Shown: positions 1-64,000 of the stretch, piece after piece
Layout of the letters: each line of letters starts with the position of its first letter
Numbering within the stretch: position 1 is the first letter of the stretch
Source of the DNA: Butyrivibrio sp. Su6
GTDB lineage: Bacteria; Bacillota; Clostridia; Lachnospirales; Lachnospiraceae
Length of the DNA: 64,000 nt
Assembly: GCF_900108105.1 (NCBI RefSeq)
Contig: NZ_FNUR01000014.1
Span: forward strand, 1 to 64,000
Direction of reading: 5' to 3'
The notes under the pieces: generated by a model
Seen by the model: the letters and a program-made list of their open reading frames with translations, nothing else
Databases searched by the model: none
What the model was told of the DNA's origin: nothing
Made by a program: the position numbers and the translations under genes

Positions 1-40
1 TAGTTTCAAAAAACTTCTTTTTGATGTATGATGCTTTCAT
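1..40 (-). CDS. 5' end of an unidentified gene running out of the window
   Basis: Thirteen codons are visible on the minus strand, beginning MKASYIKKKFFET, and continue past base 1. An AAGGAGGC ribosome site lies a few bases upstream of the ATG (bases 38-40), which is the main reason to call it a gene. The lysine-rich start is compatible with a signal peptide or a small basic protein, but nothing identifies it. A strong hairpin at 88-124 lies in its leader. Confidence 0.45.
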   Translation of the reverse strand, partial: MKASYIKKKFFET

Positions 41-87
41 GAGTGCCTCCTTAAATCAATGTGTGGTCGGATACCTTTGATTTAAGG

Positions 88-124
88 GGCCGCCTTTGCT
101 AAAGCTTCTTTAGCAAAGGCGGCC
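88..124. repeat. 17-bp perfect inverted repeat with 3-nt loop
   Basis: Bases 88-104 pair perfectly with 108-124 around a CTT loop. The stem is GC-rich at its base (GGCCGCC). A short T run follows on the plus strand (about 128-132), so it could terminate transcription. It also sits 50 bp upstream of the minus-strand gene at 40 and could act as a leader hairpin for it. Confidence 0.6.
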
Positions 125-172
125 GCACTTTTTGAGGCCTGTGTCAAGCCCTAATTTAAAAATTTTCAAATA

Positions 173-210
173 AAAAAGTGATTCTTACGTTCTTTGTAGA
201 ATCACTTTTT
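173..210. terminator. Bidirectional intrinsic terminator
   Basis: A 13-bp stem (173-185 with 198-210) has A5 on one side and T5 on the other, so a U-tract follows the hairpin in either direction. It lies downstream of the minus-strand TIGR01440 gene and probably ends that transcript. Confidence 0.75.
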
Positions 211-270
211 CTTTTGCAATAATGTTTTTGATATGAAAGTATATATGAATTTCCTTAACTAAATGACATT

Positions 271-289
271 GGAACCGTCCCTGTGTCTT
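271..289. repeat. Short repeat GGAACCGTCCCTGTGTCTT
   Basis: A near copy (AAACCGTCCCCGTGTCTT) occurs at about 54773-54790, over 54 kb away, in both cases preceded by a GTCATTA- or GACATTG-like stretch and placed in non-coding DNA. This type of GACGGTT-containing motif is, to my recollection, dispersed in many Firmicutes genomes. The function is unknown. Confidence 0.4.
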
Positions 290-306
290 CCCCGCTGTCG
301 TCCAAA

Positions 307-870
307 TCACATAAGGTTCTCATCATAGATAGCACGCTGGCCGCCGACATATTTAGGGCGGTGGCGTGCACATATGATAGGAGCCTCACCTATTTTTCTA
401 AGGGATATGCGCATTGGTACTACTACGCTGTGCATATGCATTCCTATCATGGTTCCACCGATATCGATTCCGGCATCGGCTTTTCCACATATTGATTCCA
501 CAAGAACAGGATCCTCAAATCTCTGGTAGCTGACTGTTGCCATGGCTCCGCCGGCGTGATTTGGCTGAGGGATAGCATTGACCTGTTCAAATCCGTATTT
601 TTCCATGGCGGCTCTTTCCATTACAAGAGCCCTGTTTAAGTGCTCGCAGCACTGCACAGCTGCAAATATGCCATTTTCTTTTAAAACAGGCATAATGCCA
701 TCGTACACTGCATTTGCTGAGTCAAGGTTAGTGGCTGTTCCTATCTGGTCACCAAGAATCTCACTTGAGGAACATCCTATCACAAAGATATCGCCTGCTT
801 TAAGGCGTGCTTTTTCAAGTATCTCGGTTACGGCCTGACGGCTCTGTGCAGTAATATCTTCAAAATTCAT
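307..870 (-). CDS. TIGR01440/UPF0340 (DUF436, YwlG-like) family protein
   Basis: The protein is about 187 residues, the usual length for this conserved Firmicutes family of unknown function. Recognisable family features are the early FVIGCSSSEILG block, a QCCEHLNRALV block with paired cysteines, and a PNHAGGAMAT block. The GMHMH segment near residue 145 could bind metal, but this is inference. I prefer the ATG at 868-870 (MNFEDI) because a CAGGGG ribosome site precedes it; an in-frame ATG six codons upstream has none. It is monocistronic and followed by the terminator at 173-210. Confidence 0.8.
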   Translation of the reverse strand: MNFEDITAQSRQAVTEILEKARLKAGDIFVIGCSSSEILGDQIGTATNLDSANAVYDGIMPVLKENGIFAAVQCCEHLNRALVMERAAMEKYGFEQVNAIPQPNHAGGAMATVSYQRFEDPVLVESICGKADAGIDIGGTMIGMHMHSVVVPMRISLRKIGEAPIICARHRPKYVGGQRAIYDENLM

Positions 871-988
871 GTTTTTTACCCCTGTCATGCTTATATTTGA
901 TTCTAATAATTTTCACACAATCTTATGCGAATTGCAATTATAACTAAATGATAAAAAAAATCTGAAATAACGTCATATATACACTTTG

Positions 989-1017
989 TTTACATTAGCT
1001 GTGTTACAATTTATATA
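989..1017 (+). promoter_or_regulatory. Predicted sigma-A promoter for the EAL-addBA-hflX unit
   Basis: TTTACA (989-994) and TATATA (1012-1017) are separated by 17 bp. The predicted start of transcription at about 1024 excludes the longer TTG-initiated reading frame and supports the ATG at 1067 as the start of the first gene. Confidence 0.6.
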
Positions 1018-1066
1018 TATGCCAATAAGGATTATTGGCTCTTTTTGGTATGATGCGGGGTGCTTT

Positions 1067-3199
1067 ATGAGTTCATTTGAACAGGGAAAGTTAGATGAAT
1101 ATGGCCATATGGATAATCTGACAGGGCTCCATAATCTTACGGGTGTATTGGATCACCTTCAAGGAAATGGAGAGTATTCTGCATCAGATATTACTGTGGT
1201 TATTTATCTGAATATAATGAATTTCAAAGCTTTTAACCAAAGATATGGATTTATCGGCGGCAATGATCTCCTTAAGGGATTAGCTTTAGAAATTCAGAGT
1301 ATTTTTAATGAATCACTTATTGCACGAACAGGCGATCAGTTTATTATCCTCTCCAAAAAGATCCAGGAAGATGAAATAATAGAAAAGCTGGACCTTTTAA
1401 GAAATGAGATGCGCAGGTATGAGAAAAGCCTTAATATGCGCCTTAAAGCCGGTATTTACAAGGTGGAAGGCAATGAGGAATATCCTGTTTTGCTGATTGA
1501 CAGAGCAAAAATTGCCTGTGATGACATAATAAGAGTTTATGATAAAGACAACAATTTTTATTCTGATGAGCTAAATAAAAGGAATGAGCTCAGGCAGTAT
1601 GTAATAGATAATTTTGAGAGTGCATTTAAAAAGAGATATTTTACAGTTTATTATCAAAAAGAAGTCAGGGCACTTACCGGAAAGGTCTGCGGATATGAAG
1701 CTCTTGCAAGGTGGATGGACCCGATTCATGGTATGATATCGCCTGCGATTTTTGTAGAGGTACTAGAGAGCGTACATTTAATTAATAAGCTGGACATATA
1801 CATTATAGACATGGTATGCGCTGATTTAAGGGATGATATTAATAGCGGATATTGTGTTGAACCTGTTTCTGTGAATTTGTCACGACTTGATTTTGAACTG
1901 TGCGACATAATGGCAGAAATTGATAAGTGCAGAGAAAAGTATGGGATTCCCAAAAAGCTTCTGAACATAGAAGTTACGGAAAGTGCAATAGCCAGCGGTT
2001 CAACTTTTCTTGGAGGGGAAATAAAGAAATTCAGAGATGCCGGATATCAGGTTTGGATGGATGATTTTGGGGCAGGATATTCATCATTCGGCAACCTTAA
2101 ATCCTATGATTTTGATATGCTCAAAATAGACATGAGCTTTATAAGGGAATTTGAGACAAATAAAAAATCAAGAGTTATTCTTGCGACGATTGTAAACATG
2201 GCAAAAGAGCTTGGGATTCACACCCTTGCCGAAGGTGTGGAGACTCAGGAACAGTATGAGTTCTTAAGGCGAATAGGTTGTGAAAAGATTCAGGGATATT
2301 TTTTTGGAAAACCTAAACCTGCGACAGATATTGACAGGCCAAAGGAGAATACTTTGGAGATCTGTGAAGATGTTGATTATCATGAGTACTATGACGATAT
2401 AGGCGGAATAAATTTCCTTGGGAGTACACCACTTCGTCCCAAAACTATGCAGGTTTTTAATAACCTTCCTATTGGATTATATGAAATTATTGATGAAAAG
2501 CCGATTATTATTTATGCCAACGATGCTTATAGGAATTTTTTGAGCAGCCTTGGCATATCAAGTGTGAATGAGGCAAATAAAAGGAATCAGAGTGTTGATC
2601 TCACCGAGACAAAAAGACTTTTGGAAATATCAAAAAAGGCCGAGATATCAAGTGATAAGAGAGCTGAAATGGACATTGTTGTTAACGGGAGCGTGATTAA
2701 TACTAAAATCAGGTTCATTTCGAGGCATGGATGTAAGGCTGCTTTTGCAATAGTCTCAAGAAATATCACAATGCACGGCGAAGCCAAGAAATCTGACAAT
2801 ATTCAGGTTGCGATGGCACATGTATTTAGTCAGTACTTTAGAGTGGATCTTTATGATGAAGATGGAACAGTTGAGAATATATTCCTGAATTCAGATCAGC
2901 TTGCAGTTGCAGATATAGAGTCAGATGCTGTAAAAGCAGTTCAGATGTATTCAAATATGTATCTGTATGAACAGGATAGAGAGAGATTTAGAAAGTTTTA
3001 TGACATAACAACTGTTCTTGAAAGAGTAAAGAAGGTTGCCAGAGACTATCTTGTGGATTATTACCATTCTGCAATTCCCGGTGATAATGGAAGAATGCAG
3101 ATGTACATGATACTTCCTTTCTACTATAATGATAGGTGGAAGTATATATCCTGTTGCAGATATGCTGATGATGTCAGCGATGACAGGATATATAACTAA
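1067..3199 (+). CDS. GGDEF-like/EAL/PAS protein, probable c-di-GMP phosphodiesterase
   Basis: This soluble protein of about 710 residues probably degrades cyclic di-GMP. Residues 15-170 form a GGDEF-like domain (DNLTGLHNL start) whose signature is degraded to RTGDQF, so it is unlikely to make c-di-GMP. Residues about 185-440 form a complete EAL domain: GYEALARW, VNLSRLDFE, IEVTESAI, MDDFGAGYSS and LAEGVETQEQ are all present. Residues about 455-560 resemble a PAS domain (NLPIGLYEI, IIIYANDAY). No membrane segment is visible. The start is the ATG at 1067, behind GCGGGG and downstream of the predicted promoter. addB starts 25 bp after its stop, suggesting cotranscription. Confidence 0.85.
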   Translation: MSSFEQGKLDEYGHMDNLTGLHNLTGVLDHLQGNGEYSASDITVVIYLNIMNFKAFNQRYGFIGGNDLLKGLALEIQSIFNESLIARTGDQFIILSKKIQEDEIIEKLDLLRNEMRRYEKSLNMRLKAGIYKVEGNEEYPVLLIDRAKIACDDIIRVYDKDNNFYSDELNKRNELRQYVIDNFESAFKKRYFTVYYQKEVRALTGKVCGYEALARWMDPIHGMISPAIFVEVLESVHLINKLDIYIIDMVCADLRDDINSGYCVEPVSVNLSRLDFELCDIMAEIDKCREKYGIPKKLLNIEVTESAIASGSTFLGGEIKKFRDAGYQVWMDDFGAGYSSFGNLKSYDFDMLKIDMSFIREFETNKKSRVILATIVNMAKELGIHTLAEGVETQEQYEFLRRIGCEKIQGYFFGKPKPATDIDRPKENTLEICEDVDYHEYYDDIGGINFLGSTPLRPKTMQVFNNLPIGLYEIIDEKPIIIYANDAYRNFLSSLGISSVNEANKRNQSVDLTETKRLLEISKKAEISSDKRAEMDIVVNGSVINTKIRFISRHGCKAAFAIVSRNITMHGEAKKSDNIQVAMAHVFSQYFRVDLYDEDGTVENIFLNSDQLAVADIESDAVKAVQMYSNMYLYEQDRERFRKFYDITTVLERVKKVARDYLVDYYHSAIPGDNGRMQMYMILPFYYNDRWKYISCCRYADDVSDDRIYN

Positions 3200-3224
3200 A
3201 TACACCAATCGAAAGTGGATAGGT

Positions 3225-6200
3225 ATGCTTAGATTTTGTTTTGGGGCATCCGGTTCGGGGAAAAGTACCGGATTATATAACGAGGTAATAAAAAGAAGTA
3301 TCGAGGAACCGGGGAAATCTTTTTATATAATAGTTCCTGATCAGTTTACGATGCAGACCCAGAAGGATGTAGTAAAAATGCATCCTTCTCACGCTATAAT
3401 GAATATAGATGTACTGAGCTTTGGAAGGCTTTCGCACAGGATATTTGAAGAACTTTCCATAAGCTCTTTTTCTGTGCTTGATGATCTGGGAAAAAGCCTT
3501 GTTCTAAGGCGCGTTGCAGATATTCTTGGTACGAAGCTCCCAATTATAGGAAAAAACATGCATAAGCCCGGCTATATTGATGAGGTAAAATCAACTATCT
3601 CTGAGTTTATGCAATATGGCATTTCAGATGAAGCGCTTTCTCTGCTTGAGGAAAAGAGCTCCTCTAAAGGTGCGCTTAATTCCAAGATCAAGGATTTGAG
3701 GCTTCTTTACAGTGAATTTTTAAAATACATTGAGGGTAAGTATATCACTACTGAGGAGACTTTGGACGTTTTGTGCAGAGAGATTCCGAACTCTAAACTT
3801 ATGAAGGACAGCGTTATAGTCTTTGATGGTTTTACCGGATTTACTCCTATACAGTACAGAGTTATAAAGGCGCTTATGGATGTGGCAAGCGAAGTAGTGG
3901 TATCTCTTACTATCAGCCCACTTAGTGATCCCTATGAAGGTACTTTTGAAGAGCAGGATCTTTTTATGCTTACAAAAAAGACTGTTCTTGATCTTGAAAA
4001 GCTCGAGTATCCCGGAAATATGAGCTTTGACGCATGGAGAAATGTAAGAAATCAGGAAATGTCGAAAAATGAGCAGGGGGACATTTTCATAAAAAAAAGT
4101 CCTGTTAAGAGGCTTGAGAATAATGAACCACTGGCATTTTTGGAACAGAATCTCTTTAGATTTAACAAGCTCAAATATGAAAAAGAGCAGGATGCCATAT
4201 CAATTTATCAGGCAAGTACGCCTTTCGAGGAAGTCAGGCAGACCCTGATAAAGATATCGGACCTTATAAGAGAAAATGGCTATGCTTACAGGGATATTGC
4301 TCTTGTGTGCGGAGGCCTTGATAATTACAGCGATATCCTTGAGGATGAAGCGAAAAAGTTTAATATTCCAATTTACATCGATAAGAATAGCAGTTTGCTT
4401 TTGAATCCTTTTATTGAGTATATAACCAGTGCTATAAACATAGTTATTTCAGGGTATAAGTATGAGGATGTATTCCACTACATGCGAAGTGGAATGACTT
4501 CTTTTTCTGCTGAAGATACGGATCTTTTGGAAAATTATGTAAGAGCACTTGGAATCAAAGGAAGAAAGCAATGGGAGGACAGATTCCTTAGGCATATGCC
4601 CAGGAAATTCAAATCTTCCTCCAAGGACAAAGACTCGGAAAAAGAGCTTCTCTTACTTGAAAAGCTAGAAGGAATGCGTGAGCAGATAAGTCTTTGCCTT
4701 AAGCCTTTGTTTGAGAACAAAAAGGGAAAAGTATCAGATATAACAGGGGCCCTTGTCAAAGTAATAGAAACTGAGAATTGTAAAGAAAAGCTTGATGGCT
4801 ACAAGGAAAAGTTCAGGGCTCTTGGAAATGAGAAGAAAGCAAGGGAATATGAGCAGATCTATGACAAGATATTAAATCTTCTAAAGCAGATCGATGAGCT
4901 TCTTGGCGATGATGAAATTGATATCTCTGAGTACAGGGACATTTTAAGTGCGGGCTTTTCAGAAATTGAAGTTGGCACGATTCCTCAGGATGTCGACAGA
5001 ATAATTGTGGGAGATATAGAAAGAACAAGGCTTAGAGAGGTTAGGGTTCTCTTTTTGCTTGGAGTTAATGACGGGTATATTCCGTCAGGAGCAGGTACAG
5101 GAGGAATTCTTTCTGATATTGACAGGCAATACCTGCTTGAACTTGACACAGGCGTAGAACTTGCGCCAACTCCAAGGCAGCAGATGTATATACAGAGACT
5201 ATACCTGTATATGAACCTTACTAAGCCGACGGACAGGCTGTTTTTGTCATATGCAGAGCTGGGAGCGGATGGCAAATCTCTAAGACCTGCCTATCTGGTG
5301 CCAAAACTCATTCAGATGTTCCCGGGGATAACTGTGGAAAAACCGGAGGAGGGAACTTTTGAGGGGCAACTTGTAACCCCAGATGACAGTATGGACAAGA
5401 TTTCTGAGATGCTGAGAAAATATGCACTTGGAATTCTTGAAGGCAGAGAAAAGTCAGACTTTATAACGCTCTATAGGACTCTATCAAAGATAGACATGGA
5501 AAACAGCAGGATTCTTAACAGGATCACAGAAGCTGCATTTAAACATTATGAGGATAAACCATTATCCAGGATGATTGCCTTGTCTTTATATGGAGCCAAT
5601 CTGGAGAACTCCGTAAGCCGTCTCGAACAGTTTGCAAGCTGTTGTTATGCCCATTTCCTCAAGTATGGTCTGAGGCTTGAAGAGAGAAAAGAGTACGAGT
5701 TTAATGCGGCAGATCTTGGAAATGTTTTCCACGAAGTTTTGGAAAAATACACCCATGAGGTCATGAGTGGGCAAAAGAAATGGACAGAGTTCACAAAAGA
5801 AGAGTCAGATGAATTGTTAAATCGTATTTTAACTGAATGTATCACCGGTTATGGCGAAACAATACTTATGAGCAGTGCCCGTAATCAGTACATGACTGAG
5901 CGTATAAAGAGAATCCTTACAAGAACTGTGGACACTCTAAAGTATCAGATCTCTAAAGGGCACTTTGAGCCTGCATATGTGGAGATGGATTTTAGAGATG
6001 CGGGTAATATCGATGAGATAAATATAACCCTGTCTGAAGATGAAAAAAATAATATCCTCACCAGCATGAAATTACATGGACGCATTGACCGAATCGATCT
6101 ATGCGAAGACTCTGACCATGTGTACGTGAAGGTTATAGATTTTAAATCAAGTGGACATAAATTTAATGTGGCAGCGCTTTATTATGGACTGCAATTGCAG

Positions 6201-6740
6201 CTTGTAATGTATATGAACGTTGCAACCGCAGCAGTTAAGAAAAAACACGGTGGAAAAGATACAGTTCCGGCAGCGGTGTTGTACTATCACGTTGATGATC
6301 CTCTGGCAGATGGAAAAGCAGATTTGCAACCGGATGATATCAATGAGGCTATAAAGGATAAACTGCGAACGACTGGTTTGGTCAATGAAAATATGGATGT
6401 CATAAACCTTTTAGATGAAGGGCTAAATGGCAAGTCCGATGTTATTCCTGTGGAGCTGAAAAAGGATGGAACAGTCTCAGCCAGATCAACAACTGTTACC
6501 CTGGATGATTATGAAGCTATCTCAAAATTCGTGGATTCAAAGATAAAAGACTTTGGAAACAGGATTCTTCAGGGAGAAATAAAGGTTAATCCTTATGAAA
6601 TGGGTGACAGAAGCTCTTGTACATACTGTTCCTACAGATCTATCTGCGGTTATGACGAGAAAATATCGGGTTATTCCATGAGAGAACTGGACATCAAGAG
6701 TGACGAAGCTATGGAACTTATACGAAATCAGAATAATTAA
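3225..6740 (+). CDS. addB: ATP-dependent nuclease subunit B (AddB/RexB)
   Basis: AddB pairs with AddA to resect double-strand breaks and load RecA in Firmicutes. The protein is about 1171 residues, a normal length. A Walker A motif (GASGSGKST) lies at the extreme N-terminus. The iron-sulfur cysteines are present: one in FASCCYAHFLKYGL near residue 805 and three in SCTYCSYRSICGY near 1131-1141. The nuclease core VIDFKSS lies near residue 972. A longer frame overlaps the preceding gene, but family alignment (MLRFCFGASGSGKS) points to the ATG at 3225. The ribosome site is weak, which fits translation coupled to the upstream EAL gene. addA follows after 37 bp. Confidence 0.93.
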   Translation: MLRFCFGASGSGKSTGLYNEVIKRSIEEPGKSFYIIVPDQFTMQTQKDVVKMHPSHAIMNIDVLSFGRLSHRIFEELSISSFSVLDDLGKSLVLRRVADILGTKLPIIGKNMHKPGYIDEVKSTISEFMQYGISDEALSLLEEKSSSKGALNSKIKDLRLLYSEFLKYIEGKYITTEETLDVLCREIPNSKLMKDSVIVFDGFTGFTPIQYRVIKALMDVASEVVVSLTISPLSDPYEGTFEEQDLFMLTKKTVLDLEKLEYPGNMSFDAWRNVRNQEMSKNEQGDIFIKKSPVKRLENNEPLAFLEQNLFRFNKLKYEKEQDAISIYQASTPFEEVRQTLIKISDLIRENGYAYRDIALVCGGLDNYSDILEDEAKKFNIPIYIDKNSSLLLNPFIEYITSAINIVISGYKYEDVFHYMRSGMTSFSAEDTDLLENYVRALGIKGRKQWEDRFLRHMPRKFKSSSKDKDSEKELLLLEKLEGMREQISLCLKPLFENKKGKVSDITGALVKVIETENCKEKLDGYKEKFRALGNEKKAREYEQIYDKILNLLKQIDELLGDDEIDISEYRDILSAGFSEIEVGTIPQDVDRIIVGDIERTRLREVRVLFLLGVNDGYIPSGAGTGGILSDIDRQYLLELDTGVELAPTPRQQMYIQRLYLYMNLTKPTDRLFLSYAELGADGKSLRPAYLVPKLIQMFPGITVEKPEEGTFEGQLVTPDDSMDKISEMLRKYALGILEGREKSDFITLYRTLSKIDMENSRILNRITEAAFKHYEDKPLSRMIALSLYGANLENSVSRLEQFASCCYAHFLKYGLRLEERKEYEFNAADLGNVFHEVLEKYTHEVMSGQKKWTEFTKEESDELLNRILTECITGYGETILMSSARNQYMTERIKRILTRTVDTLKYQISKGHFEPAYVEMDFRDAGNIDEINITLSEDEKNNILTSMKLHGRIDRIDLCEDSDHVYVKVIDFKSSGHKFNVAALYYGLQLQLVMYMNVATAAVKKKHGGKDTVPAAVLYYHVDDPLADGKADLQPDDINEAIKDKLRTTGLVNENMDVINLLDEGLNGKSDVIPVELKKDGTVSARSTTVTLDDYEAISKFVDSKIKDFGNRILQGEIKVNPYEMGDRSSCTYCSYRSICGYDEKISGYSMRELDIKSDEAMELIRNQNN

Positions 6741-6777
6741 TTGTGGACTTAATATTTGAAATTAGAAGGTTGGATAA

Positions 6778-9700
6778 ATGGGAGTCACATTTACAGAAGA
6801 ACAGCAGGCGGTAATAGACGCAAGAAAATCTAATATATTGGTTTCAGCGGCAGCAGGTTCAGGAAAAACAGCTGTGCTGGTAGAGAGAATCATACAGATG
6901 ATCAGCAGCGATGTTGATATTGATCATCTCCTTGTTGTGACCTTTACAAAGGCCGCTGCTTCTCAAATGAAAGAAAAAATAACACTGGCTATCCAAAAGA
7001 AACTTGAAGAAGAGCCGGATAACAAGCATCTCCAAAAGCAGGAGACGCTTATTCATAATGCCCAGATAACAACTATAGACTCTTTTTGCCAGTACGTTAT
7101 CAGAAACAATTTCAATCATATTGGACTTGATCCATCTTTCAGGGTAGGGGATGAGGGAGAACTAAAACTCCTCATGGAAGATGTAATGCAGGATCTTCTG
7201 GAGGAGGAATATGCCCTTGCTAAAGAGGGGCAGAATGAAGATTTTGTTTACTGCATGAATTATTTCGGTACAGGAAGCAGTGACAAAAAAGTTGAGGAAT
7301 ATATATATCAGCTCTACAGATTTTCTGAGAGTATGCCCTGGCCAATGGACTGGCTTGATGAGAGGGCAGGAGATTATCTGGTTGAAGGTGAAAACTTTGA
7401 TGAGCTTTCGTGGGTTAAAGACTGTATCGCATACATCAAAAGTTCATTGCAGGAATCTGTGGATAAAATGTCAGCAGCTATAAGAATCTGTGAAGAACCT
7501 GATGGCCCGTATATGTATGGTGATCTTTTGGAACAGGAAAAAGACAGTATTTATGCGGCTTTGGGATATAATACCTACAATGAGCTGTTTGACAGGGTCC
7601 GCGGGATTTCTTTTGGGAGACTCCCAGGAAAAAAGGACGATTCCGTATCCCCCGATAAAAAAGACTATGTTCAGAAGGTAAGAAACGGTGTTAAAGACGA
7701 GATAAAGAAGCTGACAGAGAATTATCTGGCTCTTACAGCAGATGTAATAGCCGGGCAGATGAAGCTCTGCGACAGAGCAGTCAGAGAGCTTTGCAGGCTG
7801 ACGAAAGAATTTAAAAAGCGCTTTGATGACAAAAAGAGAGAAAAGCAGATGATCGACTTTTCTGATATGGAGCATTTTGCTCTGCAGATTTTGGTAGATC
7901 ATCCTGGGGATACACCTTCTGCTGTGGCGCTTGAATACAGAGACTACTACAGGGAAGTACTGATTGATGAGTACCAGGATTCCAACAATGTTCAGGAGAT
8001 GATGCTAAAAGCAATTTCCGGAGATGATGTTACAAAGTCCGAGAGGTTCATGGTTGGTGATGTAAAGCAGAGTATCTACAAATTCAGACTTGCAAGACCT
8101 GAGATATTTATGGAAAAACTCGGAACATATTCCAAGGATGCGTCATCCAAAGACCGAAGAATAGACCTTCACAAGAACTTTAGAAGCAGAAAAGAGGTTC
8201 TTGAGATAACGAACTATATCTTCAAAAAGATAATGGGTAAAGACCTTGGCGGGGTAGAATATGACAAAGATGCTGAGCTTGTGACCGGTGCAGAGTATGA
8301 AAGTCCTGCATTTGATATGTCGCCGGAACTCATTATGATAGATGGGGCACCTACAGGAGATGTCTCCAATCCTGAAGTGGATATAGACTCATATGATACA
8401 AAAGAGAAAGAGGCTCTTGCGATCTCTATCCGCATAAAAGAGCTTATGAAAGAAGATCCAAAGCTTAGGTTTAAGGACATTGTAATTCTTTTAAGAAGTA
8501 ATGCCGGCTGGGATGATGCGTTTAAGAGTGTTCTCGAGGCACAGGGAATCCCTGCTTATATTGAATCGAAGAGCGGTTATTTTGAGACCAGTGAGATCAG
8601 CACAATGCTGAATTTACTGACCATAATTGATAACCCCCTTCAGGACATTCCGCTTGTAGGTGTGATGCATTCACCTATTGGGGGCTTTACTGACGAGGAA
8701 CTGTCGGAATATAGAATAGCGATTGGTCTTGATGACTCTTTTTATCAGGGGCTGATTGAACTTGTGGATAATGATAGGGAAAAATATCCAAAGCTGGCTG
8801 AATTTACGGACTTTTTGCAGGAACTCAGGGAAATGTCCGTTTACACGCCTGTTCATGAGCTTCTTCAGTATATCATCAGAAAGACAGGCTATGATAAGTA
8901 TATATCAGCTCTTCCTTCCGGAAGTCAGAGAAAAGCAAACCTGGATCAGCTTCTTTCCAGAGCACTTAGCTTTGAAAAATCAAGTTTTAAGGGTCTTTTC
9001 CATTTTATCAGATATATTGAGCATCTAAAGATTGCAATGGTGGATTATGGAGAGGCTGGAATAATTGATGAAAATGCAGATGTAGTCAGGATCATGACTA
9101 TCCATAAGAGTAAGGGACTGGAATTTCCTGTTGTCTTTGTTGCAGGGCTTTCCAAAAAGTTTAACAGGATGGATACTAAGGGTGACTTGATTGCTGATAT
9201 TGATCTAGGAATAGGTGTAAAGTGCATAGATACTGAGCTTAGAGTGCGATATGACACATTAAAACGCCTGATCATTGCAGATAAAATGGAAAAAGACAGC
9301 CTTGGTGAAGAGCTTAGAGTACTGTATGTTGCACTTACACGAGCAAAGGAGAAGCTTATCATGACGGCTTCCTGCAAGAGTCTGAATGATAAGCTGGAGG
9401 GCGTTATAAGGAATATTCCGGTAATAGCAGGAAATGATCTTTTACCATATTCCATGAGAACCTCTGCGGACAGTTATCTTGATATTATCCTGCCATCTGT
9501 CATAAGACATCCAAGTGTAGGAAAACTACTTGATAAGCTGGGGATTGCCAAAGAGAATTACCTGCCCTTTGTGGATAAAGATGCCGGAAATATAGCCTTC
9601 GAGTTTAAGAGTATGAATGATACTGAACTATCAGATGCCCTTGGAAATGAAAATGTAAAAGGTGCAATGAGGCTTGAGAACTTAAAGGGGGATATTGATG

Positions 9701-10458
9701 CCTGTTTTGATGAACAGTTATCACATAGACTAAAGGCTAAGTTTGAAGCAAAATATGCCCACGAGGACTTAAGAGGTCTTTTTACCAAGACTACTGTGAC
9801 AGAATTAAAGAGCAAGAAATTGCATGAGGAAGGTGAAGTATTTACCAGGGAGATAAGTTATGAAGAGCCTGAAGTGAAAAATGACAGCGCTTCTTCTAAA
9901 GATATTCTCTTCGGTGCAGAGAGGGGAACCGCATACCATAGAGTGATGGAGCTTTTGGATGAACCTATCTATGGGGATGAAAGTCTTTTTGCCAAAGCTA
10001 AAGATGAGATTGCATCTGCAGTAAAAGAGTGGATAATACAAAAAGAAAAGCTAAAAGTGATACCACCTGAGTATTCAAAGTCGATCAAAGCCACTGATAT
10101 TGCTACTTTCCTGGAGACGAGCCTTGGAAAAAGAATGGGAGCGGCTTTTAGAAACGGCGCGCTCATGCGTGAGAAGCCCTTTATGATGGGGATTCCTTCA
10201 AAAGAGCTTGATGCAAAATTCCCGGATGAAGAAATGGTGCTTATTCAGGGTATCATCGACGCGTTCTTTATCGAAGATGGAGAGATTGTGCTCCTTGATT
10301 ATAAGACAGACCATGTAAAGCGTGATTCTGAGCTTGTTTCAAGATATAAAGTACAGCTCGATTATTATAAAAGGGCCATAGAGGCATCCACAGGTATGAA
10401 GGTAAAAGAAGTGTATATTTATTCTTTTTGCCTTGGAAAAGAAATAAGGATGAAGTGA
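6778..10458 (+). CDS. addA: ATP-dependent helicase/nuclease subunit A (AddA/RexA)
   Basis: This is a UvrD-family helicase with a C-terminal nuclease, 1226 residues, full length. Motifs in order: Walker A AAAGSGKT (about residues 23-30), VVTFTKAAA, LIDEYQDSN (motif II), GDVKQSIYKFR, MTIHKSKGLEFP and VLYVALTRAKEKL. The nuclease domain has GTAYHRVMELL near residue 1045 and GIIDAFF...LLDYKTDHV near 1160-1176, with the expected D-x-K core. With AddB it forms the Chi-regulated recombination nuclease. A GAAGG ribosome site precedes the ATG. hflX begins 8 bp after the stop, so the genes are probably one transcript. Confidence 0.95.
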   Translation: MGVTFTEEQQAVIDARKSNILVSAAAGSGKTAVLVERIIQMISSDVDIDHLLVVTFTKAAASQMKEKITLAIQKKLEEEPDNKHLQKQETLIHNAQITTIDSFCQYVIRNNFNHIGLDPSFRVGDEGELKLLMEDVMQDLLEEEYALAKEGQNEDFVYCMNYFGTGSSDKKVEEYIYQLYRFSESMPWPMDWLDERAGDYLVEGENFDELSWVKDCIAYIKSSLQESVDKMSAAIRICEEPDGPYMYGDLLEQEKDSIYAALGYNTYNELFDRVRGISFGRLPGKKDDSVSPDKKDYVQKVRNGVKDEIKKLTENYLALTADVIAGQMKLCDRAVRELCRLTKEFKKRFDDKKREKQMIDFSDMEHFALQILVDHPGDTPSAVALEYRDYYREVLIDEYQDSNNVQEMMLKAISGDDVTKSERFMVGDVKQSIYKFRLARPEIFMEKLGTYSKDASSKDRRIDLHKNFRSRKEVLEITNYIFKKIMGKDLGGVEYDKDAELVTGAEYESPAFDMSPELIMIDGAPTGDVSNPEVDIDSYDTKEKEALAISIRIKELMKEDPKLRFKDIVILLRSNAGWDDAFKSVLEAQGIPAYIESKSGYFETSEISTMLNLLTIIDNPLQDIPLVGVMHSPIGGFTDEELSEYRIAIGLDDSFYQGLIELVDNDREKYPKLAEFTDFLQELREMSVYTPVHELLQYIIRKTGYDKYISALPSGSQRKANLDQLLSRALSFEKSSFKGLFHFIRYIEHLKIAMVDYGEAGIIDENADVVRIMTIHKSKGLEFPVVFVAGLSKKFNRMDTKGDLIADIDLGIGVKCIDTELRVRYDTLKRLIIADKMEKDSLGEELRVLYVALTRAKEKLIMTASCKSLNDKLEGVIRNIPVIAGNDLLPYSMRTSADSYLDIILPSVIRHPSVGKLLDKLGIAKENYLPFVDKDAGNIAFEFKSMNDTELSDALGNENVKGAMRLENLKGDIDACFDEQLSHRLKAKFEAKYAHEDLRGLFTKTTVTELKSKKLHEEGEVFTREISYEEPEVKNDSASSKDILFGAERGTAYHRVMELLDEPIYGDESLFAKAKDEIASAVKEWIIQKEKLKVIPPEYSKSIKATDIATFLETSLGKRMGAAFRNGALMREKPFMMGIPSKELDAKFPDEEMVLIQGIIDAFFIEDGEIVLLDYKTDHVKRDSELVSRYKVQLDYYKRAIEASTGMKVKEVYIYSFCLGKEIRMK

Positions 10459-10466
10459 GGAAGAGA

Positions 10467-11786
10467 ATGTACGAAAACATAAAAGAAGAAAAGAAAGTAA
10501 GAGCAATTCTTGTAGGCCTTGATCAGGGCGGAAATGACCTTGATCTTGAGAGGTCAATGGATGAGTTAAAAGAGCTTACAAGAGCTATAGATATTGAAGT
10601 TGCGTGCACTGTTACGCAGTCTCTTCCGAATCCGGACAGAAGTACTTATATTGGTAGCGGAAAAGTTGAGGAAATACGTAATTCCCTGGATGTTTTTGAA
10701 GCGGATATCATTATATTCAATGACACATTATCCCCAATGCAGATAAGAAACCTTGAAAAGGCTCTTGATACAGAGGTTATAGACAGAACGGGGCTTATCC
10801 TGCAGATTTTTGCCAAGCGTGCCAAGACCAAAGAAGCCAGGCAGCAGGTAGAATACGCCCAGCTCCAATATATGCTTCCAAGACTTGCACATATGAGAAC
10901 CTCCCTTTCAAGGCAGGGAGGTGGCAGCGGAAGACTCTCCAATAAGGGATCTGGTGAAAAACAGCTTGAGCTGGACAGAAGGCGTATTGAGCACCGAATG
11001 GCTGAACTTAGAAGAGATTTAACTGCTATTGAAAAAGAGCGTGACACTCAGAGAGGAAGGCGCCTACGATCGGGACTTCCCAGAATATCTCTGGTTGGAT
11101 ATACCAATGCCGGTAAGTCCACAATAATGAATAACCTTCTAAGGCTTTATGGCGGCGAAGGGTTTGATGAGAAGCAGGTTTTGGAAAAAGATATGCTTTT
11201 TGCCACACTTGATACCTCTGTAAGAAAGATTTCTGCGCCGGGACACAGACCATTTCTTCTTTCAGATACCGTCGGTTTTATCAGTGAACTTCCACATGCA
11301 CTGGTAAAAGCATTCAGGTCAACTCTCGAAGAGGCTAAGTACGCAGATCTGCTCCTTCAGGTAATAGATTTTTCGGATCCTGAATATCGTTATCATATGG
11401 ATGTGACAAAAGAAACACTGGCTGAGATAGGTGCCGGAGATATACCTGTTATCTATGTTTTTAACAAATCTGATGTGGTACAGGATGAGCAGGAGCAAAG
11501 CGGACAGCTTGTCATGCCGGTGCCAAGATCCATGGATGACAGAATATATATTTCAGCAAGGGAAGATGAAAGTCTGAACACTCTTATTGAGCTTATAGAA
11601 AAGAAACTCAGTGAGAATGAGAATGACTGTGAACTGCTTATTCCTTATTCTGAGGGCGGGATACTTAGTCTTTTAACAGGAAAAGGTGTTGTAAAGAATT
11701 CTGAATATCTTGAAGAGGGCATAAAAATCGTCGCTACCTTAGGCAGCGACGACTATAACAGATATAATGCCTATATTATAGAGTAG
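10467..11786 (+). CDS. hflX: GTPase HflX
   Basis: HflX is a ribosome-associated GTPase that splits stalled or stressed 70S ribosomes. The 439-residue protein has the N-terminal glycine-rich domain (GSGKVEEI, SRQGGGSGRLS), then the G domain: G1 GYTNAGKST near residue 211, G3 DTVGFISELP, G4 NKSD. I chose the ATG at 10467, preceded by GAGGAAGAG; an upstream in-frame start overlaps addA. Its 3' end overlaps the convergent thiT gene by 11 bp. A hairpin (CGTCGCT...AGCGACG, about 11729-11751) lies inside the last codons and may help termination. Confidence 0.93.
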   Translation: MYENIKEEKKVRAILVGLDQGGNDLDLERSMDELKELTRAIDIEVACTVTQSLPNPDRSTYIGSGKVEEIRNSLDVFEADIIIFNDTLSPMQIRNLEKALDTEVIDRTGLILQIFAKRAKTKEARQQVEYAQLQYMLPRLAHMRTSLSRQGGGSGRLSNKGSGEKQLELDRRRIEHRMAELRRDLTAIEKERDTQRGRRLRSGLPRISLVGYTNAGKSTIMNNLLRLYGGEGFDEKQVLEKDMLFATLDTSVRKISAPGHRPFLLSDTVGFISELPHALVKAFRSTLEEAKYADLLLQVIDFSDPEYRYHMDVTKETLAEIGAGDIPVIYVFNKSDVVQDEQEQSGQLVMPVPRSMDDRIYISAREDESLNTLIELIEKKLSENENDCELLIPYSEGGILSLLTGKGVVKNSEYLEEGIKIVATLGSDDYNRYNAYIIE

Positions 11787-12468
11787 CTTCTTTTCTGACG
11801 CTGTAGTCTGTGGCTTCATGTTTGAGCCTGTTAAGACCGGTTCTTACTACAGGAATCATGAGAACTGCAAGTGTAAGTAAAGCCTCAAGTCCTAAATATG
11901 CTGCATTGTAAAGAAGAGAATAAATTATAGGTGACATACCTTCCGGAGCATAGTCTGCAAAGAATACAACGCCGGATAGGAAAGAAAAGAAATATCTGCC
12001 GAGAACACCTACAATATATCCCTTATACATGTCGTATTTTTCATTATGGAAAAATCCTGCCAGACCAAGTGCTGCAAAAGCGAGGATATAATCGCATATG
12101 AGCTGAGGAACACTTACGATATAGGGGTTGCTTATCATCTGAAGAAGTCCATATGCAAAGGCTGCTGCGAGACTTACTCGTGGTCCATATACATATCCGA
12201 TGTATGTGATGAAGAACATACTGAATACTGTGACAGAGCCTCCCATTGGTGCTCTGAAAAGCTTTATATTAGATAATACGAAAGCAAGAGCAATGCAAAG
12301 AGCTGATGTGGTGAGCTGTCTGATACTGATCCTGCCCTTTCCATCTCTGTTAACAAGGTAGCTCACTGCAAGAAGTGCTGCAACCATAAGAGCTATAAAT
12401 AAAATGTAACCGCCGGTAGTGATGCTGTAAACTCCTTCACCACTGACATCCTGTAAAAATAAATCCAT
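11776..12468 (-). CDS. thiT: Thiamine ECF transporter substrate-binding S-component ThiT
   Basis: This is a hydrophobic 230-residue protein with about six membrane segments. It matches ThiT: KLFRAPMGGSVTVFSM, YGPRVSLAAAFAYGLLQ and CDYILAFAALGLAG are the family's most conserved stretches and form the thiamine site. It would capture thiamine and work with the shared EcfA/EcfT energising module, which is not in this window. The TPP riboswitch directly upstream independently confirms the substrate. The N-terminal extension of about 40 residues with one extra hydrophobic segment is longer than in the Lactococcus protein. Translation uses GGGAGG inside the expression hairpin at 12469-12511. Confidence 0.93.
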   Translation of the reverse strand: MDLFLQDVSGEGVYSITTGGYILFIALMVAALLAVSYLVNRDGKGRISIRQLTTSALCIALAFVLSNIKLFRAPMGGSVTVFSMFFITYIGYVYGPRVSLAAAFAYGLLQMISNPYIVSVPQLICDYILAFAALGLAGFFHNEKYDMYKGYIVGVLGRYFFSFLSGVVFFADYAPEGMSPIIYSLLYNAAYLGLEALLTLAVLMIPVVRTGLNRLKHEATDYSVRKEATL

Positions 12469-12511
12469 AAAAAAGACCTCCCTTTGATTAATACCAAATC
12501 AAGAGGAGGTT
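12469..12511 (-). terminator. Riboswitch expression platform: terminator hairpin that also contains the thiT ribosome site
   Basis: On the minus strand ACCTCCTCTTGATT pairs with AATCAAAGGGAGGT (one mismatch) and is followed by CTTTTTT and then directly the thiT ATG. The downstream arm holds the GGGAGG ribosome site. The same hairpin could therefore stop transcription and hide the ribosome site when TPP is bound. Confidence 0.8.
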
Positions 12512-12561
12512 AATTTTTTCATTTAAAGATGATATATCTTCGCACGAAAAAAGATATCAAA

Positions 12562-12650
12562 TGCTTCCCTACGCCGGTATTATCCGGTTCAGGTAATAAG
12601 GGTCCGACGAAAAAAAATCGTTCAATCTCAGCATAGCTCCCCTAGCGGTA
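12562..12650 (-). ncRNA. TPP riboswitch (THI element)
   Basis: Read on the minus strand this contains the thi-box landmarks in order: GGGGAGC, CTGAGA, GACCC, ACCTGAACCGG, ATAATACCGGCGTAGGGAAG. The variable P3 region is a short A/T-rich stem-loop (CGATTTTTTTTCG). It lies 50 bp upstream of the thiT expression hairpin and would shut off thiT when thiamine pyrophosphate is abundant. Confidence 0.96.
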
Positions 12651-12671
12651 TTATTTTGTTTTGCAATTCAT

Positions 12672-12700
12672 ATTAAACGCTTCTGCCCGTGATTTGTCAA
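12672..12700 (-). promoter_or_regulatory. Predicted promoter of the TPP riboswitch-thiT transcript
   Basis: On the minus strand TTGACA (12695-12700) is followed after 17 bp by TTTAAT (12672-12677). The perfect -35 and correct spacing, 20 bp ahead of the riboswitch, make this a good sigma-A promoter. Confidence 0.7.
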
Positions 12701-12812
12701 TAACCATAGGTAATCATGGAAAAAACGTATTTATATGATATTTTTTTCTTGCATAAAAATAAAAAAAGTAATTTAATCTATTTATATATGCTATAAAAAT
12801 TGGAGGAGAATT

Positions 12813-13823
12813 ATGGAAAATTTAAAGATTCCGAGTGGCTATGTGTCAGCGCTTGATCTGCACGATACACAGGTTGCCATCAAGACAGTTAAAGATTTCT
12901 TTCAGGGGATGCTTTCCACAAGGCTCAATCTTCAGAGAGTTACAGCCCCCTTATTTGTTACACCTGAGTCAGGTCTTAATGACAATCTTAATGGTGTAGA
13001 GAGACCAGTTTCTTTTGATATCCTTCATCAGGACGGTCGCAATGCAGAGATAGTTCATTCTCTTGCTAAGTGGAAAAGATATGCCCTTAAAAAATACGGT
13101 TTTAACGTAGGTGAGGGCTTATATACAGATATGAACGCCGTAAGACGTGATGAGGTTCCTGATAATATTCACTCCATTTTTGTAGATCAGTGGGATTGGG
13201 AAAAAGTTATTACTAAAGAGGACAGAAATGAAGAATTCCTCAAGGAAACAGTAAGGAACGTATATAAGGTTCTTCGTAAGACTGAGAAGTTTATGTCCAT
13301 TCAGTATGATTACATTGAAGAGATTCTTCCTGAGGAGATCTTTTTTATCACAACTCAGGAGCTTGAGGAAATGTTCCCTGAGTACACACCAAAGGAACGC
13401 GAATACTACATTGCTAAGGCTAAGGGCGCTGTATGTATCATGAAGATCGGTGATCTCTTACCTTCAGGTGAAAGACACGACGGTAGAGCTCCTGACTATG
13501 ATGATTGGGAACTCAATGCTGATATCATCGTATATTATCCTGTTCTTGACATTGCTCTTGAGCTTTCAAGCATGGGTATCCGTGTAGATGAAAACTCACT
13601 TAAGTCACAGCTTAAGAAAGCAGGCTGCGAGGAGAGAGCTCAGCTTCCATTCCAGAAGGCAATTCTTGATAAAGAGCTTCCTTATACTATTGGAGGCGGA
13701 ATCGGACAGTCCAGAATCTGCATGTTCTTCTTAAGAAAAGCTCACATCGGAGAAGTTCAATGTTCAATCTGGCCAGAAGATATGGTAAAAGAAGCAGTTT
13801 CTAACGGAATTCAGATTCTTTAA
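12813..13823 (+). CDS. asnA: Aspartate--ammonia ligase (asparagine synthetase A)
   Basis: AsnA makes asparagine from aspartate, ammonia and ATP in the cytoplasm. The 336-residue protein is full length and has the class II aminoacyl-tRNA-synthetase-like core of the family: VTAPLFVTPESGLNDNLNG near the N-terminus, HSLAKWKRYAL, GLYTDMNAVRRDE, and the C-terminal TIGGGIGQSRICM glycine-rich motif. The ribosome site is TTGGAGGAG. It is transcribed away from the thiT riboswitch. No T-box or terminator structure was seen in its short leader. Confidence 0.95.
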   Translation: MENLKIPSGYVSALDLHDTQVAIKTVKDFFQGMLSTRLNLQRVTAPLFVTPESGLNDNLNGVERPVSFDILHQDGRNAEIVHSLAKWKRYALKKYGFNVGEGLYTDMNAVRRDEVPDNIHSIFVDQWDWEKVITKEDRNEEFLKETVRNVYKVLRKTEKFMSIQYDYIEEILPEEIFFITTQELEEMFPEYTPKEREYYIAKAKGAVCIMKIGDLLPSGERHDGRAPDYDDWELNADIIVYYPVLDIALELSSMGIRVDENSLKSQLKKAGCEERAQLPFQKAILDKELPYTIGGGIGQSRICMFFLRKAHIGEVQCSIWPEDMVKEAVSNGIQIL

Positions 13824-13908
13824 ACGAATTATTCGCAATTTCTTCACAAAATAGTCACACTTTAACGATATAGTTTTTTAAGTCGCATAAAGAAAGGGGT
13901 GACTATTT

Positions 13909-14148
13909 ATGTTGAGACAGATGATTAGAAAAAATATAAGCTTGCAGCCTTCACAGGTTAAGAACTTTGTGGACACAGCTTCTAAGTGCAACTTTGACGT
14001 GGATATATATTACAACAGGTATGTGGTTGACGCTAAATCAATTTTAGGCGTTCTTGGCCTTGATTTTAATCAGAAGCTTACTGTAGAGTTCAGCGGACAT
14101 AATGCAGAATTTGAGCAGTACCTTGACACTCTTGCAGTTGCAGGCTGA
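13909..14148 (+). CDS. HPr-family protein lacking the phospho-accepting histidine
   Basis: The 79-residue protein has the size and C-terminal half of HPr: DAKSILGVLGLDFNQKLTVEFSG matches the region around the regulatory serine-46. The N-terminal loop that should read like GLHARPA is instead ISLQPSQVKNF, with no histidine, so it cannot accept phosphate from enzyme I. The serine targeted by HPr kinase is kept. A regulatory role, like Crh, is possible but is inference. An AAAGGGGTG ribosome site precedes the ATG and a strong terminator follows, so it is probably monocistronic. Confidence 0.75.
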   Translation: MLRQMIRKNISLQPSQVKNFVDTASKCNFDVDIYYNRYVVDAKSILGVLGLDFNQKLTVEFSGHNAEFEQYLDTLAVAG

Positions 14149-14174
14149 TAAAACAATTTGTTCATTGTAGATTA

Positions 14175-14211
14175 AAAAAGCTCCATGGTATAAAATATCA
14201 TGGAGCTTTTT
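14175..14211 (+). terminator. Intrinsic terminator after the HPr-like gene
   Basis: AAAAAGCTCCATG pairs perfectly with CATGGAGCTTTTT around an 11-nt A/T loop and is followed by T-rich sequence. It separates the HPr-like gene from the helicase gene. Confidence 0.85.
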
Positions 14212-14258
14212 CTTTTTCTAAAAAGCCTGATTTAAATAAGTTTATATACGGAGAGTAT

Positions 14259-16721
14259 ATGAGGATTGAAATATCTGTACGCGGACTTGTTGAATTTATA
14301 CTTCGAAGCGGCGACATAGACAACAGAATACATCAGGCTCCTGCAGATGCAATGCAGGAAGGTGGCCGAATACACAGAATGATACAAAAGAGCATGGGAC
14401 CTGATTATCATGCGGAAGTTCCACTTGAGTATGTACATAGTGCAAATGGCTATGAACTTGTAATATCCGGAAGAGCTGATGGTATTTTAGATAAGTTTTT
14501 TGGAAAACCCGGAGCATATGATGCTCAGGAGTCTTTTATTGAGAAAAATTCTGCTTTGCCACTGATAGATGAGATCAAGGGCACCTACAGGGACCTGAAT
14601 CACTTAAAGGAACCTGTTTTGGTCCATCTTGCCCAGGCTAAATGCTATGCTGCCATATATTCAAGGCAGATAAAATGCCCTGAGATAAAGGTCAGAATGA
14701 GTTATTGCAACATAGACTCGGAGGAAATGAAGTATTTTGACTATAAGTTTTCTTATAAAGAGATAACCGGGTGGTTTGACGATATTATAAGCAGCTACTT
14801 GAAGTGGTCTGATTTTGAATACAACTGGAGTATAGAAAGAACTGCTTCTCTTAAGAAGGTTGCGTTCCCTTTTCCTTACAGAGACGGGCAAAAAGACCTG
14901 GCAGCAGGCGTATACAGAACTATCATACATGGGAAAAAGCTGTTTTTGGAAGCTCCAACCGGCACGGGAAAGACTATAACCACTGTATTTCCTGCGATCA
15001 AGGCCATGGGCGAGGGCAAGACCAGCAAGATCTTTTACCTGACAGCCAAGTCTATAACAAGGACGGTTCCGGAAGAGGCCTTTAATACCCTGAGAAAAAC
15101 TCAGAATATGAGCCTTAAGACGGTTACTATAACTGCCAGGGATAAGATATGTTTTTTGGAGGATGCCGAGAGAAACTGCAATCCGGTTATATGCCCCTAT
15201 GCAAAAGGACATTATGACAGAATAAATGATGCCATATTTGACTGCCTGACCCACGAGGATTCTTTTGACAGGGAAGTAATCATAGAATATGCCAGAAAGC
15301 ACGAAGTCTGCCCCTTTGAGATGTCTCTTGATATGAGCCTTTGGGCCGATGCTGTAATTTGCGATTACAACTATGTTTTTGATCCCTTTGTATATCTTAG
15401 AAGATTCTTTGCTGATGGGGCAAAGGGGGATTACATCTTTCTTGTGGATGAGACACATAACCTTCTTGACAGAGGAAGGGATATGTACAGTGCGGTTCTT
15501 AGAAAAGAGAATTTTCTTGAGCTTAAGAACACCATAAAAGAGTATCATCCAAGCATTGCAGGACATTTGGATAAATGTAACAAGGTAATGTTGGAGATGA
15601 AAAGAGAATGCGACGGATGTACTAAGCTTACATCGATAGAAAAATTGATCAATCCACTAAACAGGCTGGCAGGGATAATATCCGAGTATTTGGAAAATCA
15701 TTCTGAAGGCCCATGCAGAGATGATATACTGGAGTTTTATTTTGATATATCGAGATTTTTGACAATTTATGACAGAGTGGATGACCACTATGTGATGTAC
15801 AGCGAGTTTTCTGAAGATGGAAGCTTCTTAGTAAGGCTCTACTGTGCAGATCCGTCAAGGAACCTTTCGGAGTGCATGGAGCGAGGCAGATCATCAATAC
15901 TCTTTTCTGCTACGCTTTTGCCTATTCAGTATTATAAAAAGCTCCTCGGCGGAACTGATGAAGATTTTGAGATGTATGCCAAATCTGTTTTTGATCCTGA
16001 CAGACTTGGACTTTTTATTGGAAGTGATGTTACCAGCAGGTACTCCCAAAGGAGCGAGGCGCAGTACATGAATATTGCAGGTTATATCCACAATATTGTA
16101 AGTGCCAGAAGTGGAAATTACCTTATTTTCTTCCCGTCACATCAGTTTTTGGATGAGGTTCTTGCATGCTTCGAGGATAATTTTTTTGATGAGGAGACAA
16201 CAGAGCTTCTTGTTCAGCAGAGCTTTATGAGTGAGGATGCAAGGGAAATGTTTCTCGACAGATTTTCTGCCGGAAATAATTTGGACCTTTCGAAAGTTAT
16301 CCACATGGATATTGATGTTGTTGAGGATAAAAATATCCTTGGATTTTGTGTTATGGGAGGAATCTTCAGTGAGGGCATTGACCTTAAGTATGACAGCCTT
16401 ATCGGGGTAATAGTAGTTGGAACAGGTATACCTCTTGTGTGCAACGAAAGAGAGATATTAAGAGGATACTTTGATGAAAAAGGACTTGATGGTTTTGACT
16501 ATGCCTATAGATTTCCCGGCATGAATAAGGTCCTTCAGGCTTCTGGACGAGTTATCAGAACTGAAGAAGATATGGGCGTTGCGGCGCTTTTGGATGACAG
16601 GTTTATGCAGGGAAGCTACAGAGCTCTTTTCCCACGAGAGTGGAAAGATTATAAGACTGTAACGACCAGTACGGTCAAAAACGCTGTATCGCAGTTCTGG
16701 ACTGGGATTTGCCGCGATTGA
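14259..16721 (+). CDS. XPD/DinG-type ATP-dependent DNA helicase with N-terminal PD-(D/E)XK domain
   Basis: This 820-residue protein is a superfamily 2 iron-sulfur helicase. The N-terminal part contains a nuclease-like core (LIDEIKGTY near residues 101-107 and a following VHLAQAKCYA helix), as in Cas4/RecB-type nucleases. The helicase part has Walker A APTGTGKT near residue 231, cysteine-rich CFLEDAERNC...CPYAKGHY for the Fe-S cluster, a DETH box near 397 (LVDETHNLLD) and motif VI QASGRVIRTEED near 760. It probably acts in DNA repair. GGAGAGT precedes the ATG. It is monocistronic and is followed by a long intergenic region. Confidence 0.9.
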   Translation: MRIEISVRGLVEFILRSGDIDNRIHQAPADAMQEGGRIHRMIQKSMGPDYHAEVPLEYVHSANGYELVISGRADGILDKFFGKPGAYDAQESFIEKNSALPLIDEIKGTYRDLNHLKEPVLVHLAQAKCYAAIYSRQIKCPEIKVRMSYCNIDSEEMKYFDYKFSYKEITGWFDDIISSYLKWSDFEYNWSIERTASLKKVAFPFPYRDGQKDLAAGVYRTIIHGKKLFLEAPTGTGKTITTVFPAIKAMGEGKTSKIFYLTAKSITRTVPEEAFNTLRKTQNMSLKTVTITARDKICFLEDAERNCNPVICPYAKGHYDRINDAIFDCLTHEDSFDREVIIEYARKHEVCPFEMSLDMSLWADAVICDYNYVFDPFVYLRRFFADGAKGDYIFLVDETHNLLDRGRDMYSAVLRKENFLELKNTIKEYHPSIAGHLDKCNKVMLEMKRECDGCTKLTSIEKLINPLNRLAGIISEYLENHSEGPCRDDILEFYFDISRFLTIYDRVDDHYVMYSEFSEDGSFLVRLYCADPSRNLSECMERGRSSILFSATLLPIQYYKKLLGGTDEDFEMYAKSVFDPDRLGLFIGSDVTSRYSQRSEAQYMNIAGYIHNIVSARSGNYLIFFPSHQFLDEVLACFEDNFFDEETTELLVQQSFMSEDAREMFLDRFSAGNNLDLSKVIHMDIDVVEDKNILGFCVMGGIFSEGIDLKYDSLIGVIVVGTGIPLVCNEREILRGYFDEKGLDGFDYAYRFPGMNKVLQASGRVIRTEEDMGVAALLDDRFMQGSYRALFPREWKDYKTVTTSTVKNAVSQFWTGICRD

Positions 16722-16880
16722 GCTATTGGTTTTGGAAGGAAATCATAGAAAGAAAACAACAGGGTTAACATAATAATAAAATCTGCAAAAATATGTAAAC
16801 CAAACAAATGTTTAAATTGTATCAATTGGATGTTCAATTTGACGTTTTTATAGAAAAATGATACAGAGTTTACCGATAAG

Positions 16881-16894
16881 TGACGTGTGCGTCA
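16881..16894. promoter_or_regulatory. Inverted repeat TGACGTGTGCGTCA (distal operator candidate)
   Basis: TGACG and CGTCA flank four bases. The element and its flank (TGACRYGTRYGTCATGT) recur at 17058-17071, so both may bind the same protein. Their centres are 177 bp apart. Confidence 0.5.
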
Positions 16895-16903
16895 TGTGGA
16901 TAA
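16895..16903 (-). promoter_or_regulatory. Isolated DnaA box TTATCCACA
   Basis: The minus strand reads TTATCCACA, a perfect 9-bp DnaA-box consensus, directly beside the first inverted repeat. It is single, so it does not suggest an origin. It could be fortuitous or a DnaA-responsive promoter element. Confidence 0.35.
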
Positions 16904-17057
16904 CTCTGTGGAAACTGGGGATTAGTCGAAATATAGTATTAAAGATACCGCTAAAATAGGCGCTTTAAATAGTGTGTAAAAATATAACACTATGGTGTGT
17001 AAAAACGAGCATGTGACTAATGCGGTCAACGACTATATGTAAACCATATATTGTAGT

Positions 17058-17071
17058 TGACACGTATGTCA
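17058..17071. promoter_or_regulatory. Inverted repeat TGACACGTATGTCA (proximal operator candidate)
   Basis: TGACA and TGTCA surround CGTA, ending two bases before the -35 hexamer at 17074. Binding here would touch RNA polymerase directly. It shares consensus with 16881-16894. Confidence 0.5.
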
Positions 17072-17073
17072 TG

Positions 17074-17102
17074 TTGCTAGCGCCCTTACGATGTTGTATA
17101 CT
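17074..17102 (+). promoter_or_regulatory. Predicted promoter of the TPR-GGDEF gene
   Basis: TTGCTA (17074-17079) and TATACT (17097-17102) are separated by 17 bp, 45 bp upstream of the ATG. This promoter may also serve valS and folC, because no terminator or other strong promoter was seen before them. Confidence 0.6.
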
Positions 17103-17147
17103 GACTCTAGTTTTTTTATGGCTCTTATGCTAATTTGAGGTACCACG

Positions 17148-18776
17148 ATGAATATTAAAAACTTTGATTCAGAAATACAGGCCTTATATGATGAAGTGCT
17201 TACTACCAGAACAACTATGTCCAGTAGTTATATCAATGCCTGTAACAGATTTATCAGAAGAGCCAAAGAGGCGGATGACCAGAATCTTTTGGGATGTGCC
17301 TATTACTACCTTGCAGATGCGTATTATCTTTTGACTACAGATTATAGGAAATTCAATTTGAATCTGTTGAAGGCAATTGAGATACTTCAGTCCTGTGGAG
17401 AAAACGAGTTATTGGCAAGGTGCTTTAATCTATTGGGTATCGATGCACTAAATCATGGCAATCACGAACTTGCTCTGGATTTCTTTTTATCAGGAAAAAG
17501 AAATTGTGAAGGGCTCGACAGCAGTGTTCCCGGATTCATAGATTTTAATATAGGTCAGATTTATTATGTGGCTGGGGATCCCAAACAGGCTTTGACTTAT
17601 ATCCGTTCAGCCTACAAACAGATCAGAAAGAATAAAAAAGACAGTTTATACTATAGAAATATACTGTTTTGTTATTGCTTTGAGGCAGACTGTTATATGG
17701 AACTGGACAAGCCGGATTCAGTAAGAAAGTGCCTTCTGGGGATTGATAAGCTCGAAGCGGAGGATAAAGCCGGCAGAGAATTTGCAAATGGTATTACCGC
17801 TGCAGACATAAGGACAAGGGGCTATCATTACATAGGGGATATGGTTAAGTTCCAGAGATATGCTTCAAGGCTTCTTACTCTTATTCAGAACGACAAGCAT
17901 CCCCTTGATAATATGGAAGACATATTTATTATGTGTCGTTTCTTTATTAAGATTGGTTGGATTGACGAAGCCGTCCGTATAGTTGATAATACTGAAAGGT
18001 CTCTTGCGGATTTTAATATAGCACATCTGAAAAAAGATTTTGCCAAGCTAAAATGTGAGCTATATGTATGTCTTGGTGATAAAAAGAAAAAGAACGAAGC
18101 ACTGAATGAATTCTTCCAGGCTTCTAATGATGAAGAAAAAGAAAGACTTGCCAATTATAAGTTTTTCACAGACATCAGGAACAGGCTTTATTCTATTGAG
18201 AAGGAAAATGTCATTTTGCAGAAGCAGGCTTCTACCGATCCTCTGACAGGGCTTGGTAACAGATATGGCCTGAATAAGTTTGCAGATGCAGCATTTGAGA
18301 AGGCATTTGACCTTAAGAGATCACTGGCAGTAGAGATTCTTGACATAGATAATTTCAAGCAGTATAACGATACCTATGGCCATCAGGCAGGTGATGAGTG
18401 TCTCACTCAGGTTGCCTCTATAATAAATGAAATGGCCAGAGAAAATGAACTCATTCACGCCTTTAGATATGGCGGCGATGAATTTGTTATTATATATGAA
18501 AGCATGACTGATAAAGAAGTCATGGAATATGCTACAATGCTTAGACAGGCTGTGATAGATCTTGATCTTTCCAGCAAATACTCCGATAAGGGAATCGTGA
18601 CGATTTCCCAGGGAATCAGAAATTCTGTTCCTCAGGAGACTACTAAACTCTGGGACTATATGTATGCTGCGGACAATGCTCTCTATCAGGTAAAAGAGCA
18701 TACCAAAGGCGAGATAATAATGCTTCATAAGGCAGTAATCTCACAGAAGTCACTGGATGATGCAACACACCTTTAA
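17148..18776 (+). CDS. TPR-repeat diguanylate cyclase (GGDEF)
   Basis: The protein is 542 residues and soluble. Residues about 1-350 are helical TPR-like repeats (LLGCAYYYLADAYY, LARCFNLLGIDAL, DFNIGQIYYVAGD). A short coiled coil (SIEKENVILQKQ) leads into a GGDEF domain from about residue 360 (STDPLTGLGNRYGL) with the intact YGGDEF signature near 441. It should synthesise c-di-GMP, with the TPR part sensing a protein or peptide partner. This architecture is common in Butyrivibrio and relatives. valS begins only 33 bp downstream. The ribosome site (TTGAGGTACC) is good and supports the ATG at 17148. Confidence 0.87.
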   Translation: MNIKNFDSEIQALYDEVLTTRTTMSSSYINACNRFIRRAKEADDQNLLGCAYYYLADAYYLLTTDYRKFNLNLLKAIEILQSCGENELLARCFNLLGIDALNHGNHELALDFFLSGKRNCEGLDSSVPGFIDFNIGQIYYVAGDPKQALTYIRSAYKQIRKNKKDSLYYRNILFCYCFEADCYMELDKPDSVRKCLLGIDKLEAEDKAGREFANGITAADIRTRGYHYIGDMVKFQRYASRLLTLIQNDKHPLDNMEDIFIMCRFFIKIGWIDEAVRIVDNTERSLADFNIAHLKKDFAKLKCELYVCLGDKKKKNEALNEFFQASNDEEKERLANYKFFTDIRNRLYSIEKENVILQKQASTDPLTGLGNRYGLNKFADAAFEKAFDLKRSLAVEILDIDNFKQYNDTYGHQAGDECLTQVASIINEMARENELIHAFRYGGDEFVIIYESMTDKEVMEYATMLRQAVIDLDLSSKYSDKGIVTISQGIRNSVPQETTKLWDYMYAADNALYQVKEHTKGEIIMLHKAVISQKSLDDATHL

Positions 18777-18809
18777 GTAAATTAGAGAACTTTTTATAAG
18801 GAGATAATT

Positions 18810-21482
18810 ATGAAAAAAGAACTTGCTAAGACCTATGATCCAAAGGGCATCGAAGCTCGTCTTTATTCAAAGTGGGAAGAGAAAAAGTATTTCCACGCAG
18901 AAGTAGATGAGACCAAAAAACCTTTTACTATTGTAATCCCACCGCCAAATATTACCGGTAAGCTTCACATGGGACATGCTCTTGATAACACAATGCAGGA
19001 TATACTCATCAGATACAAGAGGATGCAGGGATATAATGCACTTTGGCAGCCTGGAACAGACCATGCTTCAATTGCTACAGAGGTTAAGATCATCGATACT
19101 CTCAAAAAAGAAGGAATCGATAAAAGAGACCTTGGAAGAGAGAAATTCCTTGAGAGAGCATGGGAGTGGAAAAAAGAATACGGCGGAACAATCATTCAGC
19201 AGCTTAAAAAGCTGGGATCTTCCTGTGATTGGGACAGAGAGCGCTTTACAATGGATGAAGGCTGCAATGAAGCTGTTACAGAGGTCTTTTGCAAGATGCA
19301 CGAGAAAGGCTATATCTATAAGGGTAGCCGTATCGTTAACTGGTGTCCTGTTTGTAAGACTTCTATTTCTGATGCAGAGGTTGAGTACGAGGAGCAGGCA
19401 GGTCACTTATGGCACATTAAATATCCTGTGATCGATGAGAATGGCAAGGTTTCAGATACAGAGTTTATCGAGTTTGCTACAACACGTCCTGAGACTATGC
19501 TTGGTGATACAGCAGTTGCTGTAAATCCTGATGATGACAGATACAAGAGCTTCAAGGGCAAGAAAGTTCTTTTACCTATAGTAAACAGAGAGCTTCCTAT
19601 TGTTGAGGACTCTTATGTTGATATGGAATTTGGTACTGGTGTTGTTAAGATCACCCCTGGCCATGACCCTAACGACTTCGAAGTTGGAAAGCGTCACGGT
19701 CTTGAGGAGATAAACATCCTCAATGATGATGCAACTATCAATTCAAACGGTGGCAAGTTTGCAGGCATGGACAGATATGCTGCAAGAGAAGCTATTGTAA
19801 AAGAACTTGATGAGATGGGACTTCTTGTTAAGATCGAGGACTATTCTCACAATGTTGGAACTCACGATCGTTGCCATACAACTGTTGAGCCTATGATCAA
19901 GGCACAGTGGTTTGTAAAGATGGATGAGCTCATCAAACCTGCAGTTAAGGCTGTAAAGGATGGAGAGATCAAGCTCATTCCTTCAAGAATGGATAAGACA
20001 TATTTCAACTGGACAGATAATATCCGTGACTGGTGTATTTCAAGACAGCTTTGGTGGGGACACAGAATTCCTGCTTACTACTGTGATGATTGCGGTGAAG
20101 TAGTTGTTGCCAAGCAGGCACCTACTGTATGTCCTAAGTGCGGAAAGACTCACTTTACTCAGGATCCAGATACACTTGATACATGGTTCTCTTCAGCTCT
20201 TTGGCCTTTTGAGACACTTGGATGGCCTCATGAGACTAAGGAACTTAAGTACTTCTTCCCTACAGATGTGCTTGTAACAGGTTATGACATTATCTTCTTC
20301 TGGGTAATCAGAATGATCTTCTCAAGCTACGAGCAGATGGGAACATATCCTTTCAAGACAGTTCTTTTCCACGGACTTGTAAGGGATTCTCAGGGAAGAA
20401 AGATGAGTAAGTCACTTGGAAATGGTATCGATCCTTTGGATATCATTGAGAATTACGGTGCTGATGCGCTGAGACTTACACTTATCACAGGTAATGCACC
20501 TGGTAATGACATGCGTTTCTACAATGAGAGAGTAGAAAACAGCCGTAACTTTGCAAACAAGGTTTGGAATGCTTCCAGATTTATCATGATGAACATGGGC
20601 GAAGATGCAAAGAGCGCTATCCATCAGCCTGCTCCTGCAGGACTTGAGCCTGTAGATCACTGGATCCTTTCCAAGTTTAATAAGACTGTAAAAGAAGTAA
20701 CAGATAATATGGATCATTTTGAGCTTGGAATCGCAGTTCAGAAGGTTTATGACTTCATCTGGGATGAGTTCTGCGACTGGTACATTGAGATGGTTAAGCC
20801 TCGTCTTTACAACTCAGACAACAAAAAGTCACATGAAGCAGCTCTTTGGACACTTCAGACAGTACTTATCGGAGCCCTTAAGCTCCTTCACCCATATATG
20901 CCATTTATCACAGAAGAAATCTTCTGCACTATGCAGGATGAAGAGGAATCAATCATGATCTCTGACTGGCCTGTATATAAGGAAGAGTGGAATTTTGCTG
21001 ATGACGAGAAGGCTATCGAGACAATCAAGGAAGCTGTTCGTGGTATCCGTAACGTAAGAACTCAGATGAACGTTGCTCCATCCCGCAAGGCTAAAGTATT
21101 TGTTGTAAGTGAGAACAGTGAAATCCTCGATATCTTTACAACAGGTAAGCTCTTCTTTGAGTCACTTGCATATGCTTCAGAATCAGTATGCCAGAAAGAC
21201 AAGACAGGCATTGCTGATGATGCTGTATCAGTAGTACTTGCTGATGCAACTGTATATATTCCTTTCTCAGATCTTGTAGATATTTCAGCTGAGATTGAAA
21301 GACTTACAAAGGAACAGAAAAAGCTTGAGGGAGAACTTAAGAGATCTCAGAATATGCTCAGCAATGAGAAGTTCCTTTCAAAGGCTCCTGCAGAGAAGAT
21401 TGCTGAAGAAAAAGAAAAACAGCAGAAATATCAGCAGACTTACGACCAGATCACAGAGCGTCTTAAGCAGCTTAGCAAGTAA
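18810..21482 (+). CDS. valS: Valyl-tRNA synthetase
   Basis: ValS charges tRNA-Val. The 890-residue protein is full length. The HIGH motif appears as NITGKLHMGHALDN near residues 48-61 and the KMSKS loop as GRKMSKSLGNG near 531. The editing domain contains FATTRPETMLGDTAVAV, and the C-terminal coiled-coil arm (EIERLTKEQKKLEGELK) is present. AAGGAG precedes the ATG. No T-box leader precedes it: only 33 bp separate it from the diguanylate cyclase gene. folC follows after 34 bp. Confidence 0.97.
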   Translation: MKKELAKTYDPKGIEARLYSKWEEKKYFHAEVDETKKPFTIVIPPPNITGKLHMGHALDNTMQDILIRYKRMQGYNALWQPGTDHASIATEVKIIDTLKKEGIDKRDLGREKFLERAWEWKKEYGGTIIQQLKKLGSSCDWDRERFTMDEGCNEAVTEVFCKMHEKGYIYKGSRIVNWCPVCKTSISDAEVEYEEQAGHLWHIKYPVIDENGKVSDTEFIEFATTRPETMLGDTAVAVNPDDDRYKSFKGKKVLLPIVNRELPIVEDSYVDMEFGTGVVKITPGHDPNDFEVGKRHGLEEINILNDDATINSNGGKFAGMDRYAAREAIVKELDEMGLLVKIEDYSHNVGTHDRCHTTVEPMIKAQWFVKMDELIKPAVKAVKDGEIKLIPSRMDKTYFNWTDNIRDWCISRQLWWGHRIPAYYCDDCGEVVVAKQAPTVCPKCGKTHFTQDPDTLDTWFSSALWPFETLGWPHETKELKYFFPTDVLVTGYDIIFFWVIRMIFSSYEQMGTYPFKTVLFHGLVRDSQGRKMSKSLGNGIDPLDIIENYGADALRLTLITGNAPGNDMRFYNERVENSRNFANKVWNASRFIMMNMGEDAKSAIHQPAPAGLEPVDHWILSKFNKTVKEVTDNMDHFELGIAVQKVYDFIWDEFCDWYIEMVKPRLYNSDNKKSHEAALWTLQTVLIGALKLLHPYMPFITEEIFCTMQDEEESIMISDWPVYKEEWNFADDEKAIETIKEAVRGIRNVRTQMNVAPSRKAKVFVVSENSEILDIFTTGKLFFESLAYASESVCQKDKTGIADDAVSVVLADATVYIPFSDLVDISAEIERLTKEQKKLEGELKRSQNMLSNEKFLSKAPAEKIAEEKEKQQKYQQTYDQITERLKQLSK

Positions 21483-21516
21483 TTTAAGACATCTGTTTGT
21501 GCAGCTTGGATAAGTT

Positions 21517-22896
21517 ATGACAAAAGAGATAAATGATAGCATAAATCGAATATTGGAATCTGCATCAAGTGGAATAGGAGTTTCGGTTAGGGAATGTGAA
21601 GAGTTCCTTAACCGGATTCCGGGTTTTACTGATAAACATACGATTGAAGATACTAAGGAGTTTCTGGAATTTCTGGGGAATCCTGATGAGAACATGAAAA
21701 TCATCCATGTTGCCGGGACTAACGGAAAAGGCTCGGTGTGCAGTTACCTTACATCTATACTGATGAGAGCTGGATACAAGGTGGGGACGTTTGTTTCGCC
21801 TCACCTTGTTAAAGTTAATGAGCGATTTTTGGTTGATGGCAGGATGATCTCAGATTCTTTGTTTACAGAAATATTTGTGGAAACACTTCAAAGAGTCATG
21901 GAATATGGCAAGGATGGCTATTTTCCAACCTATTTTGAGTATTTGTTCTTTATGGCCATGCTCCTTTATGATGTATATCCTGTGGATTACCTCATACTTG
22001 AAACGGGACTTGGTGGAAGACTTGATGCTACTAATTCAGTAGGAAGACCTGAGATAAACATTATCACTGAAATAGGTTTTGACCATATGCAGTATCTTGG
22101 CAATACCATTGAAGAAATAGCAGGGGAAAAGGCCGGCATAATAAGACCCGGAGTTCCTACAGTCTTTTTTGACAAACAGCAAGAGAGCACGGAAGTAATA
22201 AAGAAAAAGGCTCTGGAATTGGATTCCAGGGCAGTTATAATCCAGGAAAAAGACATTGAGGATGTAAGAGGAATATGCGATGAAAACGGAAACAAATTCA
22301 TTGCTTTTTCGTATAATTCCCTTTATGATAAATATGTTGACTTGAAACTGTCGACCCAGGCCAGGTATCAGGCGGAGAACGCTGCTATAGCAGTGACAGC
22401 CGCAGAAATACTTAAGGATAATGGCGCTGCTATATCCAGGCAGGATATTCAGGAAGGGCTTATTACAGCCAAATGGGAAGGCAGAATGGAAGAGATCCGT
22501 CCCGGGATTTATGTGGATGGAGCTCATAATATTGACGGAATAGAGGCATTTCTTGATTCTGTAAAAGGAATAGATGCAGATGGCAGGAAAATATTGCTTT
22601 TTGGTGTGGTATCTGACAAACAGTATCTGAATATTGTTGATAAGATACTCCTAAGTGGTCAGTTTGACGCCATATATGTTGCAACTCTTGAGACTTCCAG
22701 ATCAGTTTCTGTTTCAGAACTTAAGGGAGCCTTCGAACATGGTAAGGAAGAGTTTGGTATATTTGGCCTGCCGATAAAGTACTATTCAAATGTCAGAGAT
22801 GCGGTGACTGATATAATTACTATCAGAAAGTCAGGAGACATAGTTTTTGCCGCAGGATCTTTGTATCTTACGGGCGAGATAAAAACTATGATGTGA
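21517..22896 (+). CDS. folC: Folylpolyglutamate synthase / dihydrofolate synthase
   Basis: FolC adds glutamate to dihydropteroate and folates in the cytoplasm. The 459-residue protein has the Mur-ligase-like P-loop HVAGTNGKGS near residues 64-73, YFEYLFFMAMLLY, LETGLGGRLDATN and the C-terminal YVDGAHNIDGIEAFL motif. The N-terminus is longer than usual by about 20 residues. It follows valS as it does in many Firmicutes (valS-folC), and two further genes continue downstream in the same direction, the first with its start 32 bp after the folC stop. Confidence 0.95.
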   Translation: MTKEINDSINRILESASSGIGVSVRECEEFLNRIPGFTDKHTIEDTKEFLEFLGNPDENMKIIHVAGTNGKGSVCSYLTSILMRAGYKVGTFVSPHLVKVNERFLVDGRMISDSLFTEIFVETLQRVMEYGKDGYFPTYFEYLFFMAMLLYDVYPVDYLILETGLGGRLDATNSVGRPEINIITEIGFDHMQYLGNTIEEIAGEKAGIIRPGVPTVFFDKQQESTEVIKKKALELDSRAVIIQEKDIEDVRGICDENGNKFIAFSYNSLYDKYVDLKLSTQARYQAENAAIAVTAAEILKDNGAAISRQDIQEGLITAKWEGRMEEIRPGIYVDGAHNIDGIEAFLDSVKGIDADGRKILLFGVVSDKQYLNIVDKILLSGQFDAIYVATLETSRSVSVSELKGAFEHGKEEFGIFGLPIKYYSNVRDAVTDIITIRKSGDIVFAAGSLYLTGEIKTMM

Positions 22897-22927
22897 AATG
22901 ACTCATATCTATAATACGAGGATAATT

Positions 22928-23092
22928 ATGCTGAATTTTGAAGAAGAACTTAAAAAATTCAAACCAAGCCTTGAAATAGAGGATACAGAAGACATTATCT
23001 ACAATCAGGATCTTGATGATATGTCAGATGTACTTGTAAAGCTTTTAAAAGAGGCAAGAAGCGAAACTGATAATCAGAGAAGGACAAGATAA
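22928..23092 (+). CDS. Small acidic protein of unknown function
   Basis: A 54-residue protein beginning MLNFEEELKKFKPSLEIEDTED. GAGGATAATT precedes the ATG at 22928; an in-frame upstream ATG lacks a comparable site. It is rich in acidic residues in the first half and basic at the end. There are no membrane segments and no recognisable domain. Tight placement between folC and the zinc-ribbon TPR gene (3 bp to the next ATG) supports it being real and translationally coupled. Confidence 0.6.
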   Translation: MLNFEEELKKFKPSLEIEDTEDIIYNQDLDDMSDVLVKLLKEARSETDNQRRTR

Positions 23093-23095
23093 CAG

Positions 23096-24511
23096 ATGAG
23101 GTGCGCTAATTGCAACACTGAATTGAACAATACCGACATTTGTCCGGGATGCGGAAGAAATGTCAGAACATACAAGAAAATGGTCAGCCTTTCTAACAGG
23201 CTTTATAACGAGGGACTTGAAAAAGCCAGTGTCAGAGACCTTTCAGGTGCTGTTGCTTCACTTCGCCAGAGCCTTAAGCTGGACAAGAATAACATTGATG
23301 CCAGAAACCTTCTTGGACTTATTTACTATGAGACCGGGGAGGTTGTTGCTGCGCTTTCAGAATGGGTAATCAGCAAGAATCTTGAAACAGGTGAGAATAC
23401 TGCTGATTATTTCATGGATACAGTTAGAAACAGCCCTGCCAAGCTTGATGAGATCAATCAGACAATAAAGAAATTCAATATTGCCCTTAATTATTGCAGG
23501 CAGGACAGCCTTGATCTTGCTGTAATACAGCTTAAAAAGGTGCTTTCACTTAACAGCAATTTTGTTAAAGCGCATCTTTTGCTATGTCTTTTGTATCTAA
23601 AGAGCGGAAACTGGGACAGAGCCAAGGCAGAGGCGGGTAAAGCCCTTAAGCTTGATACTGGCAATATAATGGCCAAGAGGTACCTTAAGGAAGCTGATGA
23701 TATGCTTCTTCCCGGTGAGAGCGGTAAGCTTGTCTCTGATATAGCTGCAGATGCTGATGATGTTATCAGGTACAACAGCGGCAATGAGATGATCATTCAG
23801 CCGGTTAAAAAGACTGCTATTACTAGAACGGGATCCATATGGGGCATTGTTCTTGGAATTATTTTGGGAATTGCTGCTTCATGCTTTTTGATACTTCCTC
23901 AGAGAATTGCAGGGATCAATTCCAATAATCAGGAAAAGATAACTCAGATTAGTGAAGAGTCTGATGCCAAGTCAGCACAGATAAATGATTATGAGCAGCA
24001 GATCAAGACTCTTAAGAGTCAGGTAGAGGAACTTGAGGGACAGGTTTCAGGATATGAGGGTGCAACATCCACATCAGCAGCTATGAATTCCCTTATGCAG
24101 GCTGCTTCAATATACATCAAGGATCCAAGTGACGTGGATGGAATAGCAAAAGCACTTGCTGACGTTGATCTTACTGTGATAGGTGATGATGTTTCAACTG
24201 AATTCACAGCGCTTTATGACAATCTTATGGTGCTTGTAGGTCCACAGCTTGCAACATCATATTACAATACCGGATACAGTGCCTATAAGGAAAGTGATTA
24301 TGAAATTGCTATCAGCAATCTTTCTAAGGCATATCAGTACGACAATACCAATGTGAATACATTGTATTATCTTGGTAATTCATATTACAACAGTGGTGAT
24401 ATTGCCAAGGCTAAAGAGGTCTATGACGAGGTTATCACAAGGTTCCCTGAGACAAAGAGCGCTCAGGAGGCTAAGACCAAGCTTGCAGAAATAAATAATT
24501 CTGATGGTTGA
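23096..24511 (+). CDS. Zinc-ribbon, TPR and coiled-coil membrane protein
   Basis: The protein is 471 residues. Residues 3-20 form a zinc ribbon (CANC...CPGC). TPR repeats follow to about residue 205 (AVASLRQSLKLDKNN, LAVIQLKKVLSLNSN). One membrane segment lies near residues 243-265 (IWGIVLGIILGIAASCFLIL), then a coiled coil (SQINDYEQQIKTLKSQVEELEG) and two more TPRs at the C-terminus. The likely topology puts the ribbon and first TPRs inside and the C-terminal part outside. The role is unknown; scaffolding or secretion-related assembly are possibilities. A terminator-like hairpin follows. Confidence 0.75.
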   Translation: MRCANCNTELNNTDICPGCGRNVRTYKKMVSLSNRLYNEGLEKASVRDLSGAVASLRQSLKLDKNNIDARNLLGLIYYETGEVVAALSEWVISKNLETGENTADYFMDTVRNSPAKLDEINQTIKKFNIALNYCRQDSLDLAVIQLKKVLSLNSNFVKAHLLLCLLYLKSGNWDRAKAEAGKALKLDTGNIMAKRYLKEADDMLLPGESGKLVSDIAADADDVIRYNSGNEMIIQPVKKTAITRTGSIWGIVLGIILGIAASCFLILPQRIAGINSNNQEKITQISEESDAKSAQINDYEQQIKTLKSQVEELEGQVSGYEGATSTSAAMNSLMQAASIYIKDPSDVDGIAKALADVDLTVIGDDVSTEFTALYDNLMVLVGPQLATSYYNTGYSAYKESDYEIAISNLSKAYQYDNTNVNTLYYLGNSYYNSGDIAKAKEVYDEVITRFPETKSAQEAKTKLAEINNSDG

Positions 24512-24523
24512 TTAAGCAGATTG

Positions 24524-24550
24524 AGGCGATAGAAATATCGCCTTATTTTG
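24524..24550 (+). terminator. Weak intrinsic terminator
   Basis: AGGCGAT pairs with ATCGCCT around a 6-nt loop, followed by TATTTT. It lies 13 bp after the TPR gene and just before the MBOAT gene, so it may only partly separate the two units. Confidence 0.55.
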
Positions 24551-24568
24551 AAGGAACAAAGTGGGGAA

Positions 24569-25921
24569 ATGATAAATTTTTCGGATTTAGGTTTTATATT
24601 CAGGTTTTTACCTGTGTTTCTAGTAGCATTTTATCTGACTCCCGTTACATATAGAAGCGTTACGCTGCTTATTGGGAGTTTGACGTTTTATGCGGTGGGA
24701 GATTTAAAGGGGCTTGCAGTACTATGCATAGCTGTGATTGTTAACTACTTATTTGGGAGAGCTCATAAGGGGGAGAAGAATAAGTTTCTTCTTGCGTTTA
24801 TTGTATGTCTTGATGCTTTAATGCTCGTAGAGTTTAAGCTTCTTTCACAATTTGTGGATAATTCTTTTATGCCAATTGGAATCAGTTTTTTTACCTTTAA
24901 GATGATTTCATATCAGGCAGATCTCTACATGGGAAAAATTGATGAAGAGCCGCGCTTTGTCGATGCTGCGGCTTATTTTTGCATGTTCCCACAGGTGGTT
25001 TCAGGACCTATCATGCGTTTTTCTGACTATCAGAAAAAGATATATTTTCAAGAAAAAGAGGATATTTTCTCGGCGATAGAAGATGGCTTAAGGTTCTTTG
25101 TTGTAGGACTTGGAATGAAAGTTCTTTTGGCAGATCATCTGTCTATGCTGTGGAATGATATAGGAACAATAGGTTATGAGAGTATCTCAACTCCTCTTGC
25201 GTGGATTGGCGCGGTTACATATACTCTTGAACTTTACTATGATTTCTGGGGCTATTCTCTTATGGCTGCAGGAATTGGGGTAATGCTTGGATTTCCGTTT
25301 GTTGTAAACTTTGACCAGCCCTACAGTTCAGCGAGTGTGTCTGAGTTTTACAGAAGATGGCATGCTTCTCTTGGATCCTGGTTTAGGGATTACATCTATA
25401 TTCCTCTTGGAGGAAGCAGAGTAGGGGATATGAGGATTGTTTTAAACCTCTTTGTGGTTTGGCTTATTACAGGCTTTTGGCATGGAGTTACGCCTAACTT
25501 TATTTTGTGGGGACTTATCCTCTTTGGTATTATCGTTTTTGAGCGATTTGTAATGCTGGGGAAAATGCCTGAAATTGCAAGGAAGGTGCTTGGCAGATTC
25601 AATGTGCTTGTACTTATTCCGCTGACCTGGGTAATATTTGCAATTTCTGATTTTAAGGGTCTTACAGATTATTTTAAAAGATTGTTTCCTTTCTTTGGAC
25701 AGGGAATATCTGTGAATGGAAGCGATTATATAAAGAACCTTGGTATTTATGGCGGATTTTTGGCAGTATCAATTGTTCTTTTGCTTCCGGGATTATATAA
25801 ATTCTTTGAAGTAAAGAGGAAACATCCGGCATTTACTGTATTATTATTTGTACTTTTCTGGGTTTGCGTTTATAGCTTATCCAATGCTGCCGGTAATCCA
25901 TTTATGTATTTTAGATTTTAG
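24569..25921 (+). CDS. MBOAT-family O-acyltransferase (AlgI/DltB-like)
   Basis: This polytopic membrane protein of about 450 residues should move acyl (often acetyl) groups across the membrane onto an exported polysaccharide or wall polymer. Family marks: MPIGISFFTFKMISYQ, FPQVVSGPIMRF, YYDFWGYSLMAAGIG, FYRRWHASLGSWFRDYIYIPLGG, and the catalytic-histidine segment FWHGVTPNFILWG near residue 305. The ATG at 24569 is preferred over an upstream TTG. It is followed after 9 bp by an SGNH protein, the typical partner of MBOAT acetylation systems. The substrate cannot be read from sequence. Confidence 0.88.
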   Translation: MINFSDLGFIFRFLPVFLVAFYLTPVTYRSVTLLIGSLTFYAVGDLKGLAVLCIAVIVNYLFGRAHKGEKNKFLLAFIVCLDALMLVEFKLLSQFVDNSFMPIGISFFTFKMISYQADLYMGKIDEEPRFVDAAAYFCMFPQVVSGPIMRFSDYQKKIYFQEKEDIFSAIEDGLRFFVVGLGMKVLLADHLSMLWNDIGTIGYESISTPLAWIGAVTYTLELYYDFWGYSLMAAGIGVMLGFPFVVNFDQPYSSASVSEFYRRWHASLGSWFRDYIYIPLGGSRVGDMRIVLNLFVVWLITGFWHGVTPNFILWGLILFGIIVFERFVMLGKMPEIARKVLGRFNVLVLIPLTWVIFAISDFKGLTDYFKRLFPFFGQGISVNGSDYIKNLGIYGGFLAVSIVLLLPGLYKFFEVKRKHPAFTVLLFVLFWVCVYSLSNAAGNPFMYFRF

Positions 25922-25930
25922 GGAATAAAA

Positions 25931-26920
25931 ATGAAACTAGTAAAGACATGCCCTCTCTTAATTGGGGTAGTGATCACAGCAAGCTTAATATCGATATTGT
26001 CTTTTGCACTGAAGGACACTGTATACAGTGAGTACGTAAGTCCTGAAGATATTGATACGCCTATCCTTGCCAGCTTTTTTAAAGCTGCTGCGGATGGAGT
26101 TTTTCCGTGGACAAAAACAAATGTGGATTACTCTGATTCTTTGACAGAAAATGTGGAAAACGTCGAAGACGATCAGCTGGCAGAAGGCACACAAAGTCCT
26201 GATGATGGCTTACAGGTAAGTGAGGATATATCAGGAAATGGCGTTGGTGCAGAAAGTTTTGATGTATCAGGAAATGATGTTTCCGGCAATGACATTTCAG
26301 GCAATTCTGAGGAAGTGTATGAATTTACTCAGGTTGATGATGACTATTTTACGGATGCTCTTTTCATCGGAGACTCCAGAACAGTTGGACTTTCTGAGTA
26401 TTGTGAAGAATTGGATACCAGGGCCACCTTCTATTCCAAGATCTCATTGACCATATACAATGCCATGAACACTGAGTTCATCAAGACTGAAAGCGGTAAA
26501 ATCACTGTTGATCAGGCTCTTTCCGAGAATCAGTTTTCCAAGATATATATCATGCTTGGACTTAATGAGATTGGAACAGGAACACCTGAGACTTTTGCCC
26601 AGGCCTACAAGGCTGTGGTGGACAGAATTCGTGAACTTCAGCCTGATGCGATCATATATATCCAGGGCATCATGCACGTGACAGAGAAAAAGAGCAGTTC
26701 AGATAAGTACTTTAATAACGACAATATAAATACTAGAAATATGGCACTTTCAGAGCTTGCAGATAACAAAACTATCTTTTACATAGACATGAATGAAGCG
26801 GTTGATGATGAAAACGGAAACCTTTTAGCAGAGCTTTCTTTTGACGATGTTCATCTTAAGGCTTCTTCATATGAGAGATGGCATCAGTATTTGCTTGCAA
26901 ATGCTATTGTTAAGGAATAA
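25931..26920 (+). CDS. Membrane-anchored SGNH/GDSL-type protein, partner of the MBOAT acyltransferase
   Basis: The 329-residue protein has an N-terminal hydrophobic anchor (LLIGVVITASLISILSF), an acidic linker of about 100 residues and an extracellular SGNH domain. The linker contains an imperfect repeat VSGNDVSGNDISGN near residues 112-125. SGNH marks are FIGDSRTVGLSEY near residue 140 (nucleophile serine), MLGLNEIGTG (oxyanion Asn) and DDVHLKASSY near the end (Asp/His). All catalytic positions are kept. With the MBOAT protein it probably acetylates or deacetylates a surface glycan. Confidence 0.8.
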   Translation: MKLVKTCPLLIGVVITASLISILSFALKDTVYSEYVSPEDIDTPILASFFKAAADGVFPWTKTNVDYSDSLTENVENVEDDQLAEGTQSPDDGLQVSEDISGNGVGAESFDVSGNDVSGNDISGNSEEVYEFTQVDDDYFTDALFIGDSRTVGLSEYCEELDTRATFYSKISLTIYNAMNTEFIKTESGKITVDQALSENQFSKIYIMLGLNEIGTGTPETFAQAYKAVVDRIRELQPDAIIYIQGIMHVTEKKSSSDKYFNNDNINTRNMALSELADNKTIFYIDMNEAVDDENGNLLAELSFDDVHLKASSYERWHQYLLANAIVKE

Positions 26921-26934
26921 GGGTAGGTGTTAAA

Positions 26935-27174
26935 ATGGCTAGAGAAATGACTTTTAAAATGGAAAGGCCCGGACTCCTTAAAGAGGGAGATCATGTGACT
27001 GTTACGGAAGGCGTCCTTCCAAGTAACTATTACTATACGATTGATCCGTCTCTTGCAATGTCAGGCAATTTCCCCTTTAGAGAGCGAATGCTTGAGAGGG
27101 AAGGCGTAGTGACAAAGGTTGAGGAGAATGACAGGGGTTTCTATGTGACTGCCGTTTTTGAGCAGAGCACTTAA
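26935..27174 (+). CDS. Small conserved-looking protein of unknown function
   Basis: The 79-residue protein (MAREMTFKMERPG...) is predicted to be soluble and beta-rich, with an alternating pattern such as GDHVTVTEGVL and GFYVTAVFEQ. There is no signal peptide and no recognised family. A GGGTAGG ribosome site lies ahead of the ATG. It sits between the SGNH gene and ridA in a compact run. Its last codons form one copy of a short duplication (27160-27173 and 27251-27264). Confidence 0.6.
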   Translation: MAREMTFKMERPGLLKEGDHVTVTEGVLPSNYYYTIDPSLAMSGNFPFRERMLEREGVVTKVEENDRGFYVTAVFEQST

Positions 27175-27264
27175 TGAGGTATTTTCGAATTTAGTGCGAG
27201 CCATGGGGAAACACTTGGCGAGGTATTTACGAGCCTAGTGAGAATCCCAAGAGCAGAGCACTTA
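27160..27264. repeat. Short direct duplication around the end of the 79-aa gene
   Basis: GAGCAGAGCACTTA occurs at 27160-27173 (including the stop codon) and again at 27251-27264. Between them, TGAGGTATTTTCGA (27175-27188) is echoed by CGAGGTATTTACGA (27219-27232), each followed by a TAGTGMGA-like string. It looks like a decayed insertion or slippage duplication. No coding potential was seen. Confidence 0.5.
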
Positions 27265-27288
27265 AGCATTTAAAGAGGAGGACATGAA

Positions 27289-27666
27289 ATGGAATACATC
27301 AGTACAGACAAGGCACCAGCAGCTATAGGACCATATTCACAGGCAATCAAGGCAGGGGATTTTCTTTATGCTTCAGGACAGATCCCGATCAACCCTGCAA
27401 GTGGGGAAATAGACACAACTACAATTGCTGATCAGGCAGACAGAGTTTGCCGCAATATTGGCGAGATCTTAAAGGCAGCAGGAACTGACTTTGAGCACGT
27501 AGTTAAGACAACATGTTTTTTAGCTGAAATGAGCGATTTTGCAGCATTTAATGCTGTTTACGAAAAGTATTTTACAGGAAAGCCTGCAAGAAGTTGCGTG
27601 GCAGTTAAACAGTTACCTAGAAATGTCCTTTGCGAAGTTGAGGTAATTGCTTATCTTGGGGAGTAA
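27289..27666 (+). CDS. ridA: RidA family enamine/imine deaminase
   Basis: RidA hydrolyses reactive enamines and imines such as 2-aminoacrylate made by PLP enzymes. The 125-residue length is typical. Family marks are the start STDKAPAAIGPYSQAIKAGDFLYASGQIP, the QADRVCRNIGEIL helix, and the C-terminal KPARSCVAVKQLPRN containing the substrate-binding arginine. AAAGAGGAGG gives an excellent ribosome site. It is followed after 9 bp by a TPR lipoprotein gene with which it is probably cotranscribed. Confidence 0.95.
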   Translation: MEYISTDKAPAAIGPYSQAIKAGDFLYASGQIPINPASGEIDTTTIADQADRVCRNIGEILKAAGTDFEHVVKTTCFLAEMSDFAAFNAVYEKYFTGKPARSCVAVKQLPRNVLCEVEVIAYLGE

Positions 27667-27675
27667 TAAGAGCTT

Positions 27676-28725
27676 ATGAAGCGCGGAATTGTTGCGGGAG
27701 CGTTATCTCTGACCATTTTGCTTTCAGGTTGCGGGAGTCTGGCCGGAAGACACAGCATTGACTCCGGTTTTGCTTATATCGAGAGCCACGAGTATACCAG
27801 TGCGCTCGAGAGCTTTGAGGAAGCAGAAAAAAATGGCGAGGATGCGTGCCTTATCCATAGAGGTAAGGGAATAGCATATCTATATAGCGGCGAGTATGAG
27901 CAGGCAGCTGAGGAGCTGCTTTCTTCGCTTGCATCGGATGAGGGAATAGTTGATGATATGGACTTTGACACCAACTACTACCTTGCTGAGAGCTATATGA
28001 AGCTTGGAGAGTACAGTAAGGCAAAAGAGGTCTATGATGCAATAATCGGTCTTCGGAGCGGAGACATCAATGCGTATTATCTAAGAGGAACATGTGAATT
28101 GTCCTCAGGTAATCATGACTCCGGATATGCTGATTTTACCAAGGCCATATCTCTTAATCCCAAGGATTATTCTATGATGATCATGATATATAAGTCCCTT
28201 GCTGAAAATGGCTATGAAGAGGAAGGCGTTTCCATCATTACCAGAGCTTTGGAAAATGGCAGTGATTACATGACCAACTACGAGAAGGGACAGATTTCTT
28301 TTTACCTTGGGAACAATGCTGATGCTCAGAGCTACCTCGAAGCAGCAAGAAGCGAAAGAGACCAGGAAAAAGAGCCGGTAGTTCTTTTGCTGGGACAGAC
28401 TGGAGAAGTTCAGGGTGATTATAACTATGCTATAAGTGTTTATAAGACTTATCTGTCTGAAAATCCTAACAGTGCAAAGGTCTACAATCAGCTTGGAATG
28501 TGCCAGATAAAGCAGGGCGATTATGAAGGTGCTGTTTCTTCTTTTCAGTCAGGAATAGAGATAAACGACAAATCCTTAAATCAGGCGCTTATGCTTAATG
28601 AGATAACTGCCTATGAATATATGGGAGAGTTTGGATTGGCATCATCTTTAATGACAACATATCTCCAGGAATATCCACAGGATGAGGCAGCAGTTAGAGA
28701 AAACGTATTTTTATCAACAAGATGA
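27676..28725 (+). CDS. TPR-repeat lipoprotein
   Basis: The 349-residue protein starts with a lipoprotein signal peptide ending in the lipobox LLSGC at about residue 19, so it is anchored outside the membrane. The rest is built of TPR units (YIESHEYTSALESFEEAEK, YYLAESYMKLGEYSKAKEVYD, YNQLGMCQIKQGDYEGAVSSFQ). This suggests a scaffold for extracellular or wall-associated protein complexes; no enzymatic motif was seen. The ribosome site is weak, consistent with coupling to ridA. A clear terminator follows at 28768-28795. Confidence 0.82.
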   Translation: MKRGIVAGALSLTILLSGCGSLAGRHSIDSGFAYIESHEYTSALESFEEAEKNGEDACLIHRGKGIAYLYSGEYEQAAEELLSSLASDEGIVDDMDFDTNYYLAESYMKLGEYSKAKEVYDAIIGLRSGDINAYYLRGTCELSSGNHDSGYADFTKAISLNPKDYSMMIMIYKSLAENGYEEEGVSIITRALENGSDYMTNYEKGQISFYLGNNADAQSYLEAARSERDQEKEPVVLLLGQTGEVQGDYNYAISVYKTYLSENPNSAKVYNQLGMCQIKQGDYEGAVSSFQSGIEINDKSLNQALMLNEITAYEYMGEFGLASSLMTTYLQEYPQDEAAVRENVFLSTR

Positions 28726-28767
28726 ATGTTTTTGTTCAAAATGTAATAATGTTTTTTGGTTAGATAG

Positions 28768-28795
28768 AAAAATCCGCAGTTTGTGCGGATTTTTT
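28768..28795 (+). terminator. Intrinsic terminator after the TPR lipoprotein gene
   Basis: AAAAATCCGCA pairs with TGCGGATTTTT around GTTTG, followed by T. It closes the unit running from the MBOAT gene. Confidence 0.85.
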
Positions 28796-28836
28796 GACTA
28801 TAAAGTAAAATTGAAAAAGGCTTTGGAGGAGTGGGT

Positions 28837-29634
28837 ATGAAAATTACAGTATTTAATGAATGGGATCATGTGCCTAAGGCAGAGTACGAAGGTGAGAAAA
28901 ATGTAGTACTTGCCTGGGATGGGGAGTATAGAAAGGGAGATGTTATTGAGTTTTCAGGACTTGTTCCCGGAAAGTTCTATGTCGTAAAGGTAGATGCAGC
29001 AGTTGGTACTTCTCTGGTGCTTGTGGACCAGGAAACTGTTGATTTTATTGTTCCTTTTTATGAAAAGAAAACAAGCTATAATCCCCTTGCGTTTTTTGGC
29101 AACAGACATGTTGTTACAATAAGAGAAGCTGAGGATTATGAAGTTAAAGGCTATAGGAATATTGCTCTTAATCCTTTTGATCAGCATGAAGTGTCAGGTG
29201 TTTATCCTCATGCAAGTGCCAATGTTGAAACAAGAGGCGAAGCTGTATTTGCTGCAAGGAATGCGATAGATGGCTGTATAGCTACACTTTCTCATGGTGA
29301 GTGGCCTTATGAATCCTGGGGAATAAACAGACAGGATGATGCTGAGTTTACTTTGGATTTTGGAAGAGAAGTTGACTTTGACAAGATAGTTCTCTATACA
29401 AGAGCCGATTTCCCACATGATAACTGGTGGGTAGAAGCTACTTTCACTTTTTCTGATGGAAGCAGCGAAGTTGTCAAAATGGATAAAAAGGTCGCAGAAC
29501 CACATGTTTTCAACATTGAGAAGAAAAACATCAGGTGGATAAAACTTGGAAAACTGATAAAAGCCGATGATCCAAGCCCATTCCCTGCACTTACACAGAT
29601 AGAAGTGTATGGAACTGAGGCAGGAGTGAATTGA
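28837..29634 (+). CDS. Cytoplasmic protein with C-terminal discoidin/galactose-binding-like domain
   Basis: The 265-residue protein has no signal peptide. The first 90 residues look beta-rich (Ig-like). The second half resembles an F5/8-type-C or CBM-like sandwich: ARNAIDGCIATLSHGEWPYESW, FTLDFGREVDFDKIVLYTRAD and the final FPALTQIEVYGTE are typical. The ATG at 28837 has GGAGGA six bases upstream; a GTG two codons earlier is too close to that site. It precedes the heparinase II/III-like gene by 53 bp, so it probably binds or helps process an imported oligosaccharide. Confidence 0.65.
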   Translation: MKITVFNEWDHVPKAEYEGEKNVVLAWDGEYRKGDVIEFSGLVPGKFYVVKVDAAVGTSLVLVDQETVDFIVPFYEKKTSYNPLAFFGNRHVVTIREAEDYEVKGYRNIALNPFDQHEVSGVYPHASANVETRGEAVFAARNAIDGCIATLSHGEWPYESWGINRQDDAEFTLDFGREVDFDKIVLYTRADFPHDNWWVEATFTFSDGSSEVVKMDKKVAEPHVFNIEKKNIRWIKLGKLIKADDPSPFPALTQIEVYGTEAGVN

Positions 29635-29687
29635 ATAAAAGTATCTGAACAGAATAAAGATAAATTCACCCTAAATGAGGAAAGCAG

Positions 29688-31751
29688 ATGAGTAATCGAA
29701 CTTTAATACAGAATTTTTTTAGTAAAAGTGAAGGATGCAGCATATATACAAAGTATCCTGATATTTCAGACAGGAACAAATGGGAAGGACTTTCTGACTC
29801 CCTGAAAAAGAGACTTGTGCAGGCTGGCGAGGAGGCTATGAAAGAACCATGGACACAGCTTCTTATCTCGGATTTTATGGAGTTTAAGAAATCAGGAAAC
29901 AGAGTAAGGTTTGAGGATAAGTACTTTCCAAGGAGAAGGAAATTAAATAAGCTTGTTCTTGCCGAGTGCGTTGAAAATAAAGGGAGATTTCTAGGGGATA
30001 TCCTTGATGGGCTATACCTCATCCTGGAGGAAACTACATGGTGCCTGCCACCCCACACGAGCTATGTGCGTGATGGCGTACAGGAGAAAATGCCTGATGT
30101 GACAAGGCCTATCATAGATCTTTTTGATGCAGAGTCAGGTGCAGAAGTTGCTTTTGCAGAATATGCTTTAAGACCTGTATTAAATGAGATAAGTCCTTTT
30201 ATCAGCACTTATGTCAATGAAAGACTTAAGGAGAGAATATTTACCCCATATTTAGAACAGCATTTTTGGTGGATGGGAAATGGCAAGGAATCAATGTGTA
30301 ACTGGACACCATGGTGTACACAAAACGTTCTGATATGTGCCCTTACTCGTCCTGAAGACTTTTTCACAGAAGAGGAAAGAATGGTATTTATTGAAAAGGC
30401 TGCCAAGTCCTGTGATTACTTCCTTGATGAGTACGGCGAAGACGGAGGCTGTGATGAGGGAGCTCAGTATTATTCTCATGCGGCTCTTTGTCTCTTTGGA
30501 TGTCTTGAGCTTATGAGCGCTGTTCTTGGAAATGGCAAGGATGGCAATAGCTCTTTTGCTGAGGTATTCAAGGAAAAGCTTATTAGAAATGTTGCCAATT
30601 ACATAGTTAAGATGTACATAGGCAATGGGTATTATGTGAACTTTGCTGATTGCAGCGCTCTTGCTGGTGGAAGAACTGCAAGAGAGTATCTGTTTGGAAA
30701 GGCAACAGGAGATAAGGTCCTTTCTACTTTTGCAGCTCTTGATTTTCAAAAAGAATCTGAAGAGGAAAGGCTTGTCAGCAGTGAGATAAATCTCTTTTAC
30801 CATTTTATCCAGGCTTTTGCTTATGACGAGATGATGGGTGTTACTGGTGAAGCAGGTATACCTGAAGATGCCTTTTTTGAGAGTGTTGGACTGATGGTGG
30901 CTCGAGACGGCGTTTATACACTTGCTGCCAAAGCTGGTGACAATGCAGATAGTCATAATCATAATGATGTTGGCTCTTTTACCATATATAAAAATGGAAA
31001 GCCTATGCTCATTGACCTTGGAGTTGGAACTTATACACAGAAGACTTTCTCTAATAGAAGATATGAACTGTGGACCATGCAGTCTCAGTTCCACAATCTG
31101 CCTACTTTTGTTGATGAAGGATACCTGACTGGAGATAAGAGTGGCACGTTTGAGGGAAAAACTGAAGCATGCGGAAAACAGTATTTGGAAGAACTTGGAA
31201 GAGATGCTGCTGCAGATGTGTATAATTCAGCATTTATAATGCAGCACGCAGGTGAACAGTTCGCGGCAGGGGATGTAAACTGTATTTTATGCATGAATTC
31301 AGAAGATAATTCTGCTGATGAAGTATGCTCTGGAAAGCATATATCCTCTTTAGCCATGGATATCGCAGGTGCTTACGGTGATGACCGCATCAGAAGCTAT
31401 AAAAGAATTGTAAGTCTGAATAAAGGTGAGGGTGTTTGTGTTGAGGATACCTATGATGGCGATCTTAATGCAGTTATAAGTCTTATGACTTATGAGAAGC
31501 CGGAAATTGAGGTGCTTTCTGAAGATGGAAATTGTGAGGATAGTCCAAGTGATGGCCCCGCATCATGCAAGAAGAAATTTTTGGTGCGCATAGGCAATCT
31601 GGGATGCGCAGAGATAAGTGGCGCAGAATCAGCCACTGTTAAAGCATATCCAATAACAGATGAGAGGCTTTCTATCGCCTGGAAGCACGATGTATACAGA
31701 GTGCTTTTAGAGATGGGGCCTTCAAATAGGCTTGAAATGAAGTTTAGATGA
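29688..31751 (+). CDS. Heparinase II/III-family protein, probable uronate-oligosaccharide lyase
   Basis: The 687-residue cytoplasmic protein has an N-terminal alpha-toroid region (residues about 60-390, e.g. DILDGLYLILEETTWCLPPH, DEGAQYYSHAALCLFGC) and a C-terminal beta-sandwich. At the junction it has the diagnostic NADSHNHNDVGSFTIYKNGK and LIDLGVGTYTQKTFS stretch of Heparinase_II_III proteins, near residues 420-450. The family cleaves uronic-acid-containing polysaccharides by elimination. The lack of a signal peptide means an imported oligosaccharide substrate. GH88 and DUF2264 genes nearby would process the unsaturated product. A hairpin terminator follows at once. Confidence 0.8.
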   Translation: MSNRTLIQNFFSKSEGCSIYTKYPDISDRNKWEGLSDSLKKRLVQAGEEAMKEPWTQLLISDFMEFKKSGNRVRFEDKYFPRRRKLNKLVLAECVENKGRFLGDILDGLYLILEETTWCLPPHTSYVRDGVQEKMPDVTRPIIDLFDAESGAEVAFAEYALRPVLNEISPFISTYVNERLKERIFTPYLEQHFWWMGNGKESMCNWTPWCTQNVLICALTRPEDFFTEEERMVFIEKAAKSCDYFLDEYGEDGGCDEGAQYYSHAALCLFGCLELMSAVLGNGKDGNSSFAEVFKEKLIRNVANYIVKMYIGNGYYVNFADCSALAGGRTAREYLFGKATGDKVLSTFAALDFQKESEEERLVSSEINLFYHFIQAFAYDEMMGVTGEAGIPEDAFFESVGLMVARDGVYTLAAKAGDNADSHNHNDVGSFTIYKNGKPMLIDLGVGTYTQKTFSNRRYELWTMQSQFHNLPTFVDEGYLTGDKSGTFEGKTEACGKQYLEELGRDAAADVYNSAFIMQHAGEQFAAGDVNCILCMNSEDNSADEVCSGKHISSLAMDIAGAYGDDRIRSYKRIVSLNKGEGVCVEDTYDGDLNAVISLMTYEKPEIEVLSEDGNCEDSPSDGPASCKKKFLVRIGNLGCAEISGAESATVKAYPITDERLSIAWKHDVYRVLLEMGPSNRLEMKFR

Positions 31752-31756
31752 TGAAA

Positions 31757-31799
31757 CAGGGTGCAGTTGCAGATTTTAAAGCAACTGCACCCTGTTTTT
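31757..31799 (+). terminator. Intrinsic terminator that is also the first unit of the palindromic repeat region
   Basis: CAGGGTGCAGTTGC (31757-31770) pairs perfectly with GCAACTGCACCCTG (31781-31794), followed by TTTTTG. Its right arm, CAACTGCACCC, is in phase (52 bp) with the repeat series that follows. Confidence 0.8.
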
Positions 31800-31809
31800 G
31801 TAAGTGGAA

Positions 31810-32096
31810 TTTCCTGAGATTAACATATTCAGACAACTGCACCCCAGTTTTCTGTTTTTGTTTTCCTGTGATACCGATATTGATTTAACTGCACCCTATT
31901 ACATATTGGAGACATTGGCTATACAACATGTTTTAAATCAAGTGCACCCTTTTTAGAGGGTGCACTTGAACAAGAAATCTAATCACAGGAAAGAGTTAGT
32001 TGAAAAAAAGGGTGCAGTTAAATAAAAATAAGCTGTATAGGAAATGGTTTTAGAAAAAATAGGGTGTAGATAAACTATTTTTACAATAATAGGAAA
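31810..32096. repeat. 287-bp nested palindrome built from 52-bp-phased units
   Basis: The left half holds AACTGCACCC-type motifs starting at 31834, 31886 and 31939 (and 31782 outside); the right half holds the inverse GGGTGCASTT at 31958, 32010 and 32062. All pairs mirror about base 31953. A second motif, TTTCCTGWGAT, lies exactly 24 bp before each left motif (31810, 31862); its inverse ends in AGGAAA 24 bp after each right motif (31982, 32034, 32086). The centre is a perfect 13-bp hairpin (31938-31950 with 31957-31969). The arms at 31883-31897 and 32009-32023 match over 15 bp. There is no gene inside. Confidence 0.85.
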
Positions 32097-32101
32097 TAAG
32101 C

Positions 32102-32130
32102 TTGACTTTAGAAGTTGAAATGTGTTATTT
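32102..32130 (+). promoter_or_regulatory. Predicted promoter of the PD-(D/E)XK gene
   Basis: TTGACT (32102-32107) and TTATTT (32125-32130), 17 bp apart, start six bases after the palindrome. About 235 bp of A-rich leader without clear features separate it from the gene. Confidence 0.45.
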
Positions 32131-32367
32131 TCATCAAGTTGTTTATTTATTTAAATCTTGATGCCTAATCTGGCATGAACAACGTTATTCGCAAATCGCG
32201 AGACTATTCATATTAACAAACAGAGTGCATGTAATGATAACTGCACGAAAAGTGACAGCAATACTAGGTATATAAGTAGGGACAAAGAAAAGAGAAGGAG
32301 AGAAACCGCACAAAATAAAGAAGAAAACAAATAAAGAAAGCAAAATTCTAAGAAAGTAGGAGTGAAT

Positions 32368-33162
32368 GTGGATATTGAAGATGCTATGATGGCAGAAAAA
32401 AGAGTGCTGCTTAAAAAATTAAACATTTATCAAGATAAATTTGAAAGGGGAAATTTTCCTGAAGGAAGAATACAGATAAATAAAAATGGCAGGGGTTATA
32501 AGTATTATCAGGTAATTCAAAAAGACCGGAAAATCACAAGGAAATACTTAAAGAAGGATAAAATAGAAATCGCAAAAAGTCTTGCCATAAAGAACTTGCT
32601 GCAAAAGCAGATAAGTTCGACAAAGATGGAAATAGCAGCCATTGATGCATACATAAAAAGACATCCTAGAGAGACACCAGCGATGACTATTAAAAATCAA
32701 CCTGCATATAGGAAATTGATAGATATACCATCTTATTTTGGCGCAGAATGCGATGATAATTGGGATAAGGCAGAGTATGAAAAATCAAATAAAAATCCAG
32801 AAAAATTGAAAATTGCCACTTTAAAAGGTGACCTGGTAAGGTCCAAAGCAGAGGCAATGATTGCTGATGCACTATTTCGAAATGGAATTCAGTATAGATA
32901 TGAATGCAGATTAAAAGTTGGTAATGAATATTTTTATCCGGATTTTATTGTGAAGAATAAGAGAACCGGAAAAATATATATTTGGGAGCATTATGGAATG
33001 ATGGATGATAAAAAATATATAAGCAAATATATATATAAGTCAAAAGCATATGTAGAGAACGGCTACGTGATGTCTTTAAACATGCTTGCTACATTTGAAA
33101 CAGAAAAGATACCTTTAGATTCAGTAGGCATTGACAGGGTTATAGAAAATTACTTGCTATAA
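32368..33162 (+). CDS. PD-(D/E)XK nuclease-like protein, probably acquired
   Basis: The protein is about 264 residues and lysine-rich. The N-terminal 100 residues are helical and basic (KYYQVIQKDRKITRKYLKKDK), suggesting nucleic-acid contact. The C-terminal half has a nuclease-like core: VRSKAEAMIADALFRNGI, then EYFYPDFIVKNKRTGKIYIWEHYGM near residues 185-215, giving the E...D...E-x-H arrangement of Vsr/restriction-type folds. The expected lysine of D-x-K is replaced by histidine. Codon use is more AT-rich than in neighbours and it splits a glycan-degradation cluster, suggesting transfer. I prefer the GTG at 32368 (AGGAG five bases upstream); GTG 32362 and ATG 32386 are alternatives. Confidence 0.65.
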   Translation: MDIEDAMMAEKRVLLKKLNIYQDKFERGNFPEGRIQINKNGRGYKYYQVIQKDRKITRKYLKKDKIEIAKSLAIKNLLQKQISSTKMEIAAIDAYIKRHPRETPAMTIKNQPAYRKLIDIPSYFGAECDDNWDKAEYEKSNKNPEKLKIATLKGDLVRSKAEAMIADALFRNGIQYRYECRLKVGNEYFYPDFIVKNKRTGKIYIWEHYGMMDDKKYISKYIYKSKAYVENGYVMSLNMLATFETEKIPLDSVGIDRVIENYLL

Positions 33163-33237
33163 CCAAAAGTCATGCATTTAGTGACAAAATCCTGTTTGGC
33201 TAAAAAATCGCAAGATTTAATATAAAATATACATTAT

Positions 33238-33267
33238 TTTTTGCTCCAAAAGACGGTACTATATAAT
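33238..33267 (+). promoter_or_regulatory. Possible promoter of the GH88 gene
   Basis: A perfect TATAAT lies at 33262-33267, 66 bp before the GH88 start. The -35 region (T-rich, TTTTTG about 18 bp upstream) is poor. Confidence 0.35.
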
Positions 33268-33332
33268 TTGGTGAATTGGGTAAGAAAAAACTAAAGCAAT
33301 TCAACTATGCAATCATGTTTGGGAGGAAGATT

Positions 33333-34499
33333 ATGGGATTTATCAGTAGCGAAGACTTACAGTGGGTCAATGACACATTGAAAAAAATAGAAGAAAAGAT
33401 GGTTCCTGTTACAGAGAGAAACAGGAATAAGATACCATATACTACAGATGAAAGCGGCAGATTTGATGACAGATCAGATAAAAAAGAAATCTGCTGGTGG
33501 ACTAATGGCTTCTGGGGCGGAGAAATGTGGCAGCTCTATAAGCTTACAGGTAATGATATGTTTAAAGAAGAGGCGCTTTGGGTAGAAGAAAAGCTTGATG
33601 CAGCGTTTCTTAATTATAACGGAATGGACCACGATGCCGGCTTTAGATGGCTTCCAACAGCTGTCATCAATTACAAGTTAAATAAAGGCGAGGAAGCAAA
33701 GAACAGAGGCTTACTTGCAGCAGCAAGCCTTGCGGGAAGATTTAACTTAAACGGTAATTTCATCAGGGCATGGAATGACTGGGGTGATGGCAGAGATACT
33801 ACAGGCTGGGCTATTATCGACTGTATGATGAATCTTCCGCTTTTGTACTGGGCTTCTGATGTGCTTGCAGATCCAAGATTTAAAAAGATTGCCATGGCAC
33901 ATGCGGATACAGCAATGAAAAACTTTATCCGAGAAGACGGCTCAGTAAGACATATCGTTGGCTTTGATCCATTTACCGGAAAGTTCGACAGAGAGTATGG
34001 CGGACAGGGATATGGTGAAGGCTCAAGCTGGACAAGAGGACAGAGCTGGGCAGTTTATGGATTTGCCCTTAGTTATATTCATACAGGTGAAAAGAAATAT
34101 CTTGAAACTGCTATGAAAGTTGCAGATTATGTACTCTCTGAGATGCCTGAGACTTTCCTTGTTCCAATTGACTACAGACAGCCAAAGACGGATGATCTTG
34201 AGGATTCTACAGCAGCTGCAATAACAGCAGGTGGATTAATTGAAATCGCAAAGAGTCTTCTGGGCCAGTATGCAAATAATAATAGTGAACGTGCAGAAAA
34301 ATACCTTGCAGCAGCCGTAAAACTCTTAAAAGCGCTTGATAGCCATAGCTGCGACTACACTTTAGACAGAGATAACCTCCTTACCAGAGGCTCAGTTGAT
34401 TATCATGGAAATGGTCACCATATGGCCATTATCTATGGTGACTATTATTACATTGAGGCACTTATGAAGCTTAACGAGAGCGCCCTTAATGTATTCTGA
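33333..34499 (+). CDS. GH88 unsaturated glucuronyl hydrolase
   Basis: GH88 enzymes remove the 4,5-unsaturated uronic acid left by polysaccharide lyases. The protein is about 388 residues, the normal length for an (alpha/alpha)6 barrel. Family marks: ICWWTNGFWGGEMWQLY, MDHDAGFRWLPTA (first catalytic Asp), TTGWAIIDCMMNLPLLYWAS (second catalytic Asp), SSWTRGQSWAVYGFALSY and SVDYHGNG. There is no signal peptide, so it acts on imported oligosaccharides. The ATG at 33333 has GGGAGG at 33321-33326. It works downstream of a lyase, which the heparinase II/III-like neighbour could supply. Confidence 0.92.
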   Translation: MGFISSEDLQWVNDTLKKIEEKMVPVTERNRNKIPYTTDESGRFDDRSDKKEICWWTNGFWGGEMWQLYKLTGNDMFKEEALWVEEKLDAAFLNYNGMDHDAGFRWLPTAVINYKLNKGEEAKNRGLLAAASLAGRFNLNGNFIRAWNDWGDGRDTTGWAIIDCMMNLPLLYWASDVLADPRFKKIAMAHADTAMKNFIREDGSVRHIVGFDPFTGKFDREYGGQGYGEGSSWTRGQSWAVYGFALSYIHTGEKKYLETAMKVADYVLSEMPETFLVPIDYRQPKTDDLEDSTAAAITAGGLIEIAKSLLGQYANNNSERAEKYLAAAVKLLKALDSHSCDYTLDRDNLLTRGSVDYHGNGHHMAIIYGDYYYIEALMKLNESALNVF

Positions 34500-34588
34500 A
34501 CGAATACTATGACAGCTTAACCTGAAAATGTCATAAGCAGTTTATTTTGATGCAATAATATATATTGTCAGAGTATAAGGAGCAGACC

Positions 34589-36637
34589 ATGAAGTTTACA
34601 CCTACAAAAACAGACTATGAACTTAGCCCATATACAGGCCTTACAAGAGAGAGCTGGATAGAGGCAGCAGAATATCTTTTATCAGGAATATTTGGAAATA
34701 TCAAAAGCATAGAGGATCCGGTGGTAATGCCAAGGTATGAGACTGAAGTTACCTACCCCTCAAAGGATGCTCCCATGTGGCGCTACAAGGCGGAGATTTT
34801 TGAGGGACTTTGCAGATCCTTCTTTATTTCTGCGCCTTTAATCCACATTAGGCCTGACCTTGTATTAAATGGCATAAATGTAAGAGATTATTATAAGAAA
34901 CAGGTTTTATATGCAGTTACAAAGGGTGAAAAGAACTACGTATTAAACTATTCGGATATGAAAGAGCTGGATAAGAGCGGCAACCCATGTGCATGTTTTC
35001 AGCAGACTGTAGAGACAGCAGCGCTTGTTATTTGTCTCTGGCTTTCAAAAGACGAAATCTGGGAGACCTACACAAAGGAAGAAAAAGACAGAATAGCAGC
35101 CTTTTTAAGCGACTTTGCTCATTCAAATACAGTGCCTCAGAACTGGCGCCTTTTTAACATGCTTGATCTGGCGTTTCTTAATATGTACGGCTATGAGATT
35201 GATGAGGATATCATGCGCGACCATGCCCAGAACATCCTGAATTATTATGTTGGCCAGGGCTGGTACAGAGACGGACAGTCCTTTGACTATTATTCATGTT
35301 GGGCTTTCAATATGTATACAGCCATCTGGAATCAGTGGTATGGATATGAAAAAGAGCCATATATAGCCAAAAAGTTTGAAGAAAATTCCAATGAACTCAT
35401 GAAGACATATCCACTCTTTTTTGACAGAGATGGATTTACAAATATGTGGGGAAGAAGCGGCATCTACAGAAATGCAGCAACAAGTTCATTTGACGGCAAT
35501 CTCCTTATGAACAATCCCGCTATAGATCCAGGACTTGCAAGAAGGATCTGCTCAGGATCACTTCTGCAGTTCCTTTCAAGAGATGACTTTTTGTGGGAAG
35601 GCGTACCAACACTTGGCTTCTATGGCCCATTCGTTCCTCTTGTGCAGTCCTATTCCTGCGCTGAGTCTCCTATGTGGCTTGCAAAGGCTCTTTTGTGCCT
35701 GCATCTGCCTGCTGATCATCCATTCTGGACAAGCAAAGAAAATATTGGCCCATGGGAAGACTTAAAAGAAAATGAGACCCTTGTCACAACCCTGGACGGA
35801 CCAGGACTTTGCATGGCTAACCATGAGGCAAATGGTATTACTGAGCTTAGAACTGGTAAGATGGTAAAAGATAAAACGGACCTTCATGGAATCTGGAACT
35901 ATGGAAAGCTTGTTTATAACACAAAATTCCCTTGGGACAGTGTCAATAAGGATGGAGTTCAGTCTCAGCAGTATGTTGTGACTTACCTGGATGAAGAGCA
36001 TCCTGTAGCTATTACGCCTAATGCATGCTTCTGGCATGGGGAGAAGGATGGTGTGCTCTACAGAAGGCACTTCTTTGAGTATGAGACACAGACAGAAACT
36101 CATTGGAGAACAGCCATAAATATCGCTGATTTTGCAGTTCCTTATGGAATCATGCGTGCAGACAAGATCCGCATGTTCAGAAGACCGCTCCGTATAACAC
36201 TTGGAGCTTTTGGATTCCCTGATAATGGAACAGAGGTTATCAAAAAAGAGAAAGATGGATTTAAGGCTGTTATATTAAAGGGCCATGATCATACAGGAAA
36301 AGAAAAGCAGTTAGCCTTTACGATTATGGATGGTTGGGATAATATAGACCTGATACACAGTAAGAATACCAACCCTGACAGTGAGAATTCCATTATCCTT
36401 TATGCAGATACCAAGAGGGAAAAGCAGTATGGATATGAGCCGTACTTCCTTATTTCTCAGGTGATCACAAAAGAGAGTCTTGAAGACTTTTCAGATGATG
36501 ATATTTTCCCTGTAAAGTCCATAGAGTACACAGACCCTCAGAAATGCGGAGGATATGGACCTGTCAGAATAAGCCTTAAAAACGGCGATTGCAAAGTCAT
36601 TGATTTTGAAGGAATAGAAGGTAATCTTCAGCTGTGA
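34589..36637 (+). CDS. DUF2264-family protein, predicted cytoplasmic glycan enzyme
   Basis: The protein is about 682 residues, full length for DUF2264. Typical stretches are SPYTGLTRESWIEAAEYLL at the start, PQNWRLFNMLDLAFL, GQGWYRDGQSFDYYSCWAFNMY and FTNMWGRSGIYRNAATSSFDG. The N-terminal two thirds look like an alpha/alpha toroid and the rest like a beta-sandwich, as in many lyases and hydrolases. DUF2264 genes usually sit in uronate or rhamnose polysaccharide loci; the precise reaction is unknown. AAGGAG precedes the ATG at 34589. It follows the GH88 gene by 89 bp, probably in one operon. Confidence 0.82.
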   Translation: MKFTPTKTDYELSPYTGLTRESWIEAAEYLLSGIFGNIKSIEDPVVMPRYETEVTYPSKDAPMWRYKAEIFEGLCRSFFISAPLIHIRPDLVLNGINVRDYYKKQVLYAVTKGEKNYVLNYSDMKELDKSGNPCACFQQTVETAALVICLWLSKDEIWETYTKEEKDRIAAFLSDFAHSNTVPQNWRLFNMLDLAFLNMYGYEIDEDIMRDHAQNILNYYVGQGWYRDGQSFDYYSCWAFNMYTAIWNQWYGYEKEPYIAKKFEENSNELMKTYPLFFDRDGFTNMWGRSGIYRNAATSSFDGNLLMNNPAIDPGLARRICSGSLLQFLSRDDFLWEGVPTLGFYGPFVPLVQSYSCAESPMWLAKALLCLHLPADHPFWTSKENIGPWEDLKENETLVTTLDGPGLCMANHEANGITELRTGKMVKDKTDLHGIWNYGKLVYNTKFPWDSVNKDGVQSQQYVVTYLDEEHPVAITPNACFWHGEKDGVLYRRHFFEYETQTETHWRTAINIADFAVPYGIMRADKIRMFRRPLRITLGAFGFPDNGTEVIKKEKDGFKAVILKGHDHTGKEKQLAFTIMDGWDNIDLIHSKNTNPDSENSIILYADTKREKQYGYEPYFLISQVITKESLEDFSDDDIFPVKSIEYTDPQKCGGYGPVRISLKNGDCKVIDFEGIEGNLQL

Positions 36638-36664
36638 TCCAAGTAACATCACCTGGAGGACAAA

Positions 36665-37267
36665 GTGAATAATAACAGCAGTTATAAAATAAGGCTTGCA
36701 ACCGCTGATGATGCAGAGGCACTTCTTGATATTTACAGGTATTATGTTGAAAAAACAGCTATAACCTATGAGTATGAAGTGCCAACTGTAAGCGAGTTTA
36801 AGAGCCGTATAGAAAAAGTTCTTAAGGATTTCCCCTATCTTGTTGTTGAGGAAGTCTCAAACGCAGATGACAGTGAGAATGCAGGAAGTACCAGGATCGT
36901 TGGTTATGCCTATGCCAGCAAATTCCACGAGAGGGCAGCTTATCAGTGGTGCGTTGAAATGTCCATTTATCTCGATAAAGACTGCAAGAGAAATGGACTT
37001 GGAAGAGCTCTTTATGAGGAGCTTGAGAAGCGCCTTAAGGACATGGGAATCCTCAATCTATACTCATGCATCGGATATCCTGAAAAAGAGGATGAATATT
37101 TGACCTATGACAGTGTCAGATTCCACGAAAAAATGGGTTATAAACTTATTGGTCATTTCCATAAATGTGGATTCAAGTTTGGCAAATGGTACGATATGGT
37201 CTGGATGGAAAAGATCATCGGAGAACATGGGGATGAACCATGCATCATAAACTCTCAACATTCTTAA
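36665..37267 (+). CDS. GNAT N-acetyltransferase (phosphinothricin acetyltransferase-like)
   Basis: The 200-residue protein starts at a GTG preceded by TGGAGGAC. It has the Pat/YwnH-type GNAT pattern: YKIRLATADDAEALLDIYRYYV start, VEMSIYLDKDCKRNGLGRALYEEL for the acetyl-CoA pyrophosphate loop (RNGLGRAL) and VRFHEKMGYKLIGHFHKCGFK near the end. The family acetylates small amines such as methionine sulfone, sulfoximine or aromatic amines. The stop lies 28 bp inside the following radical SAM gene, implying translational coupling. The true substrate is unknown. Confidence 0.85.
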   Translation: MNNNSSYKIRLATADDAEALLDIYRYYVEKTAITYEYEVPTVSEFKSRIEKVLKDFPYLVVEEVSNADDSENAGSTRIVGYAYASKFHERAAYQWCVEMSIYLDKDCKRNGLGRALYEELEKRLKDMGILNLYSCIGYPEKEDEYLTYDSVRFHEKMGYKLIGHFHKCGFKFGKWYDMVWMEKIIGEHGDEPCIINSQHS

Positions 37268-38172
37268 AAAGTACATATGGTGAAAAGATATATCGCCTGT
37301 CCCTGACTTCGGGCTGCAGTTGCCCAAACAGGGACGGCTCTATCATTATGCCAAATGGTGAGAGGTCTTTTCATGGATGCACATTTTGCTCTGAGGGAGG
37401 TTCAGGAGACTTCGCTGTTCCTGTGACCGGCATTGGGGTAAGGCAGTTGAATGAGCAGTTTGAACGAGCCAAGGATAAGGTGCGACAAAAAACCGATGCA
37501 AATAAGTTTATTGCTTATTTTCAGTCATTTACCAATACCTATGGAGACGTAAACAGGTTAAAAGAGCTCTACAGCGCAGTCATTAAAAGAGAAGACGTGG
37601 TGGCCTTATCCCTCGGAACAAGGCCTGACTGTATAGGAAGAGACGTCCTTGATATGCTAAAAGAGCTGAATCAGATAAAGCCTGTATGGGTAGAACTGGG
37701 ACTTCAGACAATCCATGAAAAAACTGCCATAAGCATCAACAGAGGTTATGAGCTAAAGGTTTTTGAAGATGCCTATAAGAGGCTTAAAGGAGCCGGGATA
37801 GTTGTAATAGTTCATGTAATCTTAGGGCTTTTTGGCGAAACAAAGGAAGATATGCTTGATACGGTCAGATACCTTTCCGGGCTTACACCTGTGCTCGATG
37901 GCATAAAGCTTCAAAATCTGCAACTTCTTAAGGGGACACAGCTTTACAGACAGTACCTTGAGATGAGTGAAGCTGAGAGGCCTTCCTTTATGGATATGGA
38001 GGAATACACAGACCTTGTTGCAGAGTGCATAGCTCTTTTACCTGAGGAAACTGTGATACATCGAATGACTGGGGATGGCCCCAGAAAGCTCCTTGTGGAG
38101 CCACTTTGGAGCCTTGATAAAAAGCGTGTCTTAAACACCCTCACCAGGAAATGCAAGGGAATCCTTGAGTGA
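37240..38172 (+). CDS. Radical SAM protein, TIGR01212 (YhcC-like) family
   Basis: The 310-residue protein is full length for this family. Its cluster region reads SGCSCPNRDG, then FHGCTFCSEGGSGDFA, typical of TIGR01212, which binds 4Fe-4S with a spread cysteine set. Other marks are YFQSFTNTYGD, SLGTRPDCIG, WVELGLQTIHEKTA and HVILGLFGETKEDML. The family's reaction is not established. It overlaps the GNAT gene by 28 bp. Its TGA stop abuts the stop codon of the convergent MerR gene, forming TGATCA with no intergenic space. Confidence 0.9.
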   Translation: MHHKLSTFLKSTYGEKIYRLSLTSGCSCPNRDGSIIMPNGERSFHGCTFCSEGGSGDFAVPVTGIGVRQLNEQFERAKDKVRQKTDANKFIAYFQSFTNTYGDVNRLKELYSAVIKREDVVALSLGTRPDCIGRDVLDMLKELNQIKPVWVELGLQTIHEKTAISINRGYELKVFEDAYKRLKGAGIVVIVHVILGLFGETKEDMLDTVRYLSGLTPVLDGIKLQNLQLLKGTQLYRQYLEMSEAERPSFMDMEEYTDLVAECIALLPEETVIHRMTGDGPRKLLVEPLWSLDKKRVLNTLTRKCKGILE

Positions 38173-39030
38173 TCAGCTTTCAGGTTCCACATATATAAAT
38201 AAATATTTGAAGTAAGTATGTTCTTTTTCCTTGTCATAAAGGTTAATGAGACTTATTACGTATAGATCAGAGCAGGCTTTTAGCCTGTTCTTTTTTATGT
38301 AAGAAAGCATTTTCTGGTAGGTCTTTTCAATGTCTTTTGACAGATTGTCCTGATGGCAGCACAGAGCGATGCGGCCCTCTGCAGGAAATGTATCGATGTT
38401 ATCTGCAGGCAGGAAAGAAAGACTTATTATGTTGTTATAAACGTAATGCTTCTTGACGAGGTCTTCATAAGAGATGGTGACTCCTGTTGGGAAGATAGAC
38501 AGAGAATCCTTGTCCACAGCTTTTTTCAGGTGAACTGAGATGTCCTCGGCGATATCAGCGGTGTGATGAGCAAAGTCTTTATTCTGAATGGGAGTCTTAC
38601 TGATGCTGATCTCGGGCATTGTCTGCAAGAACAAAGAGCCCTTTTTGTGCCCTCCGAATTCTCCAAGTATCCACATTCCAAGGTGCAGCGCACTTATCTT
38701 TTTATTTATTCTGTAAAGCTCCCTCTGCATTTCAAGAATCTTGGAGTTAGTCAGTCTCTCGATTGCTTCCCTGGAGGAGTTGTGGATAAGGTCTCTGATC
38801 TCGGGAATGCTGCAGCCCGCCTGGCGCATGGTGCTTATAAAAAAGAAAGAGCTTATCTGAGATGCGGAATAGTAGTGATAGCCGTTGCTCTCATCTACTC
38901 TGGGCATGAGAATGTCCTGTTCATAGTAGTGTCTTAAAGTATCCCTTGTCGTACCACATAGTTTTGCAAACTGGCTGACAGTGAGTGAATATTCCTGTTG
39001 GTCGTTTTTGTAATCGTAAAAAGTTGTCAT
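38173..39030 (-). CDS. MerR-family transcriptional regulator, candidate regulator of fatty acid synthesis
   Basis: The 285-residue protein has an N-terminal MerR helix-turn-helix (LTVSQFAKLCGTTRDTLRHYYEQDIL, residues about 16-42), the wing NGYHYYSASQISSFFFI and a dimerisation helix near residues 85-120. The C-terminal 150 residues resemble an effector-binding domain; the ligand is unknown. The gene is divergent from acpP-fabK and the 112-bp space contains a classic MerR-type operator (39066-39084). This points to direct control of the fatty acid operon. The start at 39030 has GAGGG upstream. Confidence 0.85.
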   Translation of the reverse strand: MTTFYDYKNDQQEYSLTVSQFAKLCGTTRDTLRHYYEQDILMPRVDESNGYHYYSASQISSFFFISTMRQAGCSIPEIRDLIHNSSREAIERLTNSKILEMQRELYRINKKISALHLGMWILGEFGGHKKGSLFLQTMPEISISKTPIQNKDFAHHTADIAEDISVHLKKAVDKDSLSIFPTGVTISYEDLVKKHYVYNNIISLSFLPADNIDTFPAEGRIALCCHQDNLSKDIEKTYQKMLSYIKKNRLKACSDLYVISLINLYDKEKEHTYFKYLFIYVEPES

Positions 39031-39061
39031 AAAAACCCTCGAAAAAACTTAAAAAAATCTA

Positions 39062-39092
39062 TTGACTTGGGGGTAACACCCAAGATTATTGT
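39062..39092 (+). promoter_or_regulatory. MerR-type promoter/operator of the fatty acid synthesis operon
   Basis: TTGACT (39062-39067) and TATTGT (39087-39092) are 19 bp apart, longer than the normal 17 bp and typical of MerR-activated promoters. A dyad, CTTGGGGGTAACACCCAAG (39066-39084), fills the spacer. This is how MerR proteins twist a promoter into an active form. It faces the acpP gene. Confidence 0.8.
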
Positions 39093-39142
39093 AACAAAGA
39101 ATTGATAATAAATAAACATGGAACATTCAAAAGGAGACAAAA

Positions 39143-39364
39143 ATGAAAGACGTTAAAGGAACAATCATTCGTATAATCGCAGAGTATCTTGATAAGGAGG
39201 AAAGTGAAATCTCATCCTCATCAACATTTACAGAGATCGGACTTGATTCTCTGGACATCATGGAGCTTGTTATGCAGATGCAGGAAGAGCTTGATTGCAA
39301 GATTGAGCTTTCACAGGAGATCACAACAATCGATAAGCTGGTTGAGCTCATTGAGAAGCAGTAA
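39143..39364 (+). CDS. acpP: Acyl carrier protein
   Basis: ACP carries the growing acyl chain on phosphopantetheine. The 73-residue acidic protein has the attachment motif GLDSLDIMELV near residues 34-44, with the modified serine. AAAAGGAGAC is a strong ribosome site, in keeping with high expression. It is the first gene of the operon, 22 bp before fabK. A helical, acidic C-terminus (TTIDKLVELIEKQ) is normal for the family. Confidence 0.96.
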   Translation: MKDVKGTIIRIIAEYLDKEESEISSSSTFTEIGLDSLDIMELVMQMQEELDCKIELSQEITTIDKLVELIEKQ

Positions 39365-39385
39365 TGATCTGGAGAGGAACGATAA

Positions 39386-40330
39386 ATGAGTGCAAATCCG
39401 ATTTGTGAAATGCTTGGGATCAAATATCCGGTTTTTCAGGGAGGAATGGCCTGGATCGCTGACGCGAATCTTGCAGCTGCAGTATCAAACGCAGGAGGAC
39501 TTGGTATCATCGCAGCGATGAATTCCAATGGGGAGCAGCTTAGGGAGCAGATAAGGAAGGCAAAAGAGCTGACAGATAAGCCCTTTGGTGTGAATCTGAT
39601 GCTCATGAGTCCATATATTGAAGAGGCTGTTGAGGTTGTCTGCCAGGAAAAAATCGCAGTTGTGACAACAGGCGCAGGAAACCCTGCAAAGTACATGGAG
39701 CAGTTAAAAAATGCAGGAGTAAAGGTAATCTGCGTGGTTGCAAGCGTCGCTCTTGCAGTAATGGCCCAGAGAATGGGCGCCAGCGCAGTGGTGGCTGAGG
39801 GCTGTGAGTCAGGTGGACATGTTGGAGATACCACGACGATGGCACTTGTGCCACAGGTTGTTGATGCGGTGAATATCCCTGTTATCGCTGCCGGAGGAAT
39901 TGCGGATGGAAGAGGCATGGCAGCAGCTTTTATGCTGGGGGCCAAGGCCATTCAGATGGGAACAAGATTCCTTACTGCAAAAGAGTGCGGTGTTCATCCA
40001 AATTATAAGGAGAAAGTCTTAAAGGCAAAGGACAGAGACACGATTGTCACAGGTAAAAGCCTTGGGCACCCGGTAAGAGCTCTGAAAAACAGAATGACAA
40101 GGGACTTTCAGGCAAAAGAAAATGACCCACTATCTACACCGGATGAACTGGAAAAAATGGGAGCAGGGGCACTTAGACGCGCTGCCATAGATGGAGACGT
40201 TAAGACGGGATCATGTATGTGCGGACAGATTGCAGGGCTCGTTAACTCTGAGGGGACATGTGAAGAGATCATTACAGGTATCTGCAGAGATGCTAAGGCT
40301 CTCTTGGAAAAGAAATGTGAGGAACTTTGA
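39386..40330 (+). CDS. fabK: Enoyl-ACP reductase FabK (FMN-dependent)
   Basis: FabK reduces trans-2-enoyl-ACP, the last step of each elongation cycle, using FMN and NAD(P)H. The 314-residue protein is of the nitronate monooxygenase-like TIM-barrel family. FabK marks include PVFQGGMAWIADANLAAAVSNAGGLG, GVNLMLMSP, AEGCESGGHVG with the active-site histidine and PVIAAGGIADGRGMAAAFMLGA for phosphate binding. Its use in place of FabI predicts intrinsic triclosan resistance. Its stop overlaps the fabD start (TGATG). Confidence 0.95.
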   Translation: MSANPICEMLGIKYPVFQGGMAWIADANLAAAVSNAGGLGIIAAMNSNGEQLREQIRKAKELTDKPFGVNLMLMSPYIEEAVEVVCQEKIAVVTTGAGNPAKYMEQLKNAGVKVICVVASVALAVMAQRMGASAVVAEGCESGGHVGDTTTMALVPQVVDAVNIPVIAAGGIADGRGMAAAFMLGAKAIQMGTRFLTAKECGVHPNYKEKVLKAKDRDTIVTGKSLGHPVRALKNRMTRDFQAKENDPLSTPDELEKMGAGALRRAAIDGDVKTGSCMCGQIAGLVNSEGTCEEIITGICRDAKALLEKKCEEL

Positions 40331-41265
40331 TGGGAAAGATAGCTTTTTTATTCGCCGGTCAGGGAAGTCAGTATCCCGGAATGACAAAGGATTTATTTGA
40401 GAATATACCTGAAGTTCACAACTTCTTTGGAGTTGCCGAGGCAATCCGCCCCGGTACGCTTACTCAGATGTTTACAGGGGATGCTGAAACGTTAAAAAGA
40501 ACAGAAAATGCCCAGCCATGCCTTTTTTTAGCTGATATGGCGGGGGCTATATCTCTATTGCAGAATGGAGTAAGTCCGGATGCTGTTGCAGGCTTTTCTC
40601 TTGGGGAAGTGGCAGCTCTTGCAGCTTCTGATGTACTAAGTTTCCAGGAAGCCTTTAAGCTTGTGTGCCAGAGAGGAAAATACATGCAGAAGTCCGCTGA
40701 AGCTGTGGAAGGTGGCATGGTAGCTGTGCTTAGGATGGACAAAGCTCTTTTGCAAAAAATGTGCAAAGAGTATGAGGTTTATCCTGTAAATTACAACTGC
40801 CCGGGGCAGGTAGTAGTATCGGGTGAAAAAGAGAAAATAGATGCCTTCAAGGAAAAACTTGGGGAGCAAAAGGTAAGATTTATAGAGCTTCCTGTTGGAG
40901 GACCCTTTCACACGCCTTATATGGAGAGTGCAGCAAAAGAGCTAAAGCATGAGCTAAAGGAAGGAAAGGTCTATAAACTTAAAAAACCCCATATTCCTCT
41001 TTATGCAAATAAAACAGCAAAGCCCTACCCGGAGGAAGAAAAAGATATGATAGACACCATATCAGGTCAGGTCTGCAGCAGCGTTAAGTGGGAGGAAACT
41101 CTCAAAAACATGGCGGATAGCGGAGTTGATACATTTATAGAGTGCGGTCCCGGAAAGACACTTTCGGGATTTGTGAAAAGAACTGTTGAGGGAGCCAGGG
41201 TTTATTCAGTAAATGATATGGATTCACTTCATGAAGTATTAAGGGAGCTTAAAAAGGATGCTTAA
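40330..41265 (+). CDS. fabD: Malonyl-CoA:ACP transacylase
   Basis: FabD moves malonyl from CoA to ACP. The 311-residue protein starts FLFAGQGSQYPGM. The nucleophile motif reads GFSLGE (near residue 86) where most homologues have GHSLGE: the serine is kept but the preceding histidine is phenylalanine. The second catalytic residue is present in GPFHTPYM near residue 195. IECGPGKTLSGFVKR near the C-terminus is typical. The ATG overlaps the fabK stop by one base; fabG begins 8 bp before its end. Confidence 0.94.
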   Translation: MGKIAFLFAGQGSQYPGMTKDLFENIPEVHNFFGVAEAIRPGTLTQMFTGDAETLKRTENAQPCLFLADMAGAISLLQNGVSPDAVAGFSLGEVAALAASDVLSFQEAFKLVCQRGKYMQKSAEAVEGGMVAVLRMDKALLQKMCKEYEVYPVNYNCPGQVVVSGEKEKIDAFKEKLGEQKVRFIELPVGGPFHTPYMESAAKELKHELKEGKVYKLKKPHIPLYANKTAKPYPEEEKDMIDTISGQVCSSVKWEETLKNMADSGVDTFIECGPGKTLSGFVKRTVEGARVYSVNDMDSLHEVLRELKKDA

Positions 41266-41998
41266 AGGAAAGAAAGCAGTAGTAACAGGAGGAAGCAGGG
41301 GAATTGGCAGGGCAATTGCTTTGAGATTCGCTCAAAATGGGGCAGATCTTGCGATCATTGCAACAAGAGAGAGCGAAGCAGCCCTTGAAACAATAAAAGA
41401 GCTTACTTCTTATGGAATTACGGCAAGGCTCTATGTTTGCGACATTAAGGATGCAGACCAGGTTGACAGCGTAGCAAAGGAGATAATAGCTGACTTTGGC
41501 ACTATCGATATCCTTGTAAATAACGCAGGAATAACAAGGGATAACCTTCTTGCAAACTTTAAGACTATGGATATTGACAGTGTTATAGATGTGAATCTAA
41601 AGGGATGTATATATGTCACTAAAGCCTTTATCAGAAACTTTGTGATGCATAAAAAAGGAAGCATTATAAATATCAGTTCAGTTGTGGGACTTATGGGGAA
41701 TAAAGGCCAGACCAACTATGCTGCATCAAAGGCTGGAATTGTTGGATTTACAAAGGCCGTTGCCAGGGAGTACGGAAGAAAAAATATAAGGTGCAACGCC
41801 ATAGCACCAGGATATATAACCACTGAGATGACTGCGATGCTAAGCGATGCGCAGACAGAGGAAATGAAGAAGATGATCCCACTTGGGAAGCTTGGAAATC
41901 CCGAGGATGTGGCTGACCTTGCGCTTTTTTTGGGAAGCGAAGGGTCAAAGTACATAACCGGAGAAGTCATCAAAGTGGATGGAGGAATGTATGTGTAG
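41258..41998 (+). CDS. fabG: 3-oxoacyl-ACP reductase
   Basis: FabG reduces 3-oxoacyl-ACP with NADPH. It is a 246-residue classical SDR: TGGSRGIGRAIA (cofactor loop), NNAGITRDNL, the catalytic serine in INISSVVGLMG, and YAASKAG (Tyr/Lys). PGYITTEMT and the C-terminal TGEVIKVDGGMYV are typical of FabG. The start overlaps fabD by 8 bp and its 3' end overlaps fabF by 8 bp, indicating strict translational coupling. Confidence 0.95.
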   Translation: MLKGKKAVVTGGSRGIGRAIALRFAQNGADLAIIATRESEAALETIKELTSYGITARLYVCDIKDADQVDSVAKEIIADFGTIDILVNNAGITRDNLLANFKTMDIDSVIDVNLKGCIYVTKAFIRNFVMHKKGSIINISSVVGLMGNKGQTNYAASKAGIVGFTKAVAREYGRKNIRCNAIAPGYITTEMTAMLSDAQTEEMKKMIPLGKLGNPEDVADLALFLGSEGSKYITGEVIKVDGGMYV

Positions 41999-43229
41999 AG
42001 TAGTTGTAACGGGAATGGGAGTTATTAGTCCAGTAGGAAATGATCTGGACACTTTTTGGGATAATCTCAAAAACGGTGTATGCGGAATAGGAAAGATAAA
42101 AAGATTTGATGCATCAGGCCTTAAGGTAAGCCTTGATGCGGAGGTCAAGAATTTTAACCCAAAAGAATATTATGACAGCATGCAGGAGATCAGAAAGTCA
42201 GATCTTTTCATGCAGTATGCTATGGCAGCAGCAAAGCAGGCTGTAACCCAGAGCAGGATACTTGAGGACGGGATTGATAGTGAACGTTTTGGAGTGTATA
42301 TAGGATCGGGAATTGGGGGTATCAATTCTACGATCAGAGAGCAGGATAAGTTAAGAGAAAAAGGTCCTGACATGGTATCACCTTTCTTTGTGCCAATGAT
42401 GATCAGCAACATGGCAGCAGGAGCTATATCAATAAAATTCGGCGCAAAGGGGCCAACACTTCCTGTTGTTACTGCCTGTGCTACTTCAACTAACACCATA
42501 GGAGAGGCCTACAGGGCAATCAAGCACGGATATGCAGATGCCATAATCACAGGAGGTAGCGAAGCTTCCATAAATGAGCTTGCAATGGCAGGTTTTATCA
42601 ACTGTCAGGCCCTGAATCTTGCAGAAAATCCTGATGAGGGAAGTCTTCCTTTTGACAAGCGAAGGGGCGGTTTTGTTATGGGAGAAGGAGCGGGGATCCT
42701 TATCCTCGAGGAGTATAAGCACGCCAAGGCAAGAGGAGCCAATATTCTTGCTGAGGTTATCGGCTATGGAAATACTGCGGATGCCTACCACATCACAGCG
42801 CCGGACCCGGAAGGGAGCGGAGCCATAAGGGCCATCAAGAGCGTTGTTGACGAGGGGAAAATTGATGAAAGCAGCGAGATATACATCAATGCCCACGGCA
42901 CAGGTACTCATTTAAACGATGCCATGGAGACCAAGGCCATCAAGGCTGTTTTTGGCAAAAGAGCTTACGACATCCATGTAAGTTCCACCAAATCCATGAC
43001 CGGGCACATGATGGGAGCCACAGGTGCGGTTGAAGCCATTGCTTCTGTTCTTGCACTTAAGGATGGCATAATTCCGCCGACCATAAACTACAAGGAAAAA
43101 GATGAGGAATGTGACCTTGACTATACAGCAAATAAGGCCGTTTGTGCAGATATTGAATATGCAATCAGCACGTCCCTTGGATTTGGCGGACATAATGCAT
43201 GTATAGCATTTAAACGTTACGAGGCGTGA
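41991..43229 (+). CDS. fabF: 3-oxoacyl-ACP synthase II (FabF)
   Basis: FabF condenses malonyl-ACP with acyl-ACP. The protein is about 412 residues and begins MCRVVVTGMGVISPVG. The catalytic triad is complete: Cys in VTACATSTNTIGEAY, His in NAHGTGTHLND and His in SSTKSMTGHMMGATGA. The ATG at 41991 follows GGAGGA at 41981-41986, which lies inside the fabG end; an ATG four codons upstream is less well placed. No fabH lies in this operon, so the initiating ketosynthase must be elsewhere or replaced. Confidence 0.95.
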   Translation: MCRVVVTGMGVISPVGNDLDTFWDNLKNGVCGIGKIKRFDASGLKVSLDAEVKNFNPKEYYDSMQEIRKSDLFMQYAMAAAKQAVTQSRILEDGIDSERFGVYIGSGIGGINSTIREQDKLREKGPDMVSPFFVPMMISNMAAGAISIKFGAKGPTLPVVTACATSTNTIGEAYRAIKHGYADAIITGGSEASINELAMAGFINCQALNLAENPDEGSLPFDKRRGGFVMGEGAGILILEEYKHAKARGANILAEVIGYGNTADAYHITAPDPEGSGAIRAIKSVVDEGKIDESSEIYINAHGTGTHLNDAMETKAIKAVFGKRAYDIHVSSTKSMTGHMMGATGAVEAIASVLALKDGIIPPTINYKEKDEECDLDYTANKAVCADIEYAISTSLGFGGHNACIAFKRYEA

Positions 43230-43231
43230 GT

Positions 43232-43654
43232 ATGACTAATTCTTTAAAAGATTATGAGGATATGTTTGCAAGGCTGTCTTTATCAGAACTTGAGGTTCAT
43301 GAGAAAGATTTTTTTCTAAAGTTGAAAAGAGATTTAAAGTCATCTGAAATTGTGGAAAAAGAGCCTGTGGCAAATAAAAATGAAGTAAAAAATGAACCTG
43401 AAGCAGGTGAAGCTAAAGCTGTCAGCGGCTTTGAGGTTAAGGCCCCTCTCCTTGGTGTTTTTAATGGAAGTGTTGGAGATAAAAAGGCACTCAAAAAGGG
43501 AGACAGGGTTTCAAAGGGCGATGTTCTGTGCACTTTGGAGGCAATGAAAATGCTCAATGAGGTAAAGTCTCCGGTTGACGGAACTATGGCTAAGGTTTTG
43601 GCAAATGAAGGTGACCTTGTTGAGTATGACCAGGTCCTGTTTGTCATAGAGTAA
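43232..43654 (+). CDS. accB: Biotin carboxyl carrier protein of acetyl-CoA carboxylase
   Basis: AccB carries carboxybiotin between AccC and AccD/AccA. The 140-residue protein has a helical N-terminus, a charged linker rich in Glu, Lys and Ala (residues about 45-70) and a C-terminal biotinyl domain. The biotin site is LEAMKMLNEV near residue 106, with the modified lysine. The domain ends with the expected VEYDQVLFVIE. The ATG at 43232 lies two bases beyond the fabF stop, with GAGG ahead of it. Confidence 0.95.
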   Translation: MTNSLKDYEDMFARLSLSELEVHEKDFFLKLKRDLKSSEIVEKEPVANKNEVKNEPEAGEAKAVSGFEVKAPLLGVFNGSVGDKKALKKGDRVSKGDVLCTLEAMKMLNEVKSPVDGTMAKVLANEGDLVEYDQVLFVIE

Positions 43655-43663
43655 GGTGATTTT

Positions 43664-44098
43664 ATGAACAGAGAAGAAATAAAAAAGATACTTCCCCACA
43701 GGGAGCCGATGCTGCTTGTGGATGAGGCGTATCTCAATGAAGATGGTACGGCAACAGGATTTTATAAGGTAAGGGGAGATGAGTTCTTTTTACAGGGGCA
43801 TTTCCCTGGGAATCCAATAGTGCCGGGAGTTATTCAGTGTGAGATGATGGCCCAGTCCGCCTGCATCATGTTTGAAGAAAAGATGAAGGGGAAAGATGCA
43901 ACTCCTGTGTACACAGGCCTTGATAAGGTGCGGTTCAGGGGAATGATAAAGCCTGGAGATACCATAAGGATCGATACAAAGCTTATCAGAGATGCGCATC
44001 CTATGTATCTGCTTCATGGAGAACTCACAGTGGATGGAAAAAAGTGTATGAGCGGTGATTTTTCTTTTGCCATATTGGTGGAAAAGGGAGGTAACTGA
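43664..44098 (+). CDS. fabZ: 3-hydroxyacyl-ACP dehydratase FabZ
   Basis: FabZ removes water from 3-hydroxyacyl-ACP. The 144-residue hot-dog-fold protein begins IKKILPHREPMLLVDEAY and has the catalytic histidine and glutamate in HFPGNPIVPGVIQCEMMAQ near residues 46-65. The segment GLDKVRFRGMIKPGDTI is typical. The stop lies 1 bp before the accC start. Its position among acc genes is common in clostridial operons. Confidence 0.95.
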   Translation: MNREEIKKILPHREPMLLVDEAYLNEDGTATGFYKVRGDEFFLQGHFPGNPIVPGVIQCEMMAQSACIMFEEKMKGKDATPVYTGLDKVRFRGMIKPGDTIRIDTKLIRDAHPMYLLHGELTVDGKKCMSGDFSFAILVEKGGN

Positions 44099-44099
44099 C

Positions 44100-45428
44100 A
44101 TGTTTTCTAAGATTCTTATTGCCAACAGGGGCGAGGTGGCAGTTCGGGTCATCAGAGCCTGCAAAGAAATGGGAATAGAGACGGTTGCTGTTTATTCCAA
44201 GGCGGACCGGGATGCGCTTCATGTGGAAATGGCAGATGAAGCCTACTGCATTGGCGGAGCGCTGGTGAAAGACAGCTATCTTAACATGGACGTTATCCTG
44301 ACTGTGGCAGAAAAGACCGGGGCAGAGGCTATTCACCCGGGTTATGGAATGCTATCAGAAAACCCTGAGTTTGCCAAAAAGTGCAGCGAGAACGGAATTG
44401 TTCTGATCAGCCCCGGTGAAGAAGTTATGCGTAATATGGGACAAAAGGAGATTGCAAGGGAAATTGCAAAGAGTGCAGATGTTCCTGTGACTCCGGGGAG
44501 CGATATCCTCACTGACAGTGGAGACGCTCTCAAATGGGCAAAAGAGATAGGATATCCGGTTATCCTTAAGGCAAGAGCCGGTGGCGGTGGCAAAGGCATA
44601 AGAGTTGTCAGGGAGGAAAAAGAAATTCTTTCTGCTTTTGAGCAGGTGAAAAAAGAAGCCCAAAGCTCTTTTGCCGATGACGGCGTGTTTATGGAAAAGT
44701 ATCTTGAAAATGTAAAACATGTTGAGGTTCAGATAATTGCAGATAAAAAGGGAAAAGTCCTGATCCTTGGGGACAGGGACTGTTCAGTTCAGAGAAAGAA
44801 TCAGAAACTTATCGAAGAGTGCCCGGCTCCGGTTCTTTCAGAGGAGCTGCGTATTAAGATGCACGAGGCCGCAAGAAGGCTTGCTGTGAAGGTGGGCTAT
44901 GTGACTGTGGGGACAGTGGAATTTCTGGTAAAAGATGATAAGTTCTACTTCATGGAGATGAACACAAGGCTTCAGGTTGAACACTCTGTGACAGAGATGG
45001 TGTGCGGCATTGACATCGTTGAGTGGCAGATAAGAACAGCAGCGGGAGTTGAGCTTCCTTTTAAGCAGGAGGAGATAGGAAGTAACAGGCATGCGATCGA
45101 GTGCAGGATATGCGCAGAAAGCTCAAAGGATTTTAAGCCTTCCACCGGAAAGGTAGAGCTTTTGCATATTCCGGGAGGAGTGGATGTAAGGTTTGATTCA
45201 GCTCTTTATCAGAGCTGCACTGTAAGTCCTTTTTACGATTCAATGCTGGGTAAGCTTATTGTCTGCTCAGATACCAGGGATGGAGCTATCAGAAAGATGA
45301 AGAGTGCTCTGTCAGAGTTTGTGCTTCTGGGGGTTGATAATAACAGGGATATGCATATGAAATTCATGGAAAACGGCAGATTTGTAGTTGGAAACTATGA
45401 TACAGGGATCTGTCAGAAAGTGTTATAA
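44100..45428 (+). CDS. accC: Biotin carboxylase subunit of acetyl-CoA carboxylase
   Basis: AccC carboxylates the biotin on AccB with ATP and bicarbonate. The 442-residue protein has FSKILIANRGEVAVRVIRA at the start, EAIHPGYGMLSEN, the ATP-grasp glycine loop KARAGGGGKGIRVV, EKYLENVKHVEVQI, FMEMNTRLQVEHSVTE and the C-terminal CRICAE. The ATG at 44100 has GGGAGG upstream inside fabZ. A longer frame overlapping fabZ is not needed. accD starts 3 bp after the stop. Confidence 0.96.
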   Translation: MFSKILIANRGEVAVRVIRACKEMGIETVAVYSKADRDALHVEMADEAYCIGGALVKDSYLNMDVILTVAEKTGAEAIHPGYGMLSENPEFAKKCSENGIVLISPGEEVMRNMGQKEIAREIAKSADVPVTPGSDILTDSGDALKWAKEIGYPVILKARAGGGGKGIRVVREEKEILSAFEQVKKEAQSSFADDGVFMEKYLENVKHVEVQIIADKKGKVLILGDRDCSVQRKNQKLIEECPAPVLSEELRIKMHEAARRLAVKVGYVTVGTVEFLVKDDKFYFMEMNTRLQVEHSVTEMVCGIDIVEWQIRTAAGVELPFKQEEIGSNRHAIECRICAESSKDFKPSTGKVELLHIPGGVDVRFDSALYQSCTVSPFYDSMLGKLIVCSDTRDGAIRKMKSALSEFVLLGVDNNRDMHMKFMENGRFVVGNYDTGICQKVL

Positions 45429-45431
45429 GAT

Positions 45432-46265
45432 ATGGAGCTTAAAAGCTTATTTTTGAAAGTTAATAATGAGCTTGAAAATACAGATAACAGGCCAAGGAGC
45501 AGGAAAATCACCTGCAAGAAATGTCAAAATCAGGTGTCTGTTTCAAAGATCAGGAAAAACTATTTTATATGCCCTGAGTGTGGACACTATTTTCCTGTGA
45601 GAGCCCGCAGAAGGATCCTTATGCTCACAGATAAAAGAAGCTTTGTTGAGATGGACAGGGATATGGAATCCAGGAATATCCTATCTTTCCCTGAGTATGA
45701 GGATAAGCTCATTGCAGCAAAGGAAAAGAGCCGTGAAAAAGAGGCTGTGATCTGCGGAGAGGCAGCTATCGGCGGCAGCAGGGTCTGCATCTTCGCCATG
45801 GATGGAAATTTTATGATGGGGTCCATGGGAGCAGTTGTAGGTGAAAAGATCACAAGGCTCTTTGAATATGCAACAAGGCGTGGCCTTCCGGTTATTGGAG
45901 TCACTGTTTCGGGAGGAGCAAGGATGCAGGAGGGCATGGTTTCTCTAATGCAGATGTCAAAGGTTTCTGCCGCAGTAAAAAGACATGACAAGGCTGGGAA
46001 CCTTTATATAGTTCTTTTGACTAATCCCACCACAGGGGGCGTAGATGCCTCTTTTGCAATGCTTGGAGACATAACACTTGCAGAACCGGGAGCAAGAGTG
46101 GGATTTGCAGGGCCGAGGGTTATTGAAAAAACTCTTAACCAAAAGCTGCCGGATGGCTTTCAAAAGGCAGAAAGGGTTCTGGAGTGCGGTTTTATCGACG
46201 AGATAGTGCCAAGACAGGAGCAGAAGGAATATCTTGAGAGAATCTTAAAGCTCCACGGATTTTAA
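45432..46265 (+). CDS. accD: Acetyl-CoA carboxylase carboxyltransferase beta subunit
   Basis: AccD and AccA transfer carboxyl from biotin to acetyl-CoA. The 277-residue protein has the N-terminal zinc ribbon (ITCKKCQNQ then FICPECGHYF, residues about 29-50) and a crotonase-like core: FMMGSMGAVVGEKITRLFEYA, VSGGARMQEGMVSLMQM, LTNPTTGGVDASFAMLGD and GFAGPRVIEKT. It lies between accC and accA with short gaps (3 and 20 bp). Confidence 0.96.
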   Translation: MELKSLFLKVNNELENTDNRPRSRKITCKKCQNQVSVSKIRKNYFICPECGHYFPVRARRRILMLTDKRSFVEMDRDMESRNILSFPEYEDKLIAAKEKSREKEAVICGEAAIGGSRVCIFAMDGNFMMGSMGAVVGEKITRLFEYATRRGLPVIGVTVSGGARMQEGMVSLMQMSKVSAAVKRHDKAGNLYIVLLTNPTTGGVDASFAMLGDITLAEPGARVGFAGPRVIEKTLNQKLPDGFQKAERVLECGFIDEIVPRQEQKEYLERILKLHGF

Positions 46266-46285
46266 GGCATAGAGGGAACAAACAA

Positions 46286-47041
46286 ATGGAAGATTACGAG
46301 ATTGTTAAGGGCGCCAGATCTGAGGGACGCCTGACTGCAAGCGACTACATAAAAGCTTTGGTAAAAGACTTTGTGGAATTTCACGGAGACAGGCTTTTTG
46401 GAGATGACAGGGCGATAATAGCAGGGATTGGCAGGATTGATGGAATTCCGGTTACAGTAGTAGGAATTGAAAAGGGGAAAGATACCAAAGAGCGTATTGA
46501 ACATAACTTCGGCAGCGCCATGCCCGAAGGGTACAGGAAAGCTCTAAGACTGATGAAGCAGGCAGAGAAGTTTAAAAGGCCCGTTGTCTGTTTTGTCGAT
46601 ACAGCCGGTGCCTATTGCGGCATTGACGCAGAGGAAAGGGGCCAGGGAAGGGCAATCGCCCAAAGTCTTTTTGAAATGTCTGATCTTAAAACCCCCATAT
46701 TATCAATTGTTATAGGAGAAGGCGGAAGCGGCGGAGCACTTGCTCTTAGCCATGCTGACAGGATCTGGATAATGGAGGATGCCTATTTTAGTGTGGTTTC
46801 TCCTGAAAGCTGCGCCAACATATTGTGGAAAACTACGGAAAAAGCAGATGCAGCAGCCAAAGCTCTTGGACTTACAGCTGGGAGGCTCTATGAACTTGGG
46901 CTTGTGGACAGGGTGTGCAGCAGTGAAAAAACAGACGATCTTTTAAAAGAAATTGCTGGAGAAATAAGGAAACTTAAGCAATTACCTGTAGAAGACCTTG
47001 TTGATGAGCGCTATGAAAAGTTTAGGAAAGTGGGTTACTAG
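46286..47041 (+). CDS. accA: Acetyl-CoA carboxylase carboxyltransferase alpha subunit
   Basis: The 251-residue protein is shorter than the E. coli subunit because it lacks most of the N-terminal helical extension, as in many Firmicutes. Marks include FHGDRLFGDDRAIIAGIG, FGSAMPEGYRKALRLM, PVVCFVDTAGAYCGIDAEERGQ, VIGEGGSGGALAL and VVSPESCANILWK. With accB, accC and accD it completes acetyl-CoA carboxylase in one operon. The acyl-CoA synthetase gene follows after 10 bp. Confidence 0.96.
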   Translation: MEDYEIVKGARSEGRLTASDYIKALVKDFVEFHGDRLFGDDRAIIAGIGRIDGIPVTVVGIEKGKDTKERIEHNFGSAMPEGYRKALRLMKQAEKFKRPVVCFVDTAGAYCGIDAEERGQGRAIAQSLFEMSDLKTPILSIVIGEGGSGGALALSHADRIWIMEDAYFSVVSPESCANILWKTTEKADAAAKALGLTAGRLYELGLVDRVCSSEKTDDLLKEIAGEIRKLKQLPVEDLVDERYEKFRKVGY

Positions 47042-47051
47042 GGGAAATACC

Positions 47052-48692
47052 ATGATCTATGAGGATTACTATAAAGAAATAAAAGATGACAGTGGAAAAA
47101 TCACTGATATTGAGCTTACATATGGCGATGATTTCAATTTTGCCTATGATGTTATGGACAGGTTTGCCAAAGAAGTGCCAGACCAGCTGGCTCTTTTACA
47201 CAAGACTGCAGATGGCAGGAAAACGCGGTTTTCGTTTAGAGATATGCAGGTGCTCTCAAATAAGGCTGCAAATGGGCTGAGAAGTCTCGGCATCGGGAAA
47301 GGTGACAGCGTTTTGCTGCTTCTTAAAAGACGATATGAGTTCTGGATAAGCATCCTGGCTCTTCACAAGCTTGGGGCAGTTGCTGTGCCTACATCACATA
47401 TGGTTTCTGCTGAGGATATCAGGGAGAGAGTGCGTCTTTCAGGGGCAAAGGCTGTAATATGCGTAAATGCTGATGATATCTGCAGCAAAGTAGAAAGTGC
47501 AATAGCAGGTCTTTTGACATGCCAGATCGTTGTGGGGGATACTTACAAGGATAAAAAGGGCTTTGATCAGATGCTTGAAAGTGGAGAAAGCTCTTTTGAC
47601 AGGGTGACAACGAAGGTTACTGATCCTATGCTTTACTATTTCACATCCGGAACAAATGGGGCGCCGAAGGCAGTTATTCATGACTTTTCCTATCCATTGG
47701 CCCATATTTTTACAGCCAAAAACTGGCATGGGGTCAGAGAAAAGGGGCTTCATCTTACTGTGGCGGATTCCGGCTGGGCCAAGACTGCCTGGGGAAAACT
47801 CTACGGTCAGTGGTTTATGGGAGCGGCCATCATGGTCTACGACTATGAACAGTTCTATGCGGGAGATATGCTAAGACTTCTTGAAGAAGAGAAAGTTAAC
47901 ACGTTTTGTGCGCCGCCTACCATATATAAGTACCTTGTTCTGGAAGATTTAAAAAAGTACAATCTTGAGAATCTGCATTATGTCACAACTGCAGGTGAAT
48001 CCATGCCAAAAGAGGTATCAAAGAAATTTACCGAGATGACAGGGCTTACGGTTAGAGAGGGATTTGGCCAGACTGAGACAGCTCTTTTGACCTGTACTAC
48101 TGTGGATGGGCAGCAGGTTCCTGGCAGCATAGGGCTTGCATCACCTCTTTATCATATTGAGCTTGTGGATGATAACAACAATCCTGTACCTGATGGCACA
48201 GAGGGTGAGATTGTCATAGTACCAAAGGATGGAAAGAGGCCTGTGGGAGTTTTGGCAGGATATTTATGTGGAGAAGATGAGTACAAAGAGGTATGGGACG
48301 GCGGAGTATATCATACCAGGGACATGGCTATTAGGGACAAGGAAGGGCACTTTTTCTTTGTAGGAAGAAATGATGATGTAATAAAATCTAGCGGCTACAG
48401 GATAGGCCCTTCAGAAGTAGAGGATATACTGATGCATCACCCGGCAGTATTTGAGTGCGCAGTCACAGGTTATCCCTCCAAAACAAGAGGGGCACTTGTA
48501 AAGGCCAGCATTGTTCTTAATAAAGGCTATGAACCGGACAACAGGCTTGCCGTGGAGCTTCAGGACTTCGTAAAGAAGAATACCGCAATCTACAAATACC
48601 CACGACTTATAAAGTTTGAAGAGAGCCTTCCACATAATGCCAACGGAAAGATATTAAGGTCAGTGATACGAAAAAGAGATTATAATAGATAG
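47052..48692 (+). CDS. AMP-forming acyl-CoA synthetase (medium-chain, ACSM-like)
   Basis: The enzyme activates a fatty acid to acyl-AMP, then acyl-CoA. The 546-residue protein has P-loop YYFTSGTNGAPKAVIHD, GFGQTETALLTCT, the YHTRDMAIRDKEGHFFFVGR hinge region and LPHNANGKILRSVIRKRD with the catalytic lysine. The resemblance is to medium-chain ACSM-type or acetyl-CoA synthetase-like enzymes; chain length cannot be read directly. The ATG at 47052 is preferred. It is the last gene of the fatty acid operon, suggesting a link between exogenous acids and the pathway. It is followed by the CIRCE element. Confidence 0.88.
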   Translation: MIYEDYYKEIKDDSGKITDIELTYGDDFNFAYDVMDRFAKEVPDQLALLHKTADGRKTRFSFRDMQVLSNKAANGLRSLGIGKGDSVLLLLKRRYEFWISILALHKLGAVAVPTSHMVSAEDIRERVRLSGAKAVICVNADDICSKVESAIAGLLTCQIVVGDTYKDKKGFDQMLESGESSFDRVTTKVTDPMLYYFTSGTNGAPKAVIHDFSYPLAHIFTAKNWHGVREKGLHLTVADSGWAKTAWGKLYGQWFMGAAIMVYDYEQFYAGDMLRLLEEEKVNTFCAPPTIYKYLVLEDLKKYNLENLHYVTTAGESMPKEVSKKFTEMTGLTVREGFGQTETALLTCTTVDGQQVPGSIGLASPLYHIELVDDNNNPVPDGTEGEIVIVPKDGKRPVGVLAGYLCGEDEYKEVWDGGVYHTRDMAIRDKEGHFFFVGRNDDVIKSSGYRIGPSEVEDILMHHPAVFECAVTGYPSKTRGALVKASIVLNKGYEPDNRLAVELQDFVKKNTAIYKYPRLIKFEESLPHNANGKILRSVIRKRDYNR

Positions 48693-48696
48693 GTTA

Positions 48697-48723
48697 TTAG
48701 CACTCTGATTAGATGAGTGCTAA
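48697..48723. promoter_or_regulatory. CIRCE element (HrcA operator) upstream of htpG
   Basis: TTAGCACTC, nine bases, GAGTGCTAA: a perfect CIRCE consensus. A TATAAT lies at 48681-48686 just upstream, and a second promoter candidate (TTGACT at 48731-48736) lies just downstream. Either way HrcA would block transcription toward htpG. It begins 5 bp after the acyl-CoA synthetase stop. Confidence 0.95.
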
Positions 48724-48811
48724 TTTTTTATTGACTTTTGTATTGGGCGGACTTAAACTAGTTTTTGGTGGGATTTTTACCTGCTAAATATTTTTATAAG
48801 GAGTGAGAATT

Positions 48812-50920
48812 ATGGCTTCAAAAAAAGGTAATCTTTCTATTAACAGCGAAAACATGTTTCCAATAATTAAGAAATGGCTTTATTCGGATCATGATATTTT
48901 TTACAGAGAAGTAATTTCAAATGCATGCGATGCTATCACAAAGATCCGCAAGATGGATATGATGGGAGAGTACACTCTTCCTGATGGATTTAAGCCTCGT
49001 GTAGATGTTGTACTTAACGATAAGGAAAAGACTATCAAGATCACTGATAATGGTATTGGTATGACTGCTGAAGAGGTTGAGGAATATATCAACCAGGTAG
49101 CTTTTTCAGGTGCTACTGACTTCCTTAACAAGTACAAGGATAAGGCTAATGCAGACCAGATCATCGGTCACTTTGGACTTGGTTTCTATTCGACATTTAT
49201 GGTATCTGATTCAGTAGATATCGATACACTTTCTTATAAGTCTGATGCAGCTTCAGTTCACTGGACATGTGATGGCGGTTCAGATTTTGAGATGTCAGAT
49301 GGTGACAAAAAAGAGGTAGGAACAACAATCACTCTTCACCTTTCTGAGGACTGCCTTGAGTTCTGTAACGAGTACAAGGCCAGAGAAGTAATCGAGAAAT
49401 ACTGCTCATTCATGCCTTATGAAATCTATCTTTCAAAGGAAAATGAAGAGGGAACTGAGACAATCAAAGAATCAGAAAAACTGGATTCTGATGTGGTTAT
49501 AGAAGTCGTTGAGCCTGAAAAGAAAGATGAGACCAAGGCAGATGGCGAAAATAAGGATGAGAAAAAGGAAGAGGAGAAGAAGCTTAAGATAAAGAGAAGA
49601 CCACAGCTTCTTAATGATACACATCCTCTTTGGGCTAAGACACCTAAGGATTGTACAGATGAGGAGTATAAGGAATTCTATAGAAAGGTATTCCGTGATT
49701 ACAAGGAGCCTTTATTCTGGATCCACCTCAACATGGATTATCCATTTAACTTAAAGGGTATCCTTTACTTCCCTAAGATCAACATGGAGTTTGAATCAAT
49801 TGAGGGAACAATAAAGCTTTACAACAACCAGGTATTTATAGCTGATAACATCAAGGAAGTTATTCCTGAGTACTTAATGCTCCTTAAGGGTGTTATTGAC
49901 TGTCCTGACCTTCCTCTTAACGTTTCTAGAAGTGCTCTTCAGAACGATGGATTTGTTAAGAAGATTTCTGAGTACATTTCAAAGAAGGTTGCGGAGAAGC
50001 TTGCAGGTCTTTGCAAGACAGATAAAGAGAATTATGACAAGTACTGGGATGACATCAGCCCATTCATTAAATACGGATGCCTTCGTGATGACAAGTTCTG
50101 CGAGAAGATGACAGATTACATCCTCTTTAAGAACCTCGATGGCAAGTATCTTACAACACCTGAAGCTCTTCAGATCAATAAAGAGGCTGAAGAGGCAGCA
50201 GCTAAGGAAGATGCTGTTGATGAGAACGGCAATAAGGTTGAGGCAGAAGTTATCGATGAGAAGAAGGATTCTTCTACTGAAGAAAAGAAGGAAGAAGAGT
50301 CTAAGGAACCTCGTACAATCTACTATGTAACTGATGAACAGCAGCAGAGCCAGTACATTAAGATGTTCAAGGCTCAGAAGATGGAAGCTTTCATCATGAA
50401 CCACAACATCGATGTTCCTTTCATGCAGCAGCTTGAGGCTAAGAATGAAGGTATCAAGTTTGCAAGAATCGATGCAGACCTTACAGATACATTTAAGTCC
50501 AAGACATCCAAGAAGGCAGCAGCTGAACTTGAAGAGAAGGAAAAAGAGCTTTCAGAGAAGATCAAAAAGGCTCTTAAGAATGACAAACTTACAATCAAGC
50601 TTGAAAAGCTCAAAGATAAGAAGATGTCTTCTATGCTTACAGTATCAGAAGAATCAAGACGTATGGCAGAGATGATGAAGATGTATGCCATGAACGGAAT
50701 GAGCATGGGTGACTTTGGTAACGAAGGCCAGACACTTATCCTCAACGCAAATCATCCTCTTGTTCAGTACGTAATGGAACACGAAGACGGTGAGAACACA
50801 AACATGATCTGTGAGCAGCTCTACGATCTTGCACGCATTCAGAACGCACCACTTGAAGGCGAAGCAATGACCAAGTTCATCTCCCGCAGCAATGAGATCA
50901 TGATGGTTCTTGCAAAATAA
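48812..50920 (+). CDS. htpG: Molecular chaperone HtpG (Hsp90) with charged linkers
   Basis: HtpG is an ATP-dependent chaperone. The 702-residue protein is longer than typical bacterial HtpG (about 620-635). The ATPase domain has FYREVISNACDAITKI, DNGIGMTAEEV and GHFGLGFYSTFMV. An acidic/basic linker at residues about 233-268 (EPEKKDETKADGENKDEKK) separates it from the middle domain (RRPQLLNDTHPLW, DYPFNLKGILYFPK, NVSRSALQ). A second charged insertion lies at about 457-505. The first linker sits where eukaryotic Hsp90 has its charged linker. AAGGAG precedes the ATG. Control is by the CIRCE element upstream. Confidence 0.95.
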   Translation: MASKKGNLSINSENMFPIIKKWLYSDHDIFYREVISNACDAITKIRKMDMMGEYTLPDGFKPRVDVVLNDKEKTIKITDNGIGMTAEEVEEYINQVAFSGATDFLNKYKDKANADQIIGHFGLGFYSTFMVSDSVDIDTLSYKSDAASVHWTCDGGSDFEMSDGDKKEVGTTITLHLSEDCLEFCNEYKAREVIEKYCSFMPYEIYLSKENEEGTETIKESEKLDSDVVIEVVEPEKKDETKADGENKDEKKEEEKKLKIKRRPQLLNDTHPLWAKTPKDCTDEEYKEFYRKVFRDYKEPLFWIHLNMDYPFNLKGILYFPKINMEFESIEGTIKLYNNQVFIADNIKEVIPEYLMLLKGVIDCPDLPLNVSRSALQNDGFVKKISEYISKKVAEKLAGLCKTDKENYDKYWDDISPFIKYGCLRDDKFCEKMTDYILFKNLDGKYLTTPEALQINKEAEEAAAKEDAVDENGNKVEAEVIDEKKDSSTEEKKEEESKEPRTIYYVTDEQQQSQYIKMFKAQKMEAFIMNHNIDVPFMQQLEAKNEGIKFARIDADLTDTFKSKTSKKAAAELEEKEKELSEKIKKALKNDKLTIKLEKLKDKKMSSMLTVSEESRRMAEMMKMYAMNGMSMGDFGNEGQTLILNANHPLVQYVMEHEDGENTNMICEQLYDLARIQNAPLEGEAMTKFISRSNEIMMVLAK

Positions 50921-50931
50921 TTAAACGGACG

Positions 50932-51129
50932 CAGCCGAGCTGAAAGTGCAGGTATAGCTCTGTTCACTCTGATATTTTTCAATGTGATAAATTGGACATA
51001 AAACACCCACAAAAGACTTGTTTCATACTTATTCAGAACACAAGTCTTTTGTGGGTTTATTTATATCCATTTATCATCATTTCAAAATAAATCGCTCACA
51101 TCACTATGCCTGCACTTTCAGTTCGTCTG
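50932..51129. repeat. 198-bp nested palindrome downstream of htpG
   Basis: Outer arms 50932-50957 and 51104-51129 match at about 23 of 26 positions (CTGAAAGTGCAGG is perfect). Inner arms 51005-51021 and 51040-51056 match perfectly over 17 bp. All share the same centre near 51030, and the sequence between shows further partial complementarity. It could be a MITE-like element or a long structured 3' UTR. There is no coding potential. Confidence 0.75.
51005..51056. terminator. Terminator hairpin at the core of the palindrome
   Basis: ACCCACAAAAGACTTGT pairs perfectly with ACAAGTCTTTTGTGGGT around an 18-nt loop, followed by TTATTTATAT. It is the likely end of the htpG transcript. It would work poorly in the other direction. 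Confidence 0.7.
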
Positions 51130-51134
51130 CTGTT

Positions 51135-51238
51135 CTTGCAAAAATACTAGTCTTTATATGTATAGTAGACCATAAATCCAAAGTTATGGGCACTTTCGGA
51201 TTTAATGCCACTCGCAAGAAAGTATGTATTTTTGCGAG
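51135..51238. repeat. Second palindrome, about 104 bp, beside the SDR gene end
   Basis: Outer arms CTTGCAAAAATAC (51135-51147) and GTATTTTTGCGAG (51226-51238) pair with one mismatch. Inner arms TAAATCCAAAG (51173-51183) and CTTTCGGATTTA (51193-51204) pair with one bulge. A competing local hairpin CTCGCAA/TTGCGAG lies at 51211-51238. It may terminate the minus-strand SDR transcript. Confidence 0.65.
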
Positions 51239-51241
51239 GGG

Positions 51242-52015
51242 TTACATGCTTGTGTAGCCGCCGTCAACTGGAAGGGCGATTCCTGAAACGTAGCTGGAGG
51301 CTGGAGAAGCAAGGAAAACTGCTGCTGTATCAAGCTCACCTTCAACACCGTATCTCTCCATAGGAATAGCTGTCTTTGCATACTCCTTGAAGTAATCGGA
51401 ATCAAGAGTTTCTTTTGTAAGAGGAGTGTAGAAATAACCTGGGCAGATGGAATTTACTGTGATGCCGTGCTTGCCCCATTCACCTGCAAGGGCTCTTGTG
51501 AGGTTAACTACACCACCTTTTGCTGCGTGGTATGGAGATGAAGGAGCAATCTTGTTTCCAACAAGTCCGTACATAGAAGCGATGTTGATGATCCTTCCGT
51601 ATTTTGCAGGAATCATTGCCTTTTTAGCAACTGCTCTTGCAACTTTGAAAGTTCCAAAAAGATCAATGTTAAGCTCATTGCTGAACTGATCATCTGTGAT
51701 ATCCTCTGCAGGAGCGACTGCACCTGTTCCGGCGTTGTTGATAAGAATATCTATTTTTCCAAAATGAGCAAGAGCCTCATCTATAGCCTTATCAACCATA
51801 TCAGTATCTGTAATGTCACATCTTATAGCGAGAGTGTCAACTCCGTATGTATCGTGGATTTCTTTTGCAACCTGATCGATCATCTCCTGACGTCTTGCGA
51901 GAGCGATGATTGAAGCGCCCTGGCTTGCAAGAGCTTTAGCCATCTGTACACCAAGTCCTGTTGAGCAGCCTGTCACAAGTGCAACTCTTCCTGTTAAATC
52001 AAACATATTATTCAT
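51242..52015 (-). CDS. SDR-family oxidoreductase (gluconate 5-dehydrogenase-like)
   Basis: The protein is about 257 residues and a classical short-chain dehydrogenase: VTGCSTGLGVQMA for NAD(P), NNAGTGAVAPAEDI, INIASMYGLVG with the catalytic serine, YHAAKGGVVNLTRALA with Tyr/Lys, and the ending SYVSGIALPVDGGYTSM. It is closest in style to sugar-acid or gluconate 5-dehydrogenases; the substrate is inferred only loosely. The ATG at 52015 is preferred, with AAAGGA about ten bases upstream. Two perfect palindromes (52060-52075, 52089-52100) sit in its promoter region and suggest control by a dimeric regulator. Confidence 0.85.
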   Translation of the reverse strand: MNNMFDLTGRVALVTGCSTGLGVQMAKALASQGASIIALARRQEMIDQVAKEIHDTYGVDTLAIRCDITDTDMVDKAIDEALAHFGKIDILINNAGTGAVAPAEDITDDQFSNELNIDLFGTFKVARAVAKKAMIPAKYGRIINIASMYGLVGNKIAPSSPYHAAKGGVVNLTRALAGEWGKHGITVNSICPGYFYTPLTKETLDSDYFKEYAKTAIPMERYGVEGELDTAAVFLASPASSYVSGIALPVDGGYTSM

Positions 52016-52059
52016 AAATATCACATCCTTTCTGGTAAAATATTTTGTATTTGCGAATT

Positions 52060-52075
52060 AGATTGTATACAATCT
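52060..52075. promoter_or_regulatory. Perfect palindrome AGATTGTATACAATCT, operator candidate 1
   Basis: This 16-bp perfect palindrome lies 45 bp upstream of the SDR start. Its half-site ATTGTA is nearly the same as that of the second palindrome. Such palindromes are typical of GntR-type dimers, but the regulator is not in the window. Confidence 0.6.
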
Positions 52076-52088
52076 ATCACATAATTAA

Positions 52089-52100
52089 ATTGCATGCAAT
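52089..52100. promoter_or_regulatory. Perfect palindrome ATTGCATGCAAT, operator candidate 2
   Basis: This 12-bp perfect palindrome has its centre 27 bp from that of candidate 1. The half-sites differ by one base (ATTGCA versus ATTGTA), so one protein may bind both. Confidence 0.55.
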
Positions 52101-52135
52101 ATATATTTTTAAATTGTTTTATTTTTTTTTAATTA

Positions 52136-52164
52136 TTGTGGTACACAAAATGGTGTAGCATTAT
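52136..52164 (+). promoter_or_regulatory. Possible promoter of the lipoprotein gene
   Basis: TTGTGG (52136-52141) and CATTAT (52159-52164) with a 17-bp spacer, 36 bp before the ATG at 52200. Confidence 0.4.
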
Positions 52165-52199
52165 ATATGAATTTAAATTTCGTTTATGAGGAGGAAAAC

Positions 52200-53357
52200 A
52201 TGAAAAAAAGATTCGTAACTTCTATCATGGCTATTTCTATGGCCATTTCTATGGCTGCATGTGGATCAGGTGCAGCAGAAGCACCAACAACCGAAACAAG
52301 TGAAGCAGTTGAAAATGTAGCAGAGGCAGCTTCTTCTGAGAGTACTAAAGAAACAGAAATCGCAAATCCATGGCGTGAGTGTACTGAAGATGAAGCATAT
52401 GCTGTAGCTCCAAATCTCTTTTCTGCACCTGAAGGAGCAACAAATATAGTATGGCGAATGATGGAAGCGGAAAAAAAGGAGAATGAGTATACATGGCCTC
52501 TTGTAGAGCTTGACTTTGATCTTGATGGCAATTCTTTTGTTGCAAGAGAACAGCTCATTGCTTCAGATGAGCCTACGGATATTTCAGGCCTGTATTATAA
52601 CTGGACAGTGGAAGATGATATTACTCTTGCTAACTGGGGCGGTGGAAATATGACAGGAAAAGCTTACCGCTACATTGGCGATGATAAATATGTTGATCTT
52701 ATCACCTGGTTTGATATAGAAACAGGGGCAGATTATTCTCTTACTGTAGAGGCTGCTGACCTTGACGGATTTGATCTTCAGGCAATAGCAGAGGCTATGT
52801 ATGATGAGAGTAAGCAGGTTGGCGCCAATATGCCGGATGATGAATATGTTCCTACTGACATCACAGGATGTGATACTTTTACACAGATTGTAGATAAGCT
52901 TGAAAAAGGAAGCGGCTATGCAAATGCAACTATCGATGGAGTAGATGTTTTACTTGTGACAAAATACACATTTAATAACAGCCCTGATGGTGGTGTATTC
53001 AATGCAGCTATCGATTCAGAAGTATATCGCTACAATGAAGCTGGTGTTCCAGAGTACCTTGGTCTTGTAGAAGCAGGCGGCACAGCTTATCCTCTTGCAA
53101 TTTATGATGGAAAGCTTTACGCAGGTTCAAATCATTGGATCAAAAAATATACTATTGCAAGTGGAAGTATTCTCTGCATTGACGAAGAAGCATATGTAGA
53201 ATATGACGGAAACGGCAATGGTACATATTACCATCACTCAGATCTTCGAGAGCTTGATGGAGATGAAAATGCAGTAGTACCTGATGACTCAGCAATGAAA
53301 GCTATGTACGCTGACCTTGAAAAAGCTGAAGTTATTGAATACAGCGTTGTACAGTAA
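52200..53357 (+). CDS. Secreted lipoprotein of unknown function
   Basis: The protein is about 385 residues, with a signal peptide (KKRFVTSIMAISMAISMAAC) ending in the lipobox cysteine at residue 21. A Ser/Thr/Glu/Ala-rich spacer follows to about residue 50. The mature part is acidic and beta-rich, with no recognised domain; blocks such as WREYTEDEA-like WRECTEDEAYAVAPNLF and TNIVWRMMEAEK recall a family of Lachnospiraceae lipoproteins of unknown role. GAGGAGGAA precedes the ATG. The shared upstream region carries two palindromic operators that might also affect it. A perfect terminator follows at 53447-53475. Confidence 0.75.
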   Translation: MKKRFVTSIMAISMAISMAACGSGAAEAPTTETSEAVENVAEAASSESTKETEIANPWRECTEDEAYAVAPNLFSAPEGATNIVWRMMEAEKKENEYTWPLVELDFDLDGNSFVAREQLIASDEPTDISGLYYNWTVEDDITLANWGGGNMTGKAYRYIGDDKYVDLITWFDIETGADYSLTVEAADLDGFDLQAIAEAMYDESKQVGANMPDDEYVPTDITGCDTFTQIVDKLEKGSGYANATIDGVDVLLVTKYTFNNSPDGGVFNAAIDSEVYRYNEAGVPEYLGLVEAGGTAYPLAIYDGKLYAGSNHWIKKYTIASGSILCIDEEAYVEYDGNGNGTYYHHSDLRELDGDENAVVPDDSAMKAMYADLEKAEVIEYSVVQ

Positions 53358-53446
53358 TGAGATTGCTTGGTTTAATGAGGAAACTGCTAAAAAAGCGTAC
53401 TCTTGTGTTACAGCGGTAGTTTTATAATTAGAATTGATTTTATTAC

Positions 53447-53475
53447 GAATGCTTACGCCGGTGGCGTAAGCATTC
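53447..53475. terminator. Terminator GAATGCTTACGCC/GGCGTAAGCATTC
   Basis: A 13-bp perfect stem with a GGT loop, followed by TTTTA. The same stem (AATGCTTACGCC) occurs at 63562-63595 with loop GAT. Confidence 0.8.
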
Positions 53476-53534
53476 TTTTATATCCAAGGAAAAGAAATGT
53501 CAAAATCCAACATATGAGCCATACATAGTGGCTC

Positions 53535-53748
53535 CGTACGCCACCATTGACTGAATCTGAGGAAAACGCCTTGGTCTACAAGCCGACGGTGAGGATGATG
53601 GGAACAGTAGCTTCATTCATACACCGTCGGATTCAGTATTTTAGCGTTTTCCTCAGCCCCCGTCAATTGCAAGCACCTTCGGTGTGGCTGGGGGTATTGC
53701 CTCGGGCTCTGAATCCAGGAACAGTAGTGGTGGCTACTTTCAATAATG
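53535..53748 (+). repeat. Structured repeat element, copy A
   Basis: About 214 bp, over 80% identical by eye to the inverted copy B at 54487-54703. It contains nested stems: TGAGGAAAACGC (53558-53569) with GCGTTTTCCTCA (53644-53655), and inside these CCGACGGTG (53583-53591) with CACCGTCGG (53632-53640). A further hairpin has CACCTTCGGTG at its tip. A short open frame (MTESEENALV...) runs through it and is conserved in copy B, but it lacks a ribosome site and I treat the unit as a non-coding repeat. Confidence 0.75.
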
Positions 53749-53820
53749 TGTAGGGCTATATTTTCATTTTACTGTGACAATTTATTATAACCTGCACGGA
53801 TAACGTGCTATTGCAAAAAG

Positions 53821-54098
53821 CATGACCTAATTAGCATTTTTCAATTGCCTAGGTCATGATTTTTGTCATGATATTGCCTTGTTATTACAGAATTCATGAC
53901 CTAAACAGCATTTTTCATTTGTCTAGGTCATATTTTTGGTTGTGATATTGCTTAAACTACTACAAAATTCATGACCTATTCTGTATTTTTCTTTTATTTA
54001 GGTCATATTTTTTATCGTGATAATGCTAAACTGCTACAAAATTCATGACCTATTTTGTATTTTTCTTTTACTTAGGTCATGTTTCTGGTCATGAGACC
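53821..54098. repeat. Four tandem units of 74 bp, each with an ATGACCTA...TAGGTCAT dyad
   Basis: Units start at 53821, 53895, 53970 and 54044 (steps 74, 75, 74). In every unit ATGACCTA and TAGGTCAT start exactly 28 bp apart (for example 53822 and 53850), forming an 8-bp stem with a 20-nt loop. The spacers are similar but not identical (TGATATTGCTTAAAC, CTACAAAATTC). A decayed fifth unit may end near 54098. There is no coding potential. It lies between the two inverted copies of the structured repeat. Confidence 0.85.
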
Positions 54099-54261
54099 TC
54101 AAAGTGGCTCTCCAAAGCGCTATATGCGCAAACCATTATTCTTCACGATCATATGGACGGTGAATGGAACATAGAAAATTCGGATTGTCAAAACGAATTG
54201 AGTATATAGGGTCATATTTTTAAGTTAACACATCCATCGACAGAATTTTCAGGAAGTGAAA

Positions 54262-54373
54262 TTGGGCATATACGAGAAAAAATGGATTGCCACATCCATT
54301 GGATGAGTGAACTGAGGACATATGATCTCTATATAATGGTGTGGTAACCTCAAATAAGGCCGTATATGCCCAA
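54262..54373. repeat. 13-bp perfect inverted repeat TTGGGCATATACG / CGTATATGCCCAA
   Basis: Arms at 54262-54274 and 54361-54373 enclose 86 bp that contain a smaller hairpin (AATGGAT...ATCCATT). The right arm lies inside the 63-bp direct repeat. Non-coding. Confidence 0.6.
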
Positions 54374-54445
54374 AATCACAAGTCAAAAACCTTGTCGCAT
54401 GGTGTCGTAAGCTCAAAAATCAGGCTATATTTCCAAAACAGAATC
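54336..54445. repeat. Imperfect direct repeat with 63-bp period
   Basis: ATGGTGTGGTAACCTCAAA (54336) is echoed by ATGGTGTCGTAAGCTCAAA (54399), and the following 25 bases are also related (GGCCGTATATGCCCAAAA versus GGCTATATTTCCAAAAC). Two units only. Confidence 0.6.
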
Positions 54446-54486
54446 TTCGCTCTATTTACATTGAAAGACGCAGACATATAGTCACA

Positions 54487-54703
54487 TACATCCTTGAAAG
54501 TAGCCGCCCCTACTGTTCTCGGAATTGGAGCCAGAGGCCTTTATACCCAGCCACACCGAAGGTGCTTGCCATTGACGGGTTCTGAGGAAAACGCTACAAT
54601 GCTGAATCCGATGGTGCATGAATCTAACTACTGTTCCCATCATCCTCACCGTCGGCGAGATAAAGGCCGCGTTTTCCTCAGGCTCAGTCAATGGTGGCGT
54701 ACG
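54487..54703 (-). repeat. Structured repeat element, copy B (inverted relative to copy A)
   Basis: The reverse complement of copy A, over 80% identical by eye, sharing the CGTACGCCACCATTGACTGA end, the TGAGGAAAACGC/GCGTTTTCCTCA stem, the CACCTTCGGTG hairpin and the GGCTACTTTCAA end. The inner 9-bp stem has one change compatible with a G-U pair on one strand. A short open frame (MTEPEENAAF...) similar to that in copy A runs through it. Confidence 0.75.
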
Positions 54704-54771
54704 CAGCTACAACCTATACTTTTCTAAGAAGTTAAATGGATGGTTGAGTGACTTGCTTTTAATAAGTCATT

Positions 54772-54790
54772 AAAACCGTCCCCGTGTCTT
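54772..54790. repeat. Short repeat AAAACCGTCCCCGTGTCTT
   Basis: Second copy of the motif at 271-289, one base different in the ACCGTCCC-GTGTCTT core. Non-coding context. Confidence 0.4.
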
Positions 54791-54829
54791 ATAGAGAGTT
54801 AGAGAAGTCATTTACGCATATACAAAGAA

Positions 54830-54872
54830 AGAGTAATCAGATGTATGCTAATTGCATACAGCTGATTACTCT
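54830..54872 (-). terminator. Terminator of the FNT channel gene
   Basis: AGAGTAATCAG and CTGATTACTCT form an 11-bp stem, with an inner TGTATGC/GCATACA stem. On the minus strand it is followed by TTTCTTTGT. It lies about 40 bp beyond the FNT stop codon. Confidence 0.7.
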
Positions 54873-54910
54873 CCCTTATCTACAATATTCGTGTTATTTC
54901 TTCTCTGTGA

Positions 54911-55693
54911 TCATTTTTTAAGGTATGCAGCGTAGTATACTGCGCCAACGCAGAGGCCGCCACCGATGATGTTTCCGATAGTTACAGGAATGAGGTTTGT
55001 TATAAAGAAACCTGCAAGTGAAAGACCATCGCCTGGGATACCATAGAAGGCTGATGTGAGAAGGCCCGCGGGAATGAAGTACATGTTGGCAACGCAGTGC
55101 TCGAATCCGCAGATGATAAAGAGCATTACAGGGAGCCAAAGGGCAAATACCTTTCCTGCAAGTTCGTCTGCTGCAAAAGAGCACCATACGGCCATACATA
55201 CAAGAACATTACAGAGTATTCCTCGGAGGAGTCCATCTGTAAAGCTTATGTTTGATTTTGTAATGGCGGTATTTACGACTGACAAAGCAAGTGCGTTATC
55301 GCCAAATGAGTAGATGTGGCTGAAAGTAGCAAGGGCTGCTATGATGAAGCCGCCTATCATGTTGCCAAAGTAAACAATAACCCAGTTTTTTAACATGCCT
55401 GAAAGCTTGGCTTTACCTGAAAGAACAGGGATTGTGATAAGACAGTTACCTGTAAAAAGTTCAGCTCCGCCGATTAGTACCATGAAAAGTCCTATAGGGA
55501 ATACCACTGAGCTGATCATTCTTGCTGATGATGGATCAGAAGCAAAGCAAGAAGCTATCTGGCTTCCAAGGCCTCCAAGTGCTATAAATGCTCCTGCCAT
55601 TATTCCAAGTAAAAGAGTTTTGCCAAAGGGTGCAGATGCTTTAGCTGAACCTGCAGCTTCGTATCTTGTAGCAATTTCTGCCGGTGATTTCAT
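54911..55693 (-). CDS. Formate/nitrite transporter family channel
   Basis: The 260-residue membrane protein of the FNT family has six membrane segments and forms a pentameric channel for formate, nitrite or hydrosulfide. Marks are GKTLLLGIMAGAFIALGG in the first segment, FPIGLFMVLIGGAELFTGN, the GNMIGGF segment, LVCMAVWCSFAADELAGK, CGFEHCVANMYFIP with the central histidine, and NLIPVTIGNIIGG. In a fermenting anaerobe formate export (focA-like) is most likely. GGGAGGAAAAA precedes the ATG. It is monocistronic and divergent from the PHP gene. Confidence 0.92.
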   Translation of the reverse strand: MKSPAEIATRYEAAGSAKASAPFGKTLLLGIMAGAFIALGGLGSQIASCFASDPSSARMISSVVFPIGLFMVLIGGAELFTGNCLITIPVLSGKAKLSGMLKNWVIVYFGNMIGGFIIAALATFSHIYSFGDNALALSVVNTAITKSNISFTDGLLRGILCNVLVCMAVWCSFAADELAGKVFALWLPVMLFIICGFEHCVANMYFIPAGLLTSAFYGIPGDGLSLAGFFITNLIPVTIGNIIGGGLCVGAVYYAAYLKK

Positions 55694-55780
55694 ATCTTTT
55701 TCCTCCCAAATTAACGTGAAACTATATTATAATCTTAAAGGGTTATTTTTGAAAAGGAAATATTTTTTGGGGAATTAATC

Positions 55781-56545
55781 ATGTATATTTTTGAAACACA
55801 TTTACACACTATCGAGGGAAGTGCCTGTTCATCTACGCCGGGAGTAAATTATATTGACTATATGAAAAAGCTTGGCTACAGCGGCATCATTGTGACAGAT
55901 CACTTTTTTAACGGAAACAGTGCTGTTCCAAAAGATCTTCCATGGGAGAAAAGAGTTGAATTGTACTGCAAGGGGTATGAGCATGCAAGGGCAGCTGCAG
56001 GCGATGACTTCGTTGTACTTTTTGGAATAGAGTATAACTTTGAAGGGGATGAATACCTGCTTTACGGAGTAGATAAAAACTGGCTTTTGGCAAACCCTGA
56101 CATAATGGAAAAAGACAGATACGAAGTCTATAAGACAGTTCATGAAGCGGGGGCGATAATGATCCATGCGCATCCCTATAGAGAAAGAGATTATCTGAAA
56201 GCGATACACCTTACAAAAAATGTCTGCGACGGTGCTGAGGTTTACAACGCATCAAACCCGGACTACCAGAATGCTCTTGGGTATCAGTATGCAGTGGAGA
56301 ACAATATGAGAATGGCTGCGGGCTCTGATATTCACAATTTTGGATTAAAGAACATGGGTGGAATGGGATTTGACCATCCCATAAGGACTATTGAAGAGTA
56401 TGTAGAGGCATTTATGGCTGGAGAAGGGATACCTCTTTATAAGAGTGATGCTTTGGATCTGTCAGCAGAATTTAAGCCTGTTAGCGGCAACGCTGCGCTG
56501 ACGAATCCGGTAAAAGAGCCTTCTCTTGAAGTGATTTATCATTGA
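55781..56545 (+). CDS. PHP-domain metal-dependent phosphoesterase
   Basis: The 254-residue protein has the four PHP motifs: FETHLHTIEGSAC (H-x-H), IIVTDHFF, MIHAHPYRERD and AGSDIHNFGLKNMGG. These bind two or three metal ions and hydrolyse phosphoesters, for example histidinol phosphate or nucleotides; the substrate is not clear. There is no signal peptide. It starts at the ATG at 55781 with TTGGGG upstream and is convergent with the GH43 gene, with a shared hairpin between them. Confidence 0.85.
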   Translation: MYIFETHLHTIEGSACSSTPGVNYIDYMKKLGYSGIIVTDHFFNGNSAVPKDLPWEKRVELYCKGYEHARAAAGDDFVVLFGIEYNFEGDEYLLYGVDKNWLLANPDIMEKDRYEVYKTVHEAGAIMIHAHPYRERDYLKAIHLTKNVCDGAEVYNASNPDYQNALGYQYAVENNMRMAAGSDIHNFGLKNMGGMGFDHPIRTIEEYVEAFMAGEGIPLYKSDALDLSAEFKPVSGNAALTNPVKEPSLEVIYH

Positions 56546-56568
56546 AATGAAAACATAGCACCTATTGC

Positions 56569-56596
56569 ATATCAGTCACAAGTTTATGACTGATAT
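56569..56596. terminator. Hairpin between convergent PHP and GH43 genes
   Basis: ATATCAGTCA (56569-56578) pairs perfectly with TGACTGATAT (56587-56596), which overlaps the GH43 stop. No strong T run follows in either direction, so it is a weak terminator candidate. Confidence 0.45.
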
Positions 56597-58146
56597 ACAA
56601 AATCTGAAAATGAAGCACTTCCGCCAAAGGATTTTGTGCTGTATATGAACAGGCCAAATCTTGCACCAGTAAAATGGTCAAGTTTAAACTGCAGATTATG
56701 AGTGATACCGAGCTTTTTAGGTGAGGCATCACTTATTTTTTCGTAGTAGCTAAATTCTGCTGTGTCATTTTCAAATTCTACATTTGAGTGCAGTCTGACT
56801 ACAGAATCTTCAAGCCTTATGCATTCCATTTCATCAAAAGGCTCGTCATCGTGGCGCTCGCCAAAAATACCACCTGTGGTGATATCTCTTTTGCCCATGA
56901 CAAGATAGTATGAATCATGGCGCTTTGTTATAGCTATGAAGCCATAACAGCTTTCCAAAACGCAAAGACCGGCGTAGTCACCATCTTTCAGATTTGAACC
57001 ATTGACGATGACCGTGCTGCTACAGCCCGGGAAAAGAGTTCTCTGAGTCAGTGTGTTTTTAGCCTGCATCAGGTTGGATGATAGCTTATCAGTTGTTAAA
57101 GTAACTGTTCCATCTGTAAGATTTCTTTTTATGAGTGATAAGTCAGGTTCATGGTTAAATTGCCAGCATGGCTTAAAACCAAATGAAGAATTTCCCTGAA
57201 GAGAATACTCAGTCTTAAAGTCATCACTTGAAACAAGCGGGTTATAGCAGTGGCCAGGTTTCAAATCTTCAATGTCAAAAGACTCAGGGATGTGGCCGTT
57301 ATCTCCAAAGACTGGATAATCTCCATCCCAGCTCACAGGCATAAGTATAGGAATTCTGCCTACAGCACCGCTGTCCTGAAAGAGAATGCCATACCATTTA
57401 CCATTTGGAGTCTTAATTATTCCGCCCTGGGCTACGCCTGAGGAGCGGTAGTTTCTGTCGTCATCACAGACATCTTTTCCGGTGTAGGGACCAAAAGGAG
57501 AATCTGAAATAAAGCAGCTCTCAGTGCGCTTTCCTGTGGACTTTGGAATGTGAATCAGGAAAATATAGTATTTTCCATTTATCTTGTAAAAATGAGAACC
57601 CTCATAGCCAAGATATGCGTCATCGGCATCTGATATTATCAGCTTTTCAGTATCGTGCGTATCAGAATCTGAAAGCTTTTCTCCTGAAATTGCGAGCTCC
57701 TTTATGAAGATATTCTTATTGCCATACACGATATAAACCTTGCCATCATCGTCGAAAAGAATGGAATTATCGTGATAGAAACCTTCGAGAGTATACTTCT
57801 CCCAAGGACCTTCAATTGAAGCAGAAGTGAAAATATAGGTTTTATGGGTGTCGTTGGCAACAAAGCAAATGTAGAATAAGCCTTTATTGTAGCGAAGGCT
57901 TGCAGCCCACATTCCCTGGCCGTAGATATTTTCTTTTCCCTGAAGTTTCTGTGAAGGAGTGCCATCTAGTCTGTCATAGACAAAAGAAGCATGCTCCCAG
58001 TTTACAAGGTCGTAGGATCTTAAGATTTCACAGCCGGGTATAAAGTACATGGTGGTGCTGGCCATATAGTAGGCACCATCAAAGTAAATAACGTCCGGAT
58101 CAGGATAATCAAGTTTTGTTATTGGATTTATATTTTGCGTATTCAT
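56584..58146 (-). CDS. GH43 family glycoside hydrolase with C-terminal beta-sandwich
   Basis: The 520-residue cytoplasmic protein has a five-bladed GH43 propeller with the catalytic set visible: base Asp in YPDPDVIYFDGAYYM near residue 15, the pKa-modulating Asp in FYHDNSILFDDDGK near 125 and the acid Glu in YLGYEGSHFYKI near 180. GVAQGGIIKTPNGKWYGILFQD is also typical. Residues about 320-520 form a beta-sandwich common in GH43 beta-xylosidases and arabinofuranosidases. No signal peptide, so it cleaves imported oligosaccharides such as xylo- or arabino-oligosaccharides. The ribosome site is poor. Confidence 0.9.
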   Translation of the reverse strand: MNTQNINPITKLDYPDPDVIYFDGAYYMASTTMYFIPGCEILRSYDLVNWEHASFVYDRLDGTPSQKLQGKENIYGQGMWAASLRYNKGLFYICFVANDTHKTYIFTSASIEGPWEKYTLEGFYHDNSILFDDDGKVYIVYGNKNIFIKELAISGEKLSDSDTHDTEKLIISDADDAYLGYEGSHFYKINGKYYIFLIHIPKSTGKRTESCFISDSPFGPYTGKDVCDDDRNYRSSGVAQGGIIKTPNGKWYGILFQDSGAVGRIPILMPVSWDGDYPVFGDNGHIPESFDIEDLKPGHCYNPLVSSDDFKTEYSLQGNSSFGFKPCWQFNHEPDLSLIKRNLTDGTVTLTTDKLSSNLMQAKNTLTQRTLFPGCSSTVIVNGSNLKDGDYAGLCVLESCYGFIAITKRHDSYYLVMGKRDITTGGIFGERHDDEPFDEMECIRLEDSVVRLHSNVEFENDTAEFSYYEKISDASPKKLGITHNLQFKLDHFTGARFGLFIYSTKSFGGSASFSDFVYQS

Positions 58147-58243
58147 AAGTCATATTGTAGCATAATAATATAACTATAGAGTGAGTTTTGCTGTTAAGAA
58201 TGCCGGCTGCCTTATGGGCAGTTGTGAAAAAGAGGTACACCAT

Positions 58244-58798
58244 ATGATCACATTATTTCACGCAAGTTACAATGTTATAGAAAAGCCTGATATACATCAT
58301 GGCAGGAAAAATGCTGATTTTGGACAAGGATTTTATACTTCAGATAAATATGATTTTGCAGGGCGTTGGGTCACGCCAAGGCCGGACGCTGACATTATAA
58401 TTAATAAATATGAGCTTGATGAAAAAAATCTGAAGATCAAGCGCTTTGACCGGGATAAAGAATGGTTTGAATATATTTTCAACAATAGACGGAGCATGCC
58501 GGATTACTTAAATGAGTATGATTTGATCATCGGACCTATTGCTAATGATACGATACACGATACACTCGGAGTTATCACCAGCGGCTTTTTGTCTGATGAG
58601 GAGGCTATGAAGCTGCTCATGGTAGGAAACTGCTATGAGCAGATAGTATTAAAGAGTGAAAATGCGGCAAAGGCGCTTAAATTCATATCCTACGAGATAT
58701 TAACGGATGAAAAGATAGCCGGGTTCAGGAAAATGGCAGATGATGATAATGAAAAGTACATGTCTGAATTTGCTAAAACTATGGAGAGTTTTGAATAA
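58244..58798 (+). CDS. DUF3990 family protein, ADP-ribosyltransferase-like toxin candidate
   Basis: The protein is about 184 residues. The N-terminal LFHASYNVIEKPDI, followed by NADFGQGFYTSDKYDFAGRW, is the DUF3990 pattern, which resembles the NAD site of ADP-ribosyltransferases (H near residue 5, then G-x-G-F-Y-T). A conserved-looking DYDLIIGPIANDTIHD block follows near residue 100. DUF3990 proteins often sit beside a small DUF3791 partner, likely antitoxin; none was found here. AAAGAGG precedes the ATG at 58244. A strong hairpin follows. The toxin role is inference. Confidence 0.7.
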   Translation: MITLFHASYNVIEKPDIHHGRKNADFGQGFYTSDKYDFAGRWVTPRPDADIIINKYELDEKNLKIKRFDRDKEWFEYIFNNRRSMPDYLNEYDLIIGPIANDTIHDTLGVITSGFLSDEEAMKLLMVGNCYEQIVLKSENAAKALKFISYEILTDEKIAGFRKMADDDNEKYMSEFAKTMESFE

Positions 58799-58800
58799 TT

Positions 58801-58849
58801 AGAGAGGACACTAGTCCACTTATGCTTAGGTGGAATAGATGTCCTCTCT
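58801..58849 (+). terminator. Terminator after the DUF3990 gene
   Basis: AGAGAGGACA pairs with TGTCCTCTCT and TCCAC with GTGGA inside it, followed by TTATAATTT. Confidence 0.7.
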
Positions 58850-58957
58850 TTATAATTTCTACCAAAAACAGAACCTGATAATTGTAGACTTCTCTGAAAA
58901 TAAGCGTATTTTCAGCAAAATATTGATTTTTAAATCAGAGATTGTTACCATTTAAAC

Positions 58958-58967
58958 GAACACGTTC
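58958..58967. promoter_or_regulatory. Operator candidate GAACACGTTC upstream of the TetR gene
   Basis: GAAC and GTTC flank AC in the context ACGAACACGTTCAT, a form typical of TetR-family operators. It lies between a possible -35 (TTGTTA) and an A/T-rich -10 region, 71 bp before the tetR start, so self-repression of the six-gene operon is likely. Confidence 0.55.
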
Positions 58968-58981
58968 ATAAAATACTGAAG

Positions 58982-58995
58982 GCTGTAGCTACAGC
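58982..58995. promoter_or_regulatory. Perfect 14-bp palindrome GCTGTAGCTACAGC
   Basis: It lies in the leader of the TetR operon, 15 bp after the operator candidate. It could be a second binding site or a short hairpin in the 5' UTR. Confidence 0.45.
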
Positions 58996-59037
58996 AGCGT
59001 ACAGCTATGGTTATTTTGATTTTTTGGAAAGATAGAT

Positions 59038-59562
59038 ATGCCCAAAATTATAGAAAACATCAAGGAACAAATCATAGAAGAAGCAAAAAAACAGCTTTTT
59101 GAGAATGGTTATTCAAAGACGACTATCCGTTCTGTTGCAGCAGCCTGCGGAATTGGCGTTGGGACTATGTATAATTATTTCTCGTCAAAGGATATGCTGA
59201 TATCTTCATTCATGTTGGAGGACTGGAAGAGCTGCACTGCGCAGATGAAAAAGCTGGACACTTCAGAAGAACTTATATTTCTTGAGGGAATTCATGATTA
59301 TCTCAAGGTCTTTATAAACAAATACAGCTTTCTTTTTAAAGATAAGGAGGCTGCATCAGTTTATTCCGCAGTCTTTGCTGAGAGACACGCACAGCTACGA
59401 GGAGTTCTTGCGAATATAATACTGCCTGTGTGTATTGATAAAAGCTATGATGAACCTGATTTTATGGCCAGTCACATTGCGGAGTCTATACTTTTTTGGA
59501 CACTTGAGGATGTTCCATTTGAGAAACAGGCGGGAATCTTTAGAATTCTTTTAAAGATGTGA
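59038..59562 (+). CDS. TetR/AcrR-family regulator, first gene of the six-gene operon
   Basis: The 174-residue protein has the TetR helix-turn-helix at residues about 8-54: IIEEAKKQLFENGYSKTTIRSVAAACGI and GVGTMYNYFSSKDML. The C-terminal ligand domain is unassigned. The protein is slightly shorter than average. Gaps to the following genes (36, 24, 37, 24, 8 bp) and the absence of internal terminators suggest it is cotranscribed with and controls the five genes after it. An operator candidate at 58958-58967 supports autoregulation. Confidence 0.88.
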   Translation: MPKIIENIKEQIIEEAKKQLFENGYSKTTIRSVAAACGIGVGTMYNYFSSKDMLISSFMLEDWKSCTAQMKKLDTSEELIFLEGIHDYLKVFINKYSFLFKDKEAASVYSAVFAERHAQLRGVLANIILPVCIDKSYDEPDFMASHIAESILFWTLEDVPFEKQAGIFRILLKM

Positions 59563-59598
59563 AATATCAAAATGAATCACAAAAGCGGAGGGTATGAA

Positions 59599-60528
59599 AT
59601 GAGTAGCTTTGAAAACTTGCGAATCGTAGACAATTTTTATCAGACATCACTGTTTTTTCCGATGCCTACCGTTCTTATCAGCACTTTGTGCGAAGACGGC
59701 TCAACTAATCTGGGACCCTATTCCCTGATCCAGCCATATTATGTTGCTGGTAAGGATTATTACGCAATGCTTCTTAATTGTCGTAATTCATCTAACACAG
59801 CACAGAATATCCTGCGCACAGGAAAATGTGCGATCAACTTTATCGATGACAATCCCAAAAACTTTCATGAGGCAGTGAAGCTTTCATGGCCTGGCGATAA
59901 GCCATCCGAAAAGATGCCAAAATGTAATTTCAAATTGGAAAAGAGCCTTATTCAGGAGGAAAATCCTGAGGATCTGCGCCCTATGGTCATGACAGACGCC
60001 ATAGAAGTAATCGAGTGTACATGGATGAGAGAGCTTGATGGAGCTTCAAACGATGCACCGGGTCAGCTTGAAGGCTATGAAGGTCCATATCATGATTTCA
60101 ATGGCATAACCAGTAAGTTTGGTGCGCACTTTATCTTAAGAATTGACAAAATTCTTATGAAAAAGAAATATCGTGATGCCATAATAAACGGCGTGACAGC
60201 AAGAGATTTTCCACCACTTCCTGTAGATTACGGTTACAGGGATTCAAAGAACTTCTGGTTCCACAGAAAGAGAAGAATGAGAGCAGAGCTTTTGCAGGTT
60301 CGCGAAGCGTCACTTGCTTCTGTTCGTTATGCTGCAGAGAGAGCTGATGACAAGATAAAGTTTACTGATGATGCACTTAAGTGCCTATTGGGTGTTCCAA
60401 GAGTCTTTTTACCTGCTGCTCTTAAGGGCTGTGTTGAGTGGGCAAGAGAGAATAACGTTGAACTTGTAACTGAGGAGCACATGAAGATAATCAACGATAA
60501 GCGTGCCCAGGAAAAGAAGAAAAAATAA
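59599..60528 (+). CDS. Flavin reductase-like split-barrel protein with C-terminal PCP_red-like domain
   Basis: The protein is about 309 residues. Residues 1-190 look like an FMN-binding split barrel of the flavin reductase/DIM6-NTAB type (PMPTVLISTLCEDGSTNLGPYS, NCRNSSNTAQNILRTGKCAINF). Residues about 255-309 (FTDDALKCLLGVP, WARENNVELVTEE) follow the pattern of the PCP_red domain found at the end of light-independent protochlorophyllide reductase subunit B and in some other redox proteins. No cysteines bind Fe-S. The ATG at 59599 has GGAGG upstream. Electron transfer to a partner enzyme of the operon is plausible. Confidence 0.72.
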   Translation: MSSFENLRIVDNFYQTSLFFPMPTVLISTLCEDGSTNLGPYSLIQPYYVAGKDYYAMLLNCRNSSNTAQNILRTGKCAINFIDDNPKNFHEAVKLSWPGDKPSEKMPKCNFKLEKSLIQEENPEDLRPMVMTDAIEVIECTWMRELDGASNDAPGQLEGYEGPYHDFNGITSKFGAHFILRIDKILMKKKYRDAIINGVTARDFPPLPVDYGYRDSKNFWFHRKRRMRAELLQVREASLASVRYAAERADDKIKFTDDALKCLLGVPRVFLPAALKGCVEWARENNVELVTEEHMKIINDKRAQEKKKK

Positions 60529-60552
60529 TTCATGACATGGAGGAGATAAAAA

Positions 60553-61401
60553 ATGAAGGTTGTACTTGCAGGCGCTTATGGAAATCTTGGCGCAGATATT
60601 TTTAAAGCTCTTTTAAAGGAAGGACATGAAGTAGTTGCCCTTGATATGATGCAGAGAGATATTGAACTTAATGGCAAATACTCTTTTACCAAGGTAGATG
60701 TGACAAAACCTGAAACACTTGCTGGAACATGCGATGGCGCAGACGCAGTCATTACAACTGTAGGTCTTACAAAGGGATCTGCCACAATTTCCAACTATGA
60801 TATCGATTATCAGGGAAACCTCAACATATTAAATGAAGCCAAAAAAGCGGGAGTTAAACATTTTACCTATATTTCAGTAATAAGAGCAGATCAGGCTCCT
60901 GAAAAAGTACCAATGGTACATGCAAAATATCTTTTTGAGCAGAAGCTGAAAGAAAGCGGCCTCTCTTATGTTATCCACAGACCAACAGGCTATTTTTATG
61001 ACATTGTAAAAGTATTCAGACCAATGGTCGAAAAGGGCGCCGTTACCCTTCTTGGAAATACACCTGTCAGCTGCAACGTTATTTCAACTGAAGATTTTGC
61101 TGATTTCATCGTAAAGCACATGCTTGATGACAACAAGATTTATGATGTAGGCGGAAAAGAGACTTACACATATGAAGAAATTGCAACAATGTGCTTTAAG
61201 GCAGCAGGAAAAGAACCGGTAATAAAGAAGGCTCCGACTTGGCTCTTTGATGTACTTGCATTTGTGAATAAGCTCAAAAAGAACGGAAAAGAAGCAATCA
61301 TCCGCTTCTCAAAGTTTACTTTATCTCAGGATATGGTAGGTTCAACCAAATATGGAGATATGAGTTTTGCTGAATATATAAAAGACAACTTTGCCGTCTG
61401 A
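60553..61401 (+). CDS. NAD(P)-binding SDR, NmrA/DVR-like
   Basis: The 282-residue atypical SDR begins with a nucleotide-binding loop VVLAGAYGNLGADI. It has the KVDVTKPETL acidic stretch, VITTVGLTKG, HFTYISVIRAD and VIHRPTGYFYDIVKVF. The arrangement fits NmrA/complex-I-39-kDa-like proteins, a group that includes 8-vinyl reductases (BciA/DVR) of chlorophyll synthesis. Whether it is catalytic or only a redox sensor cannot be decided from sequence. TGGAGGAG precedes the ATG. Confidence 0.8.
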   Translation: MKVVLAGAYGNLGADIFKALLKEGHEVVALDMMQRDIELNGKYSFTKVDVTKPETLAGTCDGADAVITTVGLTKGSATISNYDIDYQGNLNILNEAKKAGVKHFTYISVIRADQAPEKVPMVHAKYLFEQKLKESGLSYVIHRPTGYFYDIVKVFRPMVEKGAVTLLGNTPVSCNVISTEDFADFIVKHMLDDNKIYDVGGKETYTYEEIATMCFKAAGKEPVIKKAPTWLFDVLAFVNKLKKNGKEAIIRFSKFTLSQDMVGSTKYGDMSFAEYIKDNFAV

Positions 61402-61438
61402 TAAAAGTGGCAGGTATTTTCACTTGGAGGATTAATTT

Positions 61439-62245
61439 ATGTATTGGAATTCATTACTTATAATCTGCCTTGTCTGCGCTGTTCTCAGTGCAGTGGGCTT
61501 CTATAAATATGTGTACTTTCTGTCTATTGGATATGGATTTGCAATTGCCGGTGGCGGCATAACTATTTTAATTATGTCTTTGAAGTATGGCTGGTCAGAA
61601 GGAGTTGTTGTTCTTGCTGTTTTACAGGCTGTTTTGTTTCTTGCCTATGGCGTGCGTTTGTCCGGATTTCTTTTGATAAGAGAGATAAAAAATGCGGCAT
61701 ATCGCAAGACCTTAAAGGAAGCAACAGGAAATGACAAGAAAATACCTGTGTTTGTAAGCATTTCAATTTGGGTATTCGTTGCTATTCTTTATACAGCACA
61801 GGTGAGCCCAATGCTCTTTAGATATGCAAACGGATCAAAGGATGTGATCGTTCCTGTAATTGGCATGCTGATATCTGTCTTTGGTCTTGGACTCGAGTCA
61901 CTTGCAGATAAACAGAAATCAGAGCAGAAAAAGGAAAGACCTGATATGGTGGCAACAAAGGGACTTTACAAAATTGTCAGATGTCCGAATTATCTTGGGG
62001 AGATTATTTTCTGGACAGGGGTATTTGTTGCAGGAATCACAACTTATCAGGGAATTGGACAGTGGCTTATGGCGATAATAGCATATGTCTGCATTGTTTA
62101 TATCATGTTCAACGGAGCTCAGCGCCTTGAAAAGCGCCAGATGGCACGTTATGGCAATGATGCTGCGTATAATGATTATGCAAATAAGACACCGATCATA
62201 CTTCCTTTTATTCCTATTTATCATCTGAATAAAAAAACGAGTTGA
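61439..62245 (+). CDS. DUF1295 (steroid 5-alpha-reductase-like) membrane protein
   Basis: The 268-residue membrane protein has about six membrane segments. Its C-terminal half has the DUF1295 pattern: LADKQKSEQKKERPDMVATKGLYKIVRCPNYLGEIIFWTGVF and the ending QRLEKRQMARYGNDAAYNDYANKTPIILPFIP. The family is related to steroid 5-alpha reductases and isoprenylcysteine methyltransferases and carries out NADPH-dependent reductions or methylation. The actual substrate is unknown. A CTTGGAGGA ribosome site precedes the ATG. Confidence 0.87.
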   Translation: MYWNSLLIICLVCAVLSAVGFYKYVYFLSIGYGFAIAGGGITILIMSLKYGWSEGVVVLAVLQAVLFLAYGVRLSGFLLIREIKNAAYRKTLKEATGNDKKIPVFVSISIWVFVAILYTAQVSPMLFRYANGSKDVIVPVIGMLISVFGLGLESLADKQKSEQKKERPDMVATKGLYKIVRCPNYLGEIIFWTGVFVAGITTYQGIGQWLMAIIAYVCIVYIMFNGAQRLEKRQMARYGNDAAYNDYANKTPIILPFIPIYHLNKKTS

Positions 62246-62269
62246 TAAGTGACATCTTGGGGGTTACAT

Positions 62270-62893
62270 ATGAAAAATTATTCGATCACAATGGGGATCA
62301 TAGATTTTATACCGGTTATATTTTTTGCTATTGCAGCAATAATGTTACAAAGGAATCTGTATAACAAAATGAGCAAAGGCGCCTTCGCACTTTTTGCTGT
62401 GGGCACAATTGATATAATCTGTGCAGGAGTTGCCAAAGCACTCTATAAGCTTCTTTATGCCGCAGGAATCTGTGATTTCAAGCCTTTGAATGATATATTC
62501 TTTCCGATGCAGTCCATTGGATTTCTTTTGGCAGGAATAGGCATACTTGCAATGCTTTTCCACAGACAGGGCAAAAACGCTGCGCTATCCGTTGCGCCAC
62601 CTGTGTTTACAGGCACAGCAATATTTGTAAGCTGCATGTGCATTGGACTTGCTATGATATATATTGCTTTGTGCATAATTGCAGTAAAGCTTAAAAAGCC
62701 ATTTCTCATAGCGGTTTTTGTTATATCTTTTCTCTGCTCACTTGCAATGGGATATCTTTCATCCAAAGATTTTACTCAGAGCTACATGAACTGGATTGCC
62801 CAGATAATTAACATTGTTGGACAGGGACTTCTATTCTATGGCGTGATAGTCATGAATAAGGCCGGAATTGCTGACCTTGTACTTGGAAAGTGA
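62270..62893 (+). CDS. Six-helix membrane protein of unknown function
   Basis: The protein is about 207 residues with around six hydrophobic segments (IIDFIPVIFFAIAAIML, FALFAVGTIDIICAGVA, IGFLLAGIGILAML, FVSCMCIGLAMIYIALC, FLIAVFVISFLCSLAMG, IINIVGQGLLFYGVIV). No family is recognised. The ATG at 62270 follows TGGGGGT. It lies inside the TetR-led operon, 24 bp after the DUF1295 gene, so it may serve the same pathway, for example as a membrane partner or heme-binding anchor (inference). Confidence 0.68.
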   Translation: MKNYSITMGIIDFIPVIFFAIAAIMLQRNLYNKMSKGAFALFAVGTIDIICAGVAKALYKLLYAAGICDFKPLNDIFFPMQSIGFLLAGIGILAMLFHRQGKNAALSVAPPVFTGTAIFVSCMCIGLAMIYIALCIIAVKLKKPFLIAVFVISFLCSLAMGYLSSKDFTQSYMNWIAQIINIVGQGLLFYGVIVMNKAGIADLVLGK

Positions 62894-62901
62894 GGCTGGC
62901 T

Positions 62902-63558
62902 ATGACTTGTCTGGATGAAATGATTAAGATTATAAAAACTCATTATGAGTTGGAACCTGTAAATACTTCAGAGTATGATGGATTAAAGATCAATGGCATG
63001 CGCTTTGATATAAAGGCCTATGAAGCTAAAAATCTTGGGCATATATCTGTAATGACGGCTAAAGGCTTATTTGGTCTCATGAAAATGGATACCATAATAT
63101 TTACGCCATCTGAGGCTGATCTGCCTCTTTTATCCTATGACAGGATAAAGGTCATGGGGAATGATATTTTGATTACAGAGCTTTTTGATACTGTGGCTGA
63201 CACTGATACATTAGACAATCTGGACAGAATTGAAGCATTAGTATCAAAGTATGACTATCTTCCTTACAGGGATCCGGGAAAGCATTGGTATGATGACATC
63301 AAGCTTTCAGGTTGTATGTCCTTTAAGGGAAAAAAGAATTTGTCTTCAACATTTAATGCACTTGCAAAAGAGTATCTGGAGACATATTTGAGTCTGCCTC
63401 ATGTTGAGGTCAGTGATGTTGCACTAAAAAAGCAAAAGACTCTGAACTACGTAAATGACCTTATTGAAAACGGTGGTCCTTCAACCAACGTATTTATCAA
63501 GGCCATAGGAAAAGAGAAGACGAAAAAGCTCTTTTACCAGGTCCTGTTTGGAGTGTAA
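62902..63558 (+). CDS. Protein resembling ferredoxin-dependent bilin reductases (remote)
   Basis: The soluble protein is about 218 residues, the length of small bilin reductases. Two blocks match the bilin reductase pattern by eye: FTPSEADLPLLSYDRIKV near residues 64-81 (compare F-P-x-x-x-x-D-L-P-x-x-x-x-D-x-V in PcyA-type enzymes) and the C-terminal stretch of residues about 185-218 containing YVNDLIE, IKAIGKEKTKK and YQVLFGV (compare the Y-x-x-Q-x-N-D...FG-x-x-W/A...VLFD ending). An upstream histidine of PcyA (in F-P-H) is not kept. The ATG at 62902 has GTGAGG ahead. It is the last gene of the operon. Remote homology, so the function is unproved. Confidence 0.5.
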   Translation: MTCLDEMIKIIKTHYELEPVNTSEYDGLKINGMRFDIKAYEAKNLGHISVMTAKGLFGLMKMDTIIFTPSEADLPLLSYDRIKVMGNDILITELFDTVADTDTLDNLDRIEALVSKYDYLPYRDPGKHWYDDIKLSGCMSFKGKKNLSSTFNALAKEYLETYLSLPHVEVSDVALKKQKTLNYVNDLIENGGPSTNVFIKAIGKEKTKKLFYQVLFGV

Positions 63559-63561
63559 CTA

Positions 63562-63595
63562 AAAAATGCTTACGCCGATGGCGTAAGCATTTTTA
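63562..63595. terminator. Bidirectional terminator between the operon and the BASS gene
   Basis: AAATGCTTACGCC and GGCGTAAGCATTT form a 13-bp stem with loop GAT, flanked by A and T runs. It serves both convergent units. The same stem occurs at 53447-53475. Confidence 0.85.
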
Positions 63596-63613
63596 ATAAA
63601 GTTCAATTTAGGC

Positions 63614-64000
63614 TCACTGAGCCTTTTCTAAAATGGGTTCTTCCTCAGTGTCATTTTTTTGGGAATCATCTACAAGCTTCTGGTAGATATTTGCAAGGAT
63701 TGCACCTGAAATATTGTGCCATACTGAGAAAATTGCGCCTGGGACTGTTGCCATTGCAAGGTCTGGGAAAGCTGTTCCTGCAAGAGATGTTGCAAGTCCT
63801 GAGTTCTGCATTCCAATCTCGATAGAAAGAGCTTTTTTCTTGGATACAGGAAGCTTTAAAAGCTTTCCGAGAAGGTATCCGCATGCATATCCTAAAAGGT
63901 TGTGAAGGATAACTACTACGAATACAACAGCACCTGTCTCGAGGATTCTTGCTGAGTTGTGTGATACAACTGCTGCTACGATAAGTGTGATAGCTGTAAC
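63614..64000 (-). CDS. BASS-family (bile acid:sodium symporter type) transporter, C-terminal part
   Basis: Only the last 129 codons are visible; the N-terminal part lies beyond base 64000. The membrane segments AVVFVVVILHNLLGYACGYLL and TVPGAIFSVWHNISGAIL and the conserved KALSIEIGMQNSGLATSLA stretch are typical of BASS (ASBT-like) transporters, which import organic anions with sodium. The substrate is not known; bacterial members move bile acids, pantothenate or other carboxylates. It is convergent with the TetR-led operon and ends in an acidic cytoplasmic tail. Confidence 0.85.
   Translation of the reverse strand, partial: VTAITLIVAAVVSHNSARILETGAVVFVVVILHNLLGYACGYLLGKLLKLPVSKKKALSIEIGMQNSGLATSLAGTAFPDLAMATVPGAIFSVWHNISGAILANIYQKLVDDSQKNDTEEEPILEKAQ

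Follow-up and report, generated by a model that had tools for sequence, protein, structure and literature searches.

A TetR-led operon of Butyrivibrio encoding a protein with a predicted bilin-reductase fold

The question raised by this locus is what an anaerobic rumen bacterium of the Lachnospiraceae might reduce with a set of genes in which a first-pass annotation had recognised parts of chlorophyll or bilin enzymes together with a relative of steroid 5-alpha reductase. The locus lies near the end of the window, by which we mean the whole stretch of 64,000 nucleotides of Butyrivibrio sp. Su6 that was analysed. In order to answer the question we considered the unit itself, the encoded proteins and the recurrence of the gene set, and then weighed the candidate substrates.

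A TetR-led unit of six genes

Six open reading frames on the + strand, A to F, are separated by intergenic gaps of 8 to 37 bases. They are given below with the flanking signals and the basis of each assignment.

58956..58969, no strand assigned: TetR-type operator, a form of TGAAC-N2-GTTCA (conserved palindrome)
59038..59562, + strand: A, TetR-family regulator (TetR_N, 49.2 bits against a Pfam cut-off of 24)
59599..60528, + strand: B, flavin-reductase-like protein of split-barrel type, extended at its C-terminus by a helical region that may be PCP_red (Flavin_Reduct, below cut-off)
60553..61401, + strand: C, atypical SDR (NAD_binding_10/NmrA, 74 bits against a cut-off of 27.2)
61439..62245, + strand: D, DUF1295 membrane reductase of the steroid 5-alpha-reductase superfamily (Pfam)
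62270..62893, + strand: E, membrane protein without known family, about six transmembrane helices (hydropathy)
62902..63558, + strand: F, ferredoxin-dependent bilin reductase (FDBR) fold (predicted model)
63562..63594, no strand assigned: symmetrical terminator hairpin between F and a convergent gene (folding)

The hairpin 3' of F (63562-63594) has a 15-pair stem, and folding of 63550-63605 gave an MFE of -21.3 kcal/mol (z -5.7) that was equalled by 0 of 200 shuffles. No known RNA family was found at gathering scores in 58700-64000. Upstream of A, the palindrome ACGAACACGTTCAT occupies 58956-58969. A site of the form TGAAC-N2-GTTCA, with at most one arm mismatch and at most 130 bases 5' of the TetR gene, was present at 14/14 operon loci, the window included, while as good a site was seen in 26 of 7000 base-shuffled upstream stretches used as control. 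The exact 14-mer ATGAACRYGTTCAT had a single copy, at the operon, in three of 15 genomes and zero copies in the other 12 (the organism's own genome was among those scanned). A second palindrome, at 58982-58995 in the window, was found again only in L014, the closest relative. The spacing of the reading frames, the hairpin and the operator at all 14 loci bear out the earlier proposal that six genes with short gaps, one terminator and an operator form a single TetR-led unit, and we regard this unit as confirmed. Repression by the TetR protein, as well as its inducer, is presumed.

Families and predicted folds of the proteins

The first-pass annotation had described B as a flavin-reductase/PCP_red protein. 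B scored 19.5 and 19.7 bits against Flavin_Reduct (PF01613), below the cut-off of 27, and a match to this family at E <= 5 was found for 14/14 B orthologues (best 9.7e-8); B, flavin-reductase-like, would presumably work with a flavin. The PCP_red part drew sub-threshold matches only. The C-terminus of B scored 13.2 bits against PCP_red (PF08369) in the genome scan and 15.1 bits alone, where the cut-off is 32.5, and the same permissive scan also matched nine of the 14 control genomes, over cut-off in just one. Histone-fold matches were the sole type returned for the tail of B by the PDB search; at E 0.2 or worse we took them as chance. The protein evolves very slowly. In all five pairs compared its identity is 81 to 98%, as against 36 to 54% at third codon positions, and this divergence of third positions makes recent transfer an unlikely source of its conservation.

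The SDR assignment of C was upheld, whereas DVR-like is at best a tentative label for it, since the matches are general ones to NAD_binding_10/NmrA. C also exceeded the cut-off of 3Beta_HSD (40.7 bits against 22). The solved proteins closest to C in sequence are an epimerase-like protein, SimC7 and triphenylmethane reductase, and no NCBIfam model reached its cut-off among the 25 matches listed of 29. D is the sole DUF1295 match in the genome (98.1 bits, cut-off 20.4). The suggested resemblance to steroid 5-alpha reductase was recovered, as D scored 29.3 bits against Steroid_dh (PF02544; cut-off 22.6) and its profile matched the solved bacterial steroid 5-alpha-reductase 7c83 over 27 residues (E 3.4e-4). 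D thus passes both Pfam cut-offs of the DUF1295/steroid 5-alpha-reductase family, and differs from that family by its pairing with E. D, like E, is a hydrophobic protein of the membrane. E matched no Pfam family; its model has a pLDDT of 79, and the PDB fold search with it returned nothing at E <= 0.001.

The predicted structure of F has the FDBR fold across the whole chain. Fold search was the check on which the bilin-reductase-like reading of F had been made to depend, and it placed F with the bilin reductase/RCCR fold, not in an unrelated one. Sequence comparison gives fainter signals: F scored 20.9 bits against Fe_bilin_red (PF05996; cut-off 31), five of 14 F proteins matched this family at E <= 1, and the cut-off was passed by 0 of 295 genomes. 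In the control scan with the family, Synechococcus elongatus alone matched among 14 genomes. PDB sequence searches with F found no FDBR, and hhalign of F with PcyA gave a probability of 3.3%, yet an E of 0.013. Asp80 of F, equivalent to Asp105 of PcyA, is invariant in 14/14 proteins. A motor subunit with the PcyA fold shows that the FDBR fold can serve other uses.

The closest systems to F are the FDBRs (PcyA, PebA, PebB, HY2; PF05996) and the pre-PcyA proteins of heterotrophic bacteria (PMC10151467). F differs from the FDBRs in that Asp63 stands in place of PcyA His88 and Met51 in place of Glu76, so that these PcyA residues are not conserved, in scoring below the Pfam cut-off and in occurring mostly in genomes without ALAD, of which the genome of the window itself gave no match. 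In G041 and G169, which are only 88% and 79% complete, the absence of ALAD is weaker. F also differs in its linkage to an SDR, DUF1295 and E, and no globin was found among the neighbours scanned. Passages of PMC10151467 describe pre-PcyA clusters that carry globins, pre-PcyA lineages that likewise have neither His88 nor Glu76 of PcyA, and the action of RCCR after an oxygen-dependent enzyme. As a match to F, known bilin reductases outscore RCCR. The genes bilR, bilQ, bilS and bilV offer a functional analogy only: sections of PMC10769871 and of the preprint PMC13252198 place them in anaerobic gut bacteria able to reduce linear tetrapyrroles, the enzyme having a regulator next to it, and present BilR and BilV as Old Yellow Enzymes and bilQ as a MarR gene. 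In contrast, none of the six operon proteins is an Old Yellow Enzyme or MarR protein by Pfam.

Recurrence of the gene set

The genes A to F are contiguous in four Butyrivibrio genomes, the window included, and in one Oscillospiraceae MAG; in two genomes of another family they are clustered with changed order. The gene order is well beyond chance, and the co-occurrence elsewhere that had been proposed as a check was found. In the operon of P18, E is shortened by an internal deletion. In eight operons, those of the window, P18, AE2015, RGIG9232, SIG492, G088, G168 and G206, F comes immediately 3' of E, and it is accompanied by E in 10/10 genomes of the genus set. C-D-E-F are present in Pseudobutyrivibrio-like genomes; in Pseudobutyrivibrio ACV-2 an intact F adjoins a C stub, and neither D nor E was found on the stretch read.

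The set also occurs in part. B is present without F in G008, and F without B in G055 and G168. G042 and G025 carry TetR-SDR-DUF1295 and an E-like protein (E') without B and F, and an exact operator lies 5' of both of these related operons. These operons show that F is dispensable to the core, so that neither the core nor its inducer has to involve a tetrapyrrole. F often sits elsewhere than in the operon, and such lone copies are not under the operon's operator, as no such site (<=1 mismatch) was present in the 250 bases 5' of F at 8/8 lone-F loci. Nor was a common functional neighbour found at the three of these eight loci whose neighbours were scanned; they were of many kinds (UxaC, LacI, GH9, ROK, tRNA methyltransferase, MatE, response regulator, MCP). 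The BASS transporter noted earlier does lie beside the operon in the window, but as a general neighbour it failed: apart from the window's genome, a BASS gene next to F was seen only in the close relatives G050 and G012 (L024 and L025 in the locus set), and the transporter was rejected as a member of the unit. L016 ends too early to judge this adjacency.

A1 omits duplicate records and F of P18, A2 omits L052 and L058, and A3 and A4 omit L015, L052 and L058; L051 ends inside B. Counts exclude short matches to B (4/13 rows in one search, 4/5 in another). They also exclude the short ones in G040, another in G019, the weak matches to E in G025, G042 and G043, and the second such match in each of G039 and G060.

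What the operon may reduce

Our best explanation, held tentatively, is a TetR-controlled and probably substrate-induced hydrogenation operon in which F reduces a scavenged bilin-type tetrapyrrole. The core of TetR, C, D and E would use NAD(P)H to reduce, at the membrane, a conjugated lipophilic compound, and Butyrivibrio and a few of its relatives would have gained B and F on top of it. An open-chain tetrapyrrole is the most likely ligand of F, which would reduce one of the double bonds in it, presumably with reduced ferredoxin as electron donor, Asp80 as proton donor and Asp63 taking the place of His88. Because the genome has no ALAD match, the substrate would be scavenged from feed or host; a bacterium apparently unable to make bile pigments may thus reduce pigments from food or host, whether as detoxification or as an electron sink. 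F points to a tetrapyrrole pathway, and the pathway itself we infer. A bolder version, which we consider unlikely, makes F the founder of an anaerobic branch within the bilin-reductase superfamily, at work in obligate anaerobes that mostly lack tetrapyrrole synthesis and hydrogenating the linear tetrapyrroles they scavenge. In the rumen its substrates would be phyllobilins of senescent leaves, or in the hindgut urobilinogen, which would become stercobilinogen, and D would reduce the carbonyl-conjugated end-ring double bond at the membrane.

The features of D, E and C would also suit a different substrate, and we hold it plausible, if doubtful, that an enone, sterol or isoprenoid-type lipid is reduced. 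C would then act on a hydroxyl or carbonyl and D on the adjacent C=C, B would deliver either reduced flavin or a further reduction step, E would hold or move the lipid, and F, its bilin-reductase fold kept, would either work on that lipid too or serve as a scaffold. The scores of D for DUF1295 and Steroid_dh, its match to 7c83, the 3Beta_HSD score of C, the hydrophobic character of D and E and the F-less operons under the same operator all favour this. It leaves unexplained, however, why an FDBR-fold protein with an invariant catalytic Asp was recruited and co-occurs, nor does the BASS transporter accompany the operon consistently. It is improbable that the operon takes part in the final biohydrogenation step of fatty acids, from vaccenate to stearate, or in quinol chemistry feeding it. 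The operon is present in G060 and in B. proteoclasticus P18, a species described in a passage of PMC2914790 as the only bacterium known to reach stearic acid and whose clade is the stearate group in the relevant part of PMC4478896; but C-D-E-F also occur in Pseudobutyrivibrio-like genomes, a group which the same part of PMC4478896 reports to stop at vaccenate, and no feature of F suggests a fatty acid. We give equally little credence to F being an unrelated passenger with its own function wherever placed, beside a single system of B to E. Although the lone F genes without operator in several genomes, the B without F in G008 and the intact F beside the C stub in ACV-2 agree with it, the constant company of E in the genus set and the position directly 3' of E in eight operons do not.

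Taken as a whole, the first-pass interpretation was partly supported: it kept its unit, operator, co-occurrence, F fold and D family and lost a constant BASS neighbour, and its PCP_red and DVR links are unproven. Our literature search found nothing on DUF1295 with a flavin reductase in an operon, on PCP_red outside photosynthesis, on an anaerobic bilin reductase in Lachnospiraceae or on an operon joining steroid 5-alpha reductase and bilirubin. As stated in 2023 in a passage of PMC10151467, the known enzymes with structural kinship to PcyA were all ultimately oxygen-dependent. A conserved member in anaerobes mostly without ALAD would mean an anaerobic use for the FDBR fold. A passage of PMC10769871 from 2024 states that the enzyme converting urobilinogen to stercobilinogen was not known; stercobilinogen formation, at least, had no assigned enzyme at that time. 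A conserved anaerobic member of this kind would also give candidate genes for the reduction of dietary or host tetrapyrroles by rumen and gut microbes.

Layout and domain assignments of the operon

The first-pass annotation had described a six-gene unit led by a TetR regulator, which was confirmed by its reading frames, short gaps and closing hairpin. We denote the genes in order as A (TetR regulator), B (split-barrel flavin-reductase-like protein), C (atypical SDR), D (DUF1295/steroid 5-alpha-reductase-like membrane enzyme), E (protein with about six transmembrane segments) and F (bilin-reductase-fold protein). G- and L-numbers denote the relative genomes compared and their loci.

59038 to 63558: unit of six open reading frames, A to F, with intergenic gaps of 8 to 37 bases
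63562-63594: hairpin at the terminator position, 15-pair stem, closing the unit

The best start of B is the ATG at 59599, preceded by GGAGGG. The hairpin stands between the operon and a convergent BASS/PanS-type gene. A DUF3990 gene (58244-58798, 139.9 bits) directly precedes the operon. G050 likewise has one ahead of its operon, P18 has a fragment of it there, and in G041 the gene lies at a distance of about 3 kb.

Cut-offs were passed by A for TetR_N, by C for NAD_binding_10, NmrA, Epimerase and 3Beta_HSD, and by D for DUF1295 and Steroid_dh, while the Pfam search gave no family match for E. The window copy of B is under the Flavin_Reduct cut-off; this model was matched at E <= 5 by 14/14 aligned B orthologues (best 9.7e-8). 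The first-pass annotation also linked B to PCP_red and C to DVR, and neither chlorophyll link could be established. The B tail scored 13.2 and 15.1 bits for PCP_red compared to a cut-off of 32.5. In a permissive scan the B tail was the top PCP_red location of the window's genome; matches at E <= 10 were seen in 3/8 B tails, and matches also occurred in 9/14 control genomes. Its central structural guess, that F is bilin-reductase-like, is upheld by the predicted model of F. B was the slowest-changing of the genes compared in three genus pairs, with protein identity of 92 to 98% and 51 to 54% at third codon positions.

Gene order and co-occurrence

The window's genome (3.70 Mb in 23 contigs) has Butyrivibrio sp. 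AE2015 and B. proteoclasticus P18 as named close relatives. The order A-F is shared by the window, AE2015, P18, MAG RGIG9232 and Oscillospiraceae MAG SIG492, the last at 43 to 79% identity. The order is A-C-D-B-E-F in G088, where D and B are separated by an extra short F-like piece, and A-B-E-C-D in G169, with F about 0.6 kb further on. Five genomes (G014, G019, G039, G057 and G060) have A-E clustered and F at another locus; G177 has A-E and does not appear in the list of F-bearing genomes. G168 and G206 carry C-D-E-F, A and B being absent at that locus. In Pseudobutyrivibrio ACV-2, F is intact and C is a stub; the downstream gene beside them shares 90 to 91% identity with its G168/G206 counterparts. 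E and F are at separate places in G055, which also carries a more distant DUF1295, and D-E-F appear broken in MAG G161.

Several local variants were also seen. E of P18 (L015, 9104-9319) lacks about 130 residues from its interior, the neighbouring genes being full length. In G008 (L052, 7903-8917) a 98% identical B is followed by just 22 residues of C, and no other operon genes were found in that stretch. A gene for a hydrophobic protein without a Pfam family directly follows E in G019 (L053, 9078-9815).

Co-occurrence was calculated over 61 genomes (G000-G060), leaving out weak E-like and short B matches. F was found in 10/61, E in 11/61 and both in 10/61 (hypergeometric 1.2e-10, uncorrected for relatedness); among the 35 genomes at least 90% complete, F, E and both were each found in 9. 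Because F sits at differing locations, simple linkage is unlikely to be the cause. B was present in 11/61 and together with F in 9/61 (3.1e-8, likewise uncorrected). Order-wide, F was found in 11/392 genomes and B, across most of its own length, in 9/392, with both in 6 provided that the two 392-genome draws are the same genomes. The F-B association is therefore looser than that of F and E.

Operator and operons without B and F

A TGAAC-N2-GTTCA-like site with at most one mismatch precedes TetR in 14/14 operon loci, and was found in 26/7000 shuffled stretches. Of the 15 genomes searched for the exact 14-mer ATGAACRYGTTCAT, G014, G019 and G057 each contain a single copy, located at the operon, and the other 12, including the window's own, contain none. 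Permitting one mismatch gives two further sites within the 64-kb window, so the operator is not unique at that stringency. G060 and G039 (L056, L057) have two operator-like palindromes upstream of TetR rather than one. This arrangement is the anatomy of a repressor acting on its own operon, and we infer repression from it.

Two Butyrivibrio genomes, G042 and G025, have an operon in which TetR, SDR and DUF1295 are joined by a short E-like membrane protein (L108 3078-5916; L109 2688-5650), with no B or F match genome-wide. Both operons carry an exact operator copy before TetR. The common operator suggests a similar inducer with and without B and F, and thereby speaks against a tetrapyrrole being the sole inducer. 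In G043 (L110, 3867-5179) genes for DUF1295 and an E-like protein stand head to head in opposite directions, a further sign of their pairing.

Candidate substrates

Any tetrapyrrole made from scratch requires ALAD. No ALAD match was found in 12/14 F-bearing genomes, including the window's, the enzyme being present in F-bearing G168 and G206; among eight genomes without F, only G008 has it. Many members of the genus thus lack ALAD, whether or not they carry F, and its absence is informative solely on where the substrate comes from. Ferredoxin-reducing enzymes are present in butyrivibrios according to passages of PMC4478896. Passages of PMC10151467 describe the known relatives of the F-type fold as all ultimately oxygen-dependent, and the words Firmicutes, Clostridi and Bacillota are absent from its main text. 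No paper describing such an operon was found in the literature collection searched.

The predicted fold of F argues for a linear tetrapyrrole as substrate, and the family to which D is assigned argues for an enone, the two alternatives raised by the first-pass annotation. A weaker rival is that the operon serves stearate formation, weaker because C-D-E-F is also found in a group that, in passages of PMC4478896, is reported as stopping at vaccenate. As a speculation on tetrapyrrole and enone together, the carbonyl-conjugated double bond of a tetrapyrrole end ring could suit both F and D. We propose that C and D with E would reduce a membrane-soluble conjugated compound, and that B and F would be additions to this wider A-C-D-E core.
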